Shown: one piece after another, positions 1 to 64,000 of the stretch
Layout of the letters: each line of letters starts with the position of its first letter
How positions within the stretch are numbered: the stretch's first letter is position 1
Origin: Alloscardovia omnicolens DSM 21503
GTDB taxonomy: Bacteria; Actinomycetota; Actinomycetes; Actinomycetales; Bifidobacteriaceae
Length of the DNA: 64,000 nucleotides
NCBI RefSeq assembly: GCF_000420505.1
Contig: NZ_ATVB01000004.1
Coordinates: forward strand, 1-64,000
Direction of reading: 5' to 3'
Program-made: the position numbers and the translations under genes
Notes under the pieces: generated by a model
Told to the model about the DNA's origin: nothing
Seen by the model: the letters and a program-made list of their open reading frames with translations, nothing else
The model's database searches: none

Positions 1-143
1 CAACAAAACTGGCATAACAGGTGCATGAATCAGTTAAGCAGAATACGTGAGAGAAGAGACCTTCAAATTTAACGCAGCGTGCAGCCAGATTATGCATAAC
101 AGCTACAAGCCACGCATATGCAACCACTAAACCCCACTAAAAT
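1..143 (+). repeat. Left copy of an imperfect inverted repeat (~145 bp)
   Basis: This non-coding stretch matches the reverse complement of 3307-3452 along almost its whole length, at about 80% identity by eye, with a few one-base gaps. The shared core CAAAACTGGCATAACAGGTG is identical in both copies. The repeat begins at the first base of the window and may extend further left. The two copies face each other around the ROK/ABC/membrane-protein/toxin-antitoxin block. It could be the edge of a degenerate mobile unit, or a duplicated non-coding RNA or regulatory sequence. I cannot tell which. Confidence 0.75.
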
Positions 144-207
144 CGAAGAACAAGAAATATACGACATAAGTTGATTTTGCGCGGTTTTGTGTATTACTCT
201 TAAAGAC

Positions 208-1380
208 ATGGCATCGCACATTTCTGGATCTCAATCATCGCTGAGAGAGGCAAATAAAGCTCTTTTAAGCAATGCTATTACTAAATATGGTGCGATGACG
301 CAGATAGAACTAGCAGAAAATACAGGATTATCCACAGCAACGGTTTCTGTTTTAGTGCGTCAGCTCGTTGACGAAGGTCGGTTTACCACCACAGATACTG
401 TACGCAGTGGCCGTCGAGCAACCTTAGTATCTATTGCCCGCAAAATGGGTATTGGTGTGGGTGTTGCTATTGAACGCCATAACTTATCTATTTGTATTAC
501 AGATTTTTCTTTGACTATACTAGGCACTCATTCTATGCCCTTGCCTTTTGGACATAAACCCGATTCCATACTTATTCAAGCCTCTCGTCTTATTCATGAA
601 ACACTTGATTCTCTCGGTGCCAGTGTAGAGGAAATTGCTGCCATTATGGTGGCTGTAGCCTCCCCTATTGATTGGAAGCATCAGCAGATAGGCGTGCTCG
701 GTATTTTGCCGGACTGGGATGATGTGGATATTGTTGCGCATTTTAAAAATTCTTTCCATTGCGCTGTTTTTATTGATAATGATGCTAATGCTGCTGCTAT
801 TGCTGAACATAAGCAGGGTGCTGCAATCACTATGTCTAACTTCCTTTACGTTCATGCCGGAGATGGTGTGGGCTCAGCTATGTTTATTAACAACGATATT
901 TACCGCGGATCTATGGGATTAGCTGGAGAAATTGGACACGTGCAGGTTGATCCTTTTGGAGATATTTGCGTTTGTGGAAATAGAGGTTGTCTCGATACGA
1001 TTGTGAGCGAGCAACGTCTCACTCAGGTATTGAATTTTACTCATGGATCCATTACTTTAGACGATCTTATTCAAGGTGCACTCAATGCAGATGCCGGTTG
1101 CCGTCGTGTTATTTCTGACGCAGCCGTGCGCATCGGAACTGTTGTAGCTCAAACCTGTATTTCTATGGACCCTCAATCTATTGTTATTGGCGGTTCCCTC
1201 ACTAAAGCGCACGAGATTTTCTTAGAACCTCTTCAACAGTCTGTTCAGCGCTTGCTTTTTCCTGATGCTGTGGAACCTATTCGCATTATTCCTTCCGATA
1301 ATCCAGAAGGCAATGTTGTTTTAGGCGCAGCTTTATCCAGTATTGAACTTGCTTCTTCACTGAATAAAGTGAGCAATTAA
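208..1380 (+). CDS. ROK-family transcriptional regulator (NagC/XylR-like)
   Basis: This is a sugar-responsive repressor-type protein of about 390 residues. A winged helix-turn-helix lies near residues 30-57 (MTQIELAENTGLSTATVSVL). It is followed by a ROK sugar-kinase-like domain with DNDANAAAIAEH near 190-201. The ROK zinc site is present (GH at 243-244, then CVCGNRGC at 254-261: His244, Cys254, Cys256, Cys261). The DxGGT phosphate-binding motif of true ROK kinases is missing (MGIGVGVAIERH instead), so a regulator rather than a kinase is expected. An upstream in-frame TTG at 187 is possible, but the ATG at 208 gives the usual N-terminus. It lies directly upstream of a sugar-type ABC ATPase, its probable target. 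The ligand is unknown. Confidence 0.85.
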   Translation: MASHISGSQSSLREANKALLSNAITKYGAMTQIELAENTGLSTATVSVLVRQLVDEGRFTTTDTVRSGRRATLVSIARKMGIGVGVAIERHNLSICITDFSLTILGTHSMPLPFGHKPDSILIQASRLIHETLDSLGASVEEIAAIMVAVASPIDWKHQQIGVLGILPDWDDVDIVAHFKNSFHCAVFIDNDANAAAIAEHKQGAAITMSNFLYVHAGDGVGSAMFINNDIYRGSMGLAGEIGHVQVDPFGDICVCGNRGCLDTIVSEQRLTQVLNFTHGSITLDDLIQGALNADAGCRRVISDAAVRIGTVVAQTCISMDPQSIVIGGSLTKAHEIFLEPLQQSVQRLLFPDAVEPIRIIPSDNPEGNVVLGAALSSIELASSLNKVSN

Positions 1381-1438
1381 GAGCACAAAGAGGAGCTGAT
1401 ATACTTGGTTGTTATTGATAAAAACGTTGAGGACATAG

Positions 1439-2260
1439 GTGACTTCACACATGAGTGCAATTGAACAAAAAACAGTGCTTGAGTTAAGTCATATTAATCT
1501 CAGCTTTGACTATATTGAAGCGCTGAACGATGTAAACTTAACGCTTAAAGCTCACGAAGTTGTAGCTCTAGTAGGAGATAATGGCGCTGGTAAATCCACT
1601 CTTCTTAAAGTTATTGCTGGACTGTATCACCCAGACAACGGTTATATTTCTGTAAATGGCGAAAAAGTCAATCTCTCTAGTGTGCGAGCAGCCAATGATT
1701 TAGGTATTGCATCGATTTTCCAAGATATCAATATGTGTATGAACTTAGATGTTGCTGCCAATATCTTCTTAGGTCAAGAAATAGCAAATCAAGTGGGTAA
1801 CCGCAATGACGAGAATATGCATATTCAGGCGCGTCAAATTTTATCGCAGTTATCGTCTCCTTTAAGCGCTTTCCGTTCTTTAGAAGGCTTATCTACTGGC
1901 GAGAAGCAAACTGTTGCTATAGCGCGCGCCATGCTTCACGATCCTTCTATAGTTTTGATGGATGAGCCAACTGCTTCTCTGTCAGTTATTCAAACTGCTC
2001 AAGTTTTGTCGTATATCAAGGACTTACGTTCACGCGGTAAAGCAATTTTGCTTGTCTGCCATAATCTTCCCGATATTTTTGCTGTAGCAGATCGTATTGC
2101 TGTTATGCGTCACGGTCGGCTCGTTTCTGTTCACCGTACTGTAGAAACATCGTATGAGCAGATTATTGCTGAAATTGCGGGTGCACGTACTATTAACGAA
2201 GAGTTTGTGAATACAGAAGATCATCCTGAAGATCACAAACTGATTGATCGCTACAACTAA
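1439..2260 (+). CDS. Orphan sugar-type (CUT2/RbsA-like) ABC transporter ATP-binding protein
   Basis: This is a single nucleotide-binding domain of about 273 residues. It has Walker A GDNGAGKST (46-54), Q-loop Gln95, signature LSTGEKQTVAIARA (151-164), Walker B VLMDEP (172-177) and an H-loop in CHN near 208. The LSTGEKQ form of the signature belongs to the ribose/galactose (CUT2) importers, whose ATPases are normally two fused domains of about 500 residues. This one is half-size. A GTG at 1439 has a GAGGA six bases upstream; the ATG at 1451 is the alternative. It follows the ROK gene by 58 bp and precedes a 99-residue membrane protein by 11 bp. No permease or binding protein lies nearby, so the substrate and partners are unknown. 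Confidence 0.85.
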   Translation: MTSHMSAIEQKTVLELSHINLSFDYIEALNDVNLTLKAHEVVALVGDNGAGKSTLLKVIAGLYHPDNGYISVNGEKVNLSSVRAANDLGIASIFQDINMCMNLDVAANIFLGQEIANQVGNRNDENMHIQARQILSQLSSPLSAFRSLEGLSTGEKQTVAIARAMLHDPSIVLMDEPTASLSVIQTAQVLSYIKDLRSRGKAILLVCHNLPDIFAVADRIAVMRHGRLVSVHRTVETSYEQIIAEIAGARTINEEFVNTEDHPEDHKLIDRYN

Positions 2261-2271
2261 AAAGGATAATA

Positions 2272-2571
2272 ATGACTTTAGCAATAATGATTGGCAGCGC
2301 TGTTCTCGGCCTTGTTTTAGGCATACTGTTTGGCGCTTTTCCGCTGCGTACCACAGAAATGACACGTAAGCAGGAAAGTTATGGTTCTGCTTTAGGCGTT
2401 GTATGTTTAGGTTTAGTTTTGATTTTGATTTTCCTCAACCAAAACGCTGCCTCATGGATTTTTATTGGAACAGTTATTGCTGGTTTTACGATTGCAAAAA
2501 TTCCGCCTGTTCGTGCGTGGTTTGTGGCGCGCTTTAAGATTTTTAGGCCTAAGAAAAAGCGTAAGCGCTAA
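2272..2571 (+). CDS. Small membrane protein, function unknown
   Basis: This is a 99-residue protein. It has a hydrophobic N-terminal segment (about 1-24), a polar stretch, then two closely spaced hydrophobic segments (about 41-70). The tail is strongly basic and ends KKKRKR, probably facing the cytoplasm. The ATG is preceded by AAAGGATAAT, a usable ribosome-binding site, and sits 11 bp after the ABC ATPase stop, so the two are probably co-transcribed. It could be a partner or anchor for that ATPase. I do not recognise the family. Confidence 0.65.
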   Translation: MTLAIMIGSAVLGLVLGILFGAFPLRTTEMTRKQESYGSALGVVCLGLVLILIFLNQNAASWIFIGTVIAGFTIAKIPPVRAWFVARFKIFRPKKKRKR

Positions 2572-2575
2572 AAAC

Positions 2576-2603
2576 TTTCACAAATCTCAGGATTTTGTGA
2601 GAG
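2576..2603 (+). terminator. Possible weak terminator
   Basis: TCACAAA and TTTTGTGA form an imperfect hairpin just after the stop codon of the small membrane protein, with no strong T-run behind it. It would end the ROK-ABC-membrane protein unit. The call rests only on its position and short stem. Confidence 0.3.
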
Positions 2604-2711
2604 ATTCAAAGTGTTCGTGTCTACACAGAGTTTCTAGTAGCTTATAGCCAATAACTATGGCAGATAACACAAGGCACTTGTCATCTACCGTGAATTACAT
2701 ATGTATATGTT

Positions 2712-2967
2712 CTACTTCTTAAAATGCTCTGAATGTGATTCCCACCTGTTGAGTACAAGAACGAGCACATCATGCTGAATTTCGTAAACTAATAACCGAT
2801 CAGGTTCGATATGCCGCTCTCATGCACCCTTAAAATTTCCCGAAAACTCATGATCTCTATAACGTGCATCTAAACGATATCCCTGAGATAAAACAGAGAT
2901 AATGCTGTTTCTTTGCCAGCTTCAAATCTTTCTTAAACTGACTTGTAAACTTAACAAGATATGTCAT
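2712..2967 (-). pseudogene. Degenerate YafQ/RelE-family toxin
   Basis: Reading from the ATG at 2967 gives MTYLVKFTSQFKKDLKLAKK, the typical start of YafQ toxins. After about 20 residues the frame is lost. The rest continues in another frame as GYRLDARYRDHEFSGNFKG, an in-frame TGA at 2822-2820, then ERHIEPDRLLVYEIQ and an LVLVLNRWESHSEHF-like end. Several codons between the two halves are also missing compared with the family. The start overlaps the antitoxin stop by ATGA, as in intact modules. With a deletion, a frameshift and a stop, it cannot make an active mRNA interferase. Confidence 0.85.
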
Positions 2968-3232
2968 ATGTCCAAAGCTGCTTTAAGATCGTCAATACTC
3001 TCATAACTCGGAACACTCTCATCTATAGCAATAGAACGTCCTTCTTGAATAGCAGCAGTTACATCGTTAGGTAAATCCAGCTTCAAATTAAAAGGAATGC
3101 CATTTTCGCGAATGGTGGTTTTGAGGAACATATTTATAGCAGTGGTCATATTCAATCCCAGCTCAGCAAAATATGTTCAGCCTGCTCTTTCACGACCTTA
3201 TCGGTACGTATATTCAAATTTATACTAACCAT
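2964..3232 (-). pseudogene. Frameshifted DinJ/RelB-family antitoxin
   Basis: From the ATG at 3232 the sequence reads MVSINLNIRTDKVVKEQAEHI. It then loses frame at a run of four A/T bases (3168-3171). In the shifted frame it continues ELGLNMTTAINMFLKTTIR and on to the end at 2964, which matches the ribbon-helix-helix DinJ pattern well. One missing base in the run explains the break. An ATG after the break would allow a 63-residue C-terminal piece to be made, but that lacks the DNA-binding N-terminus. An alternative upstream ATG lies at 3244. Together with the broken toxin this is a dead module. Confidence 0.8.
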
Positions 3233-3306
3233 ATCAATACTCATACACAATTTATGTGCATTGTAAAGACAATGTCATTATATTATAAGGATTACAGGCT
3301 CTTGTG

Positions 3307-3452
3307 TTTTTAGCGGGGTTTTCGAGGTTGCAGGTGCGTGACTAGTAGCTGTTCTGCACAATCAGGCTTCACGCCGCGTTAAATTCGGAGAGCTATTGCT
3401 CTCACATATACTGGCTTAACCGATTCATACACCTGTTATGCCAGTTTTGATG
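3307..3452 (-). repeat. Right copy of the imperfect inverted repeat
   Basis: This is the reverse-complement partner of bases 1-143. It contains the same CAAAACTGGCATAACAGGTG core (on the minus strand) and a similar GAATTTAACGC segment in the middle. It lies in the 330-bp gene-free stretch between the dead dinJ gene and the small membrane protein at 3579. I see no gene in the rest of that stretch (3245-3578). Confidence 0.75.
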
Positions 3453-3578
3453 GGCAAAAATGGTTTCAAAAGTGGCATATCGGTTGCGCGTATCAACTTC
3501 ACGCATACAGGCAAGGAATCAACTGGAGTCTACTGAGTAATATCGCCCAAAAACCCCACTATGTCCGAAGATTATCTT

Positions 3579-3803
3579 TTACTCGTCTTCGTCGTTATCA
3601 TCGTCAGGACGAGTTTTTTTATACAAAGTCCAACCTTGATAGCTTGTATAGCCAATAACAACAAGAAGGCAGGCAATAAACACCCAGCTTGCCCAATTTG
3701 TTATTGTTCCATCATGAATATAGCTGTAAATGCTTTGAATAAGCCATGCTGTGCAAGCTAAAGCAGTAAGAAGATAAAGACGCGACTGTGCTGTTTCATT
3801 CAT
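3579..3803 (-). CDS. Small two-helix membrane protein with acidic tail
   Basis: This is a protein of about 74 residues starting MNETAQ. It has two hydrophobic segments (roughly LYLLTALACTAWLIQSIYSY and WASWVFIACLLVVIGYTSY) and a very acidic end, DDDNDEDE. An in-frame TTG at 3821 would add six residues, but the ATG at 3803 is preferred. It is separated from the DUF3566 gene upstream by a strong hairpin. The family is not recognised. Small proteins of this shape are often seen near gyrA in bifidobacteria, but I cannot assign a function. Confidence 0.6.
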   Translation of the reverse strand: MNETAQSRLYLLTALACTAWLIQSIYSYIHDGTITNWASWVFIACLLVVIGYTSYQGWTLYKKTRPDDDNDEDE

Positions 3804-3826
3804 GGTTCTTAAGTGTAGCAAAAGTT

Positions 3827-3853
3827 AAGGCTCGCACACTGCGTGCGAGCCTT
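3827..3853 (-). terminator. Terminator of the gyrB-gyrA-DUF3566 unit
   Basis: AAGGCTCGCAC and GTGCGAGCCTT form an 11-bp perfect stem with a five-base loop. On the minus strand it is followed by AACTTTTGCT. It lies just after the DUF3566 stop codon and before the next small gene. Confidence 0.8.
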
Positions 3854-3858
3854 AGTCT

Positions 3859-4371
3859 TTAATCATCACCCAAGGTGACGTGAATGCCACCAACCAGTGA
3901 ACTTACTATGTTGTAGAGGAATGCTCCAATAGCTGCTAGAACTGTTCCCACCACAATCTCGAATACACTCACAATGGTGAAAATAGACAGCACGCGTCCC
4001 AGACTAATAAAGGAAGCAATATCGAAACCTTTAGAGTTCAAACCTGCACTCGACACAATAGAGGTGAGGGAATCAAAAACACCCACAGCCTGCAGTACAT
4101 AATACAAGAAGACGACTGCAATAACCTGTATTAATGCAACAGCAATCAGCAGCATAAACGATACCTTGGTCACTGACCATGGATCAATCTGCGTTAAGCT
4201 CAGCTTCATACGTCGTGCTCGAGGAACAGACTTCTTCTTCTCTGCAAGAACAGACACATGAACTGTGTCCGGCGTAGTCGGTTCACTGGATGCCACACGA
4301 GCTTCAGTCACAGGTTTTTCTTCCGCTTGTTCTACCTGTGGCGTTTCTAATGCTTCGGTTTCATCACTCAT
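3859..4371 (-). CDS. DUF3566 membrane protein
   Basis: This is a 170-residue protein with a charged cytoplasmic N-terminus of about 65 residues rich in Glu, Thr and Pro. The DUF3566 region follows, starting at LSLTQIDPWSVTKVSF, with two long hydrophobic segments (about 72-98 and 128-158). DUF3566 proteins are regularly encoded directly downstream of gyrA in actinobacteria. Their role is unknown. It lies 74 bp after gyrA on the same strand and just before a terminator. Confidence 0.85.
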   Translation of the reverse strand: MSDETEALETPQVEQAEEKPVTEARVASSEPTTPDTVHVSVLAEKKKSVPRARRMKLSLTQIDPWSVTKVSFMLLIAVALIQVIAVVFLYYVLQAVGVFDSLTSIVSSAGLNSKGFDIASFISLGRVLSIFTIVSVFEIVVGTVLAAIGAFLYNIVSSLVGGIHVTLGDD

Positions 4372-4445
4372 GTGATTCCCCCTTTTCTTCTATTTTCAGC
4401 CTATATCTGAAGTTATAACTGAGTTTAGCTTAACAAAAGCACTGT

Positions 4446-7016
4446 CTATTGCACAGTTTGTGCGCTTTCTGTTACTGCCTCTTCACGAGTATCTTCGTCC
4501 TCAGTTTCTTTCTCCGCATTGCGGGCGATGGAAACAATTTCGTCGTTCTTATCTGGCTTCGCTAAGGTGACGCCTTGAGTAGTACGTCCTGTGCGCTTAA
4601 TTTCGCTCACATCAGAACGGATTACTTTACCAGACTTCATAATCGCCATGATTTGGTCGTCTTCTTCTACAACAACCGCACCAACAAGCAGACCGCGACC
4701 TTCAACGAGGTTAATAGCCTTCACACCATAACCATTACGACCTTGCAAACGATATTCAGACAAAGCTGTGCGCTTAGCAAAGCCTTCGCTGGTTACGACT
4801 AACAGATCGGAATCGGACTCAGCTGGAACCACAGCCATGCTTAAGAGGAAGTCATCTTCCTTAAACTTCATAGCCTGAACACCAGCAGTCTGACGACCCA
4901 TTGGACGCAAAGTATCATCATCAGCAGCGAACTTCACAGACATACCTGCATGAGACACCACAATAATGTCATCATTGCTATTGCACAGAGCAGCACCAAT
5001 CAGCTCATCCGAAACTGTTTCGTTCTCGCCGTCCATATCCATCAAGCGAACAGCAATCAAACCGCCTTGACGAGTGGAATCATACTCTGGAAGCTTTGTC
5101 TTCTTAATCTTGCCGCTCTTTGTTGCCAGCACGAGATATTCAGCTGCTTCATAATCCTTAATAGACAGAATCTGCTGAATTTTCTCCTGAGGTCCTAACT
5201 GCAGAAGATTAGCAACATGCTGTCCCTTCGAATCACGAGAGCCTTCTGGCAGCTCGTATCCCTTCAAACGGTAAACGCGGCCTTCATTCGTAAAGAAGAG
5301 CAACCAGTTATGCGTGGACGTAGAGAAGAAATGATCAACAACGTCATCTTCACGTAGCCTAGCGCCCTTAATGCCCTTACCTCCGCGATGCTGAGAACGG
5401 TATTCATCCGCCTTCGTGCGCTTAATATAGCCCGAATGCGTAACAGTAACAACCACATTCTCTTCAGCAATCAAATCTTCCACATTCATCTCACCAGAGA
5501 ATGGAAGAATCTTGGTACGACGTTCATCGCCATACTTTTCAATAATCTCATCCATTTCATCGCCCACAATCTTGCGACGACGTTCTGGACTGGAAAGAAT
5601 ATCGTTGTAATCAGCAATGCGACGCATCAGTTCTTCATGCTCGTCAAGAATCTTCTGGCGTTCCAAAGCTGCAAGGCGACGCAACTGCATAGCCAAAATA
5701 GCATCAGCCTGAATCTGGTCAACGCCCAAAAGCTCCATTAAACCTGTACGAGCCTGATCAACATCAGGGGAGCGGCGAATCAAAGCAATAACTTCTTCGA
5801 TCATATCCAGAGCCTTGAGGTAACCCTGCAAAATATGATCGCGATCTTCTGCTTCGCGCTTCAAATACTCCGTACGACGGTAAATAACATCGAGCTGATG
5901 GTTAATCCAATGACGAATAAAAGCATCAAGGCTGAGCGTACGTGGCACGCCATCGACAAGAGCCAACATATTTGCGCCGAAAGTCTGCTGCAGCTGAGTG
6001 TGCTTGTAGAGGTTGTTGAGCACAACCTTTGGCACAGCATCACGCTTAAGAACAAGAACCAAACGCTGACCTGTGCGTCCAGAAGTTTCATCGCGCATAT
6101 CGGCAATGCCTTGAATCTTACCATCGCGCACACCTTCTCGAATGGAGGATGCCAAACGATCTGGGTTCACCTGGTAAGGAAGCTCAGTAACAACCAAGCA
6201 CAAACGACCCTTAATTTCTTCAGTATTCACCACAGCGCGCATGGTAATAAGACCACGACCTGTGCGGTAAGCCTGCTCAATGCCGTTATGTCCCAAAATT
6301 GTAGCGCCAGTAGGGAAGTCTGGTCCCTTAATAATAGCGATGAGGTTGTTGAGTAATTCTTCTTTAGATGCATCAGGATGATCCAAAGCCCAGTGCACAC
6401 CCTGAGCCACTTCACGCATATTGTGAGGTGGAATATTGGTTGCCATACCCACAGCAATACCAGAGGAACCGTTGACCAGCAGATTAGGGAAACGGCTTGG
6501 AAGAACTGTTGGTTCCTGAGTTTTACCATCGTAGTTAGGAATAAAATCAACAGTTTTCTTATCAATATCGCGCACTAATTCCATAGCCAGAGGAGCCATA
6601 CGGCACTCTGTATAACGCATTGCTGCTGCTGGATCGTCACCTGGAGAACCGAAGTTACCCTGTCCATCAACGAGTAAGTAACGCATAGACCAGCTTTGAG
6701 CCATACGCACCAAAGTATCGTAAATTGCAGAATCACCGTGAGGATGGTACTTACCCATCACATCACCGACTACACGCGAGCACTTGTTATAACCACGGTC
6801 TGGACGATAACCGCCATCGTACATGGCATATACCACGCGACGATGTACTGGCTTCATACCATCTCGCACATCTGGAAGAGCACGCTCCACAATTACCGAA
6901 AGTGCGTAAGCCAAATAGGATTCACGCATTTCTTTTTGCAGATCAGTGCGCTGCACGCGATGACCTGCCATTAAGCCAAAATCTTCGCCATTATCTGGCG
7001 TTAATTCGTCTGCCAT
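4446..7016 (-). CDS. gyrA: DNA gyrase subunit A
   Basis: This is the catalytic subunit that breaks and rejoins DNA during ATP-driven negative supercoiling, acting as a GyrA2GyrB2 complex. At 856 residues it has the usual length. The active-site tyrosine is Tyr135 in AAMRYTE. The quinolone-interaction segment [10 protein letters not shown] (91-100) has Ser96 and Asp100, the residues equivalent to Ser83 and Asp87 of E. coli, so no classical resistance change is seen there. The GyrA box appears as QHRGGKG in the C-terminal wheel domain. The tail is acidic. It follows gyrB by 29 bp in the same direction. Confidence 0.98.
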
Positions 7017-7045
7017 TTTCTACCCTTTAATACAATCTGTCAGGT

Positions 7046-9103
7046 TTATGCATCAATAAAGCGAGCATCGCGAGCATTACGCTGAATAAACAATCGACGT
7101 GGCTCTACATCGTCACCCATAAGCATGGAGAAAGTTTCATCAGCTTGAGCTGCATCTTCAATATGAATTTGTTTCAAAATACGATGATGCGGATCCATAG
7201 TTGTTTCCCACAACTCCTGATACGACATCTCACCCAAACCCTTGTAGCGCTGGATACCTTCGCCCTTAGGAAGCTGACGACCTGCTGCCTTACCTTCAGC
7301 TAAAGCACGGTCACGTTCTTCATCGGTGTACACGAAATCGTGATTACCCTTCGTCCACTTCAAACGGTACAGAGGAGGCATAGCCACATACACATAGCCA
7401 GAGTTAATCAAAGGACGCATATAGCGGAACATTAAGGTCAGATTGAGTGTGGCAATATGAGCGCCGTCCACATCAGCATCGGCCATAATAATAATCTTGT
7501 GATAACGCACCTTGTCAATGTCGAATTCTTCGCCATAACCACCGCCAATAGCCGTAATCAGCGATTCAATGGTATCGGACTTCATCATGCGGTCGAGGCT
7601 GGCACGTTCGGTGTTCAAAATCTTACCGCGCAAAGGCAAAATAGCCTGTGTAATAGGATTACGACCCTGAATTGCTGAACCACCTGCGGAATCACCCTCC
7701 ACAATAAACAATTCGCATTCAGCAGGATTATTGGACTGGCAATCCTTAAGCTTATCTGGCATACCTGCAGACTCAAAAATAGACTTGCGGCGCGTATTTT
7801 CGCGAGCTTTCTTAGCCGCAAAACGAGCACGAGCAGCTTCCTGAGCTTTCTGCACAATGCGCTTAGCTTCATTAGGATGTTCTCCCAACCAATCGCCAAG
7901 CTTTTCAGTTACTACACGCTGAACGAAAGTCTTTGCTTCGGAATTACCGAGCTTAGTCTTGGTCTGTCCTTCGAACTGAGGAACGGTCAGTTTCACAGAA
8001 ATAACTGCTGTTAAACCTTCACGCACATCATCGCCGGTTAAGTTTTCGTCCTTTTCTTTAAGGAAGCCCTTCTCGCGCGCATAACGGTTGATTAAACCAG
8101 TTAATGCAGCACGGAAACCTTCTTCATGCGTACCACCCTCGGTTGTGGTAATTGTATTTGCGAAGGAATGAATAGACTCGGAATATGCACGCGTCCACTG
8201 CAAAGCAAGTTCAGCAGAAATACCCATCTGCAAATCTTCTGCTTCGAAGTCAATAACTTCGTCTTCAACAGGAGCAGTTTTCTTTGCCTTCACCAAGTAT
8301 TCCACATAGTCTTTAATACCGTTTGGATACTTGTATGTTACGCTGCGATGCTGTGGCTTATCGTCAGCATTATTATCGGCAATTTCGTCGCCTGCCTCGT
8401 CTACAAAACGTTCATCTGTTAAGGAAATCTGCAAACCCTTATTCAGGAATGCCATCTGCTGGAAACGCGCACGTAAGGTTTCAAAATCATATTCAGTAAC
8501 TTCAAAAATAGCTGGATCTGCCCAGAAAGTAACAGAAGTACCTGTTTCTTCGTCCTCGTTGAGAGCGCGCCCTTGAATAAGTGGGGTGACGGAATGCTGA
8601 TTTTCAAAATTTTGCGTCCAGTAATAGCCTTGACGACGCACTTCTACGTTAATACGAGTAGAAAGAGCGTTTACTACAGAAATACCTACGCCGTGCAGAC
8701 CACCGGATACGGCATAACCGCCGCCACCAAATTTACCGCCTGCATGGAGCTTAGTAAGCACCACTTCCACGCCAGATTTACCTTCGCCAGGCACTTCGTC
8801 CACAGGAATACCGCGGCCGTTATCGACTACGCGAATACCGTTATCTGGCAAAATAGTTACTTCAATATGAGAGGCAAAACCTGCTAAAGCTTCGTCCACA
8901 GAATTATCAACAATCTCATACACGAGATGATGCAGACCGCGAGGGCCAGTGGAACCAATGTACATACCTGGACGCACACGTACTGCTTCCAAGCCTTCCA
9001 GAACACGCAAATCGCTTGCATCATAATGTTCAGGGGACATTGTGTCATCAAGTTGAACGGAATTTTCTGTATCGTCCGCCACTGACGTTCCTTCCCAATT
9101 CAT
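7046..9103 (-). CDS. gyrB: DNA gyrase subunit B
   Basis: This is the ATPase subunit of gyrase. At 685 residues it is the actinobacterial length without the Gram-negative insert. The GHKL ATPase domain shows YIGSTG (48-53) and DNGRGIP (94-100). The TOPRIM domain shows EGDSAGGSA (469-477) and the metal-binding DADVDGAH (542-549). It lies between the DUF721 gene and gyrA, all on the minus strand. The 170-bp gap upstream probably holds its promoter. Confidence 0.98.
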
Positions 9104-9276
9104 AAAAAATAACCCCGTACTTTTTATTGATGTGCGAGGTTCTTTTTGCTCCTACCCACGTTAAAAACCACAAAAAAGGCTCTTCTACGTGTTTTTACTT
9201 ATTATGAATAGGGTACCAAAACATAGCGACACTTCGTCTGTAAAGCGCTTTAACGGTTTTTATAGATTTTTGACTG

Positions 9277-9750
9277 CTAATAGCGCGGATATCGTTTGCG
9301 TTTATATGGCTCTGGCTGAGGACCGATAAAACGAATGTCGCTGATTTCTAGACCTTCAATCTGCTCATTGATTTTAGTAATCATCTGTTCTTTCATAAAG
9401 CCAAGTTGAGTAGCCCATGCTGGTGAATTCACAAAAACCGTCAGTTCGGAACCGTGAAAACGCCCCACACGCGAATTTTGAGCTATGGTTTCACCCACAA
9501 TTTGCGCCCAATCGTCATACAGATGAGCCACACCCATATGATTTTTCCACTGCGGATTACTCGTTATGGCTGCTAATACTGTTCCAAAATTAACCCAGTC
9601 GCGTCCTTTTTGTCCGAAACTTTGTGCTGCCAACTGATTTGATTCATCAAAACTGCGTCTTTGAACAAATTGATACGCATAAGGTTCAAAAATATGTGCA
9701 GCTAAACTATGAGAAGAAATACGAAATTCTTCGCTCAGAGGTTTACGCAT
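9277..9750 (-). CDS. DUF721 / DciA-like protein
   Basis: This is a protein of about 157 residues with a DUF721 domain in its second half (WAQIVGETIAQNSRVGRF, then LTVFVNSPAWATQLGFMKEQM) and a basic end KRKRYPRY. DUF721 proteins include DciA, which helps load the replicative helicase in bacteria without DnaC. Its place between recF and gyrB is conserved in actinobacteria and fits that role. The ATG at 9750 is preferred because AAGGTGATC lies at ideal spacing. A GTG at 9762 is possible. The start overlaps the end of recF. Confidence 0.85.
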   Translation of the reverse strand: MRKPLSEEFRISSHSLAAHIFEPYAYQFVQRRSFDESNQLAAQSFGQKGRDWVNFGTVLAAITSNPQWKNHMGVAHLYDDWAQIVGETIAQNSRVGRFHGSELTVFVNSPAWATQLGFMKEQMITKINEQIEGLEISDIRFIGPQPEPYKRKRYPRY

Positions 9751-10984
9751 GGGCACGATCACCTTCTGATTGCTTCATAAAATCCTCTAAAGAGGGTACA
9801 TTGCTCATACTCATACTATTTGCACGCAACTTCTCAACATCAATAAAATGAACAAAAGATGATTTCTCAAAAAATTCTTCCGGAACATCATTTTTTGCTG
9901 CTACGGTAATAAATACCTGAGGAAGATGCGATGCAAAAGCCATAATATGCGCACGCCGTTCATTATCGAGCTGAGCAAAAACATCATCCAAAACAAGCAG
10001 GGGAGAGCTAGCTGTTTTTTCAGTAAGCACCTCGCATAAAGCCATTTTGAGGGCTAAAGCCAAACTCCACATTTCACCATTCGACGCGTAATCCTTGGCA
10101 TCCATACTGTTGAGCATAAAAGCTATATCGTCGCGGTGGGGTCCAATAAGATTACGGGCTTGAGCCACTTCACCTTCAAATAAACGCTGATAATGCGCAA
10201 TAATTGCATCATACGCAGCTTTTTTATCGCTAAACTGGTTCAGCTCATCATACGAAGGAATATACTGTAGCTGAGCTGTATGCTGTTTGCCCGCTAGCTG
10301 AGCATGAATCCTGGTAAAAACAGGAGATAATATATCTACTGTTTGCTGGCGAGCTTGGGTAATATCTATACCGAGATTAACCAGTTGATCTGTCCAAATC
10401 TCTAAGCTCGTAAAAATATGCGTAAAATCTACGCCAGCTCCACCAGCGTTCATGGTGGCGCGCAGCTGAGCCACATTTTTCAGTAAAGCAGCACGCTGTT
10501 TAGCAATGTGATTATATTGCTGAACTTTCTCGTAATAGCCAGAAACAAGGAAAACAGCTGCAGCATCGAGAAAATGACGTCTTATACTTGGCTCTGCAGA
10601 AATAAGTTTTTGATCTTCTGGAGCAAAGGTAACGCTCGGTATATCTCCCACAATATCGCGTAAATACTGGGATTTTCCGCCATTAATACGCGCTCTGTGC
10701 CCTCCTCGAGAAGATAAAGTAAGAGCATATTGTGTTGATTCTTCGCTATTTTTAGAAAAAAGAACATTCGCACGGATATGAGCAGAGACTTGTCCAGCTT
10801 GAATCAGTGGTTTTGCTGTATGTGTGCGATGACTCATACCAGTGGAGAGAAATTCCACTGCCTCCACAATATTCGTTTTTCCTACGCCATTATTGCCATA
10901 AAAAATCGTAATCCCAGGAGCACAGTCAATAATGCAGTGCTCCCAGGAACGATAATGATCTAAAGCAAGTTTAGAAATATACAT
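9743..10984 (-). CDS. recF: DNA replication and repair protein RecF
   Basis: This is an SMC-like ATPase that works with RecO and RecR to load RecA at gapped DNA. At 413 residues it has the usual length. Walker A is GNNGVGKT (30-37). GPHRDDI and the ABC-like Walker B region LLVLDDVFAQLDNERR are in the C-terminal third. It starts 10 bp after dnaN, and its stop codon overlaps the DUF721 start, so dnaN-recF-DUF721 are probably co-transcribed. Confidence 0.97.
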   Translation of the reverse strand: MYISKLALDHYRSWEHCIIDCAPGITIFYGNNGVGKTNIVEAVEFLSTGMSHRTHTAKPLIQAGQVSAHIRANVLFSKNSEESTQYALTLSSRGGHRARINGGKSQYLRDIVGDIPSVTFAPEDQKLISAEPSIRRHFLDAAAVFLVSGYYEKVQQYNHIAKQRAALLKNVAQLRATMNAGGAGVDFTHIFTSLEIWTDQLVNLGIDITQARQQTVDILSPVFTRIHAQLAGKQHTAQLQYIPSYDELNQFSDKKAAYDAIIAHYQRLFEGEVAQARNLIGPHRDDIAFMLNSMDAKDYASNGEMWSLALALKMALCEVLTEKTASSPLLVLDDVFAQLDNERRAHIMAFASHLPQVFITVAAKNDVPEEFFEKSSFVHFIDVEKLRANSMSMSNVPSLEDFMKQSEGDRAHA

Positions 10985-10994
10985 TAATCAAGAA

Positions 10995-12119
10995 CTAATC
11001 AATAAAGCGCATTGGAACGAGCAAATAACGATAATCTAAAGATTCATCGCCATCAATATCTTGTTGTCCGTTGAATTCTACTGCACGAGCAGCATTGACC
11101 ATTTTCATACGCACATACGGTTCATCAATAGCGTTTAATCCTTCTTTCAAATAGGCAGGATTAAAAGCAACTGTAATTGCTTCGCCATCGAGTTGAGCAT
11201 CAATAACTTCGTGAGCCTGGGATTCATCTGCAGAACCTGCAGAAAGTTGCACTTCATTATTGCTAAATACCATGCGGATTGGAGCATTCTTTTCTGCTAC
11301 TAAAGCAACACGAGTAATTGCACTAATTAATTCGCTGCGATTAATAACGGCATGAATAGGATATTCATCCACAAACAGACCATCAACAGCAGGGAACTCA
11401 CCATCAATAAGCTGAGCAGTGGACTGACGTCCTGCATTAGAGAAGCTCAATAATGTTGATTTCTCTGAATCGTAACCCATAACCACATTGCTGGAAGTAT
11501 CAATGCTACGCGAAATATCTTTGATAACCGCGCCATCAATCAAAATAGTGCCCTCAAAATCAGGGTTTGATGGGGTCCAGTTGAAGCTTGCACGAGCCAA
11601 ACGGAAACGATCGGTAGAGGTGAGCACAACTTTTTCGCCATCAATAGTCATGCGAATGCCCTTAAGAACCACACGATTTTCCTCGTGAGCAATAGCAACT
11701 GCTGCTTTTGCAATTGCATGAGAGAAAGTATCTGCATCCACCTGACCTAAATCTTGAGGAACTTCTGGCAAAGCAGGGTAGTCTTCATATGGCATTAACT
11801 GCAAAGAGAACTTAGATTTTCCACCAGAAATAGACAAACGAGAGTTTGTAGTTTCCAAGGAAATAGTGCCTTGAGGCAAAGCCTTAGCAATATCTGCTAA
11901 CAGCTTACCTAGCACAACAACAGTTCCATCTTCGTCCACAGAAGCCTCTACATGATCGCGTGCAGACTTTTCATAGTCAAAAGTGGAGAAAGAGAGTTCT
12001 CCGTCATGCGCATCAAGCTTAATACCCGATAAAATAGGCACTGCAGGACGAGCAGGAAGTATGCGTGTAGCCCAAGCAACAGCATCAGCAAAAGCTGCAG
12101 AATCAACTTCAATTTTCAT
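10995..12119 (-). CDS. dnaN: DNA polymerase III sliding clamp (beta subunit)
   Basis: This is the ring-shaped processivity clamp of DNA polymerase III. Its 374 residues fit the three-domain clamp fold. It starts MKIEVDSAAFADAVAWATRI and ends with YRYLLVPMRFID, a normal clamp C-terminus carrying the MPMR-like protein-binding pocket. It is the first gene after the dnaA-dnaN origin spacer. Confidence 0.97.
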   Translation of the reverse strand: MKIEVDSAAFADAVAWATRILPARPAVPILSGIKLDAHDGELSFSTFDYEKSARDHVEASVDEDGTVVVLGKLLADIAKALPQGTISLETTNSRLSISGGKSKFSLQLMPYEDYPALPEVPQDLGQVDADTFSHAIAKAAVAIAHEENRVVLKGIRMTIDGEKVVLTSTDRFRLARASFNWTPSNPDFEGTILIDGAVIKDISRSIDTSSNVVMGYDSEKSTLLSFSNAGRQSTAQLIDGEFPAVDGLFVDEYPIHAVINRSELISAITRVALVAEKNAPIRMVFSNNEVQLSAGSADESQAHEVIDAQLDGEAITVAFNPAYLKEGLNAIDEPYVRMKMVNAARAVEFNGQQDIDGDESLDYRYLLVPMRFID

Positions 12120-12204
12120 AATGTCTCCTACGCTAAAAATCTAAAATCCTATTGTACAGATTTTTTCGCGACGAAGAGAGCTTGATTTTTTCTGCTGCAG
12201 ATTA

Positions 12205-12480
12205 TTACGACGATTAAGTATAAAGATATAGATAGTAGTAATAATAAGGGCTGTGGATACTGTGGATAACTGCTCGTAACTGCTATTTTCCACGCCTTGC
12301 AAGCATTCTTTTGTTGTGGATAACTTAAGAAATGTATGTGGATAAGTAGGGTAGTTATGCACATCGTCCGGATAACCAAAAAATTATCCACATTTTCATA
12401 TTTCTTATAAACGGCTTATTCACGGCTTATCCACCCATCTTTGCGCATAATGTGGATAGTATTGTGGATAACTTTTGTAT
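12205..12480. other. Origin of replication, DnaA-box cluster between dnaA and dnaN
   Basis: This spacer holds five perfect DnaA boxes (TTATCCACA or its complement) at 12261-12269, 12315-12323, 12337-12345, 12384-12392 and 12463-12471. Single-mismatch boxes lie at 12252-12260, 12427-12435 and 12451-12459. An AT-rich stretch at about 12205-12250 beside the boxes could be the unwinding element. No gene is present between dnaN and dnaA (12120-12624). The position beside dnaA and the strand switch of gene direction nearby support an oriC role. Confidence 0.85.
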
Positions 12481-12624
12481 ATATTTCTTTTCCATCGGCG
12501 TGGCGCGAAGCTTAAAATCCTTTTGCCAGACGGATTCTGCTGAAAACGTGAATAGTTGATGCGAAAAGCAGGCAGCTTCATCTAGCTTCAGATATAGTCT
12601 GCGCTGGGCACAATAAAGAACAAT

Positions 12625-14205
12625 TTATTCAGCAAAAGTGCGATTTTGCTTGAGCTGATTAGTCAGTTTTGTTACAGCAGTATATGTTTCTTGCTGCTCT
12701 TGCATTTCTGAAGAAATCTTACGGCATGCGTGCATAACTGTAGAATGATCGCGACCGCCAAAAGTAGCGCCAATATCCACCAAAGACATAGATGTTAATT
12801 CGCGCGATAAATACATAGCCATCTGACGAGCAGCAGCTACATTTTTTGTGCGTGACGAACCAACAATATCCTCAAAAGTGAGCTTATAATATTGCGCCAC
12901 AAAGCTAATAATATTTGTTGGAGTAATCTCCACAGTTGAATTCGTAAAGTCTTTTAATGTCTGCTCAGCTAAGCTCTTCGTAATAGTTTGATTACTCAAA
13001 CTTGCCATAGCAGAAATACGGGTGAGCGCGCCCTCAAGCACACGCACATTTTCCGTGACCTTCTCAGCAATCAAGTTCAACACATCCATAGGAATATCAA
13101 TATGTTGAGCCTTAGCTTTCATGCGCAAAATAGCCACGCGCAACTCGTGAGAAGGAGGATCAATACTTACAGGCAATCCTTGGCTAAATCGAGAAATCAA
13201 GCGGTCTGGCAAACCCTTCAAATTTTTTGGAGGAACATCGGATGCCAAAACAATTTGCTTGCCCTGTTCATACAACTCATTAAAAGTATTAAAGAAAGCC
13301 TCCACAGTGGTATCGCGACCAGCAATAAACTGCACATCATCGACGAGCAGAATATCTACACCACGATAGCGGCGGTTAAATTCCACCATTTCTGCGCGAC
13401 GGCTGCTTGCATTATTACCTAAAGCAATAACCAATTCATTCGTAAATTCCTCAGAATTCGTGTAGCGCACCTTCAAATTTGGATTAATCAGCAAAGCCTG
13501 ATTACCAATAGCATTAAGTAAATGAGTTTTACCTAAACCAGATCCTCCATAAATAAACAGAGGATTATATTCCATACCAGGACGCTCAGCCGTTGCAAAA
13601 GCAATACTTTTAGCAAACTGATTCGATTCTCCAGGAACGAAGTTATCGAAAATAGCATTTTTATTGAGATGGGTAACTGCATCGCGCGTATTTGCTGGGG
13701 TATCCATCATAGCGCTCGATACAATATCTGGCTGCACAGCAGCAGGGACAGGAGATTCATCTGCTACAGGCGTTGGAACAGAAGAATGTTGAGATACCTG
13801 TTCGTGATGCACAGGAGCTGTTCTCTCTGGTGCAGCTGAAGGAGTGACTGGTTTAGTGACTGGAGGAGCTGTGACTGTATTATTCACTGGAGAGGTGTGT
13901 GCCGCTGGTGAAGCAGGCGTTGCTTCATTTTGCTCTAAAATATGCGGATCGATTTGCACAACATAGGTCATAGGCTGACCAGTAACCTGCGAAAAAATAC
14001 TGGTTAATGCTTTATGAAGCTTTTTCTCTACTACTGTGCGGGTAGATTCACTAGATACAGTGAGCACAATCATAGTGCCGAAAATATTTGTGGCATGAAT
14101 ATCGCTAAGACATGCCATCTCGCGTAGGGTTAATTCCAGAGGTTGATCAAGCAAGAGTTGGTACGACTGATTCCAGACTTCAGCAGCATCCATCATATCT
14201 GCCAT
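12625..14205 (-). CDS. dnaA: Chromosomal replication initiator protein DnaA
   Basis: This is the AAA+ initiator that binds DnaA boxes and opens the origin. I chose the ATG at 14205 (MADMMDAAEVWNQ) because GAAGGAGG precedes it at good spacing; an in-frame start 21 codons upstream lacks this. The protein has 526 residues. It has N-terminal domain I, a Pro/Thr/Ala-rich linker (about 95-165), Walker A GGSGLGKT (about 220-227), Walker B ILLVDDVQF, and the DNA-binding signature GGRDHSTVMHACRKI near the C-terminus. DnaA boxes lie on both sides of the gene, so autoregulation is likely. Confidence 0.97.
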   Translation of the reverse strand: MADMMDAAEVWNQSYQLLLDQPLELTLREMACLSDIHATNIFGTMIVLTVSSESTRTVVEKKLHKALTSIFSQVTGQPMTYVVQIDPHILEQNEATPASPAAHTSPVNNTVTAPPVTKPVTPSAAPERTAPVHHEQVSQHSSVPTPVADESPVPAAVQPDIVSSAMMDTPANTRDAVTHLNKNAIFDNFVPGESNQFAKSIAFATAERPGMEYNPLFIYGGSGLGKTHLLNAIGNQALLINPNLKVRYTNSEEFTNELVIALGNNASSRRAEMVEFNRRYRGVDILLVDDVQFIAGRDTTVEAFFNTFNELYEQGKQIVLASDVPPKNLKGLPDRLISRFSQGLPVSIDPPSHELRVAILRMKAKAQHIDIPMDVLNLIAEKVTENVRVLEGALTRISAMASLSNQTITKSLAEQTLKDFTNSTVEITPTNIISFVAQYYKLTFEDIVGSSRTKNVAAARQMAMYLSRELTSMSLVDIGATFGGRDHSTVMHACRKISSEMQEQQETYTAVTKLTNQLKQNRTFAE

Positions 14206-14419
14206 CTCGCCTCCTTCACAGTGACTACTGTTTCCTTCAAAGCTTTTATACCTACGGTTTTTATTCACAGCATTGAGCTCTTGAGATATATAACGCGCAA
14301 TGACGTGTTATATATATGCGTGCGAGCGAATGTGTAAATTTTGCGCACATAAAACACAACTTTACATCCCCGCCATGCCTAATATCATGCCCCATCATTT
14401 ATACACCGTGTTGATAAAG

Positions 14420-14610
14420 TTATCCACAGTCAAGCGTGTTGAAAATACACAAATGTGAATAACAAGGGTGTAATTTGTGAATAAGTGGATAAAGTTATTC
14501 ACAAACTTATCCGCTTATTCACAAGGATATGTGTGGATAACTACACAGATGTCATTTAGAATGTGGATTGTTTAGGTGACTTTTCCACACTGTGGATAAG
14601 GTGTGGGTAA
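14420..14610. other. Second DnaA-box cluster, between dnaA and rpmH
   Basis: Perfect DnaA boxes lie at 14420-14428, 14532-14540 and 14591-14599. Near matches include TGTGAATAA (14476-14484), TTATTCACA (14495-14503 and 14515-14523) and TGTGGGTAA (14602-14610). Together with the cluster beyond dnaA this gives a two-part origin with dnaA in the middle. It must also contain the promoters of dnaA (minus) and rpmH (plus). I see no gene in 14206-14774. Confidence 0.8.
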
Positions 14611-14736
14611 CTTGTGGAACAACCGTGGATAACATTCCTATGCTCCTAATTGAGGGTGAATAAACACTATGAAGAGAGAGGATTTGCCTCAGTACAGGGT
14701 TTCGAGTAAGGTTGTAGAGATTGACTTAAAAGGAAA

Positions 14737-14753
14737 GCCGTGATGGACACGGC
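14737..14753 (+). promoter_or_regulatory. Hairpin in the rpmH leader
   Basis: GCCGTG and CACGGC form a six-base stem 21 bp before the rpmH start codon, followed by a short A-run. It may shape translation or mRNA stability of the ribosomal protein gene. It has no T-run and is not a terminator on the plus strand. Confidence 0.35.
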
Positions 14754-14774
14754 AAAAAATGGGAGCGTTAAATT

Positions 14775-14909
14775 ATGAAGCGTACATTCCAGCCAAACAA
14801 CCGTCGTCGTCACATGAAGCACGGTTTCCGTTTGCGCATGCGTACCCGTGCGGGTCGCGCTGTAATTAACCGTCGTCGTGCAAAGGGTCGTAAGTCCCTT
14901 TCTGCATAA
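14775..14909 (+). CDS. rpmH: 50S ribosomal protein L34
   Basis: This is a 44-residue basic protein starting [19 protein letters not shown] and ending KGRKSLSA, a complete L34. It is the first gene of the rpmH-rnpA-yidD-yidC group next to the origin. It is transcribed away from dnaA. Confidence 0.97.
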
Positions 14910-14943
14910 GCGATAGCGCACATATATATAAAAGCGCCTGACA

Positions 14944-15339
14944 GTGGAGCGGTTAAAAAGTCATCAAGACTTTACTGCTGTCTTAAAGAAACGTCATAAA
15001 GTTTCTCAGAAAGATATAGTCGTCCATTTTGTTGTTACTTCTGTACCTGATAGTAATAACCGAGTGGACGACTTAGTCAGTTCTACGGCAAAAAATCGTT
15101 TAGGACTAGCAGTAACAAAGTCTGTGGGAAATGCGGTTAAACGAAATGCGGTTAAGCGCCGTTTTCGCGTACTTGCGCGACGTTATGAGCATCTTCTTCC
15201 CAGCGGATACAGTTGCGACATTATTATGAGAGCAAAACCTAGCTGCTATTGTGTAGCTTTTGAAGAGCTCGATCGCCAAGTACATGCTGTGTTTACTAAA
15301 ATTGCTCACAGAGTAACCGAACCAAAGGATGCAGCGTGA
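14944..15339 (+). CDS. rnpA: Ribonuclease P protein component
   Basis: This is the protein subunit that helps the RNase P RNA process the 5' ends of tRNAs. It has 131 residues with a GTG start. The family signature is seen as NAVKRNAVKRRFRVLARR, and RLKSHQDFTAVLKKRHK is the normal N-terminus. It follows rpmH by 34 bp and its end overlaps the yidD start by four bases. Confidence 0.95.
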   Translation: MERLKSHQDFTAVLKKRHKVSQKDIVVHFVVTSVPDSNNRVDDLVSSTAKNRLGLAVTKSVGNAVKRNAVKRRFRVLARRYEHLLPSGYSCDIIMRAKPSCYCVAFEELDRQVHAVFTKIAHRVTEPKDAA

Positions 15340-15650
15340 GCATAGCCAGCACAAGCTTACTGAAGATGATTCAGTGGTATCGCTCCACCATTTCTTCGCG
15401 TACTTTGCCGCGCTGTAAATACTATCCCACATGCTCTCTCTATGCCGTAACAGCTATTGAACGTTTTGGAGCAATACGTGGGGGAGCGCTAATGCTGTTA
15501 CGGTTGCTACGATGCAGACCGTGGTCAGCAGGTGGAATTGATGATGTTCCACAGAAATTTTCACTTTTTTATAGATTTTCGTGGTCTTCAGCGCATGAAG
15601 AGCCGAGCCTAGAACCGATATACCATCCTTACGAAGGGGACAAGAAGTAG
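15336..15650 (+). CDS. yidD: Membrane protein insertion efficiency factor YidD
   Basis: This is a 104-residue protein with the YidD core (IQWYRSTIS, then CKYYPTCSLYAVTAIERFG and LLRCRPWSAGGIDDVP). YidD assists YidC in membrane-protein insertion. It starts with GTG overlapping the rnpA stop (GTGA) and is followed by yidC after 1 bp. The C-terminal 30 residues are an extension beyond the domain. Confidence 0.93.
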   Translation: MSIASTSLLKMIQWYRSTISSRTLPRCKYYPTCSLYAVTAIERFGAIRGGALMLLRLLRCRPWSAGGIDDVPQKFSLFYRFSWSSAHEEPSLEPIYHPYEGDKK

Positions 15651-15651
15651 A

Positions 15652-16644
15652 ATGAATCTCGATCAAGGTTTTTTGGGTAGTATTTACAAACTGTTATACC
15701 CTCTGGAATGGTTAATGACCCAGGTGATGGTCTTCTTCCAAAAGTTCTTTGTTATGCTCGGTATGCAGGATGGCTCAGGCTTTGCTTGGGTTCTGTCTAT
15801 TATTTTCCTGACCATTACTGTGCGCGTTATTATTTTGCCGTTCTTCGTCAAGCAGATGGCTTCTATGGGACGCATGCAGACAATTCAGCCTCAGCTGAAG
15901 AAGATTCAAAACAAATATAAGGGTAAGAACGATCCGGCATCGCGCGAAGCTATGAGCCGTGAGATGCAAAAGCTCTATAAAGATAATAATGCTAATCCAA
16001 TGGGTTCATGCGTTCCTGGTTTAATTCAGGGTCCTGTCTTTATGGCTTTGTTCTATATCTTGACTGCAATCTCTCGTATTGCTGACGGTTCTCGTGATGC
16101 TTTGGGTGGCTTTACTCAAACCGTAGCTCAGCACATTATGGATACCGAGCTGTTTGGAACGAAGATTTCTCATAACTTTACGAACGCAACGGGTAGCGGA
16201 AAAATCGTTATCGGTTTATTCGTAGCATACATGTGTATTACTATGTTCCTCTCCCAGTACTACAGCTTGCGTCGTAATATGCCAAAGGAATCTTTTGGTA
16301 CTTCTCAATACAATACACAGCGCATGATGGCATTTATTTTCCCTGTGATGTATATCTTCTCCGGTATCGCTTTCCCATTTGCAGTGCTGATTTACTGGGC
16401 AACAAACAATACATGGACCTTGATTCAGATGATTTTCCAGATTGAAAACTTCCCAACACCTGGATCTGCTGCTTATGAAACAAAGCAGAAGCGTGATCGT
16501 CACCGTGAAGAAAAGCGTCGCGAACGTCTTGGACTTCCTACTGTGGAAGAAGAAGAGTTACAGAAGGTTAAGGAAGCTCAAGAAAAGCTCAAGAAAAACG
16601 GCGGAAATCAGCGTTATCAGCCATCGCGTAAAAAGAAGAAGTAG
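15652..16644 (+). CDS. yidC: Membrane protein insertase YidC
   Basis: This is a 330-residue Gram-positive-type YidC without the large periplasmic domain of Proteobacteria. It has hydrophobic segments near 8-35, 43-65, 118-140, 184-203 and 220-250. The cytoplasmic hairpin between the second and third of these is highly charged (QPQLKKIQNKYKGKNDP). The C-terminal tail is long and basic (KRDRHREEKRRERLG ... SRKKKK), as in proteins that bind the ribosome. It inserts and folds inner-membrane proteins with or without SecYEG. Confidence 0.95.
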   Translation: MNLDQGFLGSIYKLLYPLEWLMTQVMVFFQKFFVMLGMQDGSGFAWVLSIIFLTITVRVIILPFFVKQMASMGRMQTIQPQLKKIQNKYKGKNDPASREAMSREMQKLYKDNNANPMGSCVPGLIQGPVFMALFYILTAISRIADGSRDALGGFTQTVAQHIMDTELFGTKISHNFTNATGSGKIVIGLFVAYMCITMFLSQYYSLRRNMPKESFGTSQYNTQRMMAFIFPVMYIFSGIAFPFAVLIYWATNNTWTLIQMIFQIENFPTPGSAAYETKQKRDRHREEKRRERLGLPTVEEEELQKVKEAQEKLKKNGGNQRYQPSRKKKK

Positions 16645-16980
16645 CGAGTATTACAGCAGAGAGTGGCGTAAATGCGGGGCAGGTGCGCGGAATAGAGAGC
16701 GGTGTGAGCCCTGCTGAAGTGCGAGTGGTATCGAGGCGGTGCTGAAGCTCTGAAAGCTGAAAAAGCTAAATAAACAGCGTCGAAAATAGAAGAATGAACA
16801 GGTTAATGTTTCACGTGAAACATTGATGCGAAGAACGAAGTGCTGGTGGTGTGCGAAGTGTTCTGGTTGTGCGCGTGTACGTGGGTGCGTAACAGTGTTT
16901 GCGTGAGAGCGTGGCGATATTTCAGCGCATACTTTTTCGTACGAGATAAAAATCTCCGAGCGTGTCGTTCACAGTAAAGC
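16645..16980. other. Gene-free stretch after yidC, with one parS site
   Basis: This 336-bp stretch is G-rich on the plus strand and shows no convincing open frame. Its only clear element is the parS site at 16807-16822. The first terminator-like hairpin after yidC comes only at its far end (16989-17013). It may therefore be a long 3' untranslated region or hold a small RNA. Confidence 0.5.
16807..16822. other. parS centromere site
   Basis: This is a perfect 16-bp palindrome, TGTTTCACGTGAAACA, the known ParB-binding consensus. It is the copy closest to oriC, about 2.2 kb from the nearest DnaA box. ParB should load here and spread, allowing ParA-driven origin segregation. Confidence 0.95.
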
Positions 16981-16988
16981 AGTAACCG

Positions 16989-17013
16989 TAGGCAGAGCCT
17001 AAAGCTCTGCCTA
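16989..17013 (+). terminator. Terminator hairpin before jag
   Basis: TAGGCAGAGC and GCTCTGCCTA form a perfect 10-bp stem with a five-base loop, followed by TCATTCTTTT. It would end transcription from the rpmH-yidC operon. Confidence 0.75.
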
Positions 17014-17047
17014 TCATTCTTTTAGTAGTAGGGAAGAAGTATTTGCC

Positions 17048-17079
17048 TGAGTCATGTATAAATACTTAGCGGGCGCTAA
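17048..17079 (+). promoter_or_regulatory. Putative jag promoter with inverted repeat
   Basis: A TATAAA -10-like box in GTCATGTATAAATAC is followed by the palindrome TTAGCG-GG-CGCTAA at 17066-17079, about 24 bp before the jag start. The palindrome could be an operator near the transcription start, but no regulator can be named. Confidence 0.35.
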
Positions 17080-17102
17080 ACTGAAGTGTGGTAAGGAGTG
17101 TT

Positions 17103-17660
17103 ATGGATCAGAATACAGAAGTGAACCTCGATCAGCTCAATGATGAAGCTGATATTGCGGCTGACTATCTCGAAGAGTTGTTGGATATTGTCGATTATGA
17201 AGGCGATATTGAATTAGGCATTCGTCAAGGTCGTCCAGTTGTGCAAATTGTTGCCGATGATGATACTGATATTCGTCATTTAATTGGACGTGACGGTCAG
17301 GTTGTTAATGCGTTGCAGCACTTAACTCGTTTGGTTGTTCAGCAGTCTACAGGCGAACGTTCCCGCATTATTGTGGATGTAGATGGATACCTGAAGCGTA
17401 AGCGCGACAAGCTTGTTGCTGCTGCTTTAGATGCTGTGCAGGATGTGTTGGAGACGGGCGAACCTGTGGATTTGCGTCCAATGAATTCTTATGAGCGTAA
17501 AATTGTGCATGATATTGTGCGTGATGAGGGTTTAAAGTCTCGTTCGCATGGTGTTGAACCAAAGCGTTTTGTGACGGTGTATCAAAAGCATGATACTGAG
17601 GTTGAAACTCAGGATGATTTCGATGATGACACAGATGGTGTAGAAGAATACAATGACTGA
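17103..17660 (+). CDS. jag: Jag/SpoIIIJ-associated RNA-binding protein (KH and R3H domains)
   Basis: This is a protein of about 185 residues. The ATG at 17103 has AAGGAG at good spacing. A KH-like region (about 60-125, RQGRPVVQIVADDD ... LIGRDGQVVNALQHL) is followed by an R3H domain (RPMNSYERKIVHDIVRDE ... SHGVEPKRFVTV). The separate N-terminal Jag domain is absent. The acidic tail is Asp-rich. It belongs to the KhpB/EloR group, which binds RNA and affects cell elongation in streptococci. It overlaps rsmG by eight bases. Confidence 0.9.
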   Translation: MDQNTEVNLDQLNDEADIAADYLEELLDIVDYEGDIELGIRQGRPVVQIVADDDTDIRHLIGRDGQVVNALQHLTRLVVQQSTGERSRIIVDVDGYLKRKRDKLVAAALDAVQDVLETGEPVDLRPMNSYERKIVHDIVRDEGLKSRSHGVEPKRFVTVYQKHDTEVETQDDFDDDTDGVEEYND

Positions 17661-18366
17661 TATTCTCAGCTCTTCTCATCTTCCTCAGCAGGTTCTTGGA
17701 GATGCATACGAGAAGCTCGCTCTTTTCCATAAAAAATTAGAGACAGAGGGCGAGCCTCGCGGCATTATTGGACCTCGTGATGTAGATATTATTTGGGAAC
17801 GTCATATTTTGAACTGCGCTGCTCTTGTTCCATTTTTGAGGGCTGAGCTGGACGGTATGACTAGGCGGTCTTCACAGTCTGCACAATCTCCAATCGTTGG
17901 AGATATTGGCAGTGGTGGTGGTTTCCCTGGTATTATTTTGGCCGCCTGTATGAGCGATATATCTTTTTATCTTGTTGAACCGATGGAACGTCGTGCGGAA
18001 TGGCTTCGTGAGGTTGTTTCTGAACTTGATTTGCGTAATGTAACTGTTGTACGTGCTCGCGCTCAAGAAGTTGTTCCAAGAAAAGTTCTACCAGAATTAC
18101 GTTCTCTTATGCCACGTGGTTTTAAGGGTTTCGATGTGGTAACCTGTAGAGCCGTAGCTCCAATGACGAAACTTACCGGCATGATGTTCCCATTACTCGC
18201 ATCAGGCGGTAAACTGGTAACTCTCAAAGGAAAGAGCGTAGAAGCTGAGTTAGAAAAAGCGGTCAAGGAAATGAAGAAATATGGCGCTATTTCTCCTCAT
18301 ATCTATGAAGCTCCTGTGGCTGAAGGTTTGGAATCTACGCGCGTATTAGTGGTCAAGAAGAAATAA
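17653..18366 (+). CDS. rsmG: 16S rRNA (guanine-527-N7) methyltransferase
   Basis: This is an S-adenosylmethionine-dependent methyltransferase (GidB) that modifies G527 of 16S rRNA. It has 237 residues. The cofactor-binding motif is GDIGSGGGFPGI, and the second strand motif is YLVEPMERRAEWLREV. It lies between jag and parA, the normal actinobacterial order. Loss of this gene gives low-level streptomycin resistance in other bacteria; here it looks intact. Confidence 0.95.
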   Translation: MTDILSSSHLPQQVLGDAYEKLALFHKKLETEGEPRGIIGPRDVDIIWERHILNCAALVPFLRAELDGMTRRSSQSAQSPIVGDIGSGGGFPGIILAACMSDISFYLVEPMERRAEWLREVVSELDLRNVTVVRARAQEVVPRKVLPELRSLMPRGFKGFDVVTCRAVAPMTKLTGMMFPLLASGGKLVTLKGKSVEAELEKAVKEMKKYGAISPHIYEAPVAEGLESTRVLVVKKK

Positions 18367-18378
18367 TCGGAGGTAATA

Positions 18379-19371
18379 ATGAGTAATGTTTCACGTGAAA
18401 CATTCGAAGAGAACGACTCTCAGTTTGAACCTGCTTCCGATGTTATTCAACGAATTTTTAAGGATTCCTCTTCGTCTGAGGTTGGCTCATCCATTGCTAA
18501 TGAACAGAAGCGCTTGGAACAGCTTGCCCTACAGAAGTTCGATAAGCCACAATCTACTCGATTTATTGCAGTAGCAAATCAAAAGGGTGGGGTAGGTAAA
18601 ACAACTTCCTCAGTGAATTTAGCTGCTGCTTTTGCTGAGGCTGGGCTTAATGTTTTGGTTTTGGATATGGATCCTCAGGGCAATGCGTCCACTGCTTTAG
18701 GTGCTGCTCATGAATCTGGAACATTGTCTCTCTATGATGTGATTGAAGGTCAGGCTCAGATTTCTGAGGCATTGCAGGTGTGTCCTGATTTTGACAATCT
18801 TCATGTTGTTCCTTCAACTATTGATTTATCCGGTGCTGAACTTGAGATTGCTCAGTTAGATAATCGCGTGTATTTATTGCGTGACCAACTGCATTCATTT
18901 ATTGAGACTAGCGACGTTCATTATGATTACGTGATTATTGATTGCCCGCCTAGCCTTGGTTTACTGGTGTTGAATTCCTTGTGTGCGGTTCATGAGGTAA
19001 TTATTCCGATTCAGGCTGAATATTATGCGCTTGAAGGTTTGGGACAGTTATTGCGCACGATACAGTTAGTTCAGAAAAATATGAACCGTGAACTGCTTAT
19101 CTCTGCAATTTTGATTACGATGTTTGATAAGCGTACCTTGCTCAGCCAGGAAGTGTATGCAGAAGTTGGCTCGCATTATTCGAACTTCTTACTGAAAACA
19201 ACTATTCCTCGTGCTGTGCGTATTTCTGAAGCACCTAGTTTTGCGCAGTCAGTTATTGCTTATGATCCGCGTGGGGCTGGTGCTATTGCTTACCGCGAAG
19301 CTGCGTTAGAAATTAACCAGAAGAGTTCTAAAATTTTGTCCTCATTACAGCGTGTGAAGAAGGAGTTGTAA
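18379..19371 (+). CDS. parA: Chromosome partitioning ATPase ParA
   Basis: This is a 330-residue Walker-type ATPase that moves ParB-bound origins along the nucleoid. The deviant Walker A is KGGVGKTTS (69-77), followed by DMDPQGNAST and DCPPSLGLL. The ATG has GGAGGT upstream. Residues 3-8, NVSRET, are encoded by a parS site overlapping the start of the gene, so ParB binding could affect its own operon. The N-terminal ~60 residues are an extension before the ATPase domain. Confidence 0.96.
   Translation: MSNVSRETFEENDSQFEPASDVIQRIFKDSSSSEVGSSIANEQKRLEQLALQKFDKPQSTRFIAVANQKGGVGKTTSSVNLAAAFAEAGLNVLVLDMDPQGNASTALGAAHESGTLSLYDVIEGQAQISEALQVCPDFDNLHVVPSTIDLSGAELEIAQLDNRVYLLRDQLHSFIETSDVHYDYVIIDCPPSLGLLVLNSLCAVHEVIIPIQAEYYALEGLGQLLRTIQLVQKNMNRELLISAILITMFDKRTLLSQEVYAEVGSHYSNFLLKTTIPRAVRISEAPSFAQSVIAYDPRGAGAIAYREAALEINQKSSKILSSLQRVKKEL
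18387..18402. other. parS site inside parA
   Basis: Perfect TGTTTCACGTGAAACA, in frame to encode NVSRET near the ParA N-terminus, 8 bp after the start codon. Confidence 0.95.
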
Positions 19372-19372
19372 G

Positions 19373-20614
19373 ATGCCAGCTGGACGTTCCCGACTTGGTA
19401 AAGGTCTCGGTGCTCTTTTTCCAACGATTGATGATGAAACCGAAAACGACAATGTTTCACGTGAAACATCTGCAACTTCTCAGACTCAAGAGTCTACTCA
19501 CACAGGAGAAAAGGTGAAAAAATCCTCCTCAAAGAAACGCCGTGCTGTGATGCCGGGAATTGAGATACCAGCAACGTCGGCGAGTGGTGGAATTGGTTCT
19601 GGGGTTTCTGGAGGTGTGGTTGATGCTGGTTCTGGCTTGGGTGATGCTCAGGAGGAAATGCGCCCAAATATCCCAAGCCTCGAAGATTCTATTCCTCGCT
19701 ATGAATCCACAGCAGCTCTCGATGCTTTGCTCTCCTCGACTGAGGGCGGCGCAGTCGTGTCTGGTTTGCGACGTGTGGATGGCGCGTATCTGACCGAAGT
19801 GCATTTGGATGATATTGTGGCTAATGAGCATCAGCCTCGTCAGATTTTTGATGAGGATGAGCTGATTGAATTGTCGCATTCTATTCAAGAAGTGGGCGTG
19901 CTCCAACCAATTGTTGTGCGCGAAGTCGACCCTGCTGCGCATGATGGCCATCATTTCGAGTTGATCATGGGTGAGCGTCGTACGCGCGCGAGTCGGTTGG
20001 CGAATATGGAGAAAATTCCAGCCATCGTGAAAACAACAGCAGATGACGATATGCTGCGCGATGCTTTGTTGGAAAATCTTCACCGCGTTGCTCTAAATCC
20101 GTTGGAAGAAGCTGCAGCGTATCAGCAGATGCTTAAAGAGTTTGGATTAACGCAGGAGAAATTGGCTCAGAGCATTTCTAAGTCACGCCCTCAAATAACT
20201 AATACTTTGCGCTTACTGCAGTTACCTGCTGCTGTTCAGAAGAAGGTAGCAGCAGGAGTGCTATCTGCTGGTCATGCGCGAGCATTGCTGTCTTTGAAAT
20301 CAGTAGAAGATATGGATAAGCTCGCTAACCGTATTATTGCAGAAGGATTATCTGTACGTACAACTGAAGAGCTTGTTACTATGATGACAACGGGTGAGAA
20401 AACTGAAACAAAGAAGCGTTCTGCCCGTTCGAATCCATGGGATAATCCTGAACTTGTTTCTCGCTTGGAAAACCGTTTTGACACACGCGTGGCGATTAAG
20501 GGTTCTGCGAAACGTGGTCGTATTGAGATTACTTTTACTTCGCAAGAAGATTTAGACCGTATTATTGCTGTTTTATCTGAACAGAGTAATCAGTCTGGCG
20601 ATGGTTGGATGTAA
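19373..20614 (+). CDS. parB: Chromosome partitioning protein ParB
   Basis: This is a 413-residue CTP-dependent clamp that loads at parS. After a low-complexity N-terminus of about 130 residues comes the CTP-binding region with the GERRTRASRLA motif. The helix-turn-helix domain follows (LTQEKLAQSISKSRPQITNTL) and then a C-terminal dimerisation region. It starts 1 bp after the parA stop. A parS site encodes NVSRET in its N-terminal region. The low-complexity part (SGVSGGVVDAGSGLGD) is unlikely to be folded. Confidence 0.96.
   Translation: MPAGRSRLGKGLGALFPTIDDETENDNVSRETSATSQTQESTHTGEKVKKSSSKKRRAVMPGIEIPATSASGGIGSGVSGGVVDAGSGLGDAQEEMRPNIPSLEDSIPRYESTAALDALLSSTEGGAVVSGLRRVDGAYLTEVHLDDIVANEHQPRQIFDEDELIELSHSIQEVGVLQPIVVREVDPAAHDGHHFELIMGERRTRASRLANMEKIPAIVKTTADDDMLRDALLENLHRVALNPLEEAAAYQQMLKEFGLTQEKLAQSISKSRPQITNTLRLLQLPAAVQKKVAAGVLSAGHARALLSLKSVEDMDKLANRIIAEGLSVRTTEELVTMMTTGEKTETKKRSARSNPWDNPELVSRLENRFDTRVAIKGSAKRGRIEITFTSQEDLDRIIAVLSEQSNQSGDGWM
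19453..19468. other. parS site inside parB
   Basis: Perfect TGTTTCACGTGAAACA, read in the same frame as in parA to give NVSRET. It lies in the unstructured N-terminal part of ParB, where the peptide can be tolerated. Confidence 0.95.
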
Positions 20615-20617
20615 GAC

Positions 20618-20646
20618 TATGGGGAGTGATGATCTCACTCCCCATA
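20618..20646. terminator. Bidirectional terminator between parB and trxB
   Basis: TATGGGGAGTGA and TCACTCCCCATA form a 12-bp perfect stem between two converging genes. It can end transcription from both sides. Confidence 0.85.
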
Positions 20647-20649
20647 AGA

Positions 20650-21585
20650 TTATTCGTGCTCAATAAGATAAGATTGAGCGTCTAAAGCAGCCTGGCAGCC
20701 AGATCCTGCGGCAACAATCGCTTGACGATAAACCTTATCTACAGCATCTCCAGCAGCAAAAATACCAGGAACAGATGTTGCTGTTCCAACTCCAGATGGC
20801 ACAATATATCCTTCAGAATCGAGTTCAATAGCATCGCCTAAGAATCCTGATTGAGGAATGTGTCCAATAGCAATAAAGATTGCAGCAGTGTCGAGAGTAG
20901 ATTCACTGCCATCAGCAGTATTGCGCAGACGAAGAGAGGTAACTCCACTGTCAGCAGACCCAACAATTTCTGTTACTTCTGTATTAGTAACAATAGAAAT
21001 TTTGTCGTTATTACGCACCCGGTCAAGCATAACCTTTGATGCTCGGAACTCATCGCGACGATGAATAAGGGTTACTGAAGAACCATAGCGGGAAAGGAAG
21101 TCGGCTTCTTCCATTGCTGAATCGCCTCCACCCACAACCACAATTGGCTTGTCTTTAAAGAAGAAACCATCGCAGGTGGCGCAGTACGACACGCCTCGTC
21201 CGCTGTATTCTTCTTCACCAGGAATGCCAAGATGGCGGTAGCTGGCTCCCGTAGCTAAAATAACTGTACGAGATTCGTAGGTTTCACCCATATCTGTGTG
21301 TACTGTTTTAATATCACCGTTAAAATCAACAGATACAACATCGTCATACTCAACTTCTGCGCCGAACTTTTCTGCTTGTTCGCGCATATTTTCCATAAGA
21401 TCTGATCCCATAATACCGTCAGGGAAGCCAGGGAAATTTTCTACTTCTGTAGTATTTACTAACTGACCGCCAGGTGTAATAGCGCCGGCAATAACCAGTG
21501 GCTCATACCCAGCGCGGGCTAAGTACAGAGCAGCAGTATAACCTGCAGGACCTGAGCCGATAATAATAGCGTTACGAACAGTCAT
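20650..21585 (-). CDS. trxB: Thioredoxin reductase
   Basis: This is an FAD-dependent, NADPH-using enzyme that keeps thioredoxin reduced. It has 311 residues. The FAD motif is GSGPAGYTAALY (9-20), the redox pair is CATCDG, and the NADPH motif is GGGDSAMEEADF. GIFAAGDA near the C-terminus is the second FAD contact. Its place near parB is conserved in actinobacteria. No thioredoxin gene is next to it here. Confidence 0.95.
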   Translation of the reverse strand: MTVRNAIIIGSGPAGYTAALYLARAGYEPLVIAGAITPGGQLVNTTEVENFPGFPDGIMGSDLMENMREQAEKFGAEVEYDDVVSVDFNGDIKTVHTDMGETYESRTVILATGASYRHLGIPGEEEYSGRGVSYCATCDGFFFKDKPIVVVGGGDSAMEEADFLSRYGSSVTLIHRRDEFRASKVMLDRVRNNDKISIVTNTEVTEIVGSADSGVTSLRLRNTADGSESTLDTAAIFIAIGHIPQSGFLGDAIELDSEGYIVPSGVGTATSVPGIFAAGDAVDKVYRQAIVAAGSGCQAALDAQSYLIEHE

Positions 21586-21646
21586 ATTTCTCCTTATATC
21601 TGTACAAGATATAACACGAACAAAAGAAGTTTATTGCTGTCTGGGC

Positions 21647-22633
21647 TTAGAGTGAAACGTCTGCATGAGGGATGTTGCGCTTTTGACTGATAACAGCGTC
21701 CAGCATGCGTGAATATAAATCAGATAAATCATACCCAGCAGCTACTGCTTGACGAGGCAAAATGGATACATCAGTCATGCCTGGAGTAACATTTGCTTCC
21801 AAGAATTGCGGAATACCGTTGGCATCAACAATAAAATCAACGCGCGTAATATCGCGCATACCCAGAACTTGGAAGGCAGTCAGCGCATCTTCTTTAACGC
21901 AGGTGAGAACGTCATCATCTACGCGCGCGGGAATAATAAACTCAGTCGCTCCAGGAGTATAACGCTCAGAGTAATCATAAACGCCGCTCGGTGTGCTAAT
22001 TTCCATAGGAGGAAGCGCAATAATCTCATCGCCGGTATCTAAAATAGAAACAGAGACCTCAGTTCCTTCAACATAGCGCTCAATAAGCGCGGTCTGGTCG
22101 TATGCAAAGCAATCAACTAAAGCCTGAGGAAGAGATTCTGGTTCGCGAACAACCGTGCAGCCTAAAGCGCTGCCGCCCATATGAGGCTTCACAATAACGG
22201 GCATGCCAATCGATGAAACAATCAAATTAATAATGGACTTAACGCCCAACTCGCGGAAAATCTCCTGCGGCAACGTAACCGAATGCGGGGTATTAATACC
22301 ACCAATCTTGCGTACAATATTTTTCGCAATCGGTTTACTCCAAGCCAACATCGATGCCTTAGCCCGCGAACCGAGGTAAGGCAAATCGAGCATTTCCAGA
22401 ATATCGCGCAAAGATCCATCTTCGCCGTAAGAACCGTGGAGCAGAGGCCACACTACATCTGGACGCGTGGAAGGGTCGAGGAGATAATCGATAAGAGATG
22501 CGTCAACATCGTGAATATCTACATCCCAACGGCCAGCGTCTTCAAGAAATCCTGCCACACGGTGGCTGGAGCTGAGAGAAATATCGCGCTCGTGGCTTAA
22601 GCCACCGCATAAAATTGCTACGCGAGATGTCAT
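21647..22633 (-). CDS. ddl: D-alanine--D-alanine ligase family protein
   Basis: This is an ATP-grasp ligase of 328 residues that joins two D-alanines for peptidoglycan. The N-terminal CGGLSHERDISLSSS, the ATP-grasp segment MPVIVKPHMGGSALGCTVV, and the metal-binding end TRVDFIVDANG then FLEANVTPGMT all fit Ddl. It is shorter than VanA-type ligases. It lies between trxB and an aminotransferase gene, all on the minus strand. Another Ddl could exist elsewhere, so its role as the main ligase is not certain. Confidence 0.85.
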   Translation of the reverse strand: MTSRVAILCGGLSHERDISLSSSHRVAGFLEDAGRWDVDIHDVDASLIDYLLDPSTRPDVVWPLLHGSYGEDGSLRDILEMLDLPYLGSRAKASMLAWSKPIAKNIVRKIGGINTPHSVTLPQEIFRELGVKSIINLIVSSIGMPVIVKPHMGGSALGCTVVREPESLPQALVDCFAYDQTALIERYVEGTEVSVSILDTGDEIIALPPMEISTPSGVYDYSERYTPGATEFIIPARVDDDVLTCVKEDALTAFQVLGMRDITRVDFIVDANGIPQFLEANVTPGMTDVSILPRQAVAAGYDLSDLYSRMLDAVISQKRNIPHADVSL

Positions 22634-22653
22634 GGTAAAACTCCTTCTAGTTC

Positions 22654-23994
22654 TTAGCCTTGTGTGGGATTGTTTGTAGCGTCGTGTGTTCGATTGCTTG
22701 CGGAGCCACTGCCGTCGTGCGTGGAGCCACTTGCACTACGAGCCGTACCAAACAGATTCACCGTAGCAAGCTCATCATCAACCACAGTTGAGAGGCGACG
22801 AATACCTTCAGTAATACGCTCTTCAGTTGGATAGCAGAAGCTCAAGCGCATATGGTCTGTTCCCTCATCGGTGTCGTAGAAAGCTGTTCCCGACACATAT
22901 GCCACGCGCGCAGTAATAGCGCGAGGCAGCATCGACTTAGCGTTCAATCCCTCAGGAATCTTCAACCAAATATAGAAGCCGCCTTTTGGCTTATTCCACG
23001 AGCAATACGGCATATACGTGCGCAACGCCGAATCCATAGCTTCGCAACGCGATTTATACATGCTACGATATTCCTCAATCTGCTTTTTCCAATCGAAATT
23101 ATCTAAATACGTGGAAATAGTCATCTGGCTCATATTTGAAGGGCTCAGAATCGAAGATTCATTAGCAAGCACCAACTTCTGGCGAATACCTGGAGGAGCA
23201 ATCATCCATGCCACGCGCATACCAGGAGCAATAATCTTGGAGAAGCTACTCAAATACACCACATTGTCCGAATCCATAGAGCGCAAAGCAGGGTAGGTTT
23301 TATTCTCGAAAGATAGCAATCCATAAGGGTTGTCTTCTACCACAAGAACGTGATACTTGCGAGCAATCTCCAAAATACGTGGGCGACGCTCCACGCTCAT
23401 GGTAACGCCTGCTGGGTTATGGAAATTCGGAACAGTGTAGAGGAACTTCACGCGCTTGCCTTGAGCAATAGCGCCTTGAATTGCTTCCTCAAAAGATTCA
23501 GGAATAAGACCATCTGCATCCATATGAGCGTTAATAACTTCAGTTTGGAAGCTCTTAAAAACGCCTAAAGCGCCCACATAGTTCGGATCTTCAGCAATAA
23601 TCACATCGCCGGGATCGCACATAAGACGTGTAATTAAGTCTAGACCATTTTGAGAGCCGTTAGTAATAACCACATCGTCAGCTTGGGCATCAGTAATATT
23701 TTCCAAGCGCACAATATCTAAGATGCGCTCACGCAAGTGAGGGTCGCCTTGTGCAGAACCATACTGCCATGCATGAGTTCCTTGATCGCGTAACATCTTC
23801 GCTATGAGGTCGGCGAGTTCATCAAAAGGCAAATACTCGAGATATGGCATGCCACCAGCCAGCGAAACAACTTCCGGGCGGCTGGCAACGGCGAACAGTG
23901 CGCGAATTTCCGAGGCACGCATATCTTCAGCGCGCGAAGCATAGGATCCAAACCAAGGATCGTTTTTAATGACGTGAGCGGAATTGTGCGTCAT
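22654..23994 (-). CDS. PLP-dependent aminotransferase (class I/II, LysN-like)
   Basis: This is a 446-residue fold-type I aminotransferase. The N-terminal AGGMPYLEYLPFDELADL and TNGSQNGLDLITRLMCDPGD are typical of the 2-aminoadipate/MocR-type group. The PLP-binding lysine is in YLSSFSKIIAPGMRVAW. No helix-turn-helix precedes it, so it is an enzyme and not a MocR regulator. The last 30 residues are low-complexity (Ser, Thr, Asn, His, Asp). The amino-acid substrate cannot be read from the sequence. Confidence 0.88.
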   Translation of the reverse strand: MTHNSAHVIKNDPWFGSYASRAEDMRASEIRALFAVASRPEVVSLAGGMPYLEYLPFDELADLIAKMLRDQGTHAWQYGSAQGDPHLRERILDIVRLENITDAQADDVVITNGSQNGLDLITRLMCDPGDVIIAEDPNYVGALGVFKSFQTEVINAHMDADGLIPESFEEAIQGAIAQGKRVKFLYTVPNFHNPAGVTMSVERRPRILEIARKYHVLVVEDNPYGLLSFENKTYPALRSMDSDNVVYLSSFSKIIAPGMRVAWMIAPPGIRQKLVLANESSILSPSNMSQMTISTYLDNFDWKKQIEEYRSMYKSRCEAMDSALRTYMPYCSWNKPKGGFYIWLKIPEGLNAKSMLPRAITARVAYVSGTAFYDTDEGTDHMRLSFCYPTEERITEGIRRLSTVVDDELATVNLFGTARSASGSTHDGSGSASNRTHDATNNPTQG

Positions 23995-24002
23995 AGCTGT
24001 CC

Positions 24003-26150
24003 TTAATAAAATGCGTAGTGAGTTAGTTTGATGATTTTCGGCAAGCTCGTTGCATCGCTTCCATCAATCCATACCACGAGCCTACTTGCTGTTACTGGTT
24101 TCTTCAAAATAACAGTCGAAACTTGTCCATTATCTGCAAAACTAAAGTGAGCAATTTCCGTTCCCGATGTAGGAAGGTTTGAGCTTGGATCAGGATCAGC
24201 ATATACGTGCACCTGACCGCCGCCTGCAGCATTACCTATTTCGAGCTTCCAGAAGGTGGAAGGCTGATTGAAAGCGAAGTCGTATCCCCAAGCACGCATA
24301 CCGTTTGGACGGTTCAAGAACGTGTATCCTCGCGGAGTAATAGGCGTAGTATTAGTTGTTCCTGCTGGGGTAGGTAAAGAATTTACCTTTTTATTCTTTG
24401 GTAACTCAACAGCTTTGATTGCGCTGTCTTGGGTTGCGCCTTTTCCCTTTTGAGTTTTCTTATGAGCTTTTTGAGCAGTTGATTTTTTCTGCTCGGACTT
24501 TTTTTCGCTCTTTTTCTGAGTAGCTTTATCTTGTGCAGCGTCTTTTTCAGATGGTTTTTTTGTGCTCTGTGAAGAGTTCTCAGAAGCAGTATCAGAAGAA
24601 TCTTGTCCAGGGAATCGCACTTTTTCATGCTGAATTTGAGTCCATGGATCGTCTGCAGTACCAGGCGATACAGTTCCTACGCTTAAGGAGTAGAAAGCGA
24701 TAGCAACTAAGGCGATAAGAATAACAGCAATAGTAATAAATGAAGCAATATGAGACTGGAAAAGCTGTGCCAACAGTTTTGCTGGCAATGGTTGCGCTTT
24801 ACTTTCCGCTTTACTTCCTGAATTTTCCCCGCTTTGACTCTCTGCTTTACCAGCCCGCAAAGCCCGCTGAGATCTCTGTGATTCCTGCTGCTCAGTCTGC
24901 TCCTGCTGTGCACGATGAGGCTCAAAAACAGGTGGAAGAACCTGGGTTTGTGTAGAAAAATCAGTATCTACAGAGTCTAATGTTTCACGTGAAACATTAG
25001 ACTGGGCAGCAGCTGCGCGAATCTCCAGAGTTCGCAATCCGGCAGTTTCGGTATCTTCATTCGCAAAGTCATTAAAATCATAAGGATCATAATGACGGTC
25101 GAGATTATGCTCATCCAGCTCGCCTAAAGCATGGAAAAGATCAGTCGATGTATCAGGGTGCGTAACATCCACAGATTTGCTACCGCCAAAAATCAGTTCT
25201 GATGCACTCCATTCAGGATGTTCATCTGCACTCTTTTTGCTATCCGAATCTTTCAAAGAATCAGGAATGTCAGCAATAGCCGATGGCTCCACGTGCTTAA
25301 ACACAGCTTGAGTAACAGAAGCAGCAGATTCAACGCTGTTCTCTAAATTAATATCGGCATGATCAGGGCTGTTTATCAGTTCCTTCAGCGGACGCGAGGA
25401 GTCAAGCAAAATATTTAGTTCTAAAAGCGTAACCAGCGGAACAGGCGTGCGGCCATTGTTGTCTGGTAAGCACAGACTACGCTCACAAATAAGCATTAAA
25501 TCGTTTGGAATGTTCATCTCACGCAACATAGCGCGTCCACGAGTTGCTAAAACAGAACGATATGGAGTGCCGGTGAGCATCTGGAAAGCAAGAGCACCAA
25601 TCTGGTAGACCATCACACTTTCCACGTCGTGATTGGTGGAACGGAATCGTGGAGCTGTTGGTGGCAAAAGCGCTGCTGAAACAGGGAAATTTGCTAACTG
25701 AACGCCATCCGTGGTTAAGCGCACAGTTAAGTCATCGAGGCAATAATGAGCTTGCTGATGTTCATCCAAATCCTGGCAGATAGCAGTTACATCAGCAATA
25801 ATCGAACGAATAGCTTGAAAACTTAAAGGAGAGTTCTCAGCAGAGGATACGTGGTCTGTGAGGTAATCGCGTAGCGTTGTTCCGCTATCTTCATCGGTAA
25901 CAATAACGCAAACCTCTCCTTCTCTGTGCAAATGCAGAACAGGAACAAAACGAGGATCTTGCGACAATGCGAGGGTAGAGGCAGCTGTATTAACGCGCGA
26001 AATAATAGCGGAATTAGACACAAGAAACATATGGCATTCACGCTGCAAAGAATTATCATGCGTGCGCCACACGGATATGCCTGGTTCGTCGCGTAAGAGC
26101 TTCACCAAGCGGAAACGATTTAATACAATATCTCCGGTATTAAAATTCAT
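24003..26150 (-). CDS. Membrane pseudokinase protein of the MurJ locus
   Basis: This is a 715-residue protein. Residues 1-260 follow the protein-kinase outline, but the glycine loop is poor, the ATP-anchoring lysine is absent (RECHMFLVS), and the HRD loop reads HYCLDDLT, so it should be catalytically dead. A long disordered part rich in charged and Gln/Ser residues follows. Then comes one membrane segment (about 478-500) and a Lys/Ser-rich linker. The external C-terminal domain begins near TPITPRGYTF and looks like a discoidin-type beta-sandwich. In Mycobacterium the same parts are fused to MurJ (MviN, Rv3910), where the pseudokinase binds FhaA after PknB phosphorylation. Here it is a separate gene downstream of murJ. 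A parS site encodes NVSRET in the disordered part. Confidence 0.75.
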   Translation of the reverse strand: MNFNTGDIVLNRFRLVKLLRDEPGISVWRTHDNSLQRECHMFLVSNSAIISRVNTAASTLALSQDPRFVPVLHLHREGEVCVIVTDEDSGTTLRDYLTDHVSSAENSPLSFQAIRSIIADVTAICQDLDEHQQAHYCLDDLTVRLTTDGVQLANFPVSAALLPPTAPRFRSTNHDVESVMVYQIGALAFQMLTGTPYRSVLATRGRAMLREMNIPNDLMLICERSLCLPDNNGRTPVPLVTLLELNILLDSSRPLKELINSPDHADINLENSVESAASVTQAVFKHVEPSAIADIPDSLKDSDSKKSADEHPEWSASELIFGGSKSVDVTHPDTSTDLFHALGELDEHNLDRHYDPYDFNDFANEDTETAGLRTLEIRAAAAQSNVSRETLDSVDTDFSTQTQVLPPVFEPHRAQQEQTEQQESQRSQRALRAGKAESQSGENSGSKAESKAQPLPAKLLAQLFQSHIASFITIAVILIALVAIAFYSLSVGTVSPGTADDPWTQIQHEKVRFPGQDSSDTASENSSQSTKKPSEKDAAQDKATQKKSEKKSEQKKSTAQKAHKKTQKGKGATQDSAIKAVELPKNKKVNSLPTPAGTTNTTPITPRGYTFLNRPNGMRAWGYDFAFNQPSTFWKLEIGNAAGGGQVHVYADPDPSSNLPTSGTEIAHFSFADNGQVSTVILKKPVTASRLVVWIDGSDATSLPKIIKLTHYAFY
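24981..24996. other. parS site inside the pseudokinase gene
   Basis: Perfect TGTTTCACGTGAAACA, about 10 kb from the origin cluster. It encodes NVSRET on the minus strand, the same peptide as in ParA and ParB. Confidence 0.95.
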
Positions 26151-26228
26151 TGTGTCTCTCTGTAAAAGTTATGCATACCTCTGTGACTATTTTAACGAGA
26201 GTACCGTTCAAAACCGAGTAAAAAATCA

Positions 26229-27947
26229 CTATTTTGTGGAGGAACTGTTAGAGCTTTGAGAAGAACTTAAGCGCTCAAGAATTCGAGACACAACTGGATA
26301 GCGGTCGAGACGAAGACGACGAGCTACGGTAGCCACATTATCGCTGAATTCAGGTGTGCGAGTCAGTAGTAAAATCAGCGAAAAAGCAAGCGCTCCCGCA
26401 ACTGTTGACGCCAAGCAGATAAGAACGGCAATAAGCCATGCAGTCTTACCATGAGCAGACTCAACAGTAAAGCGCAGAACCTTGCTTAAGCCATGTGAAG
26501 TCATCCATGCTGCCAAGAAAGTAATGCAACTAGCTAGAGCAATTTTTATATGCGTGACGGTGAAGTGCCCAATATGAAAAGCTGTTCCGAAACGCTTGTA
26601 CAACATAACGAGCAGAACAGGAAGGCACATCATATAACTGATACTTACTGCATATCCCAACATAGCTGTTTGATGCTGAGGAGGAACCCATAGCCACGTG
26701 GCAATCTGAATAAGAAACTGTATACCGCTTTGAACGGCAGCAATAACAAAAGGACTTTTACCATCTTCGAAAGCATAAAATGAGCGCTGAGCCAGCAAAA
26801 CGAGCGAGGTAAAAGGAAGGCAGAACGTAAGAGCAAATAAAATAGGGCTAATCAAACTCATTTGATAACCATCAATAGATGGCAAGAAAACTGCTGTTAG
26901 AGGGAACGAAATAGCCAGCATAACTGACGTGAAGAAGCACATAATCAAACTGCTGGAAATCATAGCCGTGCTTAAAATACGGGCGGCGGTATCTGTGTGA
27001 TCCTCAGAAATATGATGCGACATGCGAGGAAAAATCGCTGTAGCAATAGAAACAGCGAACAAGGAGTACGGCAAAATATAGATGGTCATTGCGTTTTGAT
27101 ACGAACCGTTGCCTGCAACGCCATATAAATCACCGGCAGCTAGAGGTGCACCAGAGGCAATGCGCGTAATAAGAATGGAGGTGATTTGGATCATAATAGT
27201 AATGCCCAAACTCCATACGGCTACGCTTCCCATGGAACGCAAACCAATTCCACGAACTCCCCATGCAAAGCTAAAACGGTAGCCGCTGCGCAGAAGAGGA
27301 ATAAAGAGGAGGAGGGCTTGCAAAGCCACGCCTGCAGTCCATGCTCCTGCAGTTAAGGTAATCTTGTCGGCAGTCCAAAACTCCAAAGGCTGACGCGAGG
27401 CATTGCCAAAAATCACTAAAAATGCAATAAAACCGGCGCAACTGACCACATTTGCAGCTACGGAACTCCAAGCATACATGCCGAACTTATCTTTGGCTGC
27501 CAAAATTTGGCCCAAAACCGTGTATAAACCGTAGAAGAAAATCTGAGGCGTACACCATAAAGTAAAGGCATTAGCTAAAGCGCGTTGAGGACCAGACCAT
27601 TCTGAGCTGAGAAAAAGAGAAGTAATCAGATGCGTGCTTGCCATAATTGCAGCCGTCATGCCCAGCAAAATGACCATGCTTAACGTGACGAGCTTATCAA
27701 GCTGTTCCTTGGAATTTTCGGACTTCAAAGTTCGCACAATCTGTGGTACTAAAATCGCGTTAAACAGGCCGCCGGAAATAAGAGTATAAACAACCTGAGG
27801 AACGGTTGATCCGGTCTGATACGCATTCGCAGCAATTCCCGTTGTTCCCAGAGCAGCCGCTAATAAGATAGAACGAATCATGCCAGTTAAGCGAGATGCT
27901 AGGGTACCGGAGGCCATAATCAGAGAATTTTTGCCCACTGAACTCAT
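26229..27947 (-). CDS. murJ: Lipid II flippase MurJ
   Basis: This is a 572-residue protein with about 14 hydrophobic segments (MOP flippase family) that moves lipid II across the membrane. The start MSSVGKNSLIMASGTLASRLTG matches MurJ/MviN proteins, with conserved Arg in the first helix region. Unlike mycobacterial MviN it has no C-terminal kinase domain; that part is encoded by the next gene. Its start overlaps the stop of the DUF6049 gene by ATGA, so the two are translationally coupled. Confidence 0.93.
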   Translation of the reverse strand: MSSVGKNSLIMASGTLASRLTGMIRSILLAAALGTTGIAANAYQTGSTVPQVVYTLISGGLFNAILVPQIVRTLKSENSKEQLDKLVTLSMVILLGMTAAIMASTHLITSLFLSSEWSGPQRALANAFTLWCTPQIFFYGLYTVLGQILAAKDKFGMYAWSSVAANVVSCAGFIAFLVIFGNASRQPLEFWTADKITLTAGAWTAGVALQALLLFIPLLRSGYRFSFAWGVRGIGLRSMGSVAVWSLGITIMIQITSILITRIASGAPLAAGDLYGVAGNGSYQNAMTIYILPYSLFAVSIATAIFPRMSHHISEDHTDTAARILSTAMISSSLIMCFFTSVMLAISFPLTAVFLPSIDGYQMSLISPILFALTFCLPFTSLVLLAQRSFYAFEDGKSPFVIAAVQSGIQFLIQIATWLWVPPQHQTAMLGYAVSISYMMCLPVLLVMLYKRFGTAFHIGHFTVTHIKIALASCITFLAAWMTSHGLSKVLRFTVESAHGKTAWLIAVLICLASTVAGALAFSLILLLTRTPEFSDNVATVARRLRLDRYPVVSRILERLSSSQSSNSSSTK

Positions 27948-30376
27948 GCGTTATGTCCTTTTCGTGTGATTTGACGTTTTGCGCCAAGAATGGCGAGAAC
28001 TACGGATAATCCGAAAATAGCGTAGCCTGCGTTATCTAAAATGGTGAAAGAGCTGGTAATTTTAATGGTTTTGCGCTCGCCTATTTGAGTGGCTGGTTGA
28101 GTACTATTGTGGGAGCTGCTTTGAGAATCTGAGCTCGCTTGGTTTCCTCCCGCTTGGTTTTCTCCTGCTGAGTTTTCTTCCTCTGATCCTTGTGCTTCCG
28201 CGCTATCTGGCGTGGTTAAATATACTGCATATTCAGTGCTCCATCCCGAAATTGCGCGCACCGGAAGAATAACTTGTTGCTCGGAATGTGCGTCAACAAG
28301 AACATCTTTTTTACCGGAAATAACTACTTCAGAGCTCACTTTTTCTGATGACTTCGTGGCGATATTCAGTTTGAGCGCTACAGGAAGTTTATTCGATACG
28401 GTTACTGGCAAACTAGCTGTTTCGCTGACTACATGGAGAGATTGAGGCACAGAAATACTCACGCTATTGACCAGATTATTGGTAACGGTTGTCATAGCTG
28501 TGAGGGCTGCGCTCGTATGAGAGTCTTCGCTATAGCTACTAATAGAAGCACTGGAGAGCGCTTGAACAGCATAACTATTCGCCAGAGTATTTACCGTTTC
28601 TCGCCAACTGTCAAATTCTTCTTTCGATAATGTATGGTCACGATTTGCTGTGCCATTAGCTAAGTCTTGTGGATTGCGAGATTTCTTGTCTTTCTTTTCT
28701 AATTCAGCGCTGCTGACCACGCTACTGAAAAGAGTATCTAAACGCGCTGTATTCTTCTGAATAGACTGCGCAATAGAGTGCAAAGAGGTTTTCGTAGTCT
28801 CGTTTGTACTGGAAGCAGATGCAATAAAATCAGCTACTTCATTCTGGCTATACGCGGACTGAGCGTTCATCAGCGCATTCATATCGCTCAGCTGTGCCCA
28901 CGATGCTGAAGATAACGCGCTCATCAGCGAATGCATATAGGAGATATGATCCGCATCAAAACTTTGTGCAGGATCAGCTGCATTAATCAACACAGTTCTG
29001 TGCTCATACGGAGCTTGGGTTTCGTAAAAAGCAGTCTGAGCAATAAAGCGGTTAATAAGACCGGCAGTAGATTGCTCTGCTACGGCATTACTCGATGTAG
29101 GGCGTCCTTGGGCAAGAGTGCTCAGCTCTTTTTGAGCAATCAGCACCTTCATATCGCTGCCATCCACGGATGTCTGAGCAACCGAATTATGTACAGCGCC
29201 ATCTACTGTAGAGTTAAAACCATCAGTTGCCATAACAGTGCTATACCCAAGTTTTTGTGCACTTTTTAGAGCATCAGCGGACCATCCAGCAAGACCGTCG
29301 AGGGCAAGAGAAGGTGTGCTTGAGGTTGCGTTATCGCCCTGAGATTGCGCTGTTTGGTTCGCCCGAGCAAGTTGACTTGCTGGCAAAGCATCAATAAGTT
29401 GCGTGTTTGAGAGAGCAGTAATATCGATACCTGAGTTTTGGATTATTGCAGCGGGATTGAGATGATAGTCCGCGCGTGCAAGAGTAGAGAGATTATTATC
29501 GGTTAGAAGTTGTAACTGAGGATGCTGTGCAAGAAGACCAGACAGTGCAGATAATGTTGTTGATGCGCAGGATGTGCGAGAAGCAGTATTCGTATCGCTG
29601 AGTTTAATTGCACCGTTAAGCAGGTTCTGCGTTGTGGTGCGTGCATCTTGGTTAAGAAGAGATGATTGAGAACATGAAGGAATAGATGCTGTACTGACTG
29701 GCAAAGCTACTACAAAATTGATTGCTGGCAGATTTTGTGTGTAGGTTCCTGCATTTGAGCGCGTGACAAAAGTGTGTACCGTATCGCTTAACTCTCCGTT
29801 TGACGATTTATAGTTGACTAACAGAGGTTTTGCGCCCCACGTGGTCATTGCTACTAATGCTGAATTTGTTGGTTCAAGCTTCACATTCACCTGTGTGGAC
29901 TCACCAGCATCGAGAGCAGGAACAGAAACCTGAGCTAGGGTTAGCGCTGTACGAAGTTTTAATTCTCCCTGCGCCCACTTATCCATATAATCGCTACTCA
30001 AAAAATCATAACTGGGAGCAGTTGAGAGGCTTACCGTTCCTTCAGGTACGCGCTCATGCGAGGTATTAGTTACCGTAAAACGTGCGGTATACCCGGAATT
30101 TGACGTAATAATACTGCTTGCAGAATCAATGCTTAATGTACGTGATGATTGAGCAGCAGAGGTTTTACTGGCTGCTGCAGCCACAGGCAAGGACGTCGTA
30201 ATGCCTGCGCTCTTCGCCGTATCAGCGCCTGCGCTAGGATGAGTGCCCATGCTCAGCGTGCCGCCAAGAGCGCAACTAAGGGCTATGCTGGTTGTAGTTA
30301 ATATACACCTGCGCAGAAAAGTCGAGCAGGAGTAGCGAGAACTATGGTCATGCTGAGCATTGTTATATGCAGTCAT
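27944..30376 (-). CDS. DUF6049-type secreted/membrane-anchored protein
   Basis: This is an 810-residue protein with an N-terminal signal segment (LRRCILTTTSIALSCALGG) and a C-terminal membrane helix (YAIFGLSVVLAILGA) with a basic tail. The large outer part is Ser/Ala/Thr-rich. It corresponds by position to Rv3909 of Mycobacterium, between the NUDIX gene and murJ. The function is unknown but a link to cell-wall synthesis is inferred from the neighbour murJ and the ATGA overlap with it. A Gly/Asn/Ser/Gln-rich linker precedes the C-terminal helix. Confidence 0.75.
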   Translation of the reverse strand: MTAYNNAQHDHSSRYSCSTFLRRCILTTTSIALSCALGGTLSMGTHPSAGADTAKSAGITTSLPVAAAASKTSAAQSSRTLSIDSASSIITSNSGYTARFTVTNTSHERVPEGTVSLSTAPSYDFLSSDYMDKWAQGELKLRTALTLAQVSVPALDAGESTQVNVKLEPTNSALVAMTTWGAKPLLVNYKSSNGELSDTVHTFVTRSNAGTYTQNLPAINFVVALPVSTASIPSCSQSSLLNQDARTTTQNLLNGAIKLSDTNTASRTSCASTTLSALSGLLAQHPQLQLLTDNNLSTLARADYHLNPAAIIQNSGIDITALSNTQLIDALPASQLARANQTAQSQGDNATSSTPSLALDGLAGWSADALKSAQKLGYSTVMATDGFNSTVDGAVHNSVAQTSVDGSDMKVLIAQKELSTLAQGRPTSSNAVAEQSTAGLINRFIAQTAFYETQAPYEHRTVLINAADPAQSFDADHISYMHSLMSALSSASWAQLSDMNALMNAQSAYSQNEVADFIASASSTNETTKTSLHSIAQSIQKNTARLDTLFSSVVSSAELEKKDKKSRNPQDLANGTANRDHTLSKEEFDSWRETVNTLANSYAVQALSSASISSYSEDSHTSAALTAMTTVTNNLVNSVSISVPQSLHVVSETASLPVTVSNKLPVALKLNIATKSSEKVSSEVVISGKKDVLVDAHSEQQVILPVRAISGWSTEYAVYLTTPDSAEAQGSEEENSAGENQAGGNQASSDSQSSSHNSTQPATQIGERKTIKITSSFTILDNAGYAIFGLSVVLAILGAKRQITRKGHNA

Positions 30377-30379
30377 GTA

Positions 30380-31450
30380 TTAGGATTCTTTCCTATGTTT
30401 TTTGGCGTATAGCCACACAATACGGCGTTCATTCGGATAGCTCAAAACATCCGTCAAATCGTCAAACTTAACCCATGTAGCGTCTTCTGCTTCGTGATCT
30501 GGATCGCCTTCAACAGTGAGGTATCCTCCCACCATGCGCAATGCATAATGATGCACTAATTTATGAATGCGCTGCGAATCACCAGTAAACCAGTAGTCAA
30601 TTGTGGCGATGGAATCGGTTACTTCGCCCAAAATACCGGTTTCTTCATGAATTTCACGCACAGCGGTCTGGTCAGGCGTTTCGCCCTTCTCAATATGTCC
30701 CTTAGGTAAGCACCATTCAAGATGTCCTGAGCGGGAATGACGCGCAATAATTGCTACGCGGTCATGCTCGTCGAATACTAAACCGCCAGCAGAATATTCA
30801 CGCACCACAGGCAAGTCACGGTTATCTAGGGAAGCGAAACTTGTTGGTGCATCCTCACGACGTTTTGCCATAATTGCCGGAGTAGGCACGTTGCGAGTTC
30901 TTAACTGTAGTTCTTCAGATAGCTTTTCTAAAGCCTGCTTAACGGATGCGTTACCTCTGAGCGCTGTGCCGATCTCGCTGAAATCACGTTCAGCTGTAGC
31001 GGGATTGTTCAGCGCGTTTCGATCGTTTTGATTGTTTCTATTGTTTCTATCGTTAGTCTCGCTATCCTCGTTTCCCTCGTCGCTCTTGCTATGCACTACG
31101 TGTGGCGATGGTATCTGAGATGACGTGCTGTACAGCGGAACAATTGAACTTGATATGCTCGTAAAGCGCGAGGTAGTAGTGCCGGTATTGAGTTCAAGAT
31201 CGTATTCTGCGCGGTATTCCTCATCTTCCATAAAATATCCGCTGGAGTAATGCGAGGAAAAAGCAATCTCAATATGCGCAGAATTATTTCCACCATTCTC
31301 AGACGAAGATTGATCGCGTGAGCTCTTGCTTTGAGCATCAGAACGTGCTAATTTTTGGGCAGACTCAATAGTAGCGCGGGCGCGCTGTCTCATGCGATTC
31401 ACATCTGCCGGGGTAATCATATCTACCAGTCTACTTGCCACCGTGTGCAT
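30380..31450 (-). CDS. NUDIX hydrolase with long disordered N-terminus
   Basis: The last ~150 residues form a NUDIX domain with the box starting GHIEKGETPDQTAVREIHEE (251-270) and continuing TGI, which cleaves nucleoside diphosphates linked to other groups. The first ~190 residues are low-complexity, including an Asn/Arg/Asp repeat (RNNRNNQNDRN). Position next to cca and before DUF6049-murJ matches MutT4 (Rv3908) of Mycobacterium. The start is uncertain: an ATG at 31420 would remove 10 residues. It is divergent from cca, with a shared promoter region of about 130 bp. The substrate is unknown. Confidence 0.85.
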   Translation of the reverse strand: MHTVASRLVDMITPADVNRMRQRARATIESAQKLARSDAQSKSSRDQSSSENGGNNSAHIEIAFSSHYSSGYFMEDEEYRAEYDLELNTGTTTSRFTSISSSIVPLYSTSSQIPSPHVVHSKSDEGNEDSETNDRNNRNNQNDRNALNNPATAERDFSEIGTALRGNASVKQALEKLSEELQLRTRNVPTPAIMAKRREDAPTSFASLDNRDLPVVREYSAGGLVFDEHDRVAIIARHSRSGHLEWCLPKGHIEKGETPDQTAVREIHEETGILGEVTDSIATIDYWFTGDSQRIHKLVHHYALRMVGGYLTVEGDPDHEAEDATWVKFDDLTDVLSYPNERRIVWLYAKKHRKES

Positions 31451-31583
31451 GATGAGTAATGATTATGGTTACGGTGCGCTAAAATCTATGTCAGGCGTGT
31501 AATTGCGTGCCACTTCGCGGATTTTTTCGCGAAACGCCGAAAGTTTACAGCCGAACACTATATATGAGGTAGAAAGGATAGTC

Positions 31584-32996
31584 GTGGATCTGAGTGTTTC
31601 ACCTATTGCAATTGAATTGGGCGAACTGTTTGAATCGCACGGCTTCGAATTAGCTTTAGTTGGCGGACCAGTACGAGATTTGTTACTTAACCGCCCTGCA
31701 CATGATTTAGACTTCTGCACATCGGCTCTGCCCGAACAGATGGAGCCCTTGCTCAAAAAGTGGGGCGATGGTTTTTGGGATATGGGTCGTAAATTTGGTA
31801 CTTTAGGAGCTGTAAAGAGGACCGCGGACGGTCAGGAATATAGTGTTGAAGTAACCACGTATCGCAGCGATGAATATGAGAGCGATTCGCGTAAACCTTC
31901 AGTCAGTTACGGTAAAACGTTAGAAGGCGATTTATCGCGTCGAGATTTTACAGTTAATGCCATGGCTATTCGTGTGCCGCACCTCGAATTTGTGGATCCT
32001 TTTGATGGTCGCCGCGATTTAGACCGAAAAATTTTGCGTACGCCTGTTGAACCTGAACAGTCTTTTGATGATGATCCTTTGCGCATGATGCGTGCCGTAC
32101 GTTTTGTGGCGCAGCTGGGCTTCCGTATTGGATTAGATACTGCAGAAGCTTTGGCAGATATGGCTCCTCGTATAGAGATTGTATCTGCAGAACGTGTGCG
32201 CGATGAGTTATGCAAATTACTGTTATCCGATAATCCTCGTGCTGGTTTAGAGGCTTTGGTCGATTCAGGTTTGGCTGATTTTGTTCTCCCTGAATTACCT
32301 GATTTAGAGCTGGAAATAGATGAGCATCACCGTCATAAAGATGTGTATGATCACACCTTGCAAGTGCTGGATAGAGCAATAGCTTTAGAAACTGATGAGG
32401 AAGGACCTGTTCCTGCTCCTGATTTAACCTTGCGTTTGGCTGCTTTGATGCATGATGTGGGTAAGCCTCGCACGCGCAAGTTTGAACCGAACGGCAAAGT
32501 AAGTTTTATGCATCACGATGTGGTGGGAGCGAAAATGACAAAGAAGCGTATGCGCGCTTTGCATTTTGACAATCATCTTATTGCTGATGTGAGCGCTTTG
32601 GTGCAGTTACATTTGCGTTTCCACGGATATGTAGATGAGCCATGGACTGATGCTGCTGTGCGTCGCTACGTAAAAGATGCAGGACATTTATATCATCGTT
32701 TGAATCGTCTTACACGTGCTGATGCAACCACGCAAAATAAAGCAAAAGAAAAAATGTTTGCTCATGCCATGGATGAGCTTGAAGAGCGTGTGATTGAGCT
32801 GAAGAAAAAAGAGGACTTTGAAGCTATCCGTCCGGATCTTAACGGCGACGATATTATGCGCATTTTGGGATTAACTCCTGGACCAGAAGTAGGGAAGGCA
32901 TATAAGCATATGCTTGATTACCGTTTAGATAATGGTCCAGTTGATTATGATGTAGCTGTTGAAGAGCTTCAACGCTGGTACGCAGACAATAAATAA
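31584..32996 (+). CDS. cca: CCA-adding tRNA nucleotidyltransferase
   Basis: This enzyme adds or repairs the CCA end of tRNAs. The GTG at 31584 (MDLSVSPIAIELGELF) is preferred because GAAAGGA lies just upstream; a start at 31503 has no such site. The protein has about 470 residues. The nucleotidyltransferase motif is GGPVRDLLLNRPAHDLDFC. The RNA-binding region follows (RRDFTVNAMAIR), and then an HD domain (HHRHKDVYDHTLQVLD ... LMHDVGKPRTR). It is often named pcnA in actinobacteria, but CCA addition is the expected activity. Confidence 0.92.
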   Translation: MDLSVSPIAIELGELFESHGFELALVGGPVRDLLLNRPAHDLDFCTSALPEQMEPLLKKWGDGFWDMGRKFGTLGAVKRTADGQEYSVEVTTYRSDEYESDSRKPSVSYGKTLEGDLSRRDFTVNAMAIRVPHLEFVDPFDGRRDLDRKILRTPVEPEQSFDDDPLRMMRAVRFVAQLGFRIGLDTAEALADMAPRIEIVSAERVRDELCKLLLSDNPRAGLEALVDSGLADFVLPELPDLELEIDEHHRHKDVYDHTLQVLDRAIALETDEEGPVPAPDLTLRLAALMHDVGKPRTRKFEPNGKVSFMHHDVVGAKMTKKRMRALHFDNHLIADVSALVQLHLRFHGYVDEPWTDAAVRRYVKDAGHLYHRLNRLTRADATTQNKAKEKMFAHAMDELEERVIELKKKEDFEAIRPDLNGDDIMRILGLTPGPEVGKAYKHMLDYRLDNGPVDYDVAVEELQRWYADNK

Positions 32997-32999
32997 AAA

Positions 33000-33029
33000 G
33001 AAGGGGATTTGTTTACACAAATCCCCTTC
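33000..33029. terminator. Bidirectional terminator after cca
   Basis: GAAGGGGATTTG and CAAATCCCCTTC form a perfect 12-bp stem with a six-base loop between the converging cca and LytR_C genes. Confidence 0.85.
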
Positions 33030-33036
33030 ACCGTAC

Positions 33037-33654
33037 TTATGCAGCTTGATGTTCCTGAGCTTGAGGCACATCTTTGAGCTGTGCAGCATCCTCACAGTTC
33101 GTTAAGGATTCAATCTTAGAGCCTGCTTTAGGTACTTTTTTCGTACCAATCAAATCATCGAAAGAAGATCCCACAATAACATCAATAAGATTATCTTCGC
33201 GATTATCCATGCGCAAAATAGCATCATTGAAGTTGGTAGCAAGCGTATATGCCTGAGTAATAGAGTTTTTGCCAAAACGAATTTCAGTGCGTTCTAGCAC
33301 ACTAGAGGAATCAAAATCACCCACACCTTGCAAATTGAAACCGCGGTTATGAAGTTCCTCACCTACAGCAGTAGCTAAACCAGTTTTATTGGTGCCGTTG
33401 AGCACGCGCACTGTTATTTCTGACGGATTCATAGTGACAGAATCTTTAACAGCACATGCAGTGACTACACCAAAGTTTGTTGCTGCTGTTGTTGTCTTCT
33501 TTTTTGAAGATGAGAAAGAGCCAAAAGCTCCAATTAAGGAAATGATAAGAACAACAACTAAGAAACCAATTGTTGCACTTAAAATCATACGCTGACGTGC
33601 GCGAAGATAAAGCTTGCGCTGTTCGCGTTCGGTATTAATCGTGCTGTCGGCCAT
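33037..33654 (-). CDS. LytR C-terminal-domain membrane protein
   Basis: This is a 205-residue protein with one N-terminal membrane helix (MILSATIGFLVVVLIISLIG). Its external LytR_C domain is seen in VRVLNGTNKTGLATAVGEEL. The catalytic LCP phosphotransferase domain is missing, so it is not a LytR-CpsA-Psr enzyme itself. Such stand-alone proteins are common in actinobacteria and are thought to act in the cell envelope. The C-terminal tail is Gln/Ala-rich. Confidence 0.8.
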   Translation of the reverse strand: MADSTINTEREQRKLYLRARQRMILSATIGFLVVVLIISLIGAFGSFSSSKKKTTTAATNFGVVTACAVKDSVTMNPSEITVRVLNGTNKTGLATAVGEELHNRGFNLQGVGDFDSSSVLERTEIRFGKNSITQAYTLATNFNDAILRMDNREDNLIDVIVGSSFDDLIGTKKVPKAGSKIESLTNCEDAAQLKDVPQAQEHQAA

Positions 33655-33721
33655 TTTTCCTCCGTCTACTCTCCAGCTATTCTATACGCACACCGAGCCT
33701 AAAACCTCTATGCATGTGGAA

Positions 33722-34609
33722 TTAGGAATGTTTCATGTGAAACATTCGAGATGCACTGGCTAAGCGGATAAAATCATCAATAGTTAAGGTTTCTCCTCGA
33801 CGAGTTGAATCAATCTGTGCAGATTCGAAAGCTTCATCAGACACAGTTTTCTTCAATACAGCGCGTAAAGTTTTACGACGCTGGCTAAAAGCAGCATCAA
33901 TCAGATTAAAAACATCGTCGCGCAACTCAGGGTCTCGAGGACTTTCCGTGCTGTGGGAATCATCATAACGATGGAATTCTACGAGAGCAGAGTCAACATG
34001 AGGAGCTGGCCAAAACACATTGCGACCAATAACTCCGGCAGGACTTGACAAACCGTACCATGCAAGTTTTACGCTAGGCACGCCGTAGACCTTGTTTCCC
34101 GGTTGAGCACACAGGCGGTCTGCAACTTCTTTTTGAACCATAACCACAAAAGACTCAATATTGGTAAAGCGCTCAAGTAGAGTAAGAATAATTGGAGTAG
34201 CTACGTTATATGGAAGATTGGCAACAAGAGTAAGAGGAGTGCTCAGATCTATAGCTGTATTGTCTGGAGTAGCTTTGAGCGCGTCCATCTCAATAACGCG
34301 CAAACGCTCAGAAGCGGCAGGCATATATGTAGCGACGGTATAAGGTAAACGTTCAGCCACAGGAGTGTCAATCTCAATAGCTGTAACATGAGCTCCTGTT
34401 TCGAGTAAACCCAAGGTGAGAGACCCTAAACCCGGACCAACCTCCAGAACTTTTGAATCCGCAGTTACGCCTGCTGTGCGTACAATTTTGCGCACAGTGC
34501 CCGGATCAATCACAAAGTTTTGACCGAACTTTTTTGTTGGCGAAATACCGGCTTCAGCAGCTATGGTGCGAATATCGGAAGCACCTAATAATCCTGTTGT
34601 TTCACTCAT
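33722..34609 (-). CDS. rsmA: 16S rRNA dimethyladenosine transferase
   Basis: KsgA-type enzyme that dimethylates two adjacent adenines near the 3' end of 16S rRNA. The ATG at 34609 (MSETTGLLGASDIR) gives about 295 residues; a longer frame would overlap the upstream gene. The typical segments KKFGQNFVID, VLEVGPGLGSLTLGLL and the catalytic NLPYNVATPI are all present. The gene follows the G5-domain lytic transglycosylase, the usual rpfB-ksgA order of actinobacteria. Its last codons overlap a variant parS site and encode MFHMKHS. Confidence 0.95.
   Translation of the reverse strand: MSETTGLLGASDIRTIAAEAGISPTKKFGQNFVIDPGTVRKIVRTAGVTADSKVLEVGPGLGSLTLGLLETGAHVTAIEIDTPVAERLPYTVATYMPAASERLRVIEMDALKATPDNTAIDLSTPLTLVANLPYNVATPIILTLLERFTNIESFVVMVQKEVADRLCAQPGNKVYGVPSVKLAWYGLSSPAGVIGRNVFWPAPHVDSALVEFHRYDDSHSTESPRDPELRDDVFNLIDAAFSQRRKTLRAVLKKTVSDEAFESAQIDSTRRGETLTIDDFIRLASASRMFHMKHS
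33729..33744. other. Variant parS site at the end of rsmA
   Basis: TGTTTCATGTGAAACA differs from the consensus by one base at the centre. It lies over the last codons of rsmA and is read in a different frame from the other coding parS sites. Binding by ParB may be weaker. Confidence 0.7.
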
Positions 34610-34619
34610 AATCTTGATT

Positions 34620-36056
34620 TTAATACCATCCTGTTTTATAGCTATGCTGCTGGGCACCTAATGGACTGCCGTATCGCTTAGCAATATAGTTCAGACCCCA
34701 ATTAATTTGAATTGCTGCATCGTCACGCCAGTTTGCGCCATATGTAGCCATTTTGTTGCCAGGAAGAGACTGAGGAATGCCATATGCTCCAGAAGAACAA
34801 TTTTCTGCATTCCATCGCCATCCTGATTCGCGGTTCCACAGCCATACTAAAGCATTCCAATTATCGCCTGTCCAGCCGTATTGAGCGGCTGCAGCTTGAG
34901 CATAGGCCTGGGCTTGGGCAGGGGTTGGATGCCATAAACCGCTTTGAGCTTGTTGTTGAGCCTGTTGCTGTGCTTGCTGTTGTGCTGCTTGTTCCTGAGC
35001 CTTGCGCTGAGCTTCGGCTTCGGCAGCTTTACGTGCAGCTTCTTGAGCTGCTGCTGCCGCTGCAGCCTGACGAGCAGCTTCTTCTTGCTTGGCTTTATCT
35101 TGATCAGCTTTGTTTTGATCAGTTTTATTTTGATTAGCTGAGGAAGATTGATCTGAATTTTGCTGATTATTCTGAGTATTGCTCTCAGCTTTAGGCTCTT
35201 CCTTCTTTTTTGTGCCTACATGAATAATTTCTTCTTGAGGCTCTTGGGTTACGGCTTCGCTCGTAACTTCACTAGATTCAACCTGACCATCAGCCAAAGT
35301 GTTATGCAGGTTTTGGGTTTTCTTACCATTTATGCCCTGCTGAACAACTTCCTGCTTACCTTCTTCTAAAGAATCATCTTTTACTGTTCGCGTGGTAAAA
35401 GGAATCTCAACTTCACGAGTAGAATCCGAATACGTAACTCGCACAACGCGCAAAATCGTATCGTTACCATCTTGTTCAACAGAAACGCGGTCATGCTGAC
35501 CTACAGAAATACCTCGAGCATCTAAAATAGCAGCAGCAGGAACTTTTCCATCTACGGCATCGCTTGTGTGACCATCAGCAATAACTTTAACTGTTCCCTG
35601 GGCGTTAATAATTAACCCACCAGTCAGTTTGTTATAAATATTTGAGATAGAAACAGTTACTTTTACGGCATTTTTTTCGTTCTGCTTAAAAAGTCTGAGC
35701 AGCTCGTCCGCACTTTTTGCGTACGTCCAGAAGCCGACCGGCTGACCGTCGATCATAACAGTAACTTCGTAAGCGCTACGTACCTGAACATGCGCATTAT
35801 CTGTTAAACGCTCTCCGGAAGTTGATTTCACAAAATCATGTGTTTTAACTTTAACGTTTTCCTGAGAAAGTAAACCGTCAACGGTTAAAGCAAGGGTATT
35901 CACATGCGTTGTTTTGCCGTTAACGGTTAGAGCTACGGATTTATACGTGCCAATAAAGAAAGAGCTGATGCAGATAGCAGCACACACACTTGAGGTGATG
36001 GCAATGCGCCAACGTCTACGTGTAATAAAACGTTTGGGAGTCCAACGAAGTGCCAT
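34620..36056 (-). CDS. Secreted G5/DUF348-domain lytic transglycosylase (RpfB-like layout)
   Basis: This is a 478-residue protein with an N-terminal membrane/signal segment (ITSSVCAAICISSFFIG). DUF348 ubiquitin-like repeats follow (about 40-190), and then a G5 domain (about 195-270). A long Ala/Gln/Lys/Glu-rich linker (about 290-380) separates them from the C-terminal lysozyme-like domain. That domain has the catalytic-type segment LVWLWNRESGWRW and YGIPQSLPGNKM. It should cleave peptidoglycan outside the cell. The position upstream of rsmA matches rpfB of Mycobacterium, but the C-terminal domain is closer to SLT transglycosylases than to Rpf. Confidence 0.88.
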   Translation of the reverse strand: MALRWTPKRFITRRRWRIAITSSVCAAICISSFFIGTYKSVALTVNGKTTHVNTLALTVDGLLSQENVKVKTHDFVKSTSGERLTDNAHVQVRSAYEVTVMIDGQPVGFWTYAKSADELLRLFKQNEKNAVKVTVSISNIYNKLTGGLIINAQGTVKVIADGHTSDAVDGKVPAAAILDARGISVGQHDRVSVEQDGNDTILRVVRVTYSDSTREVEIPFTTRTVKDDSLEEGKQEVVQQGINGKKTQNLHNTLADGQVESSEVTSEAVTQEPQEEIIHVGTKKKEEPKAESNTQNNQQNSDQSSSANQNKTDQNKADQDKAKQEEAARQAAAAAAAQEAARKAAEAEAQRKAQEQAAQQQAQQQAQQQAQSGLWHPTPAQAQAYAQAAAAQYGWTGDNWNALVWLWNRESGWRWNAENCSSGAYGIPQSLPGNKMATYGANWRDDAAIQINWGLNYIAKRYGSPLGAQQHSYKTGWY

Positions 36057-36784
36057 CTTTCCCCTTGTTTCTCTGTATTATCTCACAAATCTAATGTTTA
36101 CAACCATAGTAGATATACGTATTTGCTGGAAGATAAGCGTAAAGAAGTTGACGAGAAATTCATATTTGGTACTGCGCTCTATGCCTTGGGTAGAGAACTT
36201 GAATTGAAATTGCTCGTCATGTAATTGAATGTTTCACGTGAAACATGCGAGGGTGTTGAAGGATGAGGTTTGCGAGAAAAATCTGTGGGATGACTTAAAG
36301 AAAAATTAATAATAATTGAAAATATGAAAAACATCACAGTAAGTATGGATGTGTGTGCATAGCTAAAAGACATGCCATTGAGTAAAGTAATTGATTTCTT
36401 ACGACAGTGCTTAAAGCCTGTAAATACAACATTTTTGAGTGATGGGAAGCCGTGTGAAGTAGTCACGTTTTCTGCGGGCAGTGTATTAATGAACTCACGA
36501 CTTGCATCGCGTAATGTGCTCTACATCACATTATGTTGTTAAAACTGGCGTTTCGTGGTGCGACAGTGTTCCTCAACAGTGCTACACCGCACATTTGGAA
36601 TTCCGAAGAGAAGGAAAGAAGAGGGTAACAGCACTAGTTAGTAACTATATGACCTAATGCGTGATGGCCTCTTGAGAAGACTCCACCATGTTTTACTTCA
36701 TATCTTTGGTTGTTCGTGTAACCGCATGTAACTGAGGTGAATAACTACATTCGAGTGCAATTCGTTCAGAAAAAAGGTGAAGCT
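36057..36784. other. Gene-poor stretch with a parS site and a possible 56-codon frame
   Basis: No clear gene is seen over about 730 bp. It holds a parS site at 36230-36245. It also has an open frame at 36372-36542 that starts MPLSKVIDFLRQCLKP and reads on to ITLCC, continuing an upstream frame broken by TAG. The composition of that frame looks protein-like, but there is no good ribosome-binding site. It could be a remnant of an older gene. Confidence 0.4.
36230..36245. other. parS site
   Basis: Perfect TGTTTCACGTGAAACA in the gene-poor stretch upstream of the G5-domain transglycosylase gene. Confidence 0.95.
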
Positions 36785-36940
36785 ATGGGCTTCGTTATTA
36801 TGATTTTATTTGCTCTAGTAGGAGTTGTTCTGCTTATTGTGGGAGCACTGCGTGCGAAGAATAATCCGAAAGTACTATGGTTAGTTGGCTTAGGATTGAT
36901 TTTTATTGCTGCTGCCATTTGGCTAGCATGGCCGAAGTAA
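36785..36940 (+). CDS. Small two-helix membrane protein (51 residues)
   Basis: It starts MGFVIMILFALVGVVLLIVG and ends LIFIAAAIWLAWPK, with a short charged loop (RAKNNPK) between the two hydrophobic segments. AAGGTGA precedes the ATG at good spacing, which favours this start over one 16 codons upstream. The stop is followed closely by a long palindrome with parS. The family is not recognised. Confidence 0.65.
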   Translation: MGFVIMILFALVGVVLLIVGALRAKNNPKVLWLVGLGLIFIAAAIWLAWPK

Positions 36941-36950
36941 GGGCTTGAGG

Positions 36951-36978
36951 GGGGTATGTTTCACGTGAAACATACCCC
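36951..36978. terminator. 28-bp perfect palindrome containing parS, in terminator position
   Basis: GGGGTATGTTTCAC and its exact complement form a 28-bp palindrome. Its middle 16 bp (36957-36972) are a perfect parS site. It lies 10 bp after the small membrane protein gene and 11 bp from the end of the converging MFS pseudogene, and is followed by TTTAGTTTG. It may act both as a terminator and as a ParB site. Confidence 0.75.
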
Positions 36979-36989
36979 TTTAGTTTGTA

Positions 36990-38265
36990 TTACCATTCCT
37001 TCGGTTTTTTAAACGAAAGAATCCCTGTTTTTCCTAACGTCCATAGGATAGAAGATCCAAGTCCTAGTACAGTAATGTAAAGAGTATGTGTTTCGCCGAT
37101 GATGGTTGCGCAAAATCCGCCTGCAATTGCTCTAATAGGCTCAGCAATTAACGCAATCATGCGTTCTGCGGAACTTACTTGTCCAAGAATATTTTCTGGT
37201 GTAATCACTTGCTTAATTGATTCCCCCAGAATAATGCTGACATTTACAGCAAAACTCCACAGGAATTGAGAGAAACAAACAGAAATAAGAACAATGAAGT
37301 GTTGCGCAGTAAAGAGTGATGATAGTGATACGAACATAGCGGCAATCGAGGGAAGAGCAAGCGAGTAGATATACAGAGGCTCTGATGGGAGATGAAAGAT
37401 AATTTTTCCTGTTGCTGCTGCACTTACAATTCCAGCGATACCGCTGAAAGTAGCTGCTAAACCAACTTCAGTGGCGTTCATATGAAGATTATGAATAGTA
37501 AAGACATAATAAACTGCAAAGAAAGCCGAAGTGAAGAAATTAAACTGTCCTGCTGATAATGCTATAGATCGAATAACACCATGAGAAAAGACATAGGAAA
37601 AACCATTTCTATAGTCACTGTCTGAAGAAGTATCTGTTTGCTCCTCCTCTATAATCTGTTCATATAGTCCTGATTCTTTCTTAGACCAAATATTAATAAA
37701 AACAAGTAATGAACTGACAATATATGATACGAAGTCAAATAAGAGAGAAAAGGCTGCTCCTGCAACATGGAAAATCCCACCGCCAATACTCGGTCCGTGC
37801 CTTCACCAACAGCATTGGCACCTTCAATGAGAGAATTAGCATGAGGAATGCGATTTTTGGGAACAAGAGCAACAGTGTATCCTGTTCGGGAAATATCAAA
37901 CCCAAGAGTCACAATTCCAATAATGAGCATGAGCAGTATTAAAGAGATAAAAGAAATAAAATGGAAATAGAGTAGTGCGAAAAGAACTGCGGTGGATACA
38001 GCTCCAATGAGATTGGAAGCAAGCATAGTTTTATCCGGATCGATTCTATCGCATAAAGTTCCAATTTGAATGCCGAAAATAGCTGCTGCTACTGATTCAG
38101 CAGCAGTGAGAATTCACACCTCAAAAGATGAACAATGTAATGTGATTACTGCAATTAATGGGATGACGATTGCGGTTGCGTTACTTCCTGTAATAGATAC
38201 AAGGTGACCAGCGAGAACGCGGGTAAAAACAGGAGAAATAAGTGAGTTTTTAGTTTGTTAATCAT
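36990..38265 (-). pseudogene. Broken MFS transporter
   Basis: The reading frame of a 12-helix efflux-type transporter can be followed over about 1,275 bp, but only by changing frame. Starting at the ATG at 38265, the first break is at a run of five T (38247-38251). An in-frame TGA follows at 38116-38114, where the protein reads SSFEV-stop-ILTAAESVAAA. Another frameshift lies near 37796-37802, after SLIEGANAVGEG. The rest, SIGGGIFHVAGAAFSLLFD through LSFKKPKEW, is open. Family and substrate cannot be fixed; it resembles drug or macrolide efflux proteins of the MFS_3 type. It is probably inactive. Confidence 0.85.
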
Positions 38266-38473
38266 GATATTTTTATCTGAGTGGTGCATGAGGTAGTCAT
38301 TCTCTTATGTGCTTACGTTTTCACACATTGCCGAAAACAGCATTATCTATTGCGCTATCTTACACGCATTTTGACCAGAAGAATCAACGAAATCAATTCA
38401 ACGCATACTTCACACATAAAACAAAAAATCTCACGACACAGTCAGCGGAACTATGTCGCGATACATAACAAAG

Positions 38474-38547
38474 AGCCTCCAGGGGGACTCGAACCCTCGA
38501 CCTGCTGATTACAAATCAGCTGCTCTAGCCAACTGAGCTATAGAGGC
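38474..38547 (-). tRNA. tRNA-Thr (anticodon UGU)
   Basis: The minus strand folds as a cloverleaf: acceptor GCCTCTA with TGGAGGC, D-arm GCTC/GAGC, anticodon arm GCTGA-TTTGTAA-TCAGC with anticodon TGT, and a T-arm with TTCGAGT. The T-stem (GAGGG with CCCCC) contains one A-C mismatch. The CCA end is not encoded, so it depends on the Cca enzyme. Confidence 0.93.
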
Positions 38548-38597
38548 GTTGATTAACTCAACGCTCTCACTATACACAAAACTCTAGAACTATACAA

Positions 38598-38628
38598 AAC
38601 GGCTCGCCGATAAAATCGACAAGCCGTT
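38598..38628 (-). terminator. Terminator of the DsbA-like gene
   Basis: AACGGCT and AGCCGTT, with an inner pairing of CGAT and ATCG, form a hairpin. On the minus strand it is followed by TTGTATAG after a T-run. It lies downstream of the gene that ends at 38761. Confidence 0.7.
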
Positions 38629-38760
38629 AATAAAGTTAATAAATTAGAACTAGAAAACTGAATCAGCAGGTTCAGTAATCTCGCTCAATCTCGTACTCAA
38701 CCCGTGCTCAGTCCTCTGCTCAACCTCCGTTTCACAAAGCGTCACAAAGTTTCGCAGCCT

Positions 38761-39714
38761 TTACAAGGCAACAGGCTTTCCTGTGCCAATGCTTGGCAAA
38801 TCGCCTGCCTTGCCCACGGAAGCTTCCTCGAGTCCAATGCTATGCAAAATCATCTTGGCGTAATTGCCTGCATAACTGGATGGAGCAGTGGTGTAATCCC
38901 AGTAATTGTTGTTAATCAAAATAGTTGGAGTGGTCATCTGACCTTTATATGTGCCGCTCTTGTGCCATAACTTGCTATCAACTGGATACCACTGGCTCAC
39001 AGCGTTAACCCACTTCTCATACTTACCCTTCGCGGCAGCCGTCGCAACAGAATCGCTTACGCCCACGGACTTTGCGAGCTTAACCAAAGCATCATTCGAA
39101 ACGCTCTTATATCCAGACGCTTCCTGAGGCTGGAAGTTCTGCGCAAACATAGCTTCACTCAAAGCCAAAACTTTGTCTGGCTCGTTATCAGCAACGTATG
39201 TGACGAAAGCTGCTGCACGAGTGGAATAACGATCGGTAGAGGATGCGTTCAAGAAAGCAGCAGGATGAATATTTAAGTTAATCTGACCAGCAGCAACCAA
39301 AGAAGCTAAGGTTTCTCCTGCTGAACGATGCATGGTACCGCAAGCAGGGCAAATATAATCCATATAATCATCGATGGTTGGAACATTAGCAATTGGCTTA
39401 TTTACGCCGTTCTTGGAAATAATAAAACCGCCGTTTTTTGCTGCGTTCTTAGGCTTATCCTTCACCTTTTCCACAGCTGCATATGCTTGAGCAGCTACTT
39501 CCTCTGGGGAGCGCGTGCTGTTATAGATGTTGCGTCCCACAAAGAACACAATTACAGCAGCGATAACAACAATAACTGCTACTACTGCAGCGCCGATGGT
39601 CGTTTGAATTTTACGTTCGCGTTCAGCTGCTAACTGTGCTTCGCGTTCAGCAGCCGCGCGTGCTTCCATTCGTGCTTTACGAGAGATAGCGCGCTTATCC
39701 GAGTTTTTAGCCAT
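38761..39714 (-). CDS. Membrane-anchored DsbA-like thioredoxin-fold protein
   Basis: This is a 317-residue protein. It has a charged coiled-coil-like N-terminus (KARMEARAAAEREAQLAAER), one membrane helix (about 40-60) and an external thioredoxin-fold domain. The redox motif is CPAC (122-125) in YICPACGTMH, and the cis-proline loop is MTTPTILIN. It probably makes or repairs disulfides in exported proteins. It is similar in layout to actinobacterial DsbA/MdbA-like proteins. It is followed by a terminator, and upstream lies a kinase gene in the same direction. Confidence 0.88.
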   Translation of the reverse strand: MAKNSDKRAISRKARMEARAAAEREAQLAAERERKIQTTIGAAVVAVIVVIAAVIVFFVGRNIYNSTRSPEEVAAQAYAAVEKVKDKPKNAAKNGGFIISKNGVNKPIANVPTIDDYMDYICPACGTMHRSAGETLASLVAAGQINLNIHPAAFLNASSTDRYSTRAAAFVTYVADNEPDKVLALSEAMFAQNFQPQEASGYKSVSNDALVKLAKSVGVSDSVATAAAKGKYEKWVNAVSQWYPVDSKLWHKSGTYKGQMTTPTILINNNYWDYTTAPSSYAGNYAKMILHSIGLEEASVGKAGDLPSIGTGKPVAL

Positions 39715-39780
39715 AGAAAAAACTTTAGCTTAAGGGGGTTAAAAAAATGGCTAATTTTCACGGATTACTAAAAATTTTTG

Positions 39781-41586
39781 CTAAACCAAAGACGGTATTG
39801 TAGAAAGAATCCAATACTGAATATTAGGCAACGGATCCCACGTTACCGTTTTGATTGTTGCCGATAGAGCAAGTATAGAGATAATAGCCAGCGCCCAGAG
39901 AGATACTTCGATAAAACGTGTTTGAACAGAAACGTTTGATTGTCCGCGAGCTTTAAGACCTAAACGGATTGTTTCCTGTGCAGGCTTGGCAAGAAGGAAC
40001 AGCCAAGATAAGCTCATGGCACAGATATTTATGATGACGAAAAGCGACGTCCATTGCCCAAAACCGACAGTAAAACCGCTTAAGCTAAGTATTCCTAAGA
40101 AAATACCATTAAATAGGGCGAGTAAAATAGTCGCGCGCAGACCGTACCACAGAGCGCTTACTGCAGCTTTAAGTATATGCCAAGGAAGAGCTAAGCTGAG
40201 ACTGATCGCAGATACGTTCGGATTATTCAGCCGTGCTTGAGTGCGCGATCCTCGTATCGACGACCACATAACTGTAAGCACGACAGCGAGCAGAGATAGA
40301 GCTGGGAAAAAAGCTGCAAGAGATACGATAATACTTGCCCATGCCCACTGATACACAACGGTTGTTGCCATTGATACTGGCGCTGCATTTGGTTGCATCT
40401 GGCTGCTTGATGGCTCAGAATAAACCGGCAACGGCTCAGGGGGTGCGCTCCACAAGAGACGTGTGGAATTATCGTCTGGTATGCTGCTGATTGGCGCGCT
40501 CGCCATAACTCGTGTTGCGGGAACTTCTGGGATCGCGTTTTGAGCGCCTGTGGGCATAAGACGAGTAGAGCCAATAGCTACAGTTTTATCTGTGCCAGTG
40601 TTTCTCGTGTTATCGTCGCGAGAAAAGTTTCTTGAAAAAGGGGGCACCACAGACGTACGTCCTGCTCCTTCATCTGCTGATGTCTGTTCAGTCACCGCTA
40701 TATCGTGCGGTCCGTTATCCCAAATATCTGGTATTTGAGCCTCCTCATGAATAGCGGAAAGCAGTTCTTGAGCAGAGCAGCGCTGCATACGGTCCGGGTT
40801 CAAAGCCATGCGCATAGCATGTAAGGTTAAAGGCGGAAGACCAAATAAATCAGCGTTACCTGAAGCCGCGCGCTCTAAAACAGTCATTAATGGTTTCGAA
40901 CCAAAAACGGGCTTTCCGGTAGCCGCGAAACCGAGAACAGCGGCGACGCTCCACCAGTCAGTGGCTTCATCGGACTCAGCGCCTTCAATAATTTCTGGTG
41001 CAATAAAACCAGGCGTACCCATAACCAGTCCTGTGCGCGTTACGTGAGATTCGTTCTCTCCCATAGCAATGCCAAAGTCCACAAGAACGGGGCCTGATGG
41101 GGAAATCATAACGTTAGTTGGCTTCAAATCGCGGTGAATAATACCTGCTGCATGTACGGCATCTACAGCATCAATAAGCATACGGGCTAAATTATCGAGA
41201 TCTTCAGCAGTGTAGCGACCATTCTCATATACGTCGTCGCGCAGGTTTTTACCCTCAATTAGCTCGGTAACAATAAATGCAAGAGCGTCATCCAGTTCCA
41301 TGTCCACAATATGGTTCACGCCCGGATGATCGATACGTCGCAGCGCCAAAGCTTCACGACGGAAGCGCTCGCGAGCGGTCAGTTTATCTGTGTTATCGCT
41401 GAGATTGCCGTTCTCGTCTTCCTCTTTGAGTGAGTCTAAGAGCACCTTCATAGCGAAAATATTGCCGCCGTCATCGCGCACGCGCCAAATAGTGCCCATG
41501 CCACCTTGGTCGAGGCGGTTGAGCAGTGTATAACCTCCTACGAGGTCGCCGGGCGCTAAATCGAGTGCGGAATAATGTTCAGCCAT
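39781..41586 (-). CDS. Membrane-associated Ser/Thr protein kinase
   Basis: This is a 601-residue protein. The N-terminal kinase domain (about 15-275) is complete: glycine loop DQGGMGTIWRV, Lys47 in AMKVLL, HRDLKPTN (151-158), DFG (170-172) and the activation segment MGTPGFIAPE. A disordered linker follows, then about four hydrophobic segments in the C-terminal 200 residues (VYQWAWASIIVSLAAFFPAL, LLALFNGIFLGILSLSG, LFVIINICAMSLSWLFLL, ALAIISILALSATI). It has no PASTA repeats, so it is not PknB. Kinases of this type regulate cell envelope or metabolism; targets are unknown. The murJ-linked pseudokinase is a possible one. Confidence 0.88.
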   Translation of the reverse strand: MAEHYSALDLAPGDLVGGYTLLNRLDQGGMGTIWRVRDDGGNIFAMKVLLDSLKEEDENGNLSDNTDKLTARERFRREALALRRIDHPGVNHIVDMELDDALAFIVTELIEGKNLRDDVYENGRYTAEDLDNLARMLIDAVDAVHAAGIIHRDLKPTNVMISPSGPVLVDFGIAMGENESHVTRTGLVMGTPGFIAPEIIEGAESDEATDWWSVAAVLGFAATGKPVFGSKPLMTVLERAASGNADLFGLPPLTLHAMRMALNPDRMQRCSAQELLSAIHEEAQIPDIWDNGPHDIAVTEQTSADEGAGRTSVVPPFSRNFSRDDNTRNTGTDKTVAIGSTRLMPTGAQNAIPEVPATRVMASAPISSIPDDNSTRLLWSAPPEPLPVYSEPSSSQMQPNAAPVSMATTVVYQWAWASIIVSLAAFFPALSLLAVVLTVMWSSIRGSRTQARLNNPNVSAISLSLALPWHILKAAVSALWYGLRATILLALFNGIFLGILSLSGFTVGFGQWTSLFVIINICAMSLSWLFLLAKPAQETIRLGLKARGQSNVSVQTRFIEVSLWALAIISILALSATIKTVTWDPLPNIQYWILSTIPSLV

Positions 41587-41714
41587 AGTTCCTATTTTAT
41601 GAGCGTGTGTAGATGTGTGAGACGATGCATGAGGCTATATACGGGGGCTCTCAACAATTCAATTTACTATAGAGGGTAAAGAGAAAAGATAAGTAAATGA
41701 AGAGGGAGAAAACT

Positions 41715-43787
41715 ATGGTTGATGAGTTCACCTAGATGTAGACAATACTCAGTCGGGTGTGCCTGAGCAATCACAGCAGTCGAAACAGTCGCAACCGATG
41801 TGCGCTCCTGAAAAGGCACCTAAGATAGCGCCTAAGAAGGCTCCAAACAAGAACCAGACACAAGCGAACACTCCAACGAATCTAGCTAGAGAGGCTGAGC
41901 CGGCTAGACCGCAAGGTCCGAGTGGGCCGTCTGGCTCGCAAAATCCAAGTGGTCCGATGGGGGTCAAACCCTCGTAAGCGGCGCTGGTGGCTTATCGCGC
42001 TCGCTGCTGTTCCCGCAGTAGCCATCAGTGTGGGCGGATATTTCGCATATTCGCACTTCTTAGCGCCAAAATTAGGGGCTGATCCTCGATCAGCCAATTT
42101 GCACGTAACGGTTCGAAAGAATGCTCTTATATACGACCGCAAAAATCAGATTTTTCTATAAAAGAAGTAAATGATCAAGACATAGTCGTTACTAAAGTTA
42201 AGAGCATTAAAAAAGGGAACAGTAATTAACGTGGGTATTACGCCTACAACGCCTCACGGTTTGTTGCGTAAGGTTAAGTCTGTGCATAAAACCGGCAAAC
42301 TGTATACCGTTAAAACTGAGCAGGCTGCGCTCACAGACCTTATTGAGCGTTGCGATTACAGCGGTGTAGCAGTGATTGATGGTGATAAAGATATTACCGT
42401 TAAGCAGGTAAACGCAAAGAAGCAAGATGTTTTTATGCCACAGGTAAACGCTGCTGAAGATGGAATAACTGCTGACGGAGCGCTGAATTATGATGGTCGA
42501 GGTACGAAGGCTGAGTTTTCTGTAACGGTTAAATTACGTTTGATTATTACACCTCAGTGTAAGGTCGATCTGAAAGTTACTGCTGAGGAAAAGTTTAATG
42601 CTAGTGCTTCATTGCGTGATTTTTTGAAATCTTTTAATGCTGACGGCGTTCATGTGAGCGAAGAGTTAGCAAAAGTTGATTTGCCGAATGTCCAGTTTAT
42701 GGTGGGATATGTGCCGGTTGTGTTAACTAATGAAGTATCACTAACTGGTGATTTAAATATGGCCTCCAGTTTTAACCCGTCAATCTCTATTAAGCAATCT
42801 CAAACCATAGGCTTTGGGTATACTACGAAAAAAGGCTTCTACACTATTCGTGAAGGAGCAGCCCCAGTAAGTGAGTTGTCATTTAATGGTCTAGATCAAA
42901 AGAATGCAGATGAGTACACTATTTTTTCTGCTCAAGCAGACTTTACTCTGACTCTTGGTTTTGAGTCAAAATTGTATGATCAAATGGGCTTGGAGGGCAG
43001 TGTTGGAGGGAAGATTTCTGCTGGTGGGCAAGTTCAGCTTGCTGATGATGCGCAAAAGAATGGCGCTATTGAACTACCTGGTATCAAAAAGGCTTTCGTT
43101 GGAAGTGTGGATATTAATGCAACGGTTCCTCTGCATGTAGGTATTGCTGTCGGGGATGATATACGTCAAGTTGCAAAAAATATTTTCGATAACAAGGTAT
43201 TCGAGGTATCACTTCCTACTTACGATAAGGAATTCCCTATTGCGTTGTATAACAAACAGTTTGGCGAAGTGCGTACAGGATTCAGGGATTTTGCTGGAGA
43301 GTATGCATTTAGCTCAGGTGCCGGAACGTGGGCGACAATGATGACTCTGAATAGTGATGGTACCTTCAGTGGTGACTTTCACGACAGCGATATGGGTGCT
43401 ACTGGACACGGTTATCCGAACGGTATGAGGTCTGAGTCCATATTTACCGGAAAATTCTCTAATCTGCGCAAAATAGATGAGAATACATTTGTGGCTACAG
43501 TAGCCTCGTTGAATGTGAGCGACACTATTGGTCGCCAATACGTTGAATATGGTGTGCTCATCACTATTACAGAGGTTTACGGCATGAAGCAGGGGCGGAC
43601 TGCTGTTTTTGCGCGTCAAGGAAGAACTGCGAGTGATATTGGTGAGGAAGCTAAAATTTGGATTTATTCAATTACTGGACAAGAACTTGGTACAACGTTA
43701 CCGAGAACGTCCATTTTTATTAGGGATAACCATAGCGATACATTATCGAAAGGTTATGTGTTTGTGGATAACTCTTCTGGGTACTAA
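41715..43787 (+). pseudogene. Frameshifted membrane-anchored envelope protein
   Basis: The ATG at 41715 has GAGGGAG upstream, but the frame breaks after a few codons. Successive pieces fit one protein. First comes a Pro/Lys/Gln-rich N-terminus (PEQSQQSKQSQ ... PSGPMG), then a membrane helix after RKRRWW, then a large external part of about 520 residues (42231-43787, still open). The breaks lie in runs of one base: two T near 41728, five G at 41959-41963, five A at 42141-42145 and six A at 42209-42214. The C-terminal GTWATMMTLNSDGTFSGDFH and DSDMGATG resemble a domain seen in lipoproteins and membrane proteins of Firmicutes and bifidobacteria. Function unknown. Confidence 0.75.
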
Positions 43788-43900
43788 AGCCCTCCCTACC
43801 GCTCCATCTAACGATGACCGCGTTGTATTATTAAGAGTGTCGGCAATTACGCCGATAACTTGCAGAGAAAAAGAGAAAAATTAGAGAAAAGAGGGGGATT

Positions 43901-46774
43901 ATGTTTTGCAGCCAATGCGGTGCGCAGCTAGATCCGAATGCGCGTTTCTGCGGACAATGTGGAACGCCAACTGTGCTCCCAGATCCTACACCACAACCTG
44001 TTGCTCAGCCTGAGCCTACAGCACCTGTGGATAACAGTAGTCAGAGCAATCAGCCGTTCGAGAGCACAATCGTGAATGCAGAAGTGCCAACCGAGCAGAC
44101 TCAAGTTTTCAATCCACAGAGCACTGATTATCAGCCTGTACAGCAGCAAGCAGCTCCAGTAAATCCAGCTCCAGTAAATAACGCTTCAGCAGGGACAGGT
44201 GCTGCGCAAAATCTTAACGAGTCCGTATCTCAGGTTGTAGCAGTAGCCCGCAGAAGCGAAGTGTTTGCTGAAAAGCGTATCAAGGGTATGGCTATTGCAG
44301 CTGGTATTGGTTTGGCAGCGGCAGCTGTATTCGCAGCGCTTCAGTTTATTTTATTCTCCTTCTTGGGCTCTTCCCAAACCTCAGAAATTCTCTCAGAGCT
44401 TCCTTATATGTCGAGCAGTGTGCCAGACAATCTCACCTCTTTTGTTGGCCCTCTGTCTATCTTCGGTATTCTTCTTACCGGCGGTGTGGGCGGCTCAGTA
44501 AGTGTTTCTGGCGGGGCACAGGGCATATCTGTAGCCGGCGCTGTGAATATTTTGTTCCCTATTTCGCTTTCGGGTGTGGCTCTTATTCTTGGCGTAGCTT
44601 TCGGTGCATATATGTTTGGTAAGGGACTTGAACGCACCAAGAAATGGACTCATTTATGGTCTGCAATGCTCACTGGTTTGGCAGTAGCTATTGCCTACTT
44701 ACTTATCGCTTTCGTTACTGCTATACGTTTAGATAGCGGAAACACTGCGATTGGTGGAGCACTCAGCAGTCTTGGCGCCTCCGTATCTATAACAATTTCC
44801 GCAGCTACTTTCGGTACTTTTGCGATGGCTTTCATTTTCGCAACTCTTGGCGCTTGGTTCGGTTTTGTACTTGCTGAGAAGCATGCAACAGAAAAGACTA
44901 TTGTTCAGGCTGCATGGAAGTGGGCACATCAGGCTCGCGGTTTTGTGCGCACTATTGTGGAATCAAGTGCGATGTATGCAGCTGTATTCACTGTAGTAGC
45001 AATTGGTTTGCTCATTTATCTTGGTGTGAAGACTCACAGTATGATGCCTCTGTCTTTGCTCTCCAGCCTTCCTCTGCTGGCGGCTTATGCACAAGCACTC
45101 AGCTCCTTTGGCTCCTTACGTGCTAGCATGGGTGGTACCTCTGGTTCTAACAATGGTGGGCAGAATTTTACTCTTGCGAAACTTGCAGAAACTGTTAGCC
45201 CATGGCTATGGGGTCTTTTGGTTCTCTTTATTGTTGCTAGCTTCTACATTGTGTTGCGCATGATTGTGCGCAACATGTATGACGCTGAATATGCACAGTG
45301 GAAGTACGCATGGCAGGCTCCAACAACTCTTGGTCTTGTGTGGATTGCTCTGGCTCTCTTCGGCTTGCGAATTTCCATAAATGCTGGAGCAATGGGATAC
45401 GGCTACAACGTATCCGTTGGAATTGAATTATGGTATGGCGTTCTTTTTGCTGTATGGTTAGGTCTTTTGGAAGTAGCTTCTCGCGTACTTAATGGCGTTT
45501 TGTATCCGCTGATTACAGTTTTGTGGTCTGCAGTTGTGGGTGGAACTGTTGCTGTAGCTGCAGAGCAGAACGAACAGCCAGCACAGCCAGTACAGGCTGA
45601 AACTGTTCCTGTTGCTTTTGCTCAGCAGCCAACCGAGGTTCTGCCATCTTCTCCAGTTGAACAAGACCCAACTGTGGTGATGCCTGTTCAAAACACGTCT
45701 ATGCTCAACGAGGCTAGCACGGTTTCAATGGCTGCACCTGCTCCTCAGCCGGTAGCCAGCAATACTGCACCTGCTCCAGTTGCCAAGCCTCTCGATCCAC
45801 AGAAGAAGCGCGTTCTTGTTATTAGTGCAATCGTTATTGCAGTTTTAGCCGTGCTGTTTGGCGCATATAGCATTGCGTCAAGCACTCTATTTGGTCCAAA
45901 GAACGTAGTCAATCAGTATGTGAAAGCTGTAGAAAGCGGAAACTATACTCAGGCAACTAAGCTGTCTAATTTAGGTCTATCTACTGCTCAGTCCGCGCTG
46001 TTAACGTCAACAGCAGGTAAGAACGCGGAAGTCCGTATTTCGGGCGCAACCGTTGGAAAATCTGTTAAAAATCCTGATGGTTCGCAAACATTTAACGTAT
46101 CGTATAACTTACAAAATAGTAGTCGGACTGCCTCTGTAACAGTAAAACCTGTGGGTAAGCAGTTCGGTATTTTTGATAAATGGACAGTGACTAATGGTTT
46201 AACGCAAACTGTTAACGTTACATTTGCTAAGCCTTTTACATCCGTTTCGATTGGCGGTGTAGCTGTTGGTAAGGCTAACGCTTTGTCTGAGATTGATTAT
46301 GGATATACTTTTGCTATTTATCCTGGCGTGTATAGCGCTCAGGCTAAGGGAACGAAGTATATTAAGGAATTTACCGGAAAAATTGGAGCTAATTCCGACC
46401 TTTCCGTTACTGCCAACCCAACTGATGCATTAGAAGAAGATATTAATGCACAGGTGAAATCTGTACTAGACGAATGTGCTAAATCCACCAGCCCAGAGCC
46501 TGAAGGGTGCCCATTCTCTTCATGGATTAGTGGAAATAGCGACAGCTACAACGATTTATCGTGGAGCATTACTAAATATCCAGTAATCCGTACCATCGAT
46601 TTAGAGGATGGAAGTTTTTCCTTTGGTAGCGGAACCGCAACCTTAAAGTATCGGCATAAGGATTTCTTCGATGATTGGACCGATGATTCCGATGATAACA
46701 CCATTTATGGTGACGGTACCTTTACTCTCGATGGCAATAAACTGACAGTAAAGTTTGACAACAGTTCTTGGTAA
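43901..46774 (+). CDS. Zinc-ribbon multi-pass membrane protein
   Basis: This is a 957-residue protein and the only intact member of the cassette. The N-terminal zinc ribbon MFCSQCGAQLDPNARFCGQC has Cys3, Cys6, Cys17 and Cys20. A Pro/Gln-rich linker follows. Then come about eight or more hydrophobic segments (about 130-560), a second Pro/Ala/Gln linker, one more helix (VLVISAIVIAVLAVLFGAYS) and an external C-terminal domain of about 280 residues. GAGGGGG-type spacing upstream of the ATG fits a ribosome-binding site. Zinc-ribbon proteins of this layout are common in bifidobacteria; the role is unknown, though the neighbours suggest the envelope. Confidence 0.8.
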   Translation: MFCSQCGAQLDPNARFCGQCGTPTVLPDPTPQPVAQPEPTAPVDNSSQSNQPFESTIVNAEVPTEQTQVFNPQSTDYQPVQQQAAPVNPAPVNNASAGTGAAQNLNESVSQVVAVARRSEVFAEKRIKGMAIAAGIGLAAAAVFAALQFILFSFLGSSQTSEILSELPYMSSSVPDNLTSFVGPLSIFGILLTGGVGGSVSVSGGAQGISVAGAVNILFPISLSGVALILGVAFGAYMFGKGLERTKKWTHLWSAMLTGLAVAIAYLLIAFVTAIRLDSGNTAIGGALSSLGASVSITISAATFGTFAMAFIFATLGAWFGFVLAEKHATEKTIVQAAWKWAHQARGFVRTIVESSAMYAAVFTVVAIGLLIYLGVKTHSMMPLSLLSSLPLLAAYAQALSSFGSLRASMGGTSGSNNGGQNFTLAKLAETVSPWLWGLLVLFIVASFYIVLRMIVRNMYDAEYAQWKYAWQAPTTLGLVWIALALFGLRISINAGAMGYGYNVSVGIELWYGVLFAVWLGLLEVASRVLNGVLYPLITVLWSAVVGGTVAVAAEQNEQPAQPVQAETVPVAFAQQPTEVLPSSPVEQDPTVVMPVQNTSMLNEASTVSMAAPAPQPVASNTAPAPVAKPLDPQKKRVLVISAIVIAVLAVLFGAYSIASSTLFGPKNVVNQYVKAVESGNYTQATKLSNLGLSTAQSALLTSTAGKNAEVRISGATVGKSVKNPDGSQTFNVSYNLQNSSRTASVTVKPVGKQFGIFDKWTVTNGLTQTVNVTFAKPFTSVSIGGVAVGKANALSEIDYGYTFAIYPGVYSAQAKGTKYIKEFTGKIGANSDLSVTANPTDALEEDINAQVKSVLDECAKSTSPEPEGCPFSSWISGNSDSYNDLSWSITKYPVIRTIDLEDGSFSFGSGTATLKYRHKDFFDDWTDDSDDNTIYGDGTFTLDGNKLTVKFDNSSW

Positions 46775-46809
46775 AACTTTCGCTGTGCTGAACAGATGAG
46801 GAAAGAGAG

Positions 46810-46844
46810 TGCGACCTAGATGAAATATGCTAGGTCGCATTTTT
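46810..46844 (+). terminator. Terminator after the zinc-ribbon gene
   Basis: TGCGACCTAG and CTAGGTCGCA form a perfect 10-bp stem followed by TTTTT. It separates the intact gene from the next broken one. Confidence 0.88.
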
Positions 46845-46874
46845 ACACGGAGATGGGGAAAGAAGAGTACAATC

Positions 46875-47524
46875 ATGGTTTTCTCTCAATCAGGAAAACG
46901 AAGATGCTGTGCTGTCGTCTGCTAGTAATACAGAACAACCGCGAAAACGCTGAAAGAGCGGATTATTTATCTCGTTCATTATTTTTATTGTTTTTGTCGC
47001 GCTATCTTTCGCAGGTTTTATTCTATACTCTCAGTACGCAAGAATATCCGTTACGTGTGTAAATATGCAGTTTAGCGCACAACTAGATGAAAAATGGACG
47101 TCTCAATCATCGCCAATACTCGTACATATTTCTAGTACAGATAACAATAAAAAAGTCAGTATGTATAAAGCTCTTCGAGCGCAAAGCAAGGCAGAAACTA
47201 TAGCAGCTGGCGAAGTTTCAGTGCCAGAAGGACGATATTCTGTTGGACATATTAGTCCTGTTAATGCTGATGGATCTATGTATAAAGTGCCGAAAGCAGC
47301 CACGGTTGATGTGTCTGCTGCCGGTGCATCTTTTGTTGATACCGCGGAAATTAGAGAAAATCCAAGTGAAGCACAATTCGAGTTCATTCCTGCATCGAAA
47401 GTATCTTCCACAAGATGTGGACGCTACTGTTGAGATTCTTCAAGAAGCTTCACGCGATAAGAACTCAGGAGTAACGCAGAAAGATATTCTTACTGTACAA
47501 AATGCTCGTCAGGCTTTGAAGTAA
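46875..47524 (+). pseudogene. Broken membrane-anchored protein of the cassette
   Basis: The best start is the ATG at 46875 (MVFSQSGK). The frame shifts at a run of four A (46895-46898), continues NEDAVLSSASNTEQPRKR to an in-frame TGA at 46951-46953, then reads a membrane helix (SFIIFIVFVALSFAGFIL). The external domain is open from there (FSAQLDEKWTSQSSPILVHI ... VPEGRYSVGHISPVNADG) to a further frameshift near 47398. The end PQDVDATVEILQEAS ... NARQALK is in another frame. The external part resembles domains of bifidobacterial zinc-ribbon proteins. It is not expected to make a whole protein. Confidence 0.75.
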
Positions 47525-47590
47525 GAGCGAAGTTTGCTCGCGCTGATGTAGAAAGTTTTATACAGAAAGTTATATAGAGAAAGAGGAAAA

Positions 47591-48608
47591 ATGGAGAATA
47601 ACGGTAATGGTTTTAGTGGAGGTGGGCAGCCTCCTGCACCCCCAAGCAGCACCTTAAGCTGCACCTAAACAGGCTCCGGGGAAAGCGCCAAAGGTCAAGA
47701 AAACTCAGCCAGCTGGTGTTGCAACAGCTAGTGTTTCCGTGCGCTCGCCGAAAAATTGTGGTATATACTTCTTGCTGCAATTACGGCGGTGGCTGTGTGC
47801 GTTTACAAAGGTAACGGATACAGCTGTAACTCTTGCGCGTAGTAATGACGAACTGCAGGAGGCTGTGAAAAACGTAGAAGCTAGCGGACGTAAGGCAGCT
47901 ACGGGTATTGTGCGGATATTAATTCTCAGGATGAGATTAAACAGTATGTGGGCAAAGATAATGAGTTTAGGCCTGACTTAATCGATGAACCGCCTTATGT
48001 TATTTTCTTGCCTGATAAGCCACTGGACATGCTCTTAGTGCCTCAAAGCGCTGGCGTAGAACTTGATAAAACTGTTGCTTCTATCATTGGTTTTAGAGGG
48101 GGAGAGGATTTCTCACAGTCAATTGATTGGAAACAGTATGAGAGTAAACGCGTAGTATTAAGCGCAGTCGAGTTTTATAGAGGAGACAATGGTTCCCCAC
48201 TTCCTTACTCTTTCCTGCCTATTCTTTTTGATGGTGGGATATTGAAGAGCGACCTTAAAGTTGTTTATGCTCGAGATGTGCCAGATGAGAAGCTAAAGCC
48301 GTTTGATTTTTCCAGCTGGAGAATATGAATATACATCTACATTCGGCGATGTGCCACAGAAAGCAACAATAAAAGTAGATGGCTCAACTTTAACAGTTAC
48401 GCATAGCGATTTCGGTTATTCCGAGTGGGCTGAAGGAAAAACCTATACGCTAACAGAAAATCTTCAGGCATCGACTTCGCAGCGTCGTGTATATCAACTC
48501 ACAGGAGATACAGAAAACATGTTCTCTCCTACCATCAGTTATTTCTCTCAAGATAAATCGTTTATCAAGAGTATTGATGGCTACGGGGTGTATCGACTTA
48601 AGCAATAG
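47591..48608 (+). pseudogene. Heavily decayed membrane-anchored protein of the cassette
   Basis: After the ATG (MENNGNGFSGGG, with AGAGGAAAA upstream), the Pro/Lys-rich N-terminus is broken at a run of five C. It also carries a stop where the frame reads AAP-stop-AAPKQAPG. More frameshifts lie before the membrane helix (WYILLAAITAVAVCV), after it, and near 47918. The external part is readable in pieces (PPYVIFLPDKPLDMLLVPQS, then PAGEYEYTSTFGDVPQKATI), with a last break at a run of five T near 48307-48311. At least five breaks show this is a dead gene. Confidence 0.82.
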
Positions 48609-48634
48609 CATCAGTAAGACTGCCTAAAGTAGCT

Positions 48635-48668
48635 CAAGAGCGTGAGTCTGTATAGATTTGCGCTCTTG
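48635..48668 (+). terminator. Possible terminator after the cassette
   Basis: CAAGAGCG and CGCTCTTG form an 8-bp stem around an 18-base loop, 26 bp after the last cassette stop. There is no long T-run. Confidence 0.4.
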
Positions 48669-48773
48669 TCATATCTCGAAGGCAATTACCAATCAGTCGC
48701 TATGAATCAGAAAGTTCATGCGCACAACGTAAAGCTCCTATAGAAGAAAATCAAGGAAGTTTCACTCCCCAAA

Positions 48774-48787
48774 TGCAATCGTTTGCA
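48774..48787. promoter_or_regulatory. LacI-family operator upstream of msmK
   Basis: TGCAATCGTTTGCA is a near-perfect palindrome with the central CG typical of LacI-family operators. It lies about 180 bp before the ATPase gene. A further half-site TTTTGCAAAA follows at about 48801-48810. No LacI regulator is encoded in the window. Confidence 0.65.
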
Positions 48788-48963
48788 AGAAAAACCGATA
48801 ATTTTGCAAAAAATCCTGTTAATTTTGAGAAACACGTACACAAGTACCGCAGCATTGTGTATTATGAGAGGTGGCTCGAAGAAGAGTTATCTTCCAGAAC
48901 CACAAATAACCAACCTCTCACTCGGATCGTTTGGCACGTACCTGTCAATGAAAGGATAAAATT

Positions 48964-50091
48964 ATGGCAGAAGTGGTATTTGAAAATGTTACCCGTATTT
49001 ACCCAGGTAATGACACCCCATCTGTAGACAATCTCAACCTCACTATCAATGACGGCGAATTCCTCGTTCTCGTTGGTCCATCTGGTTGCGGTAAGTCTAC
49101 AACTTTGCGAATGCTCGCAGGTCTCGAAGAAGTAAACAAGGGTCGCATCTTGATTGGTGGCAAGGACGTTACCAACATGCAGCCAAAGGACCGCGACATT
49201 GCAATGGTATTCCAGAACTATGCTCTCTACCCACACATGACTGTGGCAGATAACATGGGCTTTGCTTTGAAGATTGCTGGTACCCCAAAGGATGAAATCC
49301 GCGCTCGCGTTGAGAAGGCAGCAGCTATTCTTGACTTAACTGAGTACCTCGATCGTAAGCCAAAGGCACTTTCTGGTGGTCAGCGCCAGCGTGTAGCTAT
49401 GGGTCGTGCAATTGTTCGTCAGCCTAAGGTCTTCCTCATGGATGAGCCTTTGTCCAACTTGGATGCAAAGTTGCGTGTACAGACTCGTACGCAGATTGCA
49501 GCATTGCAGCGTCAGCTTGGCGTAACCACTCTTTACGTGACCCACGATCAGACTGAAGCTTTGACCATGGGTGATCGCATTGCAGTTATTAAGCTTGGTA
49601 TTCTTCAGCAGGTTGGTGCTCCAACTGAGCTCTACGATCGTCCAGAGAACGTATTCGTAGCAGGATTCATTGGTTCCCCATCCATGAACATTTCTACTCA
49701 TAAGGTAGAAAATGGCAAGGCAATCATCGGTGACGATGCAATTACTTTGCCAGCAGAAGTAACCGCAAAGCTCACCGCTGAGGACGACAACAAGATCATC
49801 ATCGGCTTCCGTCCAGAAGATGCATCTCTTGCATCCGATACGGAGCCGGATGCATTCAAGCTCAACGTTTTGAATGTTGAAGATCTTGGTTCCGACGGCT
49901 TCATTTATGGTAACATCGTTGATGCTTCCGGCGCTGATGAAGCTTCCTCGGTAATGTCTGATCAGAACAATATGACCACAGTGCGTGTAAACCCACGTGC
50001 ACTCCCACAGGTCGGTGCAACTGTTCGCATTCACATCGACCCAACAAAGATGCACCTGTTTGCACCATCTACCGAATTGCGTTTGAACTAA
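48964..50091 (+). CDS. msmK: MsmK/UgpC-type ABC transporter ATP-binding protein
   Basis: This is a 375-residue ATPase of the carbohydrate CUT1 class. Walker A is GPSGCGKST, the signature is LSGGQRQRVAMGRA and Walker B is VFLMDEPLS. A C-terminal regulatory TOBE/MalK-like domain is present (GFRPEDASL ... VRIHIDPTKMHLF). AAAGGATAAA lies before the ATG. No permease or binding protein is adjacent. In streptococci and bifidobacteria one such ATPase powers several sugar transporters, and that is the likely role here. It has its own terminator. Confidence 0.9.
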   Translation: MAEVVFENVTRIYPGNDTPSVDNLNLTINDGEFLVLVGPSGCGKSTTLRMLAGLEEVNKGRILIGGKDVTNMQPKDRDIAMVFQNYALYPHMTVADNMGFALKIAGTPKDEIRARVEKAAAILDLTEYLDRKPKALSGGQRQRVAMGRAIVRQPKVFLMDEPLSNLDAKLRVQTRTQIAALQRQLGVTTLYVTHDQTEALTMGDRIAVIKLGILQQVGAPTELYDRPENVFVAGFIGSPSMNISTHKVENGKAIIGDDAITLPAEVTAKLTAEDDNKIIIGFRPEDASLASDTEPDAFKLNVLNVEDLGSDGFIYGNIVDASGADEASSVMSDQNNMTTVRVNPRALPQVGATVRIHIDPTKMHLFAPSTELRLN

Positions 50092-50155
50092 TGCACTGAT
50101 TCGACTGGTTCGCAAGAATCAACTGAATCAATTCAATTAGTCGATGTATACGAAG

Positions 50156-50190
50156 GGCGACACGAGGCTTCAGGGCCAGTGTCGCCTTTT
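50156..50190 (+). terminator. Terminator after msmK
   Basis: GGCGACAC and GTGTCGCC form a stem with a 15-base loop followed by TTTT. It lies 65 bp after the msmK stop. Confidence 0.8.
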
Positions 50191-50233
50191 GTAGTGCTGA
50201 ACAGAATCTGCCAATTTGCATAAGGAGTGAGCT

Positions 50234-51610
50234 ATGGCCGCTTTTAATCCCCAACTGTCTAACGCTACATCCGTGAAATCTGAAGAAGCTGATCGCGAAA
50301 GCGTAGAGCCTAAAACTCTGAACATCACTGCTGCTACGGCTAATCCGCGTCTGTTTACCTTGCCATGGTCGTTACCGTTGGCCAAATGGTCGCAAGATCT
50401 TATTGTTAACCTACCTCGAGGTATATCTCGTCACGTGGTACGTTTTGTGCGCGCTGGCGATCATGTGAACGCCATGAAGGAAATTTCTTACCGTTCAGCG
50501 GTTAAAGAGTATGAGATGTTGCGTAAGCTCGAAAAAATTGACGTGCCGAGCGTAAAACCAATTGGTGTGGTTGCTGGACGTCGCAATACAAAGGGCGAGC
50601 CACTTGAAGCTATTTTGATTACAGAACAGCTGAAGTTCTCGCTACCGTACCGCGCTTTATTCGCCCGCAATTTACGCGCAGATACTGCAGACCGTTTGAT
50701 TGACGCTTTAGTTGTGCTCCTCGTTCGCCTGCATTTACAGGGCTTCTACTGGGGTGATGTATCGTTATCGAATGTTTTATTCCTGCGCGATGCAGATAAT
50801 TTTTCGGCTGTGCTCGTAGATGCAGAAACAGGTGCGCTGCATGAGAACTTAACTGATGGTCAGCGCGAATACGATATTGACTTAGCTCGCACCAATATTA
50901 TTGGTGAGTTGATGGATTTGCATTCCGGCAATTTGTTGCCAAGTGAAGTTGATGAGATTGAAGTGGGTAACCGCCTCGTAGACCGTTACCACGAGCTGTG
51001 GGACGCTCTTACTGGTATGTCATCCTTCGCTCCTGACGAGATGTGGAAGATTGAACAGCGCGTGAACAAGCTCAACGACTTGGGCTTTGACGTAGACGAG
51101 TTAGAAATAACCACAACAGATGACGGTAACCGCATTAATGTGCGTCCTCGCGTGGTGGATGCTGGTTATGCATCTCGTAAACTTTTGCGCTTGACCGGCT
51201 TGGATGTGCAAGAAAATCAGGCGCGCCGATTACTCAACGATATTGAAGCCTACCGCACGTCCACATGGCGTCAGGGTGAAGATATGGAAATTGTGGCTAC
51301 AGATTGGATGCGTGAGGTTTTCGAGCCTACGGTACGCGCTATTCCATCGGAATACCGTTACCAAATTGAGCCTGCTCAGTTCTTCCATGAAGTGCTGACC
51401 CATCGTTGGATTATGGCTGAAAAGATTGGCCATGACGTATCTACTCCTGAAGCAACTGAAGATTATATTGCCAGCTCGCTGGGTGAGTACAAGATGGATC
51501 CGAAAGCTATTCAATCTATTCTTGATGAAGCTGATTCAGGCGTTATGGATGATTATGATGATTACCATGCTGAGGATGACCCAGATGCCGCAGTATGGGC
51601 GAGTATGTAG
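50234..51610 (+). CDS. DUF4032 domain protein with kinase-like N-terminus
   Basis: This is a 458-residue protein. Residues about 40-240 resemble the lipopolysaccharide-kinase branch of the protein-kinase fold (ISYRSAVKEYEMLRKL, LHLQGFYWGDVSLSNVLFL, VLVDAETGAL). DUF4032 follows in the C-terminal half. These proteins are conserved in actinobacteria and their substrate is unknown. AAGGAG precedes the ATG at good spacing. The gene ends at a strong terminator shared with rlmB. Confidence 0.85.
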   Translation: MAAFNPQLSNATSVKSEEADRESVEPKTLNITAATANPRLFTLPWSLPLAKWSQDLIVNLPRGISRHVVRFVRAGDHVNAMKEISYRSAVKEYEMLRKLEKIDVPSVKPIGVVAGRRNTKGEPLEAILITEQLKFSLPYRALFARNLRADTADRLIDALVVLLVRLHLQGFYWGDVSLSNVLFLRDADNFSAVLVDAETGALHENLTDGQREYDIDLARTNIIGELMDLHSGNLLPSEVDEIEVGNRLVDRYHELWDALTGMSSFAPDEMWKIEQRVNKLNDLGFDVDELEITTTDDGNRINVRPRVVDAGYASRKLLRLTGLDVQENQARRLLNDIEAYRTSTWRQGEDMEIVATDWMREVFEPTVRAIPSEYRYQIEPAQFFHEVLTHRWIMAEKIGHDVSTPEATEDYIASSLGEYKMDPKAIQSILDEADSGVMDDYDDYHAEDDPDAAVWASM

Positions 51611-51618
51611 CTTTTAAG

Positions 51619-51652
51619 AATAAGTGGTGTTGATACGTATCAACACCACTTA
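51619..51652. terminator. Bidirectional terminator between DUF4032 and rlmB
   Basis: AATAAGTGGTGTTGATA and its complement form a 17-bp stem with almost no loop, between converging genes and followed by GCTTTTATTT on the plus strand. Confidence 0.88.
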
Positions 51653-51658
51653 TTGCTT

Positions 51659-52642
51659 TTATTTCGTAGCAGAAATACGAGCTTTGTGCACGCTGTACAG
51701 TGCAATACCTGCAGCAACAGACGCATTAAGAGATTCGACCATAGACGTCATAGGAATACCCACAATCGAATCGCAAGCTTCACGCACTAAACGGCTGATT
51801 CCCTTACCCTCTGAACCTAAAACAACCACAAGCGAATCAGTTTCGAACCCAGATTCACCAACCAGAGCATTCCCGCCGCCATCTAATCCGATAGTATAGT
51901 ATCCGCGCTCTCGCAGGCTTTCAATCGCCTTCGTCAAGTTAACAACGCGAGCCACTGGTAAATGTGCTGCAGCTCCAGCAGAAACCTTCCAAGCAGCAGC
52001 TGTTACCGAAGCACTACGACGCTCAGGCAAAATCACACCGTTTGCGCCAAAAGCAGCAGCCGAACGAATAACAGCGCCGAGGTTTTGCGGATCAGTTACG
52101 CCATCCAAAGCAATAAACAGAGGACGAGCTAAATTACGCGCCTTAGGAGACGCCCCAGCCAAAGCTGCCGCCTTAGCTTCTGCATGGTCGGCAAGCTTAG
52201 CTAAAGAAGCGTATTCATAAGGTTGCACACGCAAAACGACGCCCTGATGATTCGAGCTGCGCGCAATACGATCCATTTCTAAACGATCTGCCTCAAGTAA
52301 GTGCAAACCGTTCACGCCGGCGAGCTTAATAATCTCGCGCGTACGGTCATCATGCTCAATATGAGAAGCAATATAAATATCGCGGCTTGGCACGCCCACG
52401 CGCAAAGCCTCTAAAACGGCGTTGCGGCCAATAACAATATCGTCGCTATCGGAAGTGAACTTAGCTACGCGGCGTTTAGCTGCTAAACGCGGATCTGCTG
52501 CTTTGCGCTTGTCTGCTGCCTTTTTAGCTGCATATGCTTTGTGATACACGCGGTCTTCAGCTTTAGGAGTAGGGCCTTTACCTGCTAACTTATTGCGGTG
52601 TTTACCGCCAGAACCCTTTGTTGGACCTTTTTTATTAACCAT
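51659..52642 (-). CDS. rlmB: SpoU-family 23S rRNA 2'-O-methyltransferase (RlmB-like)
   Basis: This is a 327-residue protein. It has a basic, Lys/Ala-rich N-terminus, a substrate-binding domain (IVIGRNAVLEALRVGVPSRD), and the knotted SpoU domain (DPQNLGAVIRSAAAFGANGV, VVLGSEGKGISRLVRE, PMTSMVESLNASVAAGIAL). It should methylate a ribose in 23S rRNA, G2251 by homology. The basic extension of about 70 residues is typical of actinobacterial members. Confidence 0.9.
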   Translation of the reverse strand: MVNKKGPTKGSGGKHRNKLAGKGPTPKAEDRVYHKAYAAKKAADKRKAADPRLAAKRRVAKFTSDSDDIVIGRNAVLEALRVGVPSRDIYIASHIEHDDRTREIIKLAGVNGLHLLEADRLEMDRIARSSNHQGVVLRVQPYEYASLAKLADHAEAKAAALAGASPKARNLARPLFIALDGVTDPQNLGAVIRSAAAFGANGVILPERRSASVTAAAWKVSAGAAAHLPVARVVNLTKAIESLRERGYYTIGLDGGGNALVGESGFETDSLVVVLGSEGKGISRLVREACDSIVGIPMTSMVESLNASVAAGIALYSVHKARISATK

Positions 52643-52731
52643 AAAACATTATTTTACGCTATACATGGGGATTATTGATAAAAACTAAGAGGAAGTGGAG
52701 AGTGAATAATATAAATATTATTGCGACAATT

Positions 52732-52760
52732 TTGACATAAGATGTCTGATGTCTTATGAT
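52732..52760 (+). promoter_or_regulatory. Promoter and operator of the sialic-acid transporter operon
   Basis: TTGACA (52732-52737), a 17-bp spacer and TATGAT (52755-52760) form a strong sigma-70-type promoter. Its spacer contains TGTCTGATGTCT (52743-52754), and CATAAGA...TCTTATG arms flank it. The same 12-mer lies in the repressor promoter at 62806-62817 in reverse orientation. A repressor bound here would block RNA polymerase. Confidence 0.85.
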
Positions 52761-52865
52761 TGGATAAGGAGATAACTCCAATCATAGTGAAGAAAAAATT
52801 TTTATAGCAATGTTGCTGAAGATAGCTTCACATATGGATTCGCTTTCAGTGTTGAAGGAGAAAAA

Positions 52866-54452
52866 ATGAAGTGCGGGAAGTTAGGAAAGTTGGTCGCAGG
52901 TATTGCAGTAGCCACATTAATGCTTTCAGGCTGTGGTGCGGGTAACAATGGAAATTCAAGCTCGTCATCGAAGAATGCTCCTGCAGCCAGTACGGTTGTT
53001 CCAGGAACAATTACTACACAGATTGCATATGCAGGACGAAACTTTGATCCTGGTACCACATCATTAGCCCTGCCTATGGCTGGAAACTGGCATGTTATTG
53101 AAGCGTTATACACCCGTAAAATGAACGACTTTAGTCTCGTTTCCGGTCTTGCTAAGGGCGACCCGAAGATGGTGTCGGAAACCGAATACGAAGTGACTCT
53201 GCGCGATGGTGCGAAATTCTCTGATGGTAACGCAGTAACAGCAAATGATGTGAAGTTCTCTTTTGAACGTATGATGAAAGAGGGAAGTTTGTTTGCGCCA
53301 ATGCTTTCATTCATTGAAAGTATTGAAACAAAGGGAGATAATACCCTCGTTTTCCATTTGAATAAGCCTTTTACGCTGGTTAAAGATCGATTTAGCTTAG
53401 TTGGTGTTGTTCCGGCATCAATGTCTGATGAAGATCTTCAGAAAATGCCAGTTGGTTCTGGTCCATACAAGTACACAAATATTACGGATCAACAAGTAAC
53501 TTTTGAAAAGAATGCCAACTATAACGGTGAATGGCAAGCTCCATCCGAGAAGATGGTATGGAACTCGAATGTAGACGATACTGCGCGTGTGACTGCAATG
53601 CAGTCAGGAAAAAATGATGTTATGGAAAATGTGCCAGTTAAGGCATTTCAGACATTAAAGACTTCTGGATCAGAAATTCAGCAAGTGCAGTCCTTTAACC
53701 AGGCCTTCATAATGTTTAATACGAAGAAAGCCCCATTCGATAAGAAGGAAGTGCGTCAAGCTGTTTTCTATGGTATCGATACAGAGGCGTTAATTAAGAA
53801 TCAAATGGGCGGTCAAGCAAAGCCCGTTACTGGATTCCTGCCAGAGAGCTTCAAATATTACAAGAAGGGTAAGAACGTATACACCTACAATGTAGAGAAA
53901 GCAAAGAAACTCATTAAGGGTGCTGGAGTACAGGCTGGAACTACATTTACTCTCTATACCACAGATCAAACATGGATTACTGAGCTAGCTCCACAGATTA
54001 AGAATAATCTTGAAGCATTGGGCTTTAAGGTTGATATTCAGTCTATGAAGTCAGCAGCTCTCTTCCCGAATGTTACGGATAAAGAAGATGCGGATTACTC
54101 TATGGTCTTAGCTCCAGGTGATCCTACAGTGTTTGGTAACGACCCAGATGTTCTGCTCAACTGGTGGTTCGGAGATAATGCATGGACTAAGACCCGCACA
54201 TTCTGGAAGGGCTCTGAAGCATATAACAAGCTCCATGAATACATGGATAAAGCAGTTGTAGCTGAATCAGACAGTGAGCGAACCGAAGCTTGGAATAATG
54301 CGATGGATATTATTTCTGAAGAAGTTCCTCTTTACCCACTCTTCCACCGTACGCTATCTACTGCATCTCGTAAGGGAGTGTTCAAGGAGTATAAGGCAGC
54401 CGGTACCACGGGTCTATTCTTCTTAGGAGCAAAGCTGAGTAAGAAGTCTTAA
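52866..54452 (+). CDS. Peptide-type ABC transporter substrate-binding lipoprotein (sialic acid, by context)
   Basis: This is a 528-residue family-5 binding protein. The lipobox LSGC puts the lipidated cysteine at residue 23 after a signal peptide. The family-typical YEVTLRDGAKFSDGNAVTANDV and PVGSGPYKYTN are present. GAAGGAG lies before the ATG. These proteins usually bind peptides, but SatA of Haemophilus ducreyi and NanB of Bifidobacterium breve bind sialic acid, and this one is the first gene of a nan operon. Neu5Ac or a sialylated sugar is the likely ligand. Confidence 0.85.
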   Translation: MKCGKLGKLVAGIAVATLMLSGCGAGNNGNSSSSSKNAPAASTVVPGTITTQIAYAGRNFDPGTTSLALPMAGNWHVIEALYTRKMNDFSLVSGLAKGDPKMVSETEYEVTLRDGAKFSDGNAVTANDVKFSFERMMKEGSLFAPMLSFIESIETKGDNTLVFHLNKPFTLVKDRFSLVGVVPASMSDEDLQKMPVGSGPYKYTNITDQQVTFEKNANYNGEWQAPSEKMVWNSNVDDTARVTAMQSGKNDVMENVPVKAFQTLKTSGSEIQQVQSFNQAFIMFNTKKAPFDKKEVRQAVFYGIDTEALIKNQMGGQAKPVTGFLPESFKYYKKGKNVYTYNVEKAKKLIKGAGVQAGTTFTLYTTDQTWITELAPQIKNNLEALGFKVDIQSMKSAALFPNVTDKEDADYSMVLAPGDPTVFGNDPDVLLNWWFGDNAWTKTRTFWKGSEAYNKLHEYMDKAVVAESDSERTEAWNNAMDIISEEVPLYPLFHRTLSTASRKGVFKEYKAAGTTGLFFLGAKLSKKS

Positions 54453-54472
54453 TATAAACCATACAAAATCTC

Positions 54473-54511
54473 TATGTCCGTATGGGAGAATAAAGCTTCC
54501 ATACGGACATA
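54473..54511 (+). terminator. mRNA hairpin between the binding-protein and permease genes
   Basis: TATGTCCGTATGG and its exact complement form a 13-bp stem with a 13-base loop. No T-run follows. It probably protects or partly ends the upstream message, giving more binding protein than permease. Confidence 0.75.
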
Positions 54512-54572
54512 TCACAAAGACGTGTATAGATGATTTCCGCGGATCATCTTCGGAATTAAGAGGTAAAATCTC

Positions 54573-55529
54573 ATGACAAACTTGCTGAGATTACTAGCAA
54601 AGAGGCTAGCATCCCTGCCGTTAGTGGCATTTGGTGTTGTATTTCTTGTTTTCTTCTTAATGTCATTTTCTCAATATGATCCGGCAACAGCCGCGTTGGG
54701 AGAGAATGCAACAGCAGAACAGTTAGAAGCATATCGTCACGAAGCAGGCTTTGATAAGCCATGGTATATTCGATTTTTTGTATACATCTGGAATATGCTT
54801 CATGGCAATTTGGGAACTTATGGTGTCAATAGAGAGTCTGTGGCTGGTCGAATTGCTCAAGCTTTTCCTATTACTCTGCAATTAACATTTATTGCGCTCT
54901 TAGTAGCTGTATTTTTCGCTATTCTTTTTGGTGTACTTGCAGCTCTTTTTCGCAATACATGGGTTGATCAAGTTATTCGAGTATTTTCTATTATTGCGAT
55001 TTCAACACCATCCTTCTGGTTGGGTGTTTTAATGATTTACGTTTTCCAAATTCGTTTGGGATGGCTTTTGGGTGCAGGAGATTTAGTCCCATTCTTTGTT
55101 GACCCTTTGGCATATTTGAACCGTATGGCAATGCCTGCAGTCTCTTTGGGACTTCCAGTAGCCGGTCAGCTTACACGAGTTATACGCACCTCAATGGTAG
55201 AAGAGCTTGACAAAGATTATGTGCGTACTGCTATTGGAGCGGGTATTGAAAAGGGAATAGTTGTTGCGCGAAACGTATTGCGCAATGCATTAATTACACC
55301 AATTACAGTACTCGGAATGAAGATTGGTTACCTCATGGGTGGTGCAATTGTTACCGAAGTTATTTTTACACTGCCGGGTATGGGAACCACACTTTTTGAA
55401 GGTATTAACGGAAATGAGCCAACTTTAGTGCAAGGTGTGGTGCTCGTAGTAGCACTATCCTTTGTAGTCATCAATATTGTTGTTGATTTGCTGTATGTGC
55501 TTATCAATCCTCGCATTAGGACGGTGTGA
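54573..55529 (+). CDS. ABC transporter permease (DppB-like)
   Basis: This is a 318-residue integral membrane subunit of the peptide-transporter class with about six helices. The start LLRLLAKRLASLPLVAFGVV and the permease loop RTAIGAGIEKGIVVARNVLRNA are typical. It follows the binding protein by 120 bp and precedes the fused permease-ATPase by 1 bp. Confidence 0.9.
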   Translation: MTNLLRLLAKRLASLPLVAFGVVFLVFFLMSFSQYDPATAALGENATAEQLEAYRHEAGFDKPWYIRFFVYIWNMLHGNLGTYGVNRESVAGRIAQAFPITLQLTFIALLVAVFFAILFGVLAALFRNTWVDQVIRVFSIIAISTPSFWLGVLMIYVFQIRLGWLLGAGDLVPFFVDPLAYLNRMAMPAVSLGLPVAGQLTRVIRTSMVEELDKDYVRTAIGAGIEKGIVVARNVLRNALITPITVLGMKIGYLMGGAIVTEVIFTLPGMGTTLFEGINGNEPTLVQGVVLVVALSFVVINIVVDLLYVLINPRIRTV

Positions 55530-55530
55530 C

Positions 55531-57669
55531 ATGCTATTTGGAAAGAAAGCAATTACTGACGCTGCATCGCAGCCAGGCGTGAAATTGCGTAGATTTGCAC
55601 ATCTTAAGCTCAGCACAAAACTAGCAGCACTATTTATGATTTTACTTATTGGTGTTGCAGTCTTAGCTCCCATTATTTCGCCTCATGATCCTCTTGCTAT
55701 TACCACTAGCTATTTGTCTCCGAACGCGAACAATCTATTCGGTACAGACAATTTAGGGCGAGACGTAATGAGTCGAGTCTTTTATGGAGCGCGTTATTCG
55801 CTGACTATTGGTCTGCTTGCCATTGCCTTTGCTCTTATTCTTGGAGCTCTTATTGGTGCAATTGCTGCAGTATCGCGCTCTTGGATTTCTGAAATTATTA
55901 TGCGCGTAGTTGACATCTTTATGTCTGTTCCAGGTATTGCATTGGCAGCAGTTTTTGTATCTATCTTAGGACAGTCGATGTTCGGCATCATTATTGCTAT
56001 TGGTATTTTATATGTGCCTCAAATTACACGAGTGGTTCGGGCAAATATTATTAGCGAGTATGGTCAAGATTATGTGCGTGCTGTAATTGTTTCCGGTGCG
56101 CGTGCTCCATGGATTTTACTCAAGCATGTTACGCGCAATATTGCTGCACCTGTTATGGTATTTACCACGCTATCGGTGGCTGATGCAATCGTCTTTGAAG
56201 CATCGTTATCCTTTATTAACTTGGGCTTCCCAGAGCCTACACCAACATGGGGTAATACTCTATCTTCAGCAAAACAAGGCGTTATTTTCGGTTATTGGTG
56301 GCAGGCATTATATCCAGGTTTGGCCATTATGATTACCGTATTAAGCTTGAATATCTTGTCTGAAGGTATTACAGATGCTATCGTATCTGCTCCAAGTGCA
56401 CCTATGGTCAAGAGTTCTGTTGATGCGGCAAAAGCACGTAAAGAAGACCTACTTCTGACAGACCCTGTTGCTGCATATGCGGCACAACACGATACCCTTG
56501 TTAACTCGTTGGCACAGCTTAAAGAGGCTGAAGCTCAACGTACAGATCGCTTTATTCCGCGTGGACCTGAATCGGGTGAGCCAGTCATTGAAGTAAAAGA
56601 CTTGTGTATCTCTTTCCCTCGCCATGGCGATGTGAATGTTGTTGACCACGTATCGTTCTACGTACGCCCTGGTGAAACCATGGGACTTGTAGGTGAATCT
56701 GGATGCGGCAAATCTATTACCTCCTTGGCCATTATGGGTCTGCTTGATAAGCGTGCAACAATTTCCGGTGAAATTAATTTCCATGGTAAGAACTTAGTTG
56801 ATATAAGCCCTAAGGAGCATAATGCTCTGCGGGGTCACGAAATTGCGATGATTTATCAAGATGCTCTCAGTTCTCTCAATCCATCCATGCTTATTAAGAA
56901 TCAAATGGCTCAGCTTACGAAGCGTGGTGGAAAACGTACGGCCGAAGAGCTACTTGAGCTTGTTGGATTAGATCCAAAGCGAGTGCTGGAATCTTATCCG
57001 CATGAGCTTTCAGGTGGTCAGCGGCAGCGTGTGCTGATTGCTATGGCATTAACTCGTGATCCTAAACTGGTTATTGCCGATGAGCCAACCACCGCACTCG
57101 ATGTTACAGTGCAGCGTCAAGTTATTGACCTACTCAATGATTTGCGTGAAAAGCTTGGATTTGCCATGATTTTTGTTTCACATGACTTGGCATTAGTTGC
57201 GAAGGTGGCTCATAAGATTACGGTTATGTATGCCGGTCAGGTAGTTGAGCAGGGCTCGACTCAGGAAATTCTGACTGATCCACGACATGAATACACTCGT
57301 GGTTTGCTGGGATCTGTTATCTCTATTGAAGCAGGTCAAACTCCGCTACATCAAGTACCTGGAACTGTTCCTAGCCCGAAGGACTTCCCAGATGGTGATC
57401 GTTTTGCTCCTCGTTCATCGAGACCTTATGACGCTCTCGATGAGCATCCGGTCATGATTGAAATTCCAGATACTCACCATCGCTATGCTGTGCGCCCATC
57501 TCTTGCAGATTTGGACGTTCACCATCAGCCAGTTGAGAATCCTGGAGAAATAATTCATCTGATTAATCCATCTCTTAATAATGCTTTTGACGATGGAGAA
57601 AAAGTCCCAGGTGACACATCCAATGTTGTAGTTACTGCTGACGCAACTCAGGAGGCAGACAATGAGTAA
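55531..57669 (+). CDS. Fused ABC permease and ATP-binding protein (DppC-DppD)
   Basis: This is a protein of about 712 residues joining two subunits. Residues about 1-300 form a DppC-type permease (NNLFGTDNLGRDVMSRVFYG, the loop AVIVSGARAPWILLKHVTRN). Residues about 350-620 form an ATPase with Walker A GESGCGKS, signature LSGGQRQRVLIAMAL and Walker B LVIADEPTTALD. The C-terminal tail (about 90 residues) is oligopeptide-type. The ATG at 55531 lies 1 bp after the previous stop. Such fusions occur in bifidobacterial transporters. It overlaps the next gene by eight bases. Confidence 0.9.
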   Translation: MLFGKKAITDAASQPGVKLRRFAHLKLSTKLAALFMILLIGVAVLAPIISPHDPLAITTSYLSPNANNLFGTDNLGRDVMSRVFYGARYSLTIGLLAIAFALILGALIGAIAAVSRSWISEIIMRVVDIFMSVPGIALAAVFVSILGQSMFGIIIAIGILYVPQITRVVRANIISEYGQDYVRAVIVSGARAPWILLKHVTRNIAAPVMVFTTLSVADAIVFEASLSFINLGFPEPTPTWGNTLSSAKQGVIFGYWWQALYPGLAIMITVLSLNILSEGITDAIVSAPSAPMVKSSVDAAKARKEDLLLTDPVAAYAAQHDTLVNSLAQLKEAEAQRTDRFIPRGPESGEPVIEVKDLCISFPRHGDVNVVDHVSFYVRPGETMGLVGESGCGKSITSLAIMGLLDKRATISGEINFHGKNLVDISPKEHNALRGHEIAMIYQDALSSLNPSMLIKNQMAQLTKRGGKRTAEELLELVGLDPKRVLESYPHELSGGQRQRVLIAMALTRDPKLVIADEPTTALDVTVQRQVIDLLNDLREKLGFAMIFVSHDLALVAKVAHKITVMYAGQVVEQGSTQEILTDPRHEYTRGLLGSVISIEAGQTPLHQVPGTVPSPKDFPDGDRFAPRSSRPYDALDEHPVMIEIPDTHHRYAVRPSLADLDVHHQPVENPGEIIHLINPSLNNAFDDGEKVPGDTSNVVVTADATQEADNE

Positions 57670-58489
57670 AGAACTGTTGAATACTCCCATTATTGAGCTG
57701 AAGAACATTAAAGTAGTGTTCAAAACTCGCGCAGGTGGTATTTTTCACCCTCATATGGTTACTGCTGTTAATGACGTGAGTTTGCAACTTATGCCAGGGA
57801 AAACCATTGGTTTGGTTGGGGAATCCGGATGTGGAAAATCCACCACAGCTAATGTGCTTTGTGGTTTGCAGATGGCTACAGAGGGCACAGTGCTATTTAA
57901 GGGTATTGATGTTACTAAGCGCACTGCTGATCAACGTAAGAAAATTGGGCGCGTGGTATCAGTTGTTTTTCAAGATCCAGCAACTGCTCTTAACGCTCGT
58001 ATGAAAGTTATTGATCAACTTATTGATCCTCTAGCTGTGCATAAGCTTGGAACGAAAGAAAAGCGCATAAATCGTGCGATGGAACTTATCCACATGGTTG
58101 GTTTGCCAACTTCTGTGCTGGATGCTCTTCCTGGTCAACTCTCAGGTGGTCAGCGTCAGCGAGTAGCTATCGCACGAGCTTTGAGCTTAGAGCCGGATGT
58201 AATCATCGCAGATGAACCTACATCTGCTCTCGATGTGTCTGTGCGAGCGCAGATTTTGAATCTTCTAACACATTTGAGAGAAGAACTTGGCTTAGCAATG
58301 GTGTTTATTAGCCACGATATTCAAACAGTACGCTACGTATCCGATGAAATCGTGGTGATGAATGGCGGCAGCATCGTAGAACGTGGCCCAGCACAAGAAG
58401 TGTTTTACAATCCGCAACATCCTTATACGCGAACTCTTCTTGCTGCAGCACCATCATTGTTGCATCCTACTGAAGAAGAATGCGCATAA
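57662..58489 (+). CDS. ABC transporter ATP-binding protein (DppF-like)
   Basis: This is a 275-residue second ATPase of the transporter. Walker A is GESGCGKST, the signature is LSGGQRQRVAIARAL, and Walker B is VIIADEPTSALD. The family C-terminal segment FYNPQHPYTRTLL is present. The start overlaps the previous gene (ATG within the last codons), so the two are translationally coupled. It completes the import system. Confidence 0.9.
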   Translation: MSKELLNTPIIELKNIKVVFKTRAGGIFHPHMVTAVNDVSLQLMPGKTIGLVGESGCGKSTTANVLCGLQMATEGTVLFKGIDVTKRTADQRKKIGRVVSVVFQDPATALNARMKVIDQLIDPLAVHKLGTKEKRINRAMELIHMVGLPTSVLDALPGQLSGGQRQRVAIARALSLEPDVIIADEPTSALDVSVRAQILNLLTHLREELGLAMVFISHDIQTVRYVSDEIVVMNGGSIVERGPAQEVFYNPQHPYTRTLLAAAPSLLHPTEEECA

Positions 58490-58515
58490 CAATAAAAATA
58501 ATAAAAGAAAATCGT

Positions 58516-58597
58516 GCGAGCCTTATCTTAGATAGCCTTTCCACACATCAAATCTAGGTATGAGGCTCGCCATAGGCACCCAGCTAAACTGAGCTAG
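58516..58597 (+). promoter_or_regulatory. Structured spacer before nanA
   Basis: GCGAGCCT (58516-58523) pairs with AGGCTCGC (58563-58570), and CCAGCT pairs with AGCTAGG (58579-58597). There is no T-run after either. The spacer may shape mRNA processing between transporter and enzyme genes, or hold an attenuator. The evidence is base pairing only. Confidence 0.4.
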
Positions 58598-58646
58598 GGG
58601 CTACAGGAACATACTTTTCAAAGACGAAAAGAGGAGGAATAGAGAA

Positions 58647-59615
58647 ATGGATTCTCGTTTTCGTGGCGTTTTCCCGCCAGTAGTTACAGCCTTAGATGCA
58701 GATGGTAATCTTGATGAAACCTCTTTTGAACGAAGTATTAATCGCATGATTGACGCTGGAGTCAATGGACTCTTTGTATTGGGATCTTCGGGAGAAGTAG
58801 CTTTCAGTACTGATGAACGCCGCCGGCAGATTATTGAAGCAGCTGTGCGCATTATTGACCATCGAGTACCCCTGCTGGTGGGGTGTATTGATACAGAAAC
58901 AAGACGAGTTATAGAACATGCTCGAGTAGCTCAAGCTTTGGGGGCAGATGCCATTGTAGCTACAGCACCATTTTATGCACTTGGTGGTCAAGCAGAAATA
59001 GAACGGCATTTCCGTCTCATTCATGAAGCTGTAGATTTGCCATTATTTGCATATGATATTCCGGTATGTGTGCACACCAAACTGCAGGCAGATATGCTTA
59101 TTCGTTTAGGGCTTGATGGCGTGCTTACGGGTGTTAAAGATTCTTCCAACGATGATGTTTCTTTCCGTTTCCTTGTTGATAGTAATAAGAGAGCAGGGCA
59201 TCCTCTGGTCTTGTTGACAGGGCAGGAGGTCGTTGTTGACGGGGCTTATATGGCTGGTGCGGATGGATCAGTTCCTGGTCTTGCTAATGTTGAGGCAAGT
59301 GCTTATGTGCGTATGTGGCAAGCATATGAGAATGGTGATTGGAGCACTGTTCGTAAGGAACAAGATTTCCTTGCAGACCTTATGCGTATTGTTCTCGTAC
59401 CACAAGGCGTTCAAGGTTATGCAGCGGGAGTAGGAGCATTCAAAACAGCCATGGCTTTGCTGGGAATTTTTGATACGAATCAAATGCCAGAGCCTGTCTT
59501 ACCGCTGCGTGGCGAAAATGTTGAGCGCATTGCAAGCGTGTTGAAACAAGCAGGACTCGAACTTAAGCGTAATGTCGAAGAGGTAAGTGCTAGCGCGCAC
59601 ATTCATACTCTCTAA
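58647..59615 (+). CDS. nanA: N-acetylneuraminate lyase (DHDPS/NAL family)
   Basis: This is a 322-residue TIM-barrel aldolase. The family motif GSSGEVAFSTDER, the tyrosine in FAYDIPVCVH and the Schiff-base lysine in GVLTGVKDSSNDD are present. By itself the family also includes dihydrodipicolinate synthase, but the nan transporter upstream and nagB-nagA downstream point to cleavage of Neu5Ac into ManNAc and pyruvate. GAGGAGGAATAG precedes the ATG. The gene leads the enzyme part of the operon. Confidence 0.85.
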   Translation: MDSRFRGVFPPVVTALDADGNLDETSFERSINRMIDAGVNGLFVLGSSGEVAFSTDERRRQIIEAAVRIIDHRVPLLVGCIDTETRRVIEHARVAQALGADAIVATAPFYALGGQAEIERHFRLIHEAVDLPLFAYDIPVCVHTKLQADMLIRLGLDGVLTGVKDSSNDDVSFRFLVDSNKRAGHPLVLLTGQEVVVDGAYMAGADGSVPGLANVEASAYVRMWQAYENGDWSTVRKEQDFLADLMRIVLVPQGVQGYAAGVGAFKTAMALLGIFDTNQMPEPVLPLRGENVERIASVLKQAGLELKRNVEEVSASAHIHTL

Positions 59616-59635
59616 GTGCAAGGAAGGACGAGAGA

Positions 59636-60424
59636 ATGGCAGAAGTTCTTATTGTAAAATCACAAGAAGAAGCTGGAGAAATCTACGCACGTGCTGTGGT
59701 CACCGCGCTCGCTCGGAATCCTCAGCTTGTTCTAGGACTAGCTACGGGGTCAACACCACATGCCGCGTACCAAGCATTAGCTCGCCGTGTTAAAGAAGAT
59801 AATCTTGATGTTTCCCGAGTTCAGGGTTTTGCTTTAGATGAATATGTGGGTCTCGATCCAGAACATCCAGAATCGTATCATAGCGTTATTTTCAGAGAAG
59901 TAGTGGAACCTGTAGGTCTCAATCCTGATCTTATTCATGTGCCACACAGTGATATTGACACTCTTCCTCATGCAGGTGCAGACTACGATGCTGCAATCGA
60001 AGCAGCGTGTGGAGTAGATATTCAGATTCTAGGCATCGGAACAGATGGTCATATTGGGTTTAATGAGCCAGGAAGCTCACTTGCTTCTCCTACACGTATG
60101 AAAACCTTAGCCGAACAGACTCGTCTCGATAATGCTCGCTTTTTCAATAATGATGTAAATCAAGTGCCTATGCATTGCATTACACAAGGTGTGGGAACCA
60201 TAATGAAGGCAAAGCATCTTGTGCTGTTGGCATTTGGGAAATCAAAAGCTCAGGCGGTAGCAGCAAGTATTGAGGGGCCTATTACTGCTATGTGCCCAGC
60301 ATCGGCATTACAAATGCATCCACATGCTACTTTTATTGTGGATGAAGCAGCTGCGAGCGAATTGAAACAGGCTGAATATTACCAGTGGGTAGCGCGTCAT
60401 AAACCGCAATGGCAGGAGTTGTAG
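59636..60424 (+). CDS. nagB: Glucosamine-6-phosphate deaminase
   Basis: This 262-residue enzyme turns glucosamine-6-phosphate into fructose-6-phosphate and ammonia. The N-terminal LVLGLATGSTPHAAYQAL, VQGFALDEYVGL and GIGTDGHIGFNEPGSS motifs are those of NagB. AAGGACGAGAG lies before the ATG. It sits 20 bp after nanA and 60 bp before nagA. Confidence 0.93.
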   Translation: MAEVLIVKSQEEAGEIYARAVVTALARNPQLVLGLATGSTPHAAYQALARRVKEDNLDVSRVQGFALDEYVGLDPEHPESYHSVIFREVVEPVGLNPDLIHVPHSDIDTLPHAGADYDAAIEAACGVDIQILGIGTDGHIGFNEPGSSLASPTRMKTLAEQTRLDNARFFNNDVNQVPMHCITQGVGTIMKAKHLVLLAFGKSKAQAVAASIEGPITAMCPASALQMHPHATFIVDEAAASELKQAEYYQWVARHKPQWQEL

Positions 60425-60484
60425 GTTCGGATGCAGCTTGGTGTCGATATATGAGGTATGCCTCGTAAATATTAAGGATACTGA

Positions 60485-61801
60485 ATGAGTGCATTAATAG
60501 ATAAAGTTCCTGATTCATGGGAGAAACGTCGTGTTATAGCTCGACGCCTCGTAGGGCAGATGAGCTCCACAAGTTCTGCTTCGGCTTGTATTACTGTTTT
60601 ACGTCATGCCACGCTTGTTGATGCTTTGGGCACTATGAACAATGGTTGGCTGGTGATGCGTAATGGCAGTATCTATCGCACAGGTGCAGGTGATTATGCT
60701 CTTGAAGCGGTTACGAATGAGCTGGAGAGCGTGCAGAAAGAGCAGGACTACAAGAACACTATTAGTGTAATTGATGTTCAGGGACATATTGTTTGCCCCG
60801 GTTTCATTGACATTCATTCTCATGGCGGTTGGGGTAGTGCTTTTGACGACGGTGAAGATGCCATTGCTATGGCACGTAGTTTCCATCTTCTTCATGGCAC
60901 TACTCGGCAGGTACTTTCGTTAATTACGAATCCGTGGAATGATTTACTGCACACTATTCGTGTTGCTTCTCAGGTTGCATTAAGTCGCGTAGACATCTTA
61001 GGACTTCATCTTGAAGGGCCTTTCCTTTCACCTCAACATAAGGGTGCTCACGATGAAGAGTGCTTACTTGACCCTACACAAGAACGAGTAGAGGCAATAC
61101 TTGAAGCAAGCCAAACAACACTACGCCAGATTACGATTGCTCCTGAGCTAGAACATGGCATCAGTGCTATCGAAGGTTTTGCGCGCGCAGGAGTTCGCTC
61201 TGCTGTGGGGCATTGCGATGCTGACTATAATCAGACTCGTGAAGCTTTCGACCATGGTGCACGTATTTTGACGCACATGTTTAATGCCATGAACGGGATA
61301 TCTCACAGAGCGCCTGGGCCTATTGCTGCAGCAGCAGAAGACGAATCAGTTATTGCTGAGATAATTGCTGATGGATTTCATGTTCATACCCCAGCTTTAC
61401 GCATAGCTGCCCAGCTTGTTCCACACCGACTTGCTCTTGTAACAGATTCCATGTCTGCTGCAGGTTGTCCAGATGGTTCATATACCTTGGGTAATTTAGA
61501 CGTAGATGTGAAAGATGGACATGCTCGGCTTGTGTCTAATGGAGCTATAGCTGGTTCAACGTTAAATCTTGAAGAAGCAGTTCAGCGCATGGTTTTTGAA
61601 GTTGGATTGAGTGTGCAAGATGCTATAGAAGCTGCTACCTTTACACCGGCACGTGCTGTGGGGGTAGACCAGCCTCAGGAGATCACACAGGCTCCTCTTG
61701 GTTTATTGCGTGAGGGATATGCGGCTGATGCTTTGATTTTAGATAAAGATTCCTTAAGCGTGCGCGACGTGTGGTGCTCAGGCGTTCGTGTAGATATTTA
61801 A
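60485..61801 (+). CDS. nagA: N-acetylglucosamine-6-phosphate deacetylase
   Basis: This 438-residue amidohydrolase removes acetate from GlcNAc-6-phosphate. The metal site is seen in PGFIDIHSHGGWG, HLEGPFLSPQHKGAHDEE, GHCDADYNQ and LTHMFNAMNGISHR, and the catalytic aspartate is in LVTDSMSAAG. TAAGGA precedes the ATG. The N-terminus carries an extension of about 30 residues. The gene ends at a strong hairpin facing the repressor gene. Confidence 0.92.
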   Translation: MSALIDKVPDSWEKRRVIARRLVGQMSSTSSASACITVLRHATLVDALGTMNNGWLVMRNGSIYRTGAGDYALEAVTNELESVQKEQDYKNTISVIDVQGHIVCPGFIDIHSHGGWGSAFDDGEDAIAMARSFHLLHGTTRQVLSLITNPWNDLLHTIRVASQVALSRVDILGLHLEGPFLSPQHKGAHDEECLLDPTQERVEAILEASQTTLRQITIAPELEHGISAIEGFARAGVRSAVGHCDADYNQTREAFDHGARILTHMFNAMNGISHRAPGPIAAAAEDESVIAEIIADGFHVHTPALRIAAQLVPHRLALVTDSMSAAGCPDGSYTLGNLDVDVKDGHARLVSNGAIAGSTLNLEEAVQRMVFEVGLSVQDAIEAATFTPARAVGVDQPQEITQAPLGLLREGYAADALILDKDSLSVRDVWCSGVRVDI

Positions 61802-61817
61802 GTGGATACAATCAGGA

Positions 61818-61861
61818 TTAATTGTTCTCAGCATAATAGTTTTTATGCCGAGAACAATTAA
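61818..61861. terminator. Bidirectional terminator between nagA and the GntR gene
   Basis: TTAATTGTTCTC and GAGAACAATTAA form a 12-bp stem, extended inside by GCATAA with TTATGC. It lies between converging genes. Confidence 0.88.
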
Positions 61862-61889
61862 TTCATAACGATTATCCATGTGTTATGCG

Positions 61890-62684
61890 TTATGAATGAA
61901 GACGTGTACGAACTATGTGCTCAATCGGTTGATAATGCGAATCGACTGCTTCGCGATATGCTTCGATGTCTCCATTGACCGCGGCATTAAGCATATCTAT
62001 ATGGGCTTGAGCTGAATGCATAAGATCAGCAGTAATTTCCGCGTTTAACGCCGGAACTACTGCCATATGCACAAGCCATAAGCTACGCGATAGTTGTTTG
62101 GCCACGGCGTTATCAAGCGAATCCATCAGTCCTTGGTGAAAAGCTATGTCTTCTTCAAGAAAAGTATGTCCATCTTGAGCTTTTGCTGTAATATTCTCTG
62201 TTACAGTACGTAAACGAGCAATATCGTCGGTAGATAAACTCTGAACGTGGTTTACTACTTCAGGAGCTAATCCTTGATCTAAAATTTTACGTAGCTCAAT
62301 AATATCGGCTAAATTTCGGTAGCTGTCGTCGCCGGACATCATAGCCTTAAAAGAGAGAGCTTCGACAAGTGGGTCAAATGATAGAGAACCTACAAAAGTG
62401 CCTTTGCCATGAACCACAGATACAATATCCAATGCTTCAAGTTTACGTATCGCCTCGCGTACTGAGGACCGTGCTGCCTTTAAATGCTCACACAGCTCAG
62501 ACTCAGTGGGGAGAGGGTCTCCAATCTGTAAGCCTTCACGAAGGATATAGGATTTTATTGCATCCATTGTTGTATCTACGCGTCTGCGTGTAGAGGATGG
62601 CTCGGAAATACGTGGGATTAAAGCATCAGTTAAACCCTCTACACTCTGAATTTCCAATGTAGATTTTTTGAAATCAGGTGCCAT
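61890..62684 (-). CDS. nanR: GntR/FadR-type repressor (FCD domain), NanR-like
   Basis: This regulator has about 264 residues. The ATG at 62684 (MAPDFKKSTLEIQSV) has AAGGAGG six bases upstream; a start six codons earlier would overlap it. The winged helix-turn-helix reads LQIGDPLPTESELCEHLKA and SSVREAIRKLEALDIV. The C-terminal FCD ligand-binding domain has the metal-type residues Asp and His (DIAFHQGLMDSL, SAQAHIDMLNA). By position and family it is the NanR-type repressor of the operon. It is divergent from the DUF4862 gene, with its own operator in between. Confidence 0.88.
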   Translation of the reverse strand: MAPDFKKSTLEIQSVEGLTDALIPRISEPSSTRRRVDTTMDAIKSYILREGLQIGDPLPTESELCEHLKAARSSVREAIRKLEALDIVSVVHGKGTFVGSLSFDPLVEALSFKAMMSGDDSYRNLADIIELRKILDQGLAPEVVNHVQSLSTDDIARLRTVTENITAKAQDGHTFLEEDIAFHQGLMDSLDNAVAKQLSRSLWLVHMAVVPALNAEITADLMHSAQAHIDMLNAAVNGDIEAYREAVDSHYQPIEHIVRTRLHS

Positions 62685-62789
62685 AATACCCTCCTTCTTC
62701 ATCTGCGCCGTTGCATGAACGAATTATGCCTCTGACTCCAACACTTACTTACTAGTATATACATCGAGCGAAGCAATGGTAATACACGT

Positions 62790-62832
62790 ATTCTATCAAA
62801 TTATCAGACATCAGACAAATCTATGATATACT
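62790..62832. promoter_or_regulatory. Divergent promoters and operator of nanR and the DUF4862 gene
   Basis: On the minus strand TTGTCT (62818-62813), 17 bp and TAGAAT (62795-62790) form the repressor promoter. On the plus strand TATACT (62827-62832) with a weak -35 (CAGACA) may serve DUF4862. AGACATCAGACA (62806-62817), the complement of TGTCTGATGTCT, lies inside both. This supports autoregulation and control of the divergent operon. Confidence 0.82.
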
Positions 62833-62886
62833 GGGTACAACATGTTGAGTTGTCTCATCGAAAAGTAGCACAAGGGAGTGTTCTTA

Positions 62887-63822
62887 ATGGTAGGAATAAC
62901 AACCGTCGCGGGAGTATACGCCTCACAGCCTTCAGATAAGGCGAAACGTGAAGAATATTATGCTTTGCTTGGTCATGAAGAGTGGATTAGTGGAGCAGAG
63001 CTCCCTTTTCCTGGCGAGCTTGCAGATGCGAGTGAGAGAAAATGGCTTGCTGCTCATTTACCAACACATTGGCATCACAACAATGTCACTCTTATTCCTG
63101 GCACGATGCAGAGTCTCGCTGTGAACCCAAGTTTTGGTCTAGCAAGCCCCTCATCATCAGGTAGACGTGAAGCTCTCACATATTTAAGAAATGCTTTTTA
63201 CGCTCTTGACGATTTTGCGCAGCTTCGGGGAAGCCAAGATATCCGTTATGTGCAGATTCATTCAGCTCCTTCAAAAATTGCTGAAGTTGATGCAATGAAA
63301 GCATCTTTAGAAGAAATAAATAGGTGGGAGCATAACAGTATTCGCCTAGTTATTGAGCACTGCGACCGTTACAAAGAGGTGCAATCGCCAGAAAAGGGTT
63401 TCCTAACGTTGGAAGAAGAAATTGAATTAGCGCGGGAATTTAATGTAGGTATCACCATTAATTGGGGGCGCTCTGTTATTGAAGATAGAAATCCTTGGAC
63501 GGCTAAGCGGCATATTGAAGAATGTGCGTGTGCAGGTGTTCTTACGGGACTGATGTTTTCTGGTGCAGGACCTCAAGCATCACAGTATGGATACGAGTGG
63601 ATTGATGGGCATCTTCCTTTGAGTACTTTCGAGAAAACTAGCTTAATGACACCTGAACATATCGAAGCTTGTGTTACTAGTGCATGTGAGAGTAAGCAGT
63701 GGTTAGAGCACGGGTATGGCGGAGTGAAAGTATGTGTTCCTGCCAATGCAGACCTAGCAACGCGATTAAGTTATATGTCAACAACGTACGAGGTTATGAA
63801 CAATGTTTTGTGCTCACGATGA
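62887..63822 (+). CDS. DUF4862 family protein, putative sugar-acid pathway enzyme
   Basis: This is a protein of about 311 residues starting MVGITTVAGVY, with AAGGGAG upstream. Segments such as VQIHSAPSK, LVIEHCDRY, VGITINWGRSVIED and GLMFSGAGPQ show a TIM-barrel-like pattern with conserved His, Glu, Asp and Asn on successive strands. This suggests a metal-using sugar isomerase or epimerase fold. The family has no known function to me. The 20-bp overlap with the kinase gene and the repressor operator upstream place it in sialic-acid or ManNAc use. It might take the place of a known step, for example epimerisation, but this is inference. Confidence 0.75.
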   Translation: MVGITTVAGVYASQPSDKAKREEYYALLGHEEWISGAELPFPGELADASERKWLAAHLPTHWHHNNVTLIPGTMQSLAVNPSFGLASPSSSGRREALTYLRNAFYALDDFAQLRGSQDIRYVQIHSAPSKIAEVDAMKASLEEINRWEHNSIRLVIEHCDRYKEVQSPEKGFLTLEEEIELAREFNVGITINWGRSVIEDRNPWTAKRHIEECACAGVLTGLMFSGAGPQASQYGYEWIDGHLPLSTFEKTSLMTPEHIEACVTSACESKQWLEHGYGGVKVCVPANADLATRLSYMSTTYEVMNNVLCSR

Positions 63823-64000
63823 TTATGATTTACATCTTGATGATGTTGTATCTGACCGTTTCTATATAGCTGTGGATATTGGTGGAACAAAAATCGCTTC
63901 GGCTATTGTGCGTATGAGTTACGGGACATATGAGGTCATAGATAAAAATCGTATGCCCACATGCGCGCAGAAGGGCGGTGATGATGTTTTGTATCGCCTC
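63803..64000 (+). CDS. nanK: ROK-family sugar kinase (ManNAc kinase, by context), cut by the window end
   Basis: Only the first 66 codons are visible. FYIAVDIGGTKIASAIV is the ATP-binding DxGGTK motif of ROK kinases, so this is an enzyme and not a regulator like the ROK protein at 208. No DNA-binding domain precedes it. The start overlaps the DUF4862 gene by 20 bp. Context suggests phosphorylation of N-acetylmannosamine; glucose or GlcNAc cannot be excluded. The 20-residue N-terminal extension before the motif is acidic. Confidence 0.8.
   Translation, partial: MFCAHDDYDLHLDDVVSDRFYIAVDIGGTKIASAIVRMSYGTYEVIDKNRMPTCAQKGGDDVLYRL

Follow-up and report, generated by a model that had tools for sequence, protein, structure and literature searches.

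The first gene of a sialic-acid (nan) operon on the 64,000-nucleotide stretch of Alloscardovia omnicolens DNA analyzed here (the window) encodes a DUF4862 protein that occurs in the Bifidobacteriaceae almost exactly where an orthologous N-acetylneuraminate lyase (NanA) occurs, and that is very probably an enzyme of N-acetylneuraminate (Neu5Ac) catabolism acting at or before the lyase. The gene, its operon, the predicted fold class, and the co-occurrence with NanA are established. More tentatively, at slightly under an even chance, DUF4862 is proposed to be a Neu5Ac ring-opener that feeds NanA in place of YhcH, a reading in which we infer the reaction, the substrate form, and the catalytic residues. 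In bacteria that lack YhcH, DUF4862 is a candidate for how NanA comes by its open-chain substrate; the proposed function is already known in another family, and it would be new to the DUF4862 family and to this fold. The features used below, with the basis of each call, were as follows (window positions unless contig positions are named).

52743..52754, minus strand: further copy of the putative NanR operator, preceding the ABC-transporter operon
52866..54452, plus strand: ABC transporter solute-binding protein, at the head of the facing nan operon (ORF)
54573..58489, plus strand: ABC transporter permease, permease/ATPase fusion, and ATPase (ORFs; synteny)
58647..59615, plus strand: NanA-type N-acetylneuraminate lyase of the DHDPS superfamily (PF00701, E 2e-47)
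59636..60424, plus strand: NagB glucosamine-6-phosphate deaminase (Pfam search)
60485..61801, plus strand: NagA-type deacetylase (amidohydrolase match, place in the cluster)
61890..62702, minus strand: GntR/FCD repressor, probable NanR (Pfam; best NCBIfam match NanR, below cut-off)
62805..62832, plus strand: sigma-70-like promoter CAGACA-16-TATACT (consensus match only; best match before DUF4862)
62806..62817, plus strand: putative NanR operator AGACATCAGACA, a 12-mer overlapping the -35 box of that promoter
62872..62878, plus strand: Shine-Dalgarno-like AAGGGAG, 8 bases 5' of the DUF4862 ATG (from sequence)
62887..63822, plus strand: DUF4862 gene, 311 aa (ORF with ribosome-binding site, PF16154 match, AlphaFold2/Foldseek barrel)
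63803..64000, plus strand: ROK-family kinase, probable NanK, continuing to contig position 64840 outside the window (ORF, Pfam)
Contig positions 64901-65575, outside the window: nanE, directly after the kinase (PF04131, E 8.5e-59)
Contig positions 65640-67913, outside the window: BNR/laminin-G sialidase

The DUF4862 product matched PF16154 over profile positions 2-291 of 291 with an E value of 9.6e-95 and a score of 317.8 bits (curated cut-off, 25 bits), which places the whole domain in this family. PF16154 was its only Pfam match, neither PF04074 (DUF386) nor PF04131 (NanE) being detected, and no NCBIfam model matched. A PDB search with the DUF4862 profile returned no sequence relatives, no viral relatives were found (fold matches among viruses were confined to distant AP endonucleases and further barrels), and the RUNX matches that the single sequence gave (E 0.01-0.2) were discarded as chance. 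In the family tree, the window protein grouped with Alloscardovia. The interval first read from the sequence, 62887-64000, includes 198 bp of the kinase gene besides DUF4862; the gene itself, its 20-bp overlap with the kinase (ATG at 63803), and the opposed GntR repressor were all confirmed by ORF, ribosome-binding site, Pfam, and coordinate data.

The contig (146 kb) extends past the window, and the operon runs in the order DUF4862, ROK kinase, nanE, sialidase. Beyond the divergent repressor, a second operon comprises the genes for binding protein, permease, permease-ATPase, ATPase, nanA, nagB, and nagA, a gene order that matches nanB-C-D-F-A of Bifidobacterium breve (PMC4252021). With nanA, nanK, nanE, nagA, nagB, a transporter, and a regulator all inside 16 kb, the locus qualifies as a nan cluster. 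The transporter permease and ATPase are fused in one ORF of 730 aa (55477-57669), likewise in the related nan clusters seen. Elsewhere in the window, a DUF4032 protein (50234-51610) with a weak lipopolysaccharide-kinase-like match adjoins an ABC ATPase.

The repressor operator that had been read into the DUF4862 promoter gained support as a putative NanR-type site. The 12-mer AGACATCAGACA has one further copy in the window, before the transporter operon, so that both outward promoters carry it, and in four Alloscardovia genomes the promoter of DUF4862 retains it. Allowing one mismatch, 0.32 matches were expected by chance, and two were reached in 3 of 100 shuffles. A palindrome, CAACATGTTG, was dropped as an operator, the other promoters being without it.

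The sequence-only reading saw no ManNAc-6-phosphate epimerase in the window and considered DUF4862 as a new pathway enzyme, acting perhaps on Neu5Ac forms or on ManNAc. The first statement is literally true, but only because the window ends before nanE; as nanE is present, the second gene after DUF4862, the protein was rejected as a substitute for that epimerase, and a new pathway enzyme acting on Neu5Ac forms is the probable part of the proposal. A broader version, in which DUF4862 is a metal-dependent ketol isomerase or epimerase of ManNAc, ManNAc-6-phosphate, or GlcNAc-6-phosphate, draws on its place at the head of a nanK-nanE operon and on a fold in common with the L-rhamnose and xylose isomerases, but a nanE directly after the kinase already argues against it, as do the distribution and strand-end residues described below.

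Among 189 Bifidobacteriaceae genomes, a NanA orthologue (at least 75% identity) was found in 37, and sialic-clade DUF4862 (E <1e-93) was found in the same 37 of 37 and in 1 of the 152 others. The tie to sialic-acid use is therefore far stronger than had been claimed from the sequence. The single exception is Scardovia wiggsiae, where DUF4862 is accompanied by a NanR-like repressor and neither NanA nor NanE was found; its locus is either a remnant or reflects another use of the DUF4862 protein. The companions of the DUF4862/NanR-like pair there are a GH31 glucosidase and an ABC transporter for sugars. Of 101 Bifidobacteriaceae genomes examined as a subset, nine carry nanE without an orthologous nanA, and none of the nine had sialic-clade DUF4862. 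Most of these nine have a ROK nanK adjoining nanE, and they perhaps use ManNAc rather than Neu5Ac; one of them has an AraC-type regulator after nanE. Since genomes with nanE and nanK but without nanA also lack DUF4862, the protein goes with the lyase and not with the kinase and epimerase of the ManNAc steps, which counts further against the isomerase/epimerase alternative.

A scan of GTDB species yielded 346 DUF4862-related stretches, and 80 loci were read, 49 of them non-bifidobacterial (including Actinomycetaceae, Corynebacterium, Cutibacterium, Streptomyces, and Kocuria). True NanE (E <1e-40) was present in 48 of these 49 genomes versus 34 of 396 Actinomycetota drawn at random, a draw used as background only because its sole DUF4862 carrier above the cut-off was the window genome. 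Genomes with DUF4862 but no nanE, which had been named as support for the epimerase idea, were thus almost absent from this set. The flanks of DUF4862 (up to 10 kb) held no nanA, nanE, or nanK in 41 of the 49 loci; with so many unlinked genes, the link to sialic acid must be more than operon inheritance. In 121 Corynebacterium genomes, DUF4862 occurred in 11 of the 24 with NanA (E <1e-100) and in 0 of the 97 others, at least one DUF4862/NanA pair lying more than 400 kb apart. The remaining 13 NanA-positive genomes lack DUF4862 genome-wide, and YhcH was not found near the nan genes in the NanA-positive Corynebacterium neighborhoods read; about half of these genomes thus show neither protein within those scopes, so that neither is essential. 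The Fisher values for co-occurrence (1e-38 and 2e-9) ignore shared descent and give scale only. Sialic-clade DUF4862 is nearly confined to genomes with sialic-acid genes, and the pathway link is a matter of observation. Accordingly, of the two findings that the sequence-only reading had jointly set against itself, nanE does follow the kinase, but DUF4862 in many genomes without sialic-acid genes was not seen. Two records, titled Sanguibacter keddieii and Xylanimonas cellulosilytica (genomes of 2.4-2.5 Mb), have DUF4862 neighborhoods almost identical to those of Schaalia records, and their titles may be wrong.

The gene-neighbor survey also supported the pathway tie through aldolases beside a second clade (see below), nan-cluster neighbors (including a complete nan cluster around DUF4862 on a Pseudoalteromonas chromid), and, in 13 loci, a NanT-type sialate:H+ symporter (NF003024, matched at E 1e-215 by one representative) directly before DUF4862, often with sialidases adjacent. 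These frequent NanT and sialidase neighbors, the strict tie to NanA, and the accessory character of DUF4862 in Corynebacterium would all be explained if the protein converted a modified or dehydrated sialic acid (e.g., 2,7-anhydro-Neu5Ac, Neu5Ac2en, a lactone, or an epimer) to Neu5Ac before NanA. We consider this rather unlikely, since presence in every NanA-positive Bifidobacteriaceae genome is wider than a rare substrate would lead one to expect, and since YjhC, the known enzyme acting on 2,7-anhydro-Neu5Ac and Neu5Ac2en, is a dehydrogenase-family protein (PMC7315737) whereas DUF4862 is an isomerase-type barrel.

The TIM-barrel, sugar-isomerase look of the protein was borne out by structure prediction. 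An AlphaFold2 model built with 51 relatives was a beta/alpha barrel with a mean pLDDT of 96.5, and the top PDB matches in Foldseek were all xylose-isomerase-like: L-rhamnose isomerase (E 1.7e-9, TM 0.64, ~11% identity), xylose isomerase, a D-tagatose 3-epimerase-like protein, and endonuclease IV. Weak matches to PF01261 were seen in 16 of 51 DUF4862 members. On this modeled fold, the protein can be assigned with confidence to the xylose-isomerase-like TIM barrel superfamily, from whose PF01261 members it differs by low identity and apparently by other strand-end residues. In this superfamily, strands 5 to 8 usually end in the metal ligands Glu, Asp, His, and Glu/Asp. The invariant residues that the DUF4862 model places at these strand ends are E157, N192, S225, and K281; three of the four ligand positions thus appear to be replaced, which suggests that the isomerase metal site may have been lost. 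Together with the gene order and distribution given above, this largely refutes an isomerase or epimerase of ManNAc, ManNAc-6-phosphate, or GlcNAc-6-phosphate, which we now hold to be quite improbable.

Thirteen residues are invariant through the distant clade (E38, E157, H158, D160, K170, E178, N192, R195, S196, S225, D240, H242, and K281), and judging from the sequence, the Lys and Arg residues among them (K170, R195, and K281) would suit a carboxylated sugar. Strict pairing with NanA could mark a non-enzymatic sialic-acid sensor or an activator of NanA, but strongly conserved polar residues, many of them at barrel strand ends, are typical of enzymes, and the NanR repressor already serves as a ligand sensor; such a role is very improbable. 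NanE (PF04131) is also a TIM barrel and shares the operon with DUF4862, but it belongs to a separate family, and both are present. The model is likewise distinct from the six-bladed kelch propeller of NanM. YihM of Escherichia coli, a xylose-isomerase-like barrel without an assigned function, was rejected as a family member, having no DUF4862 match and a negative profile comparison, and a DNA search with the Pseudoalteromonas DUF4862 gene for the E. coli PF16154 match found nothing.

A second DUF4862 clade (~30% identity, 99/96 tree support) was found beside aldolases in 6 of the 6 Bifidobacteriaceae cases seen. Two adjoin a NanA paralogue (42-45% identity); in the other four, the neighbor is an aldolase of the DHDPS family, after which come an MFS transporter and a ~380-aa BNR_2 hydrolase, a unit conserved across the four loci. 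The second-clade unit probably serves catabolism of another ulosonic acid, and its BNR_2 protein is possibly a sialidase-fold hydrolase of unusual specificity. What the two clades share is an aldolase of the N-acetylneuraminate-lyase superfamily and not a given sugar kinase, and the substrate of the aldolase is thereby indicated. The same neighborhoods fit the product side as well, and DUF4862 could act on another product of sialoglycan uptake, either a sugar released with Neu5Ac or, after the lyase, sugars derived from KDN or Neu5Gc. This is improbable, since the Neu5Ac cleavage product is already handled by NanK and NanE and since K170, R195, and K281 would favor a carboxylated substrate.

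The reading preferred here, that of a ring-opener, rests on comparison with YhcH (NanQ; DUF386, PF04074). NanA uses or prefers the open form of Neu5Ac, which accounts for less than 0.5% in solution and is supplied in E. coli by cytoplasmic YhcH (PMC8141875). YhcH, a cytoplasmic Neu5Ac anomerase, was formerly a nan-operon gene of no known function that tracked NanA and had relatives in other operons, and the same description applies to DUF4862, whose association with NanA is as would be expected of such an enzyme. The two are unrelated in sequence and fold, YhcH being a small Zn protein and DUF4862 a 311-aa TIM barrel. YhcH was counted at E <1e-25 (two matches of E 1e-6 and 6e-4 were left out) and was found in 0 of 44 DUF4862 genomes versus 17 of 33 NanE-positive Actinomycetota without DUF4862, an exclusion that is confounded with descent, all 17 falling in three other families. 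It is on the absence of YhcH from DUF4862 genomes and the need of NanA for the open form that DUF4862 is proposed as the replacement. The sialic-clade protein would be cytoplasmic and would act at or just before the lyase step, binding cyclic Neu5Ac and opening its pyranose ring as an anomerase ("openase"), and the open Neu5Ac so made would pass to NanA; in Actinomycetota it would stand in for the unrelated E. coli YhcH/NanQ. The sister clade may do the same job for other 2-keto-3-deoxy sugar acids, beside other aldolases of the NAL superfamily.

Ring opening is kept just short of an even chance because taxonomy confounds the exclusion, because about half of the NanA-positive corynebacteria show neither protein, and because we only infer the chemistry. 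We know of no xylose-isomerase-like barrel that acts as a pure anomerase. Three cases count against ring opening: Scardovia wiggsiae; a Pseudoalteromonas chromid, in which DUF4862 lies inside a complete nan cluster together with NanM, although NanM is periplasmic; and an Azospirillum second-clade member, which stands in a sugar-acid gene cluster with no such aldolase within 9 kb. The Pseudoalteromonas cluster also encodes, beside the separate NanM, an 812-aa sodium:solute symporter (locus positions 10916-13354) with a weak N-terminal NanM match. In its widest form the proposal makes DUF4862 a second class of cytoplasmic ring-opener for ulosonic acids, unrelated in structure to the first: a xylose-isomerase-like barrel without the isomerase metal site, each clade of which serves one NAL-superfamily aldolase. 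It would also be the accessory enzyme so far missing from accounts of how bifidobacteria and other Actinomycetota use sialic acid. This we regard as possible, though short of probable.

None of the papers searched uses the name DUF4862, and in an actinobacterial survey of sialic-acid genes, searched for unknown or isomerase-like members, no mention of such a gene was found (PMC8754123). The B. breve counterpart of DUF4862 is likely to be Bbr_0160 of strain UCC2003, which resembles it by gene order only, preceding a ROK kinase and nanE in the same way; this "conserved hypothetical protein" of the sialic-acid locus was 2.8-fold up in vivo (PMC6045583).
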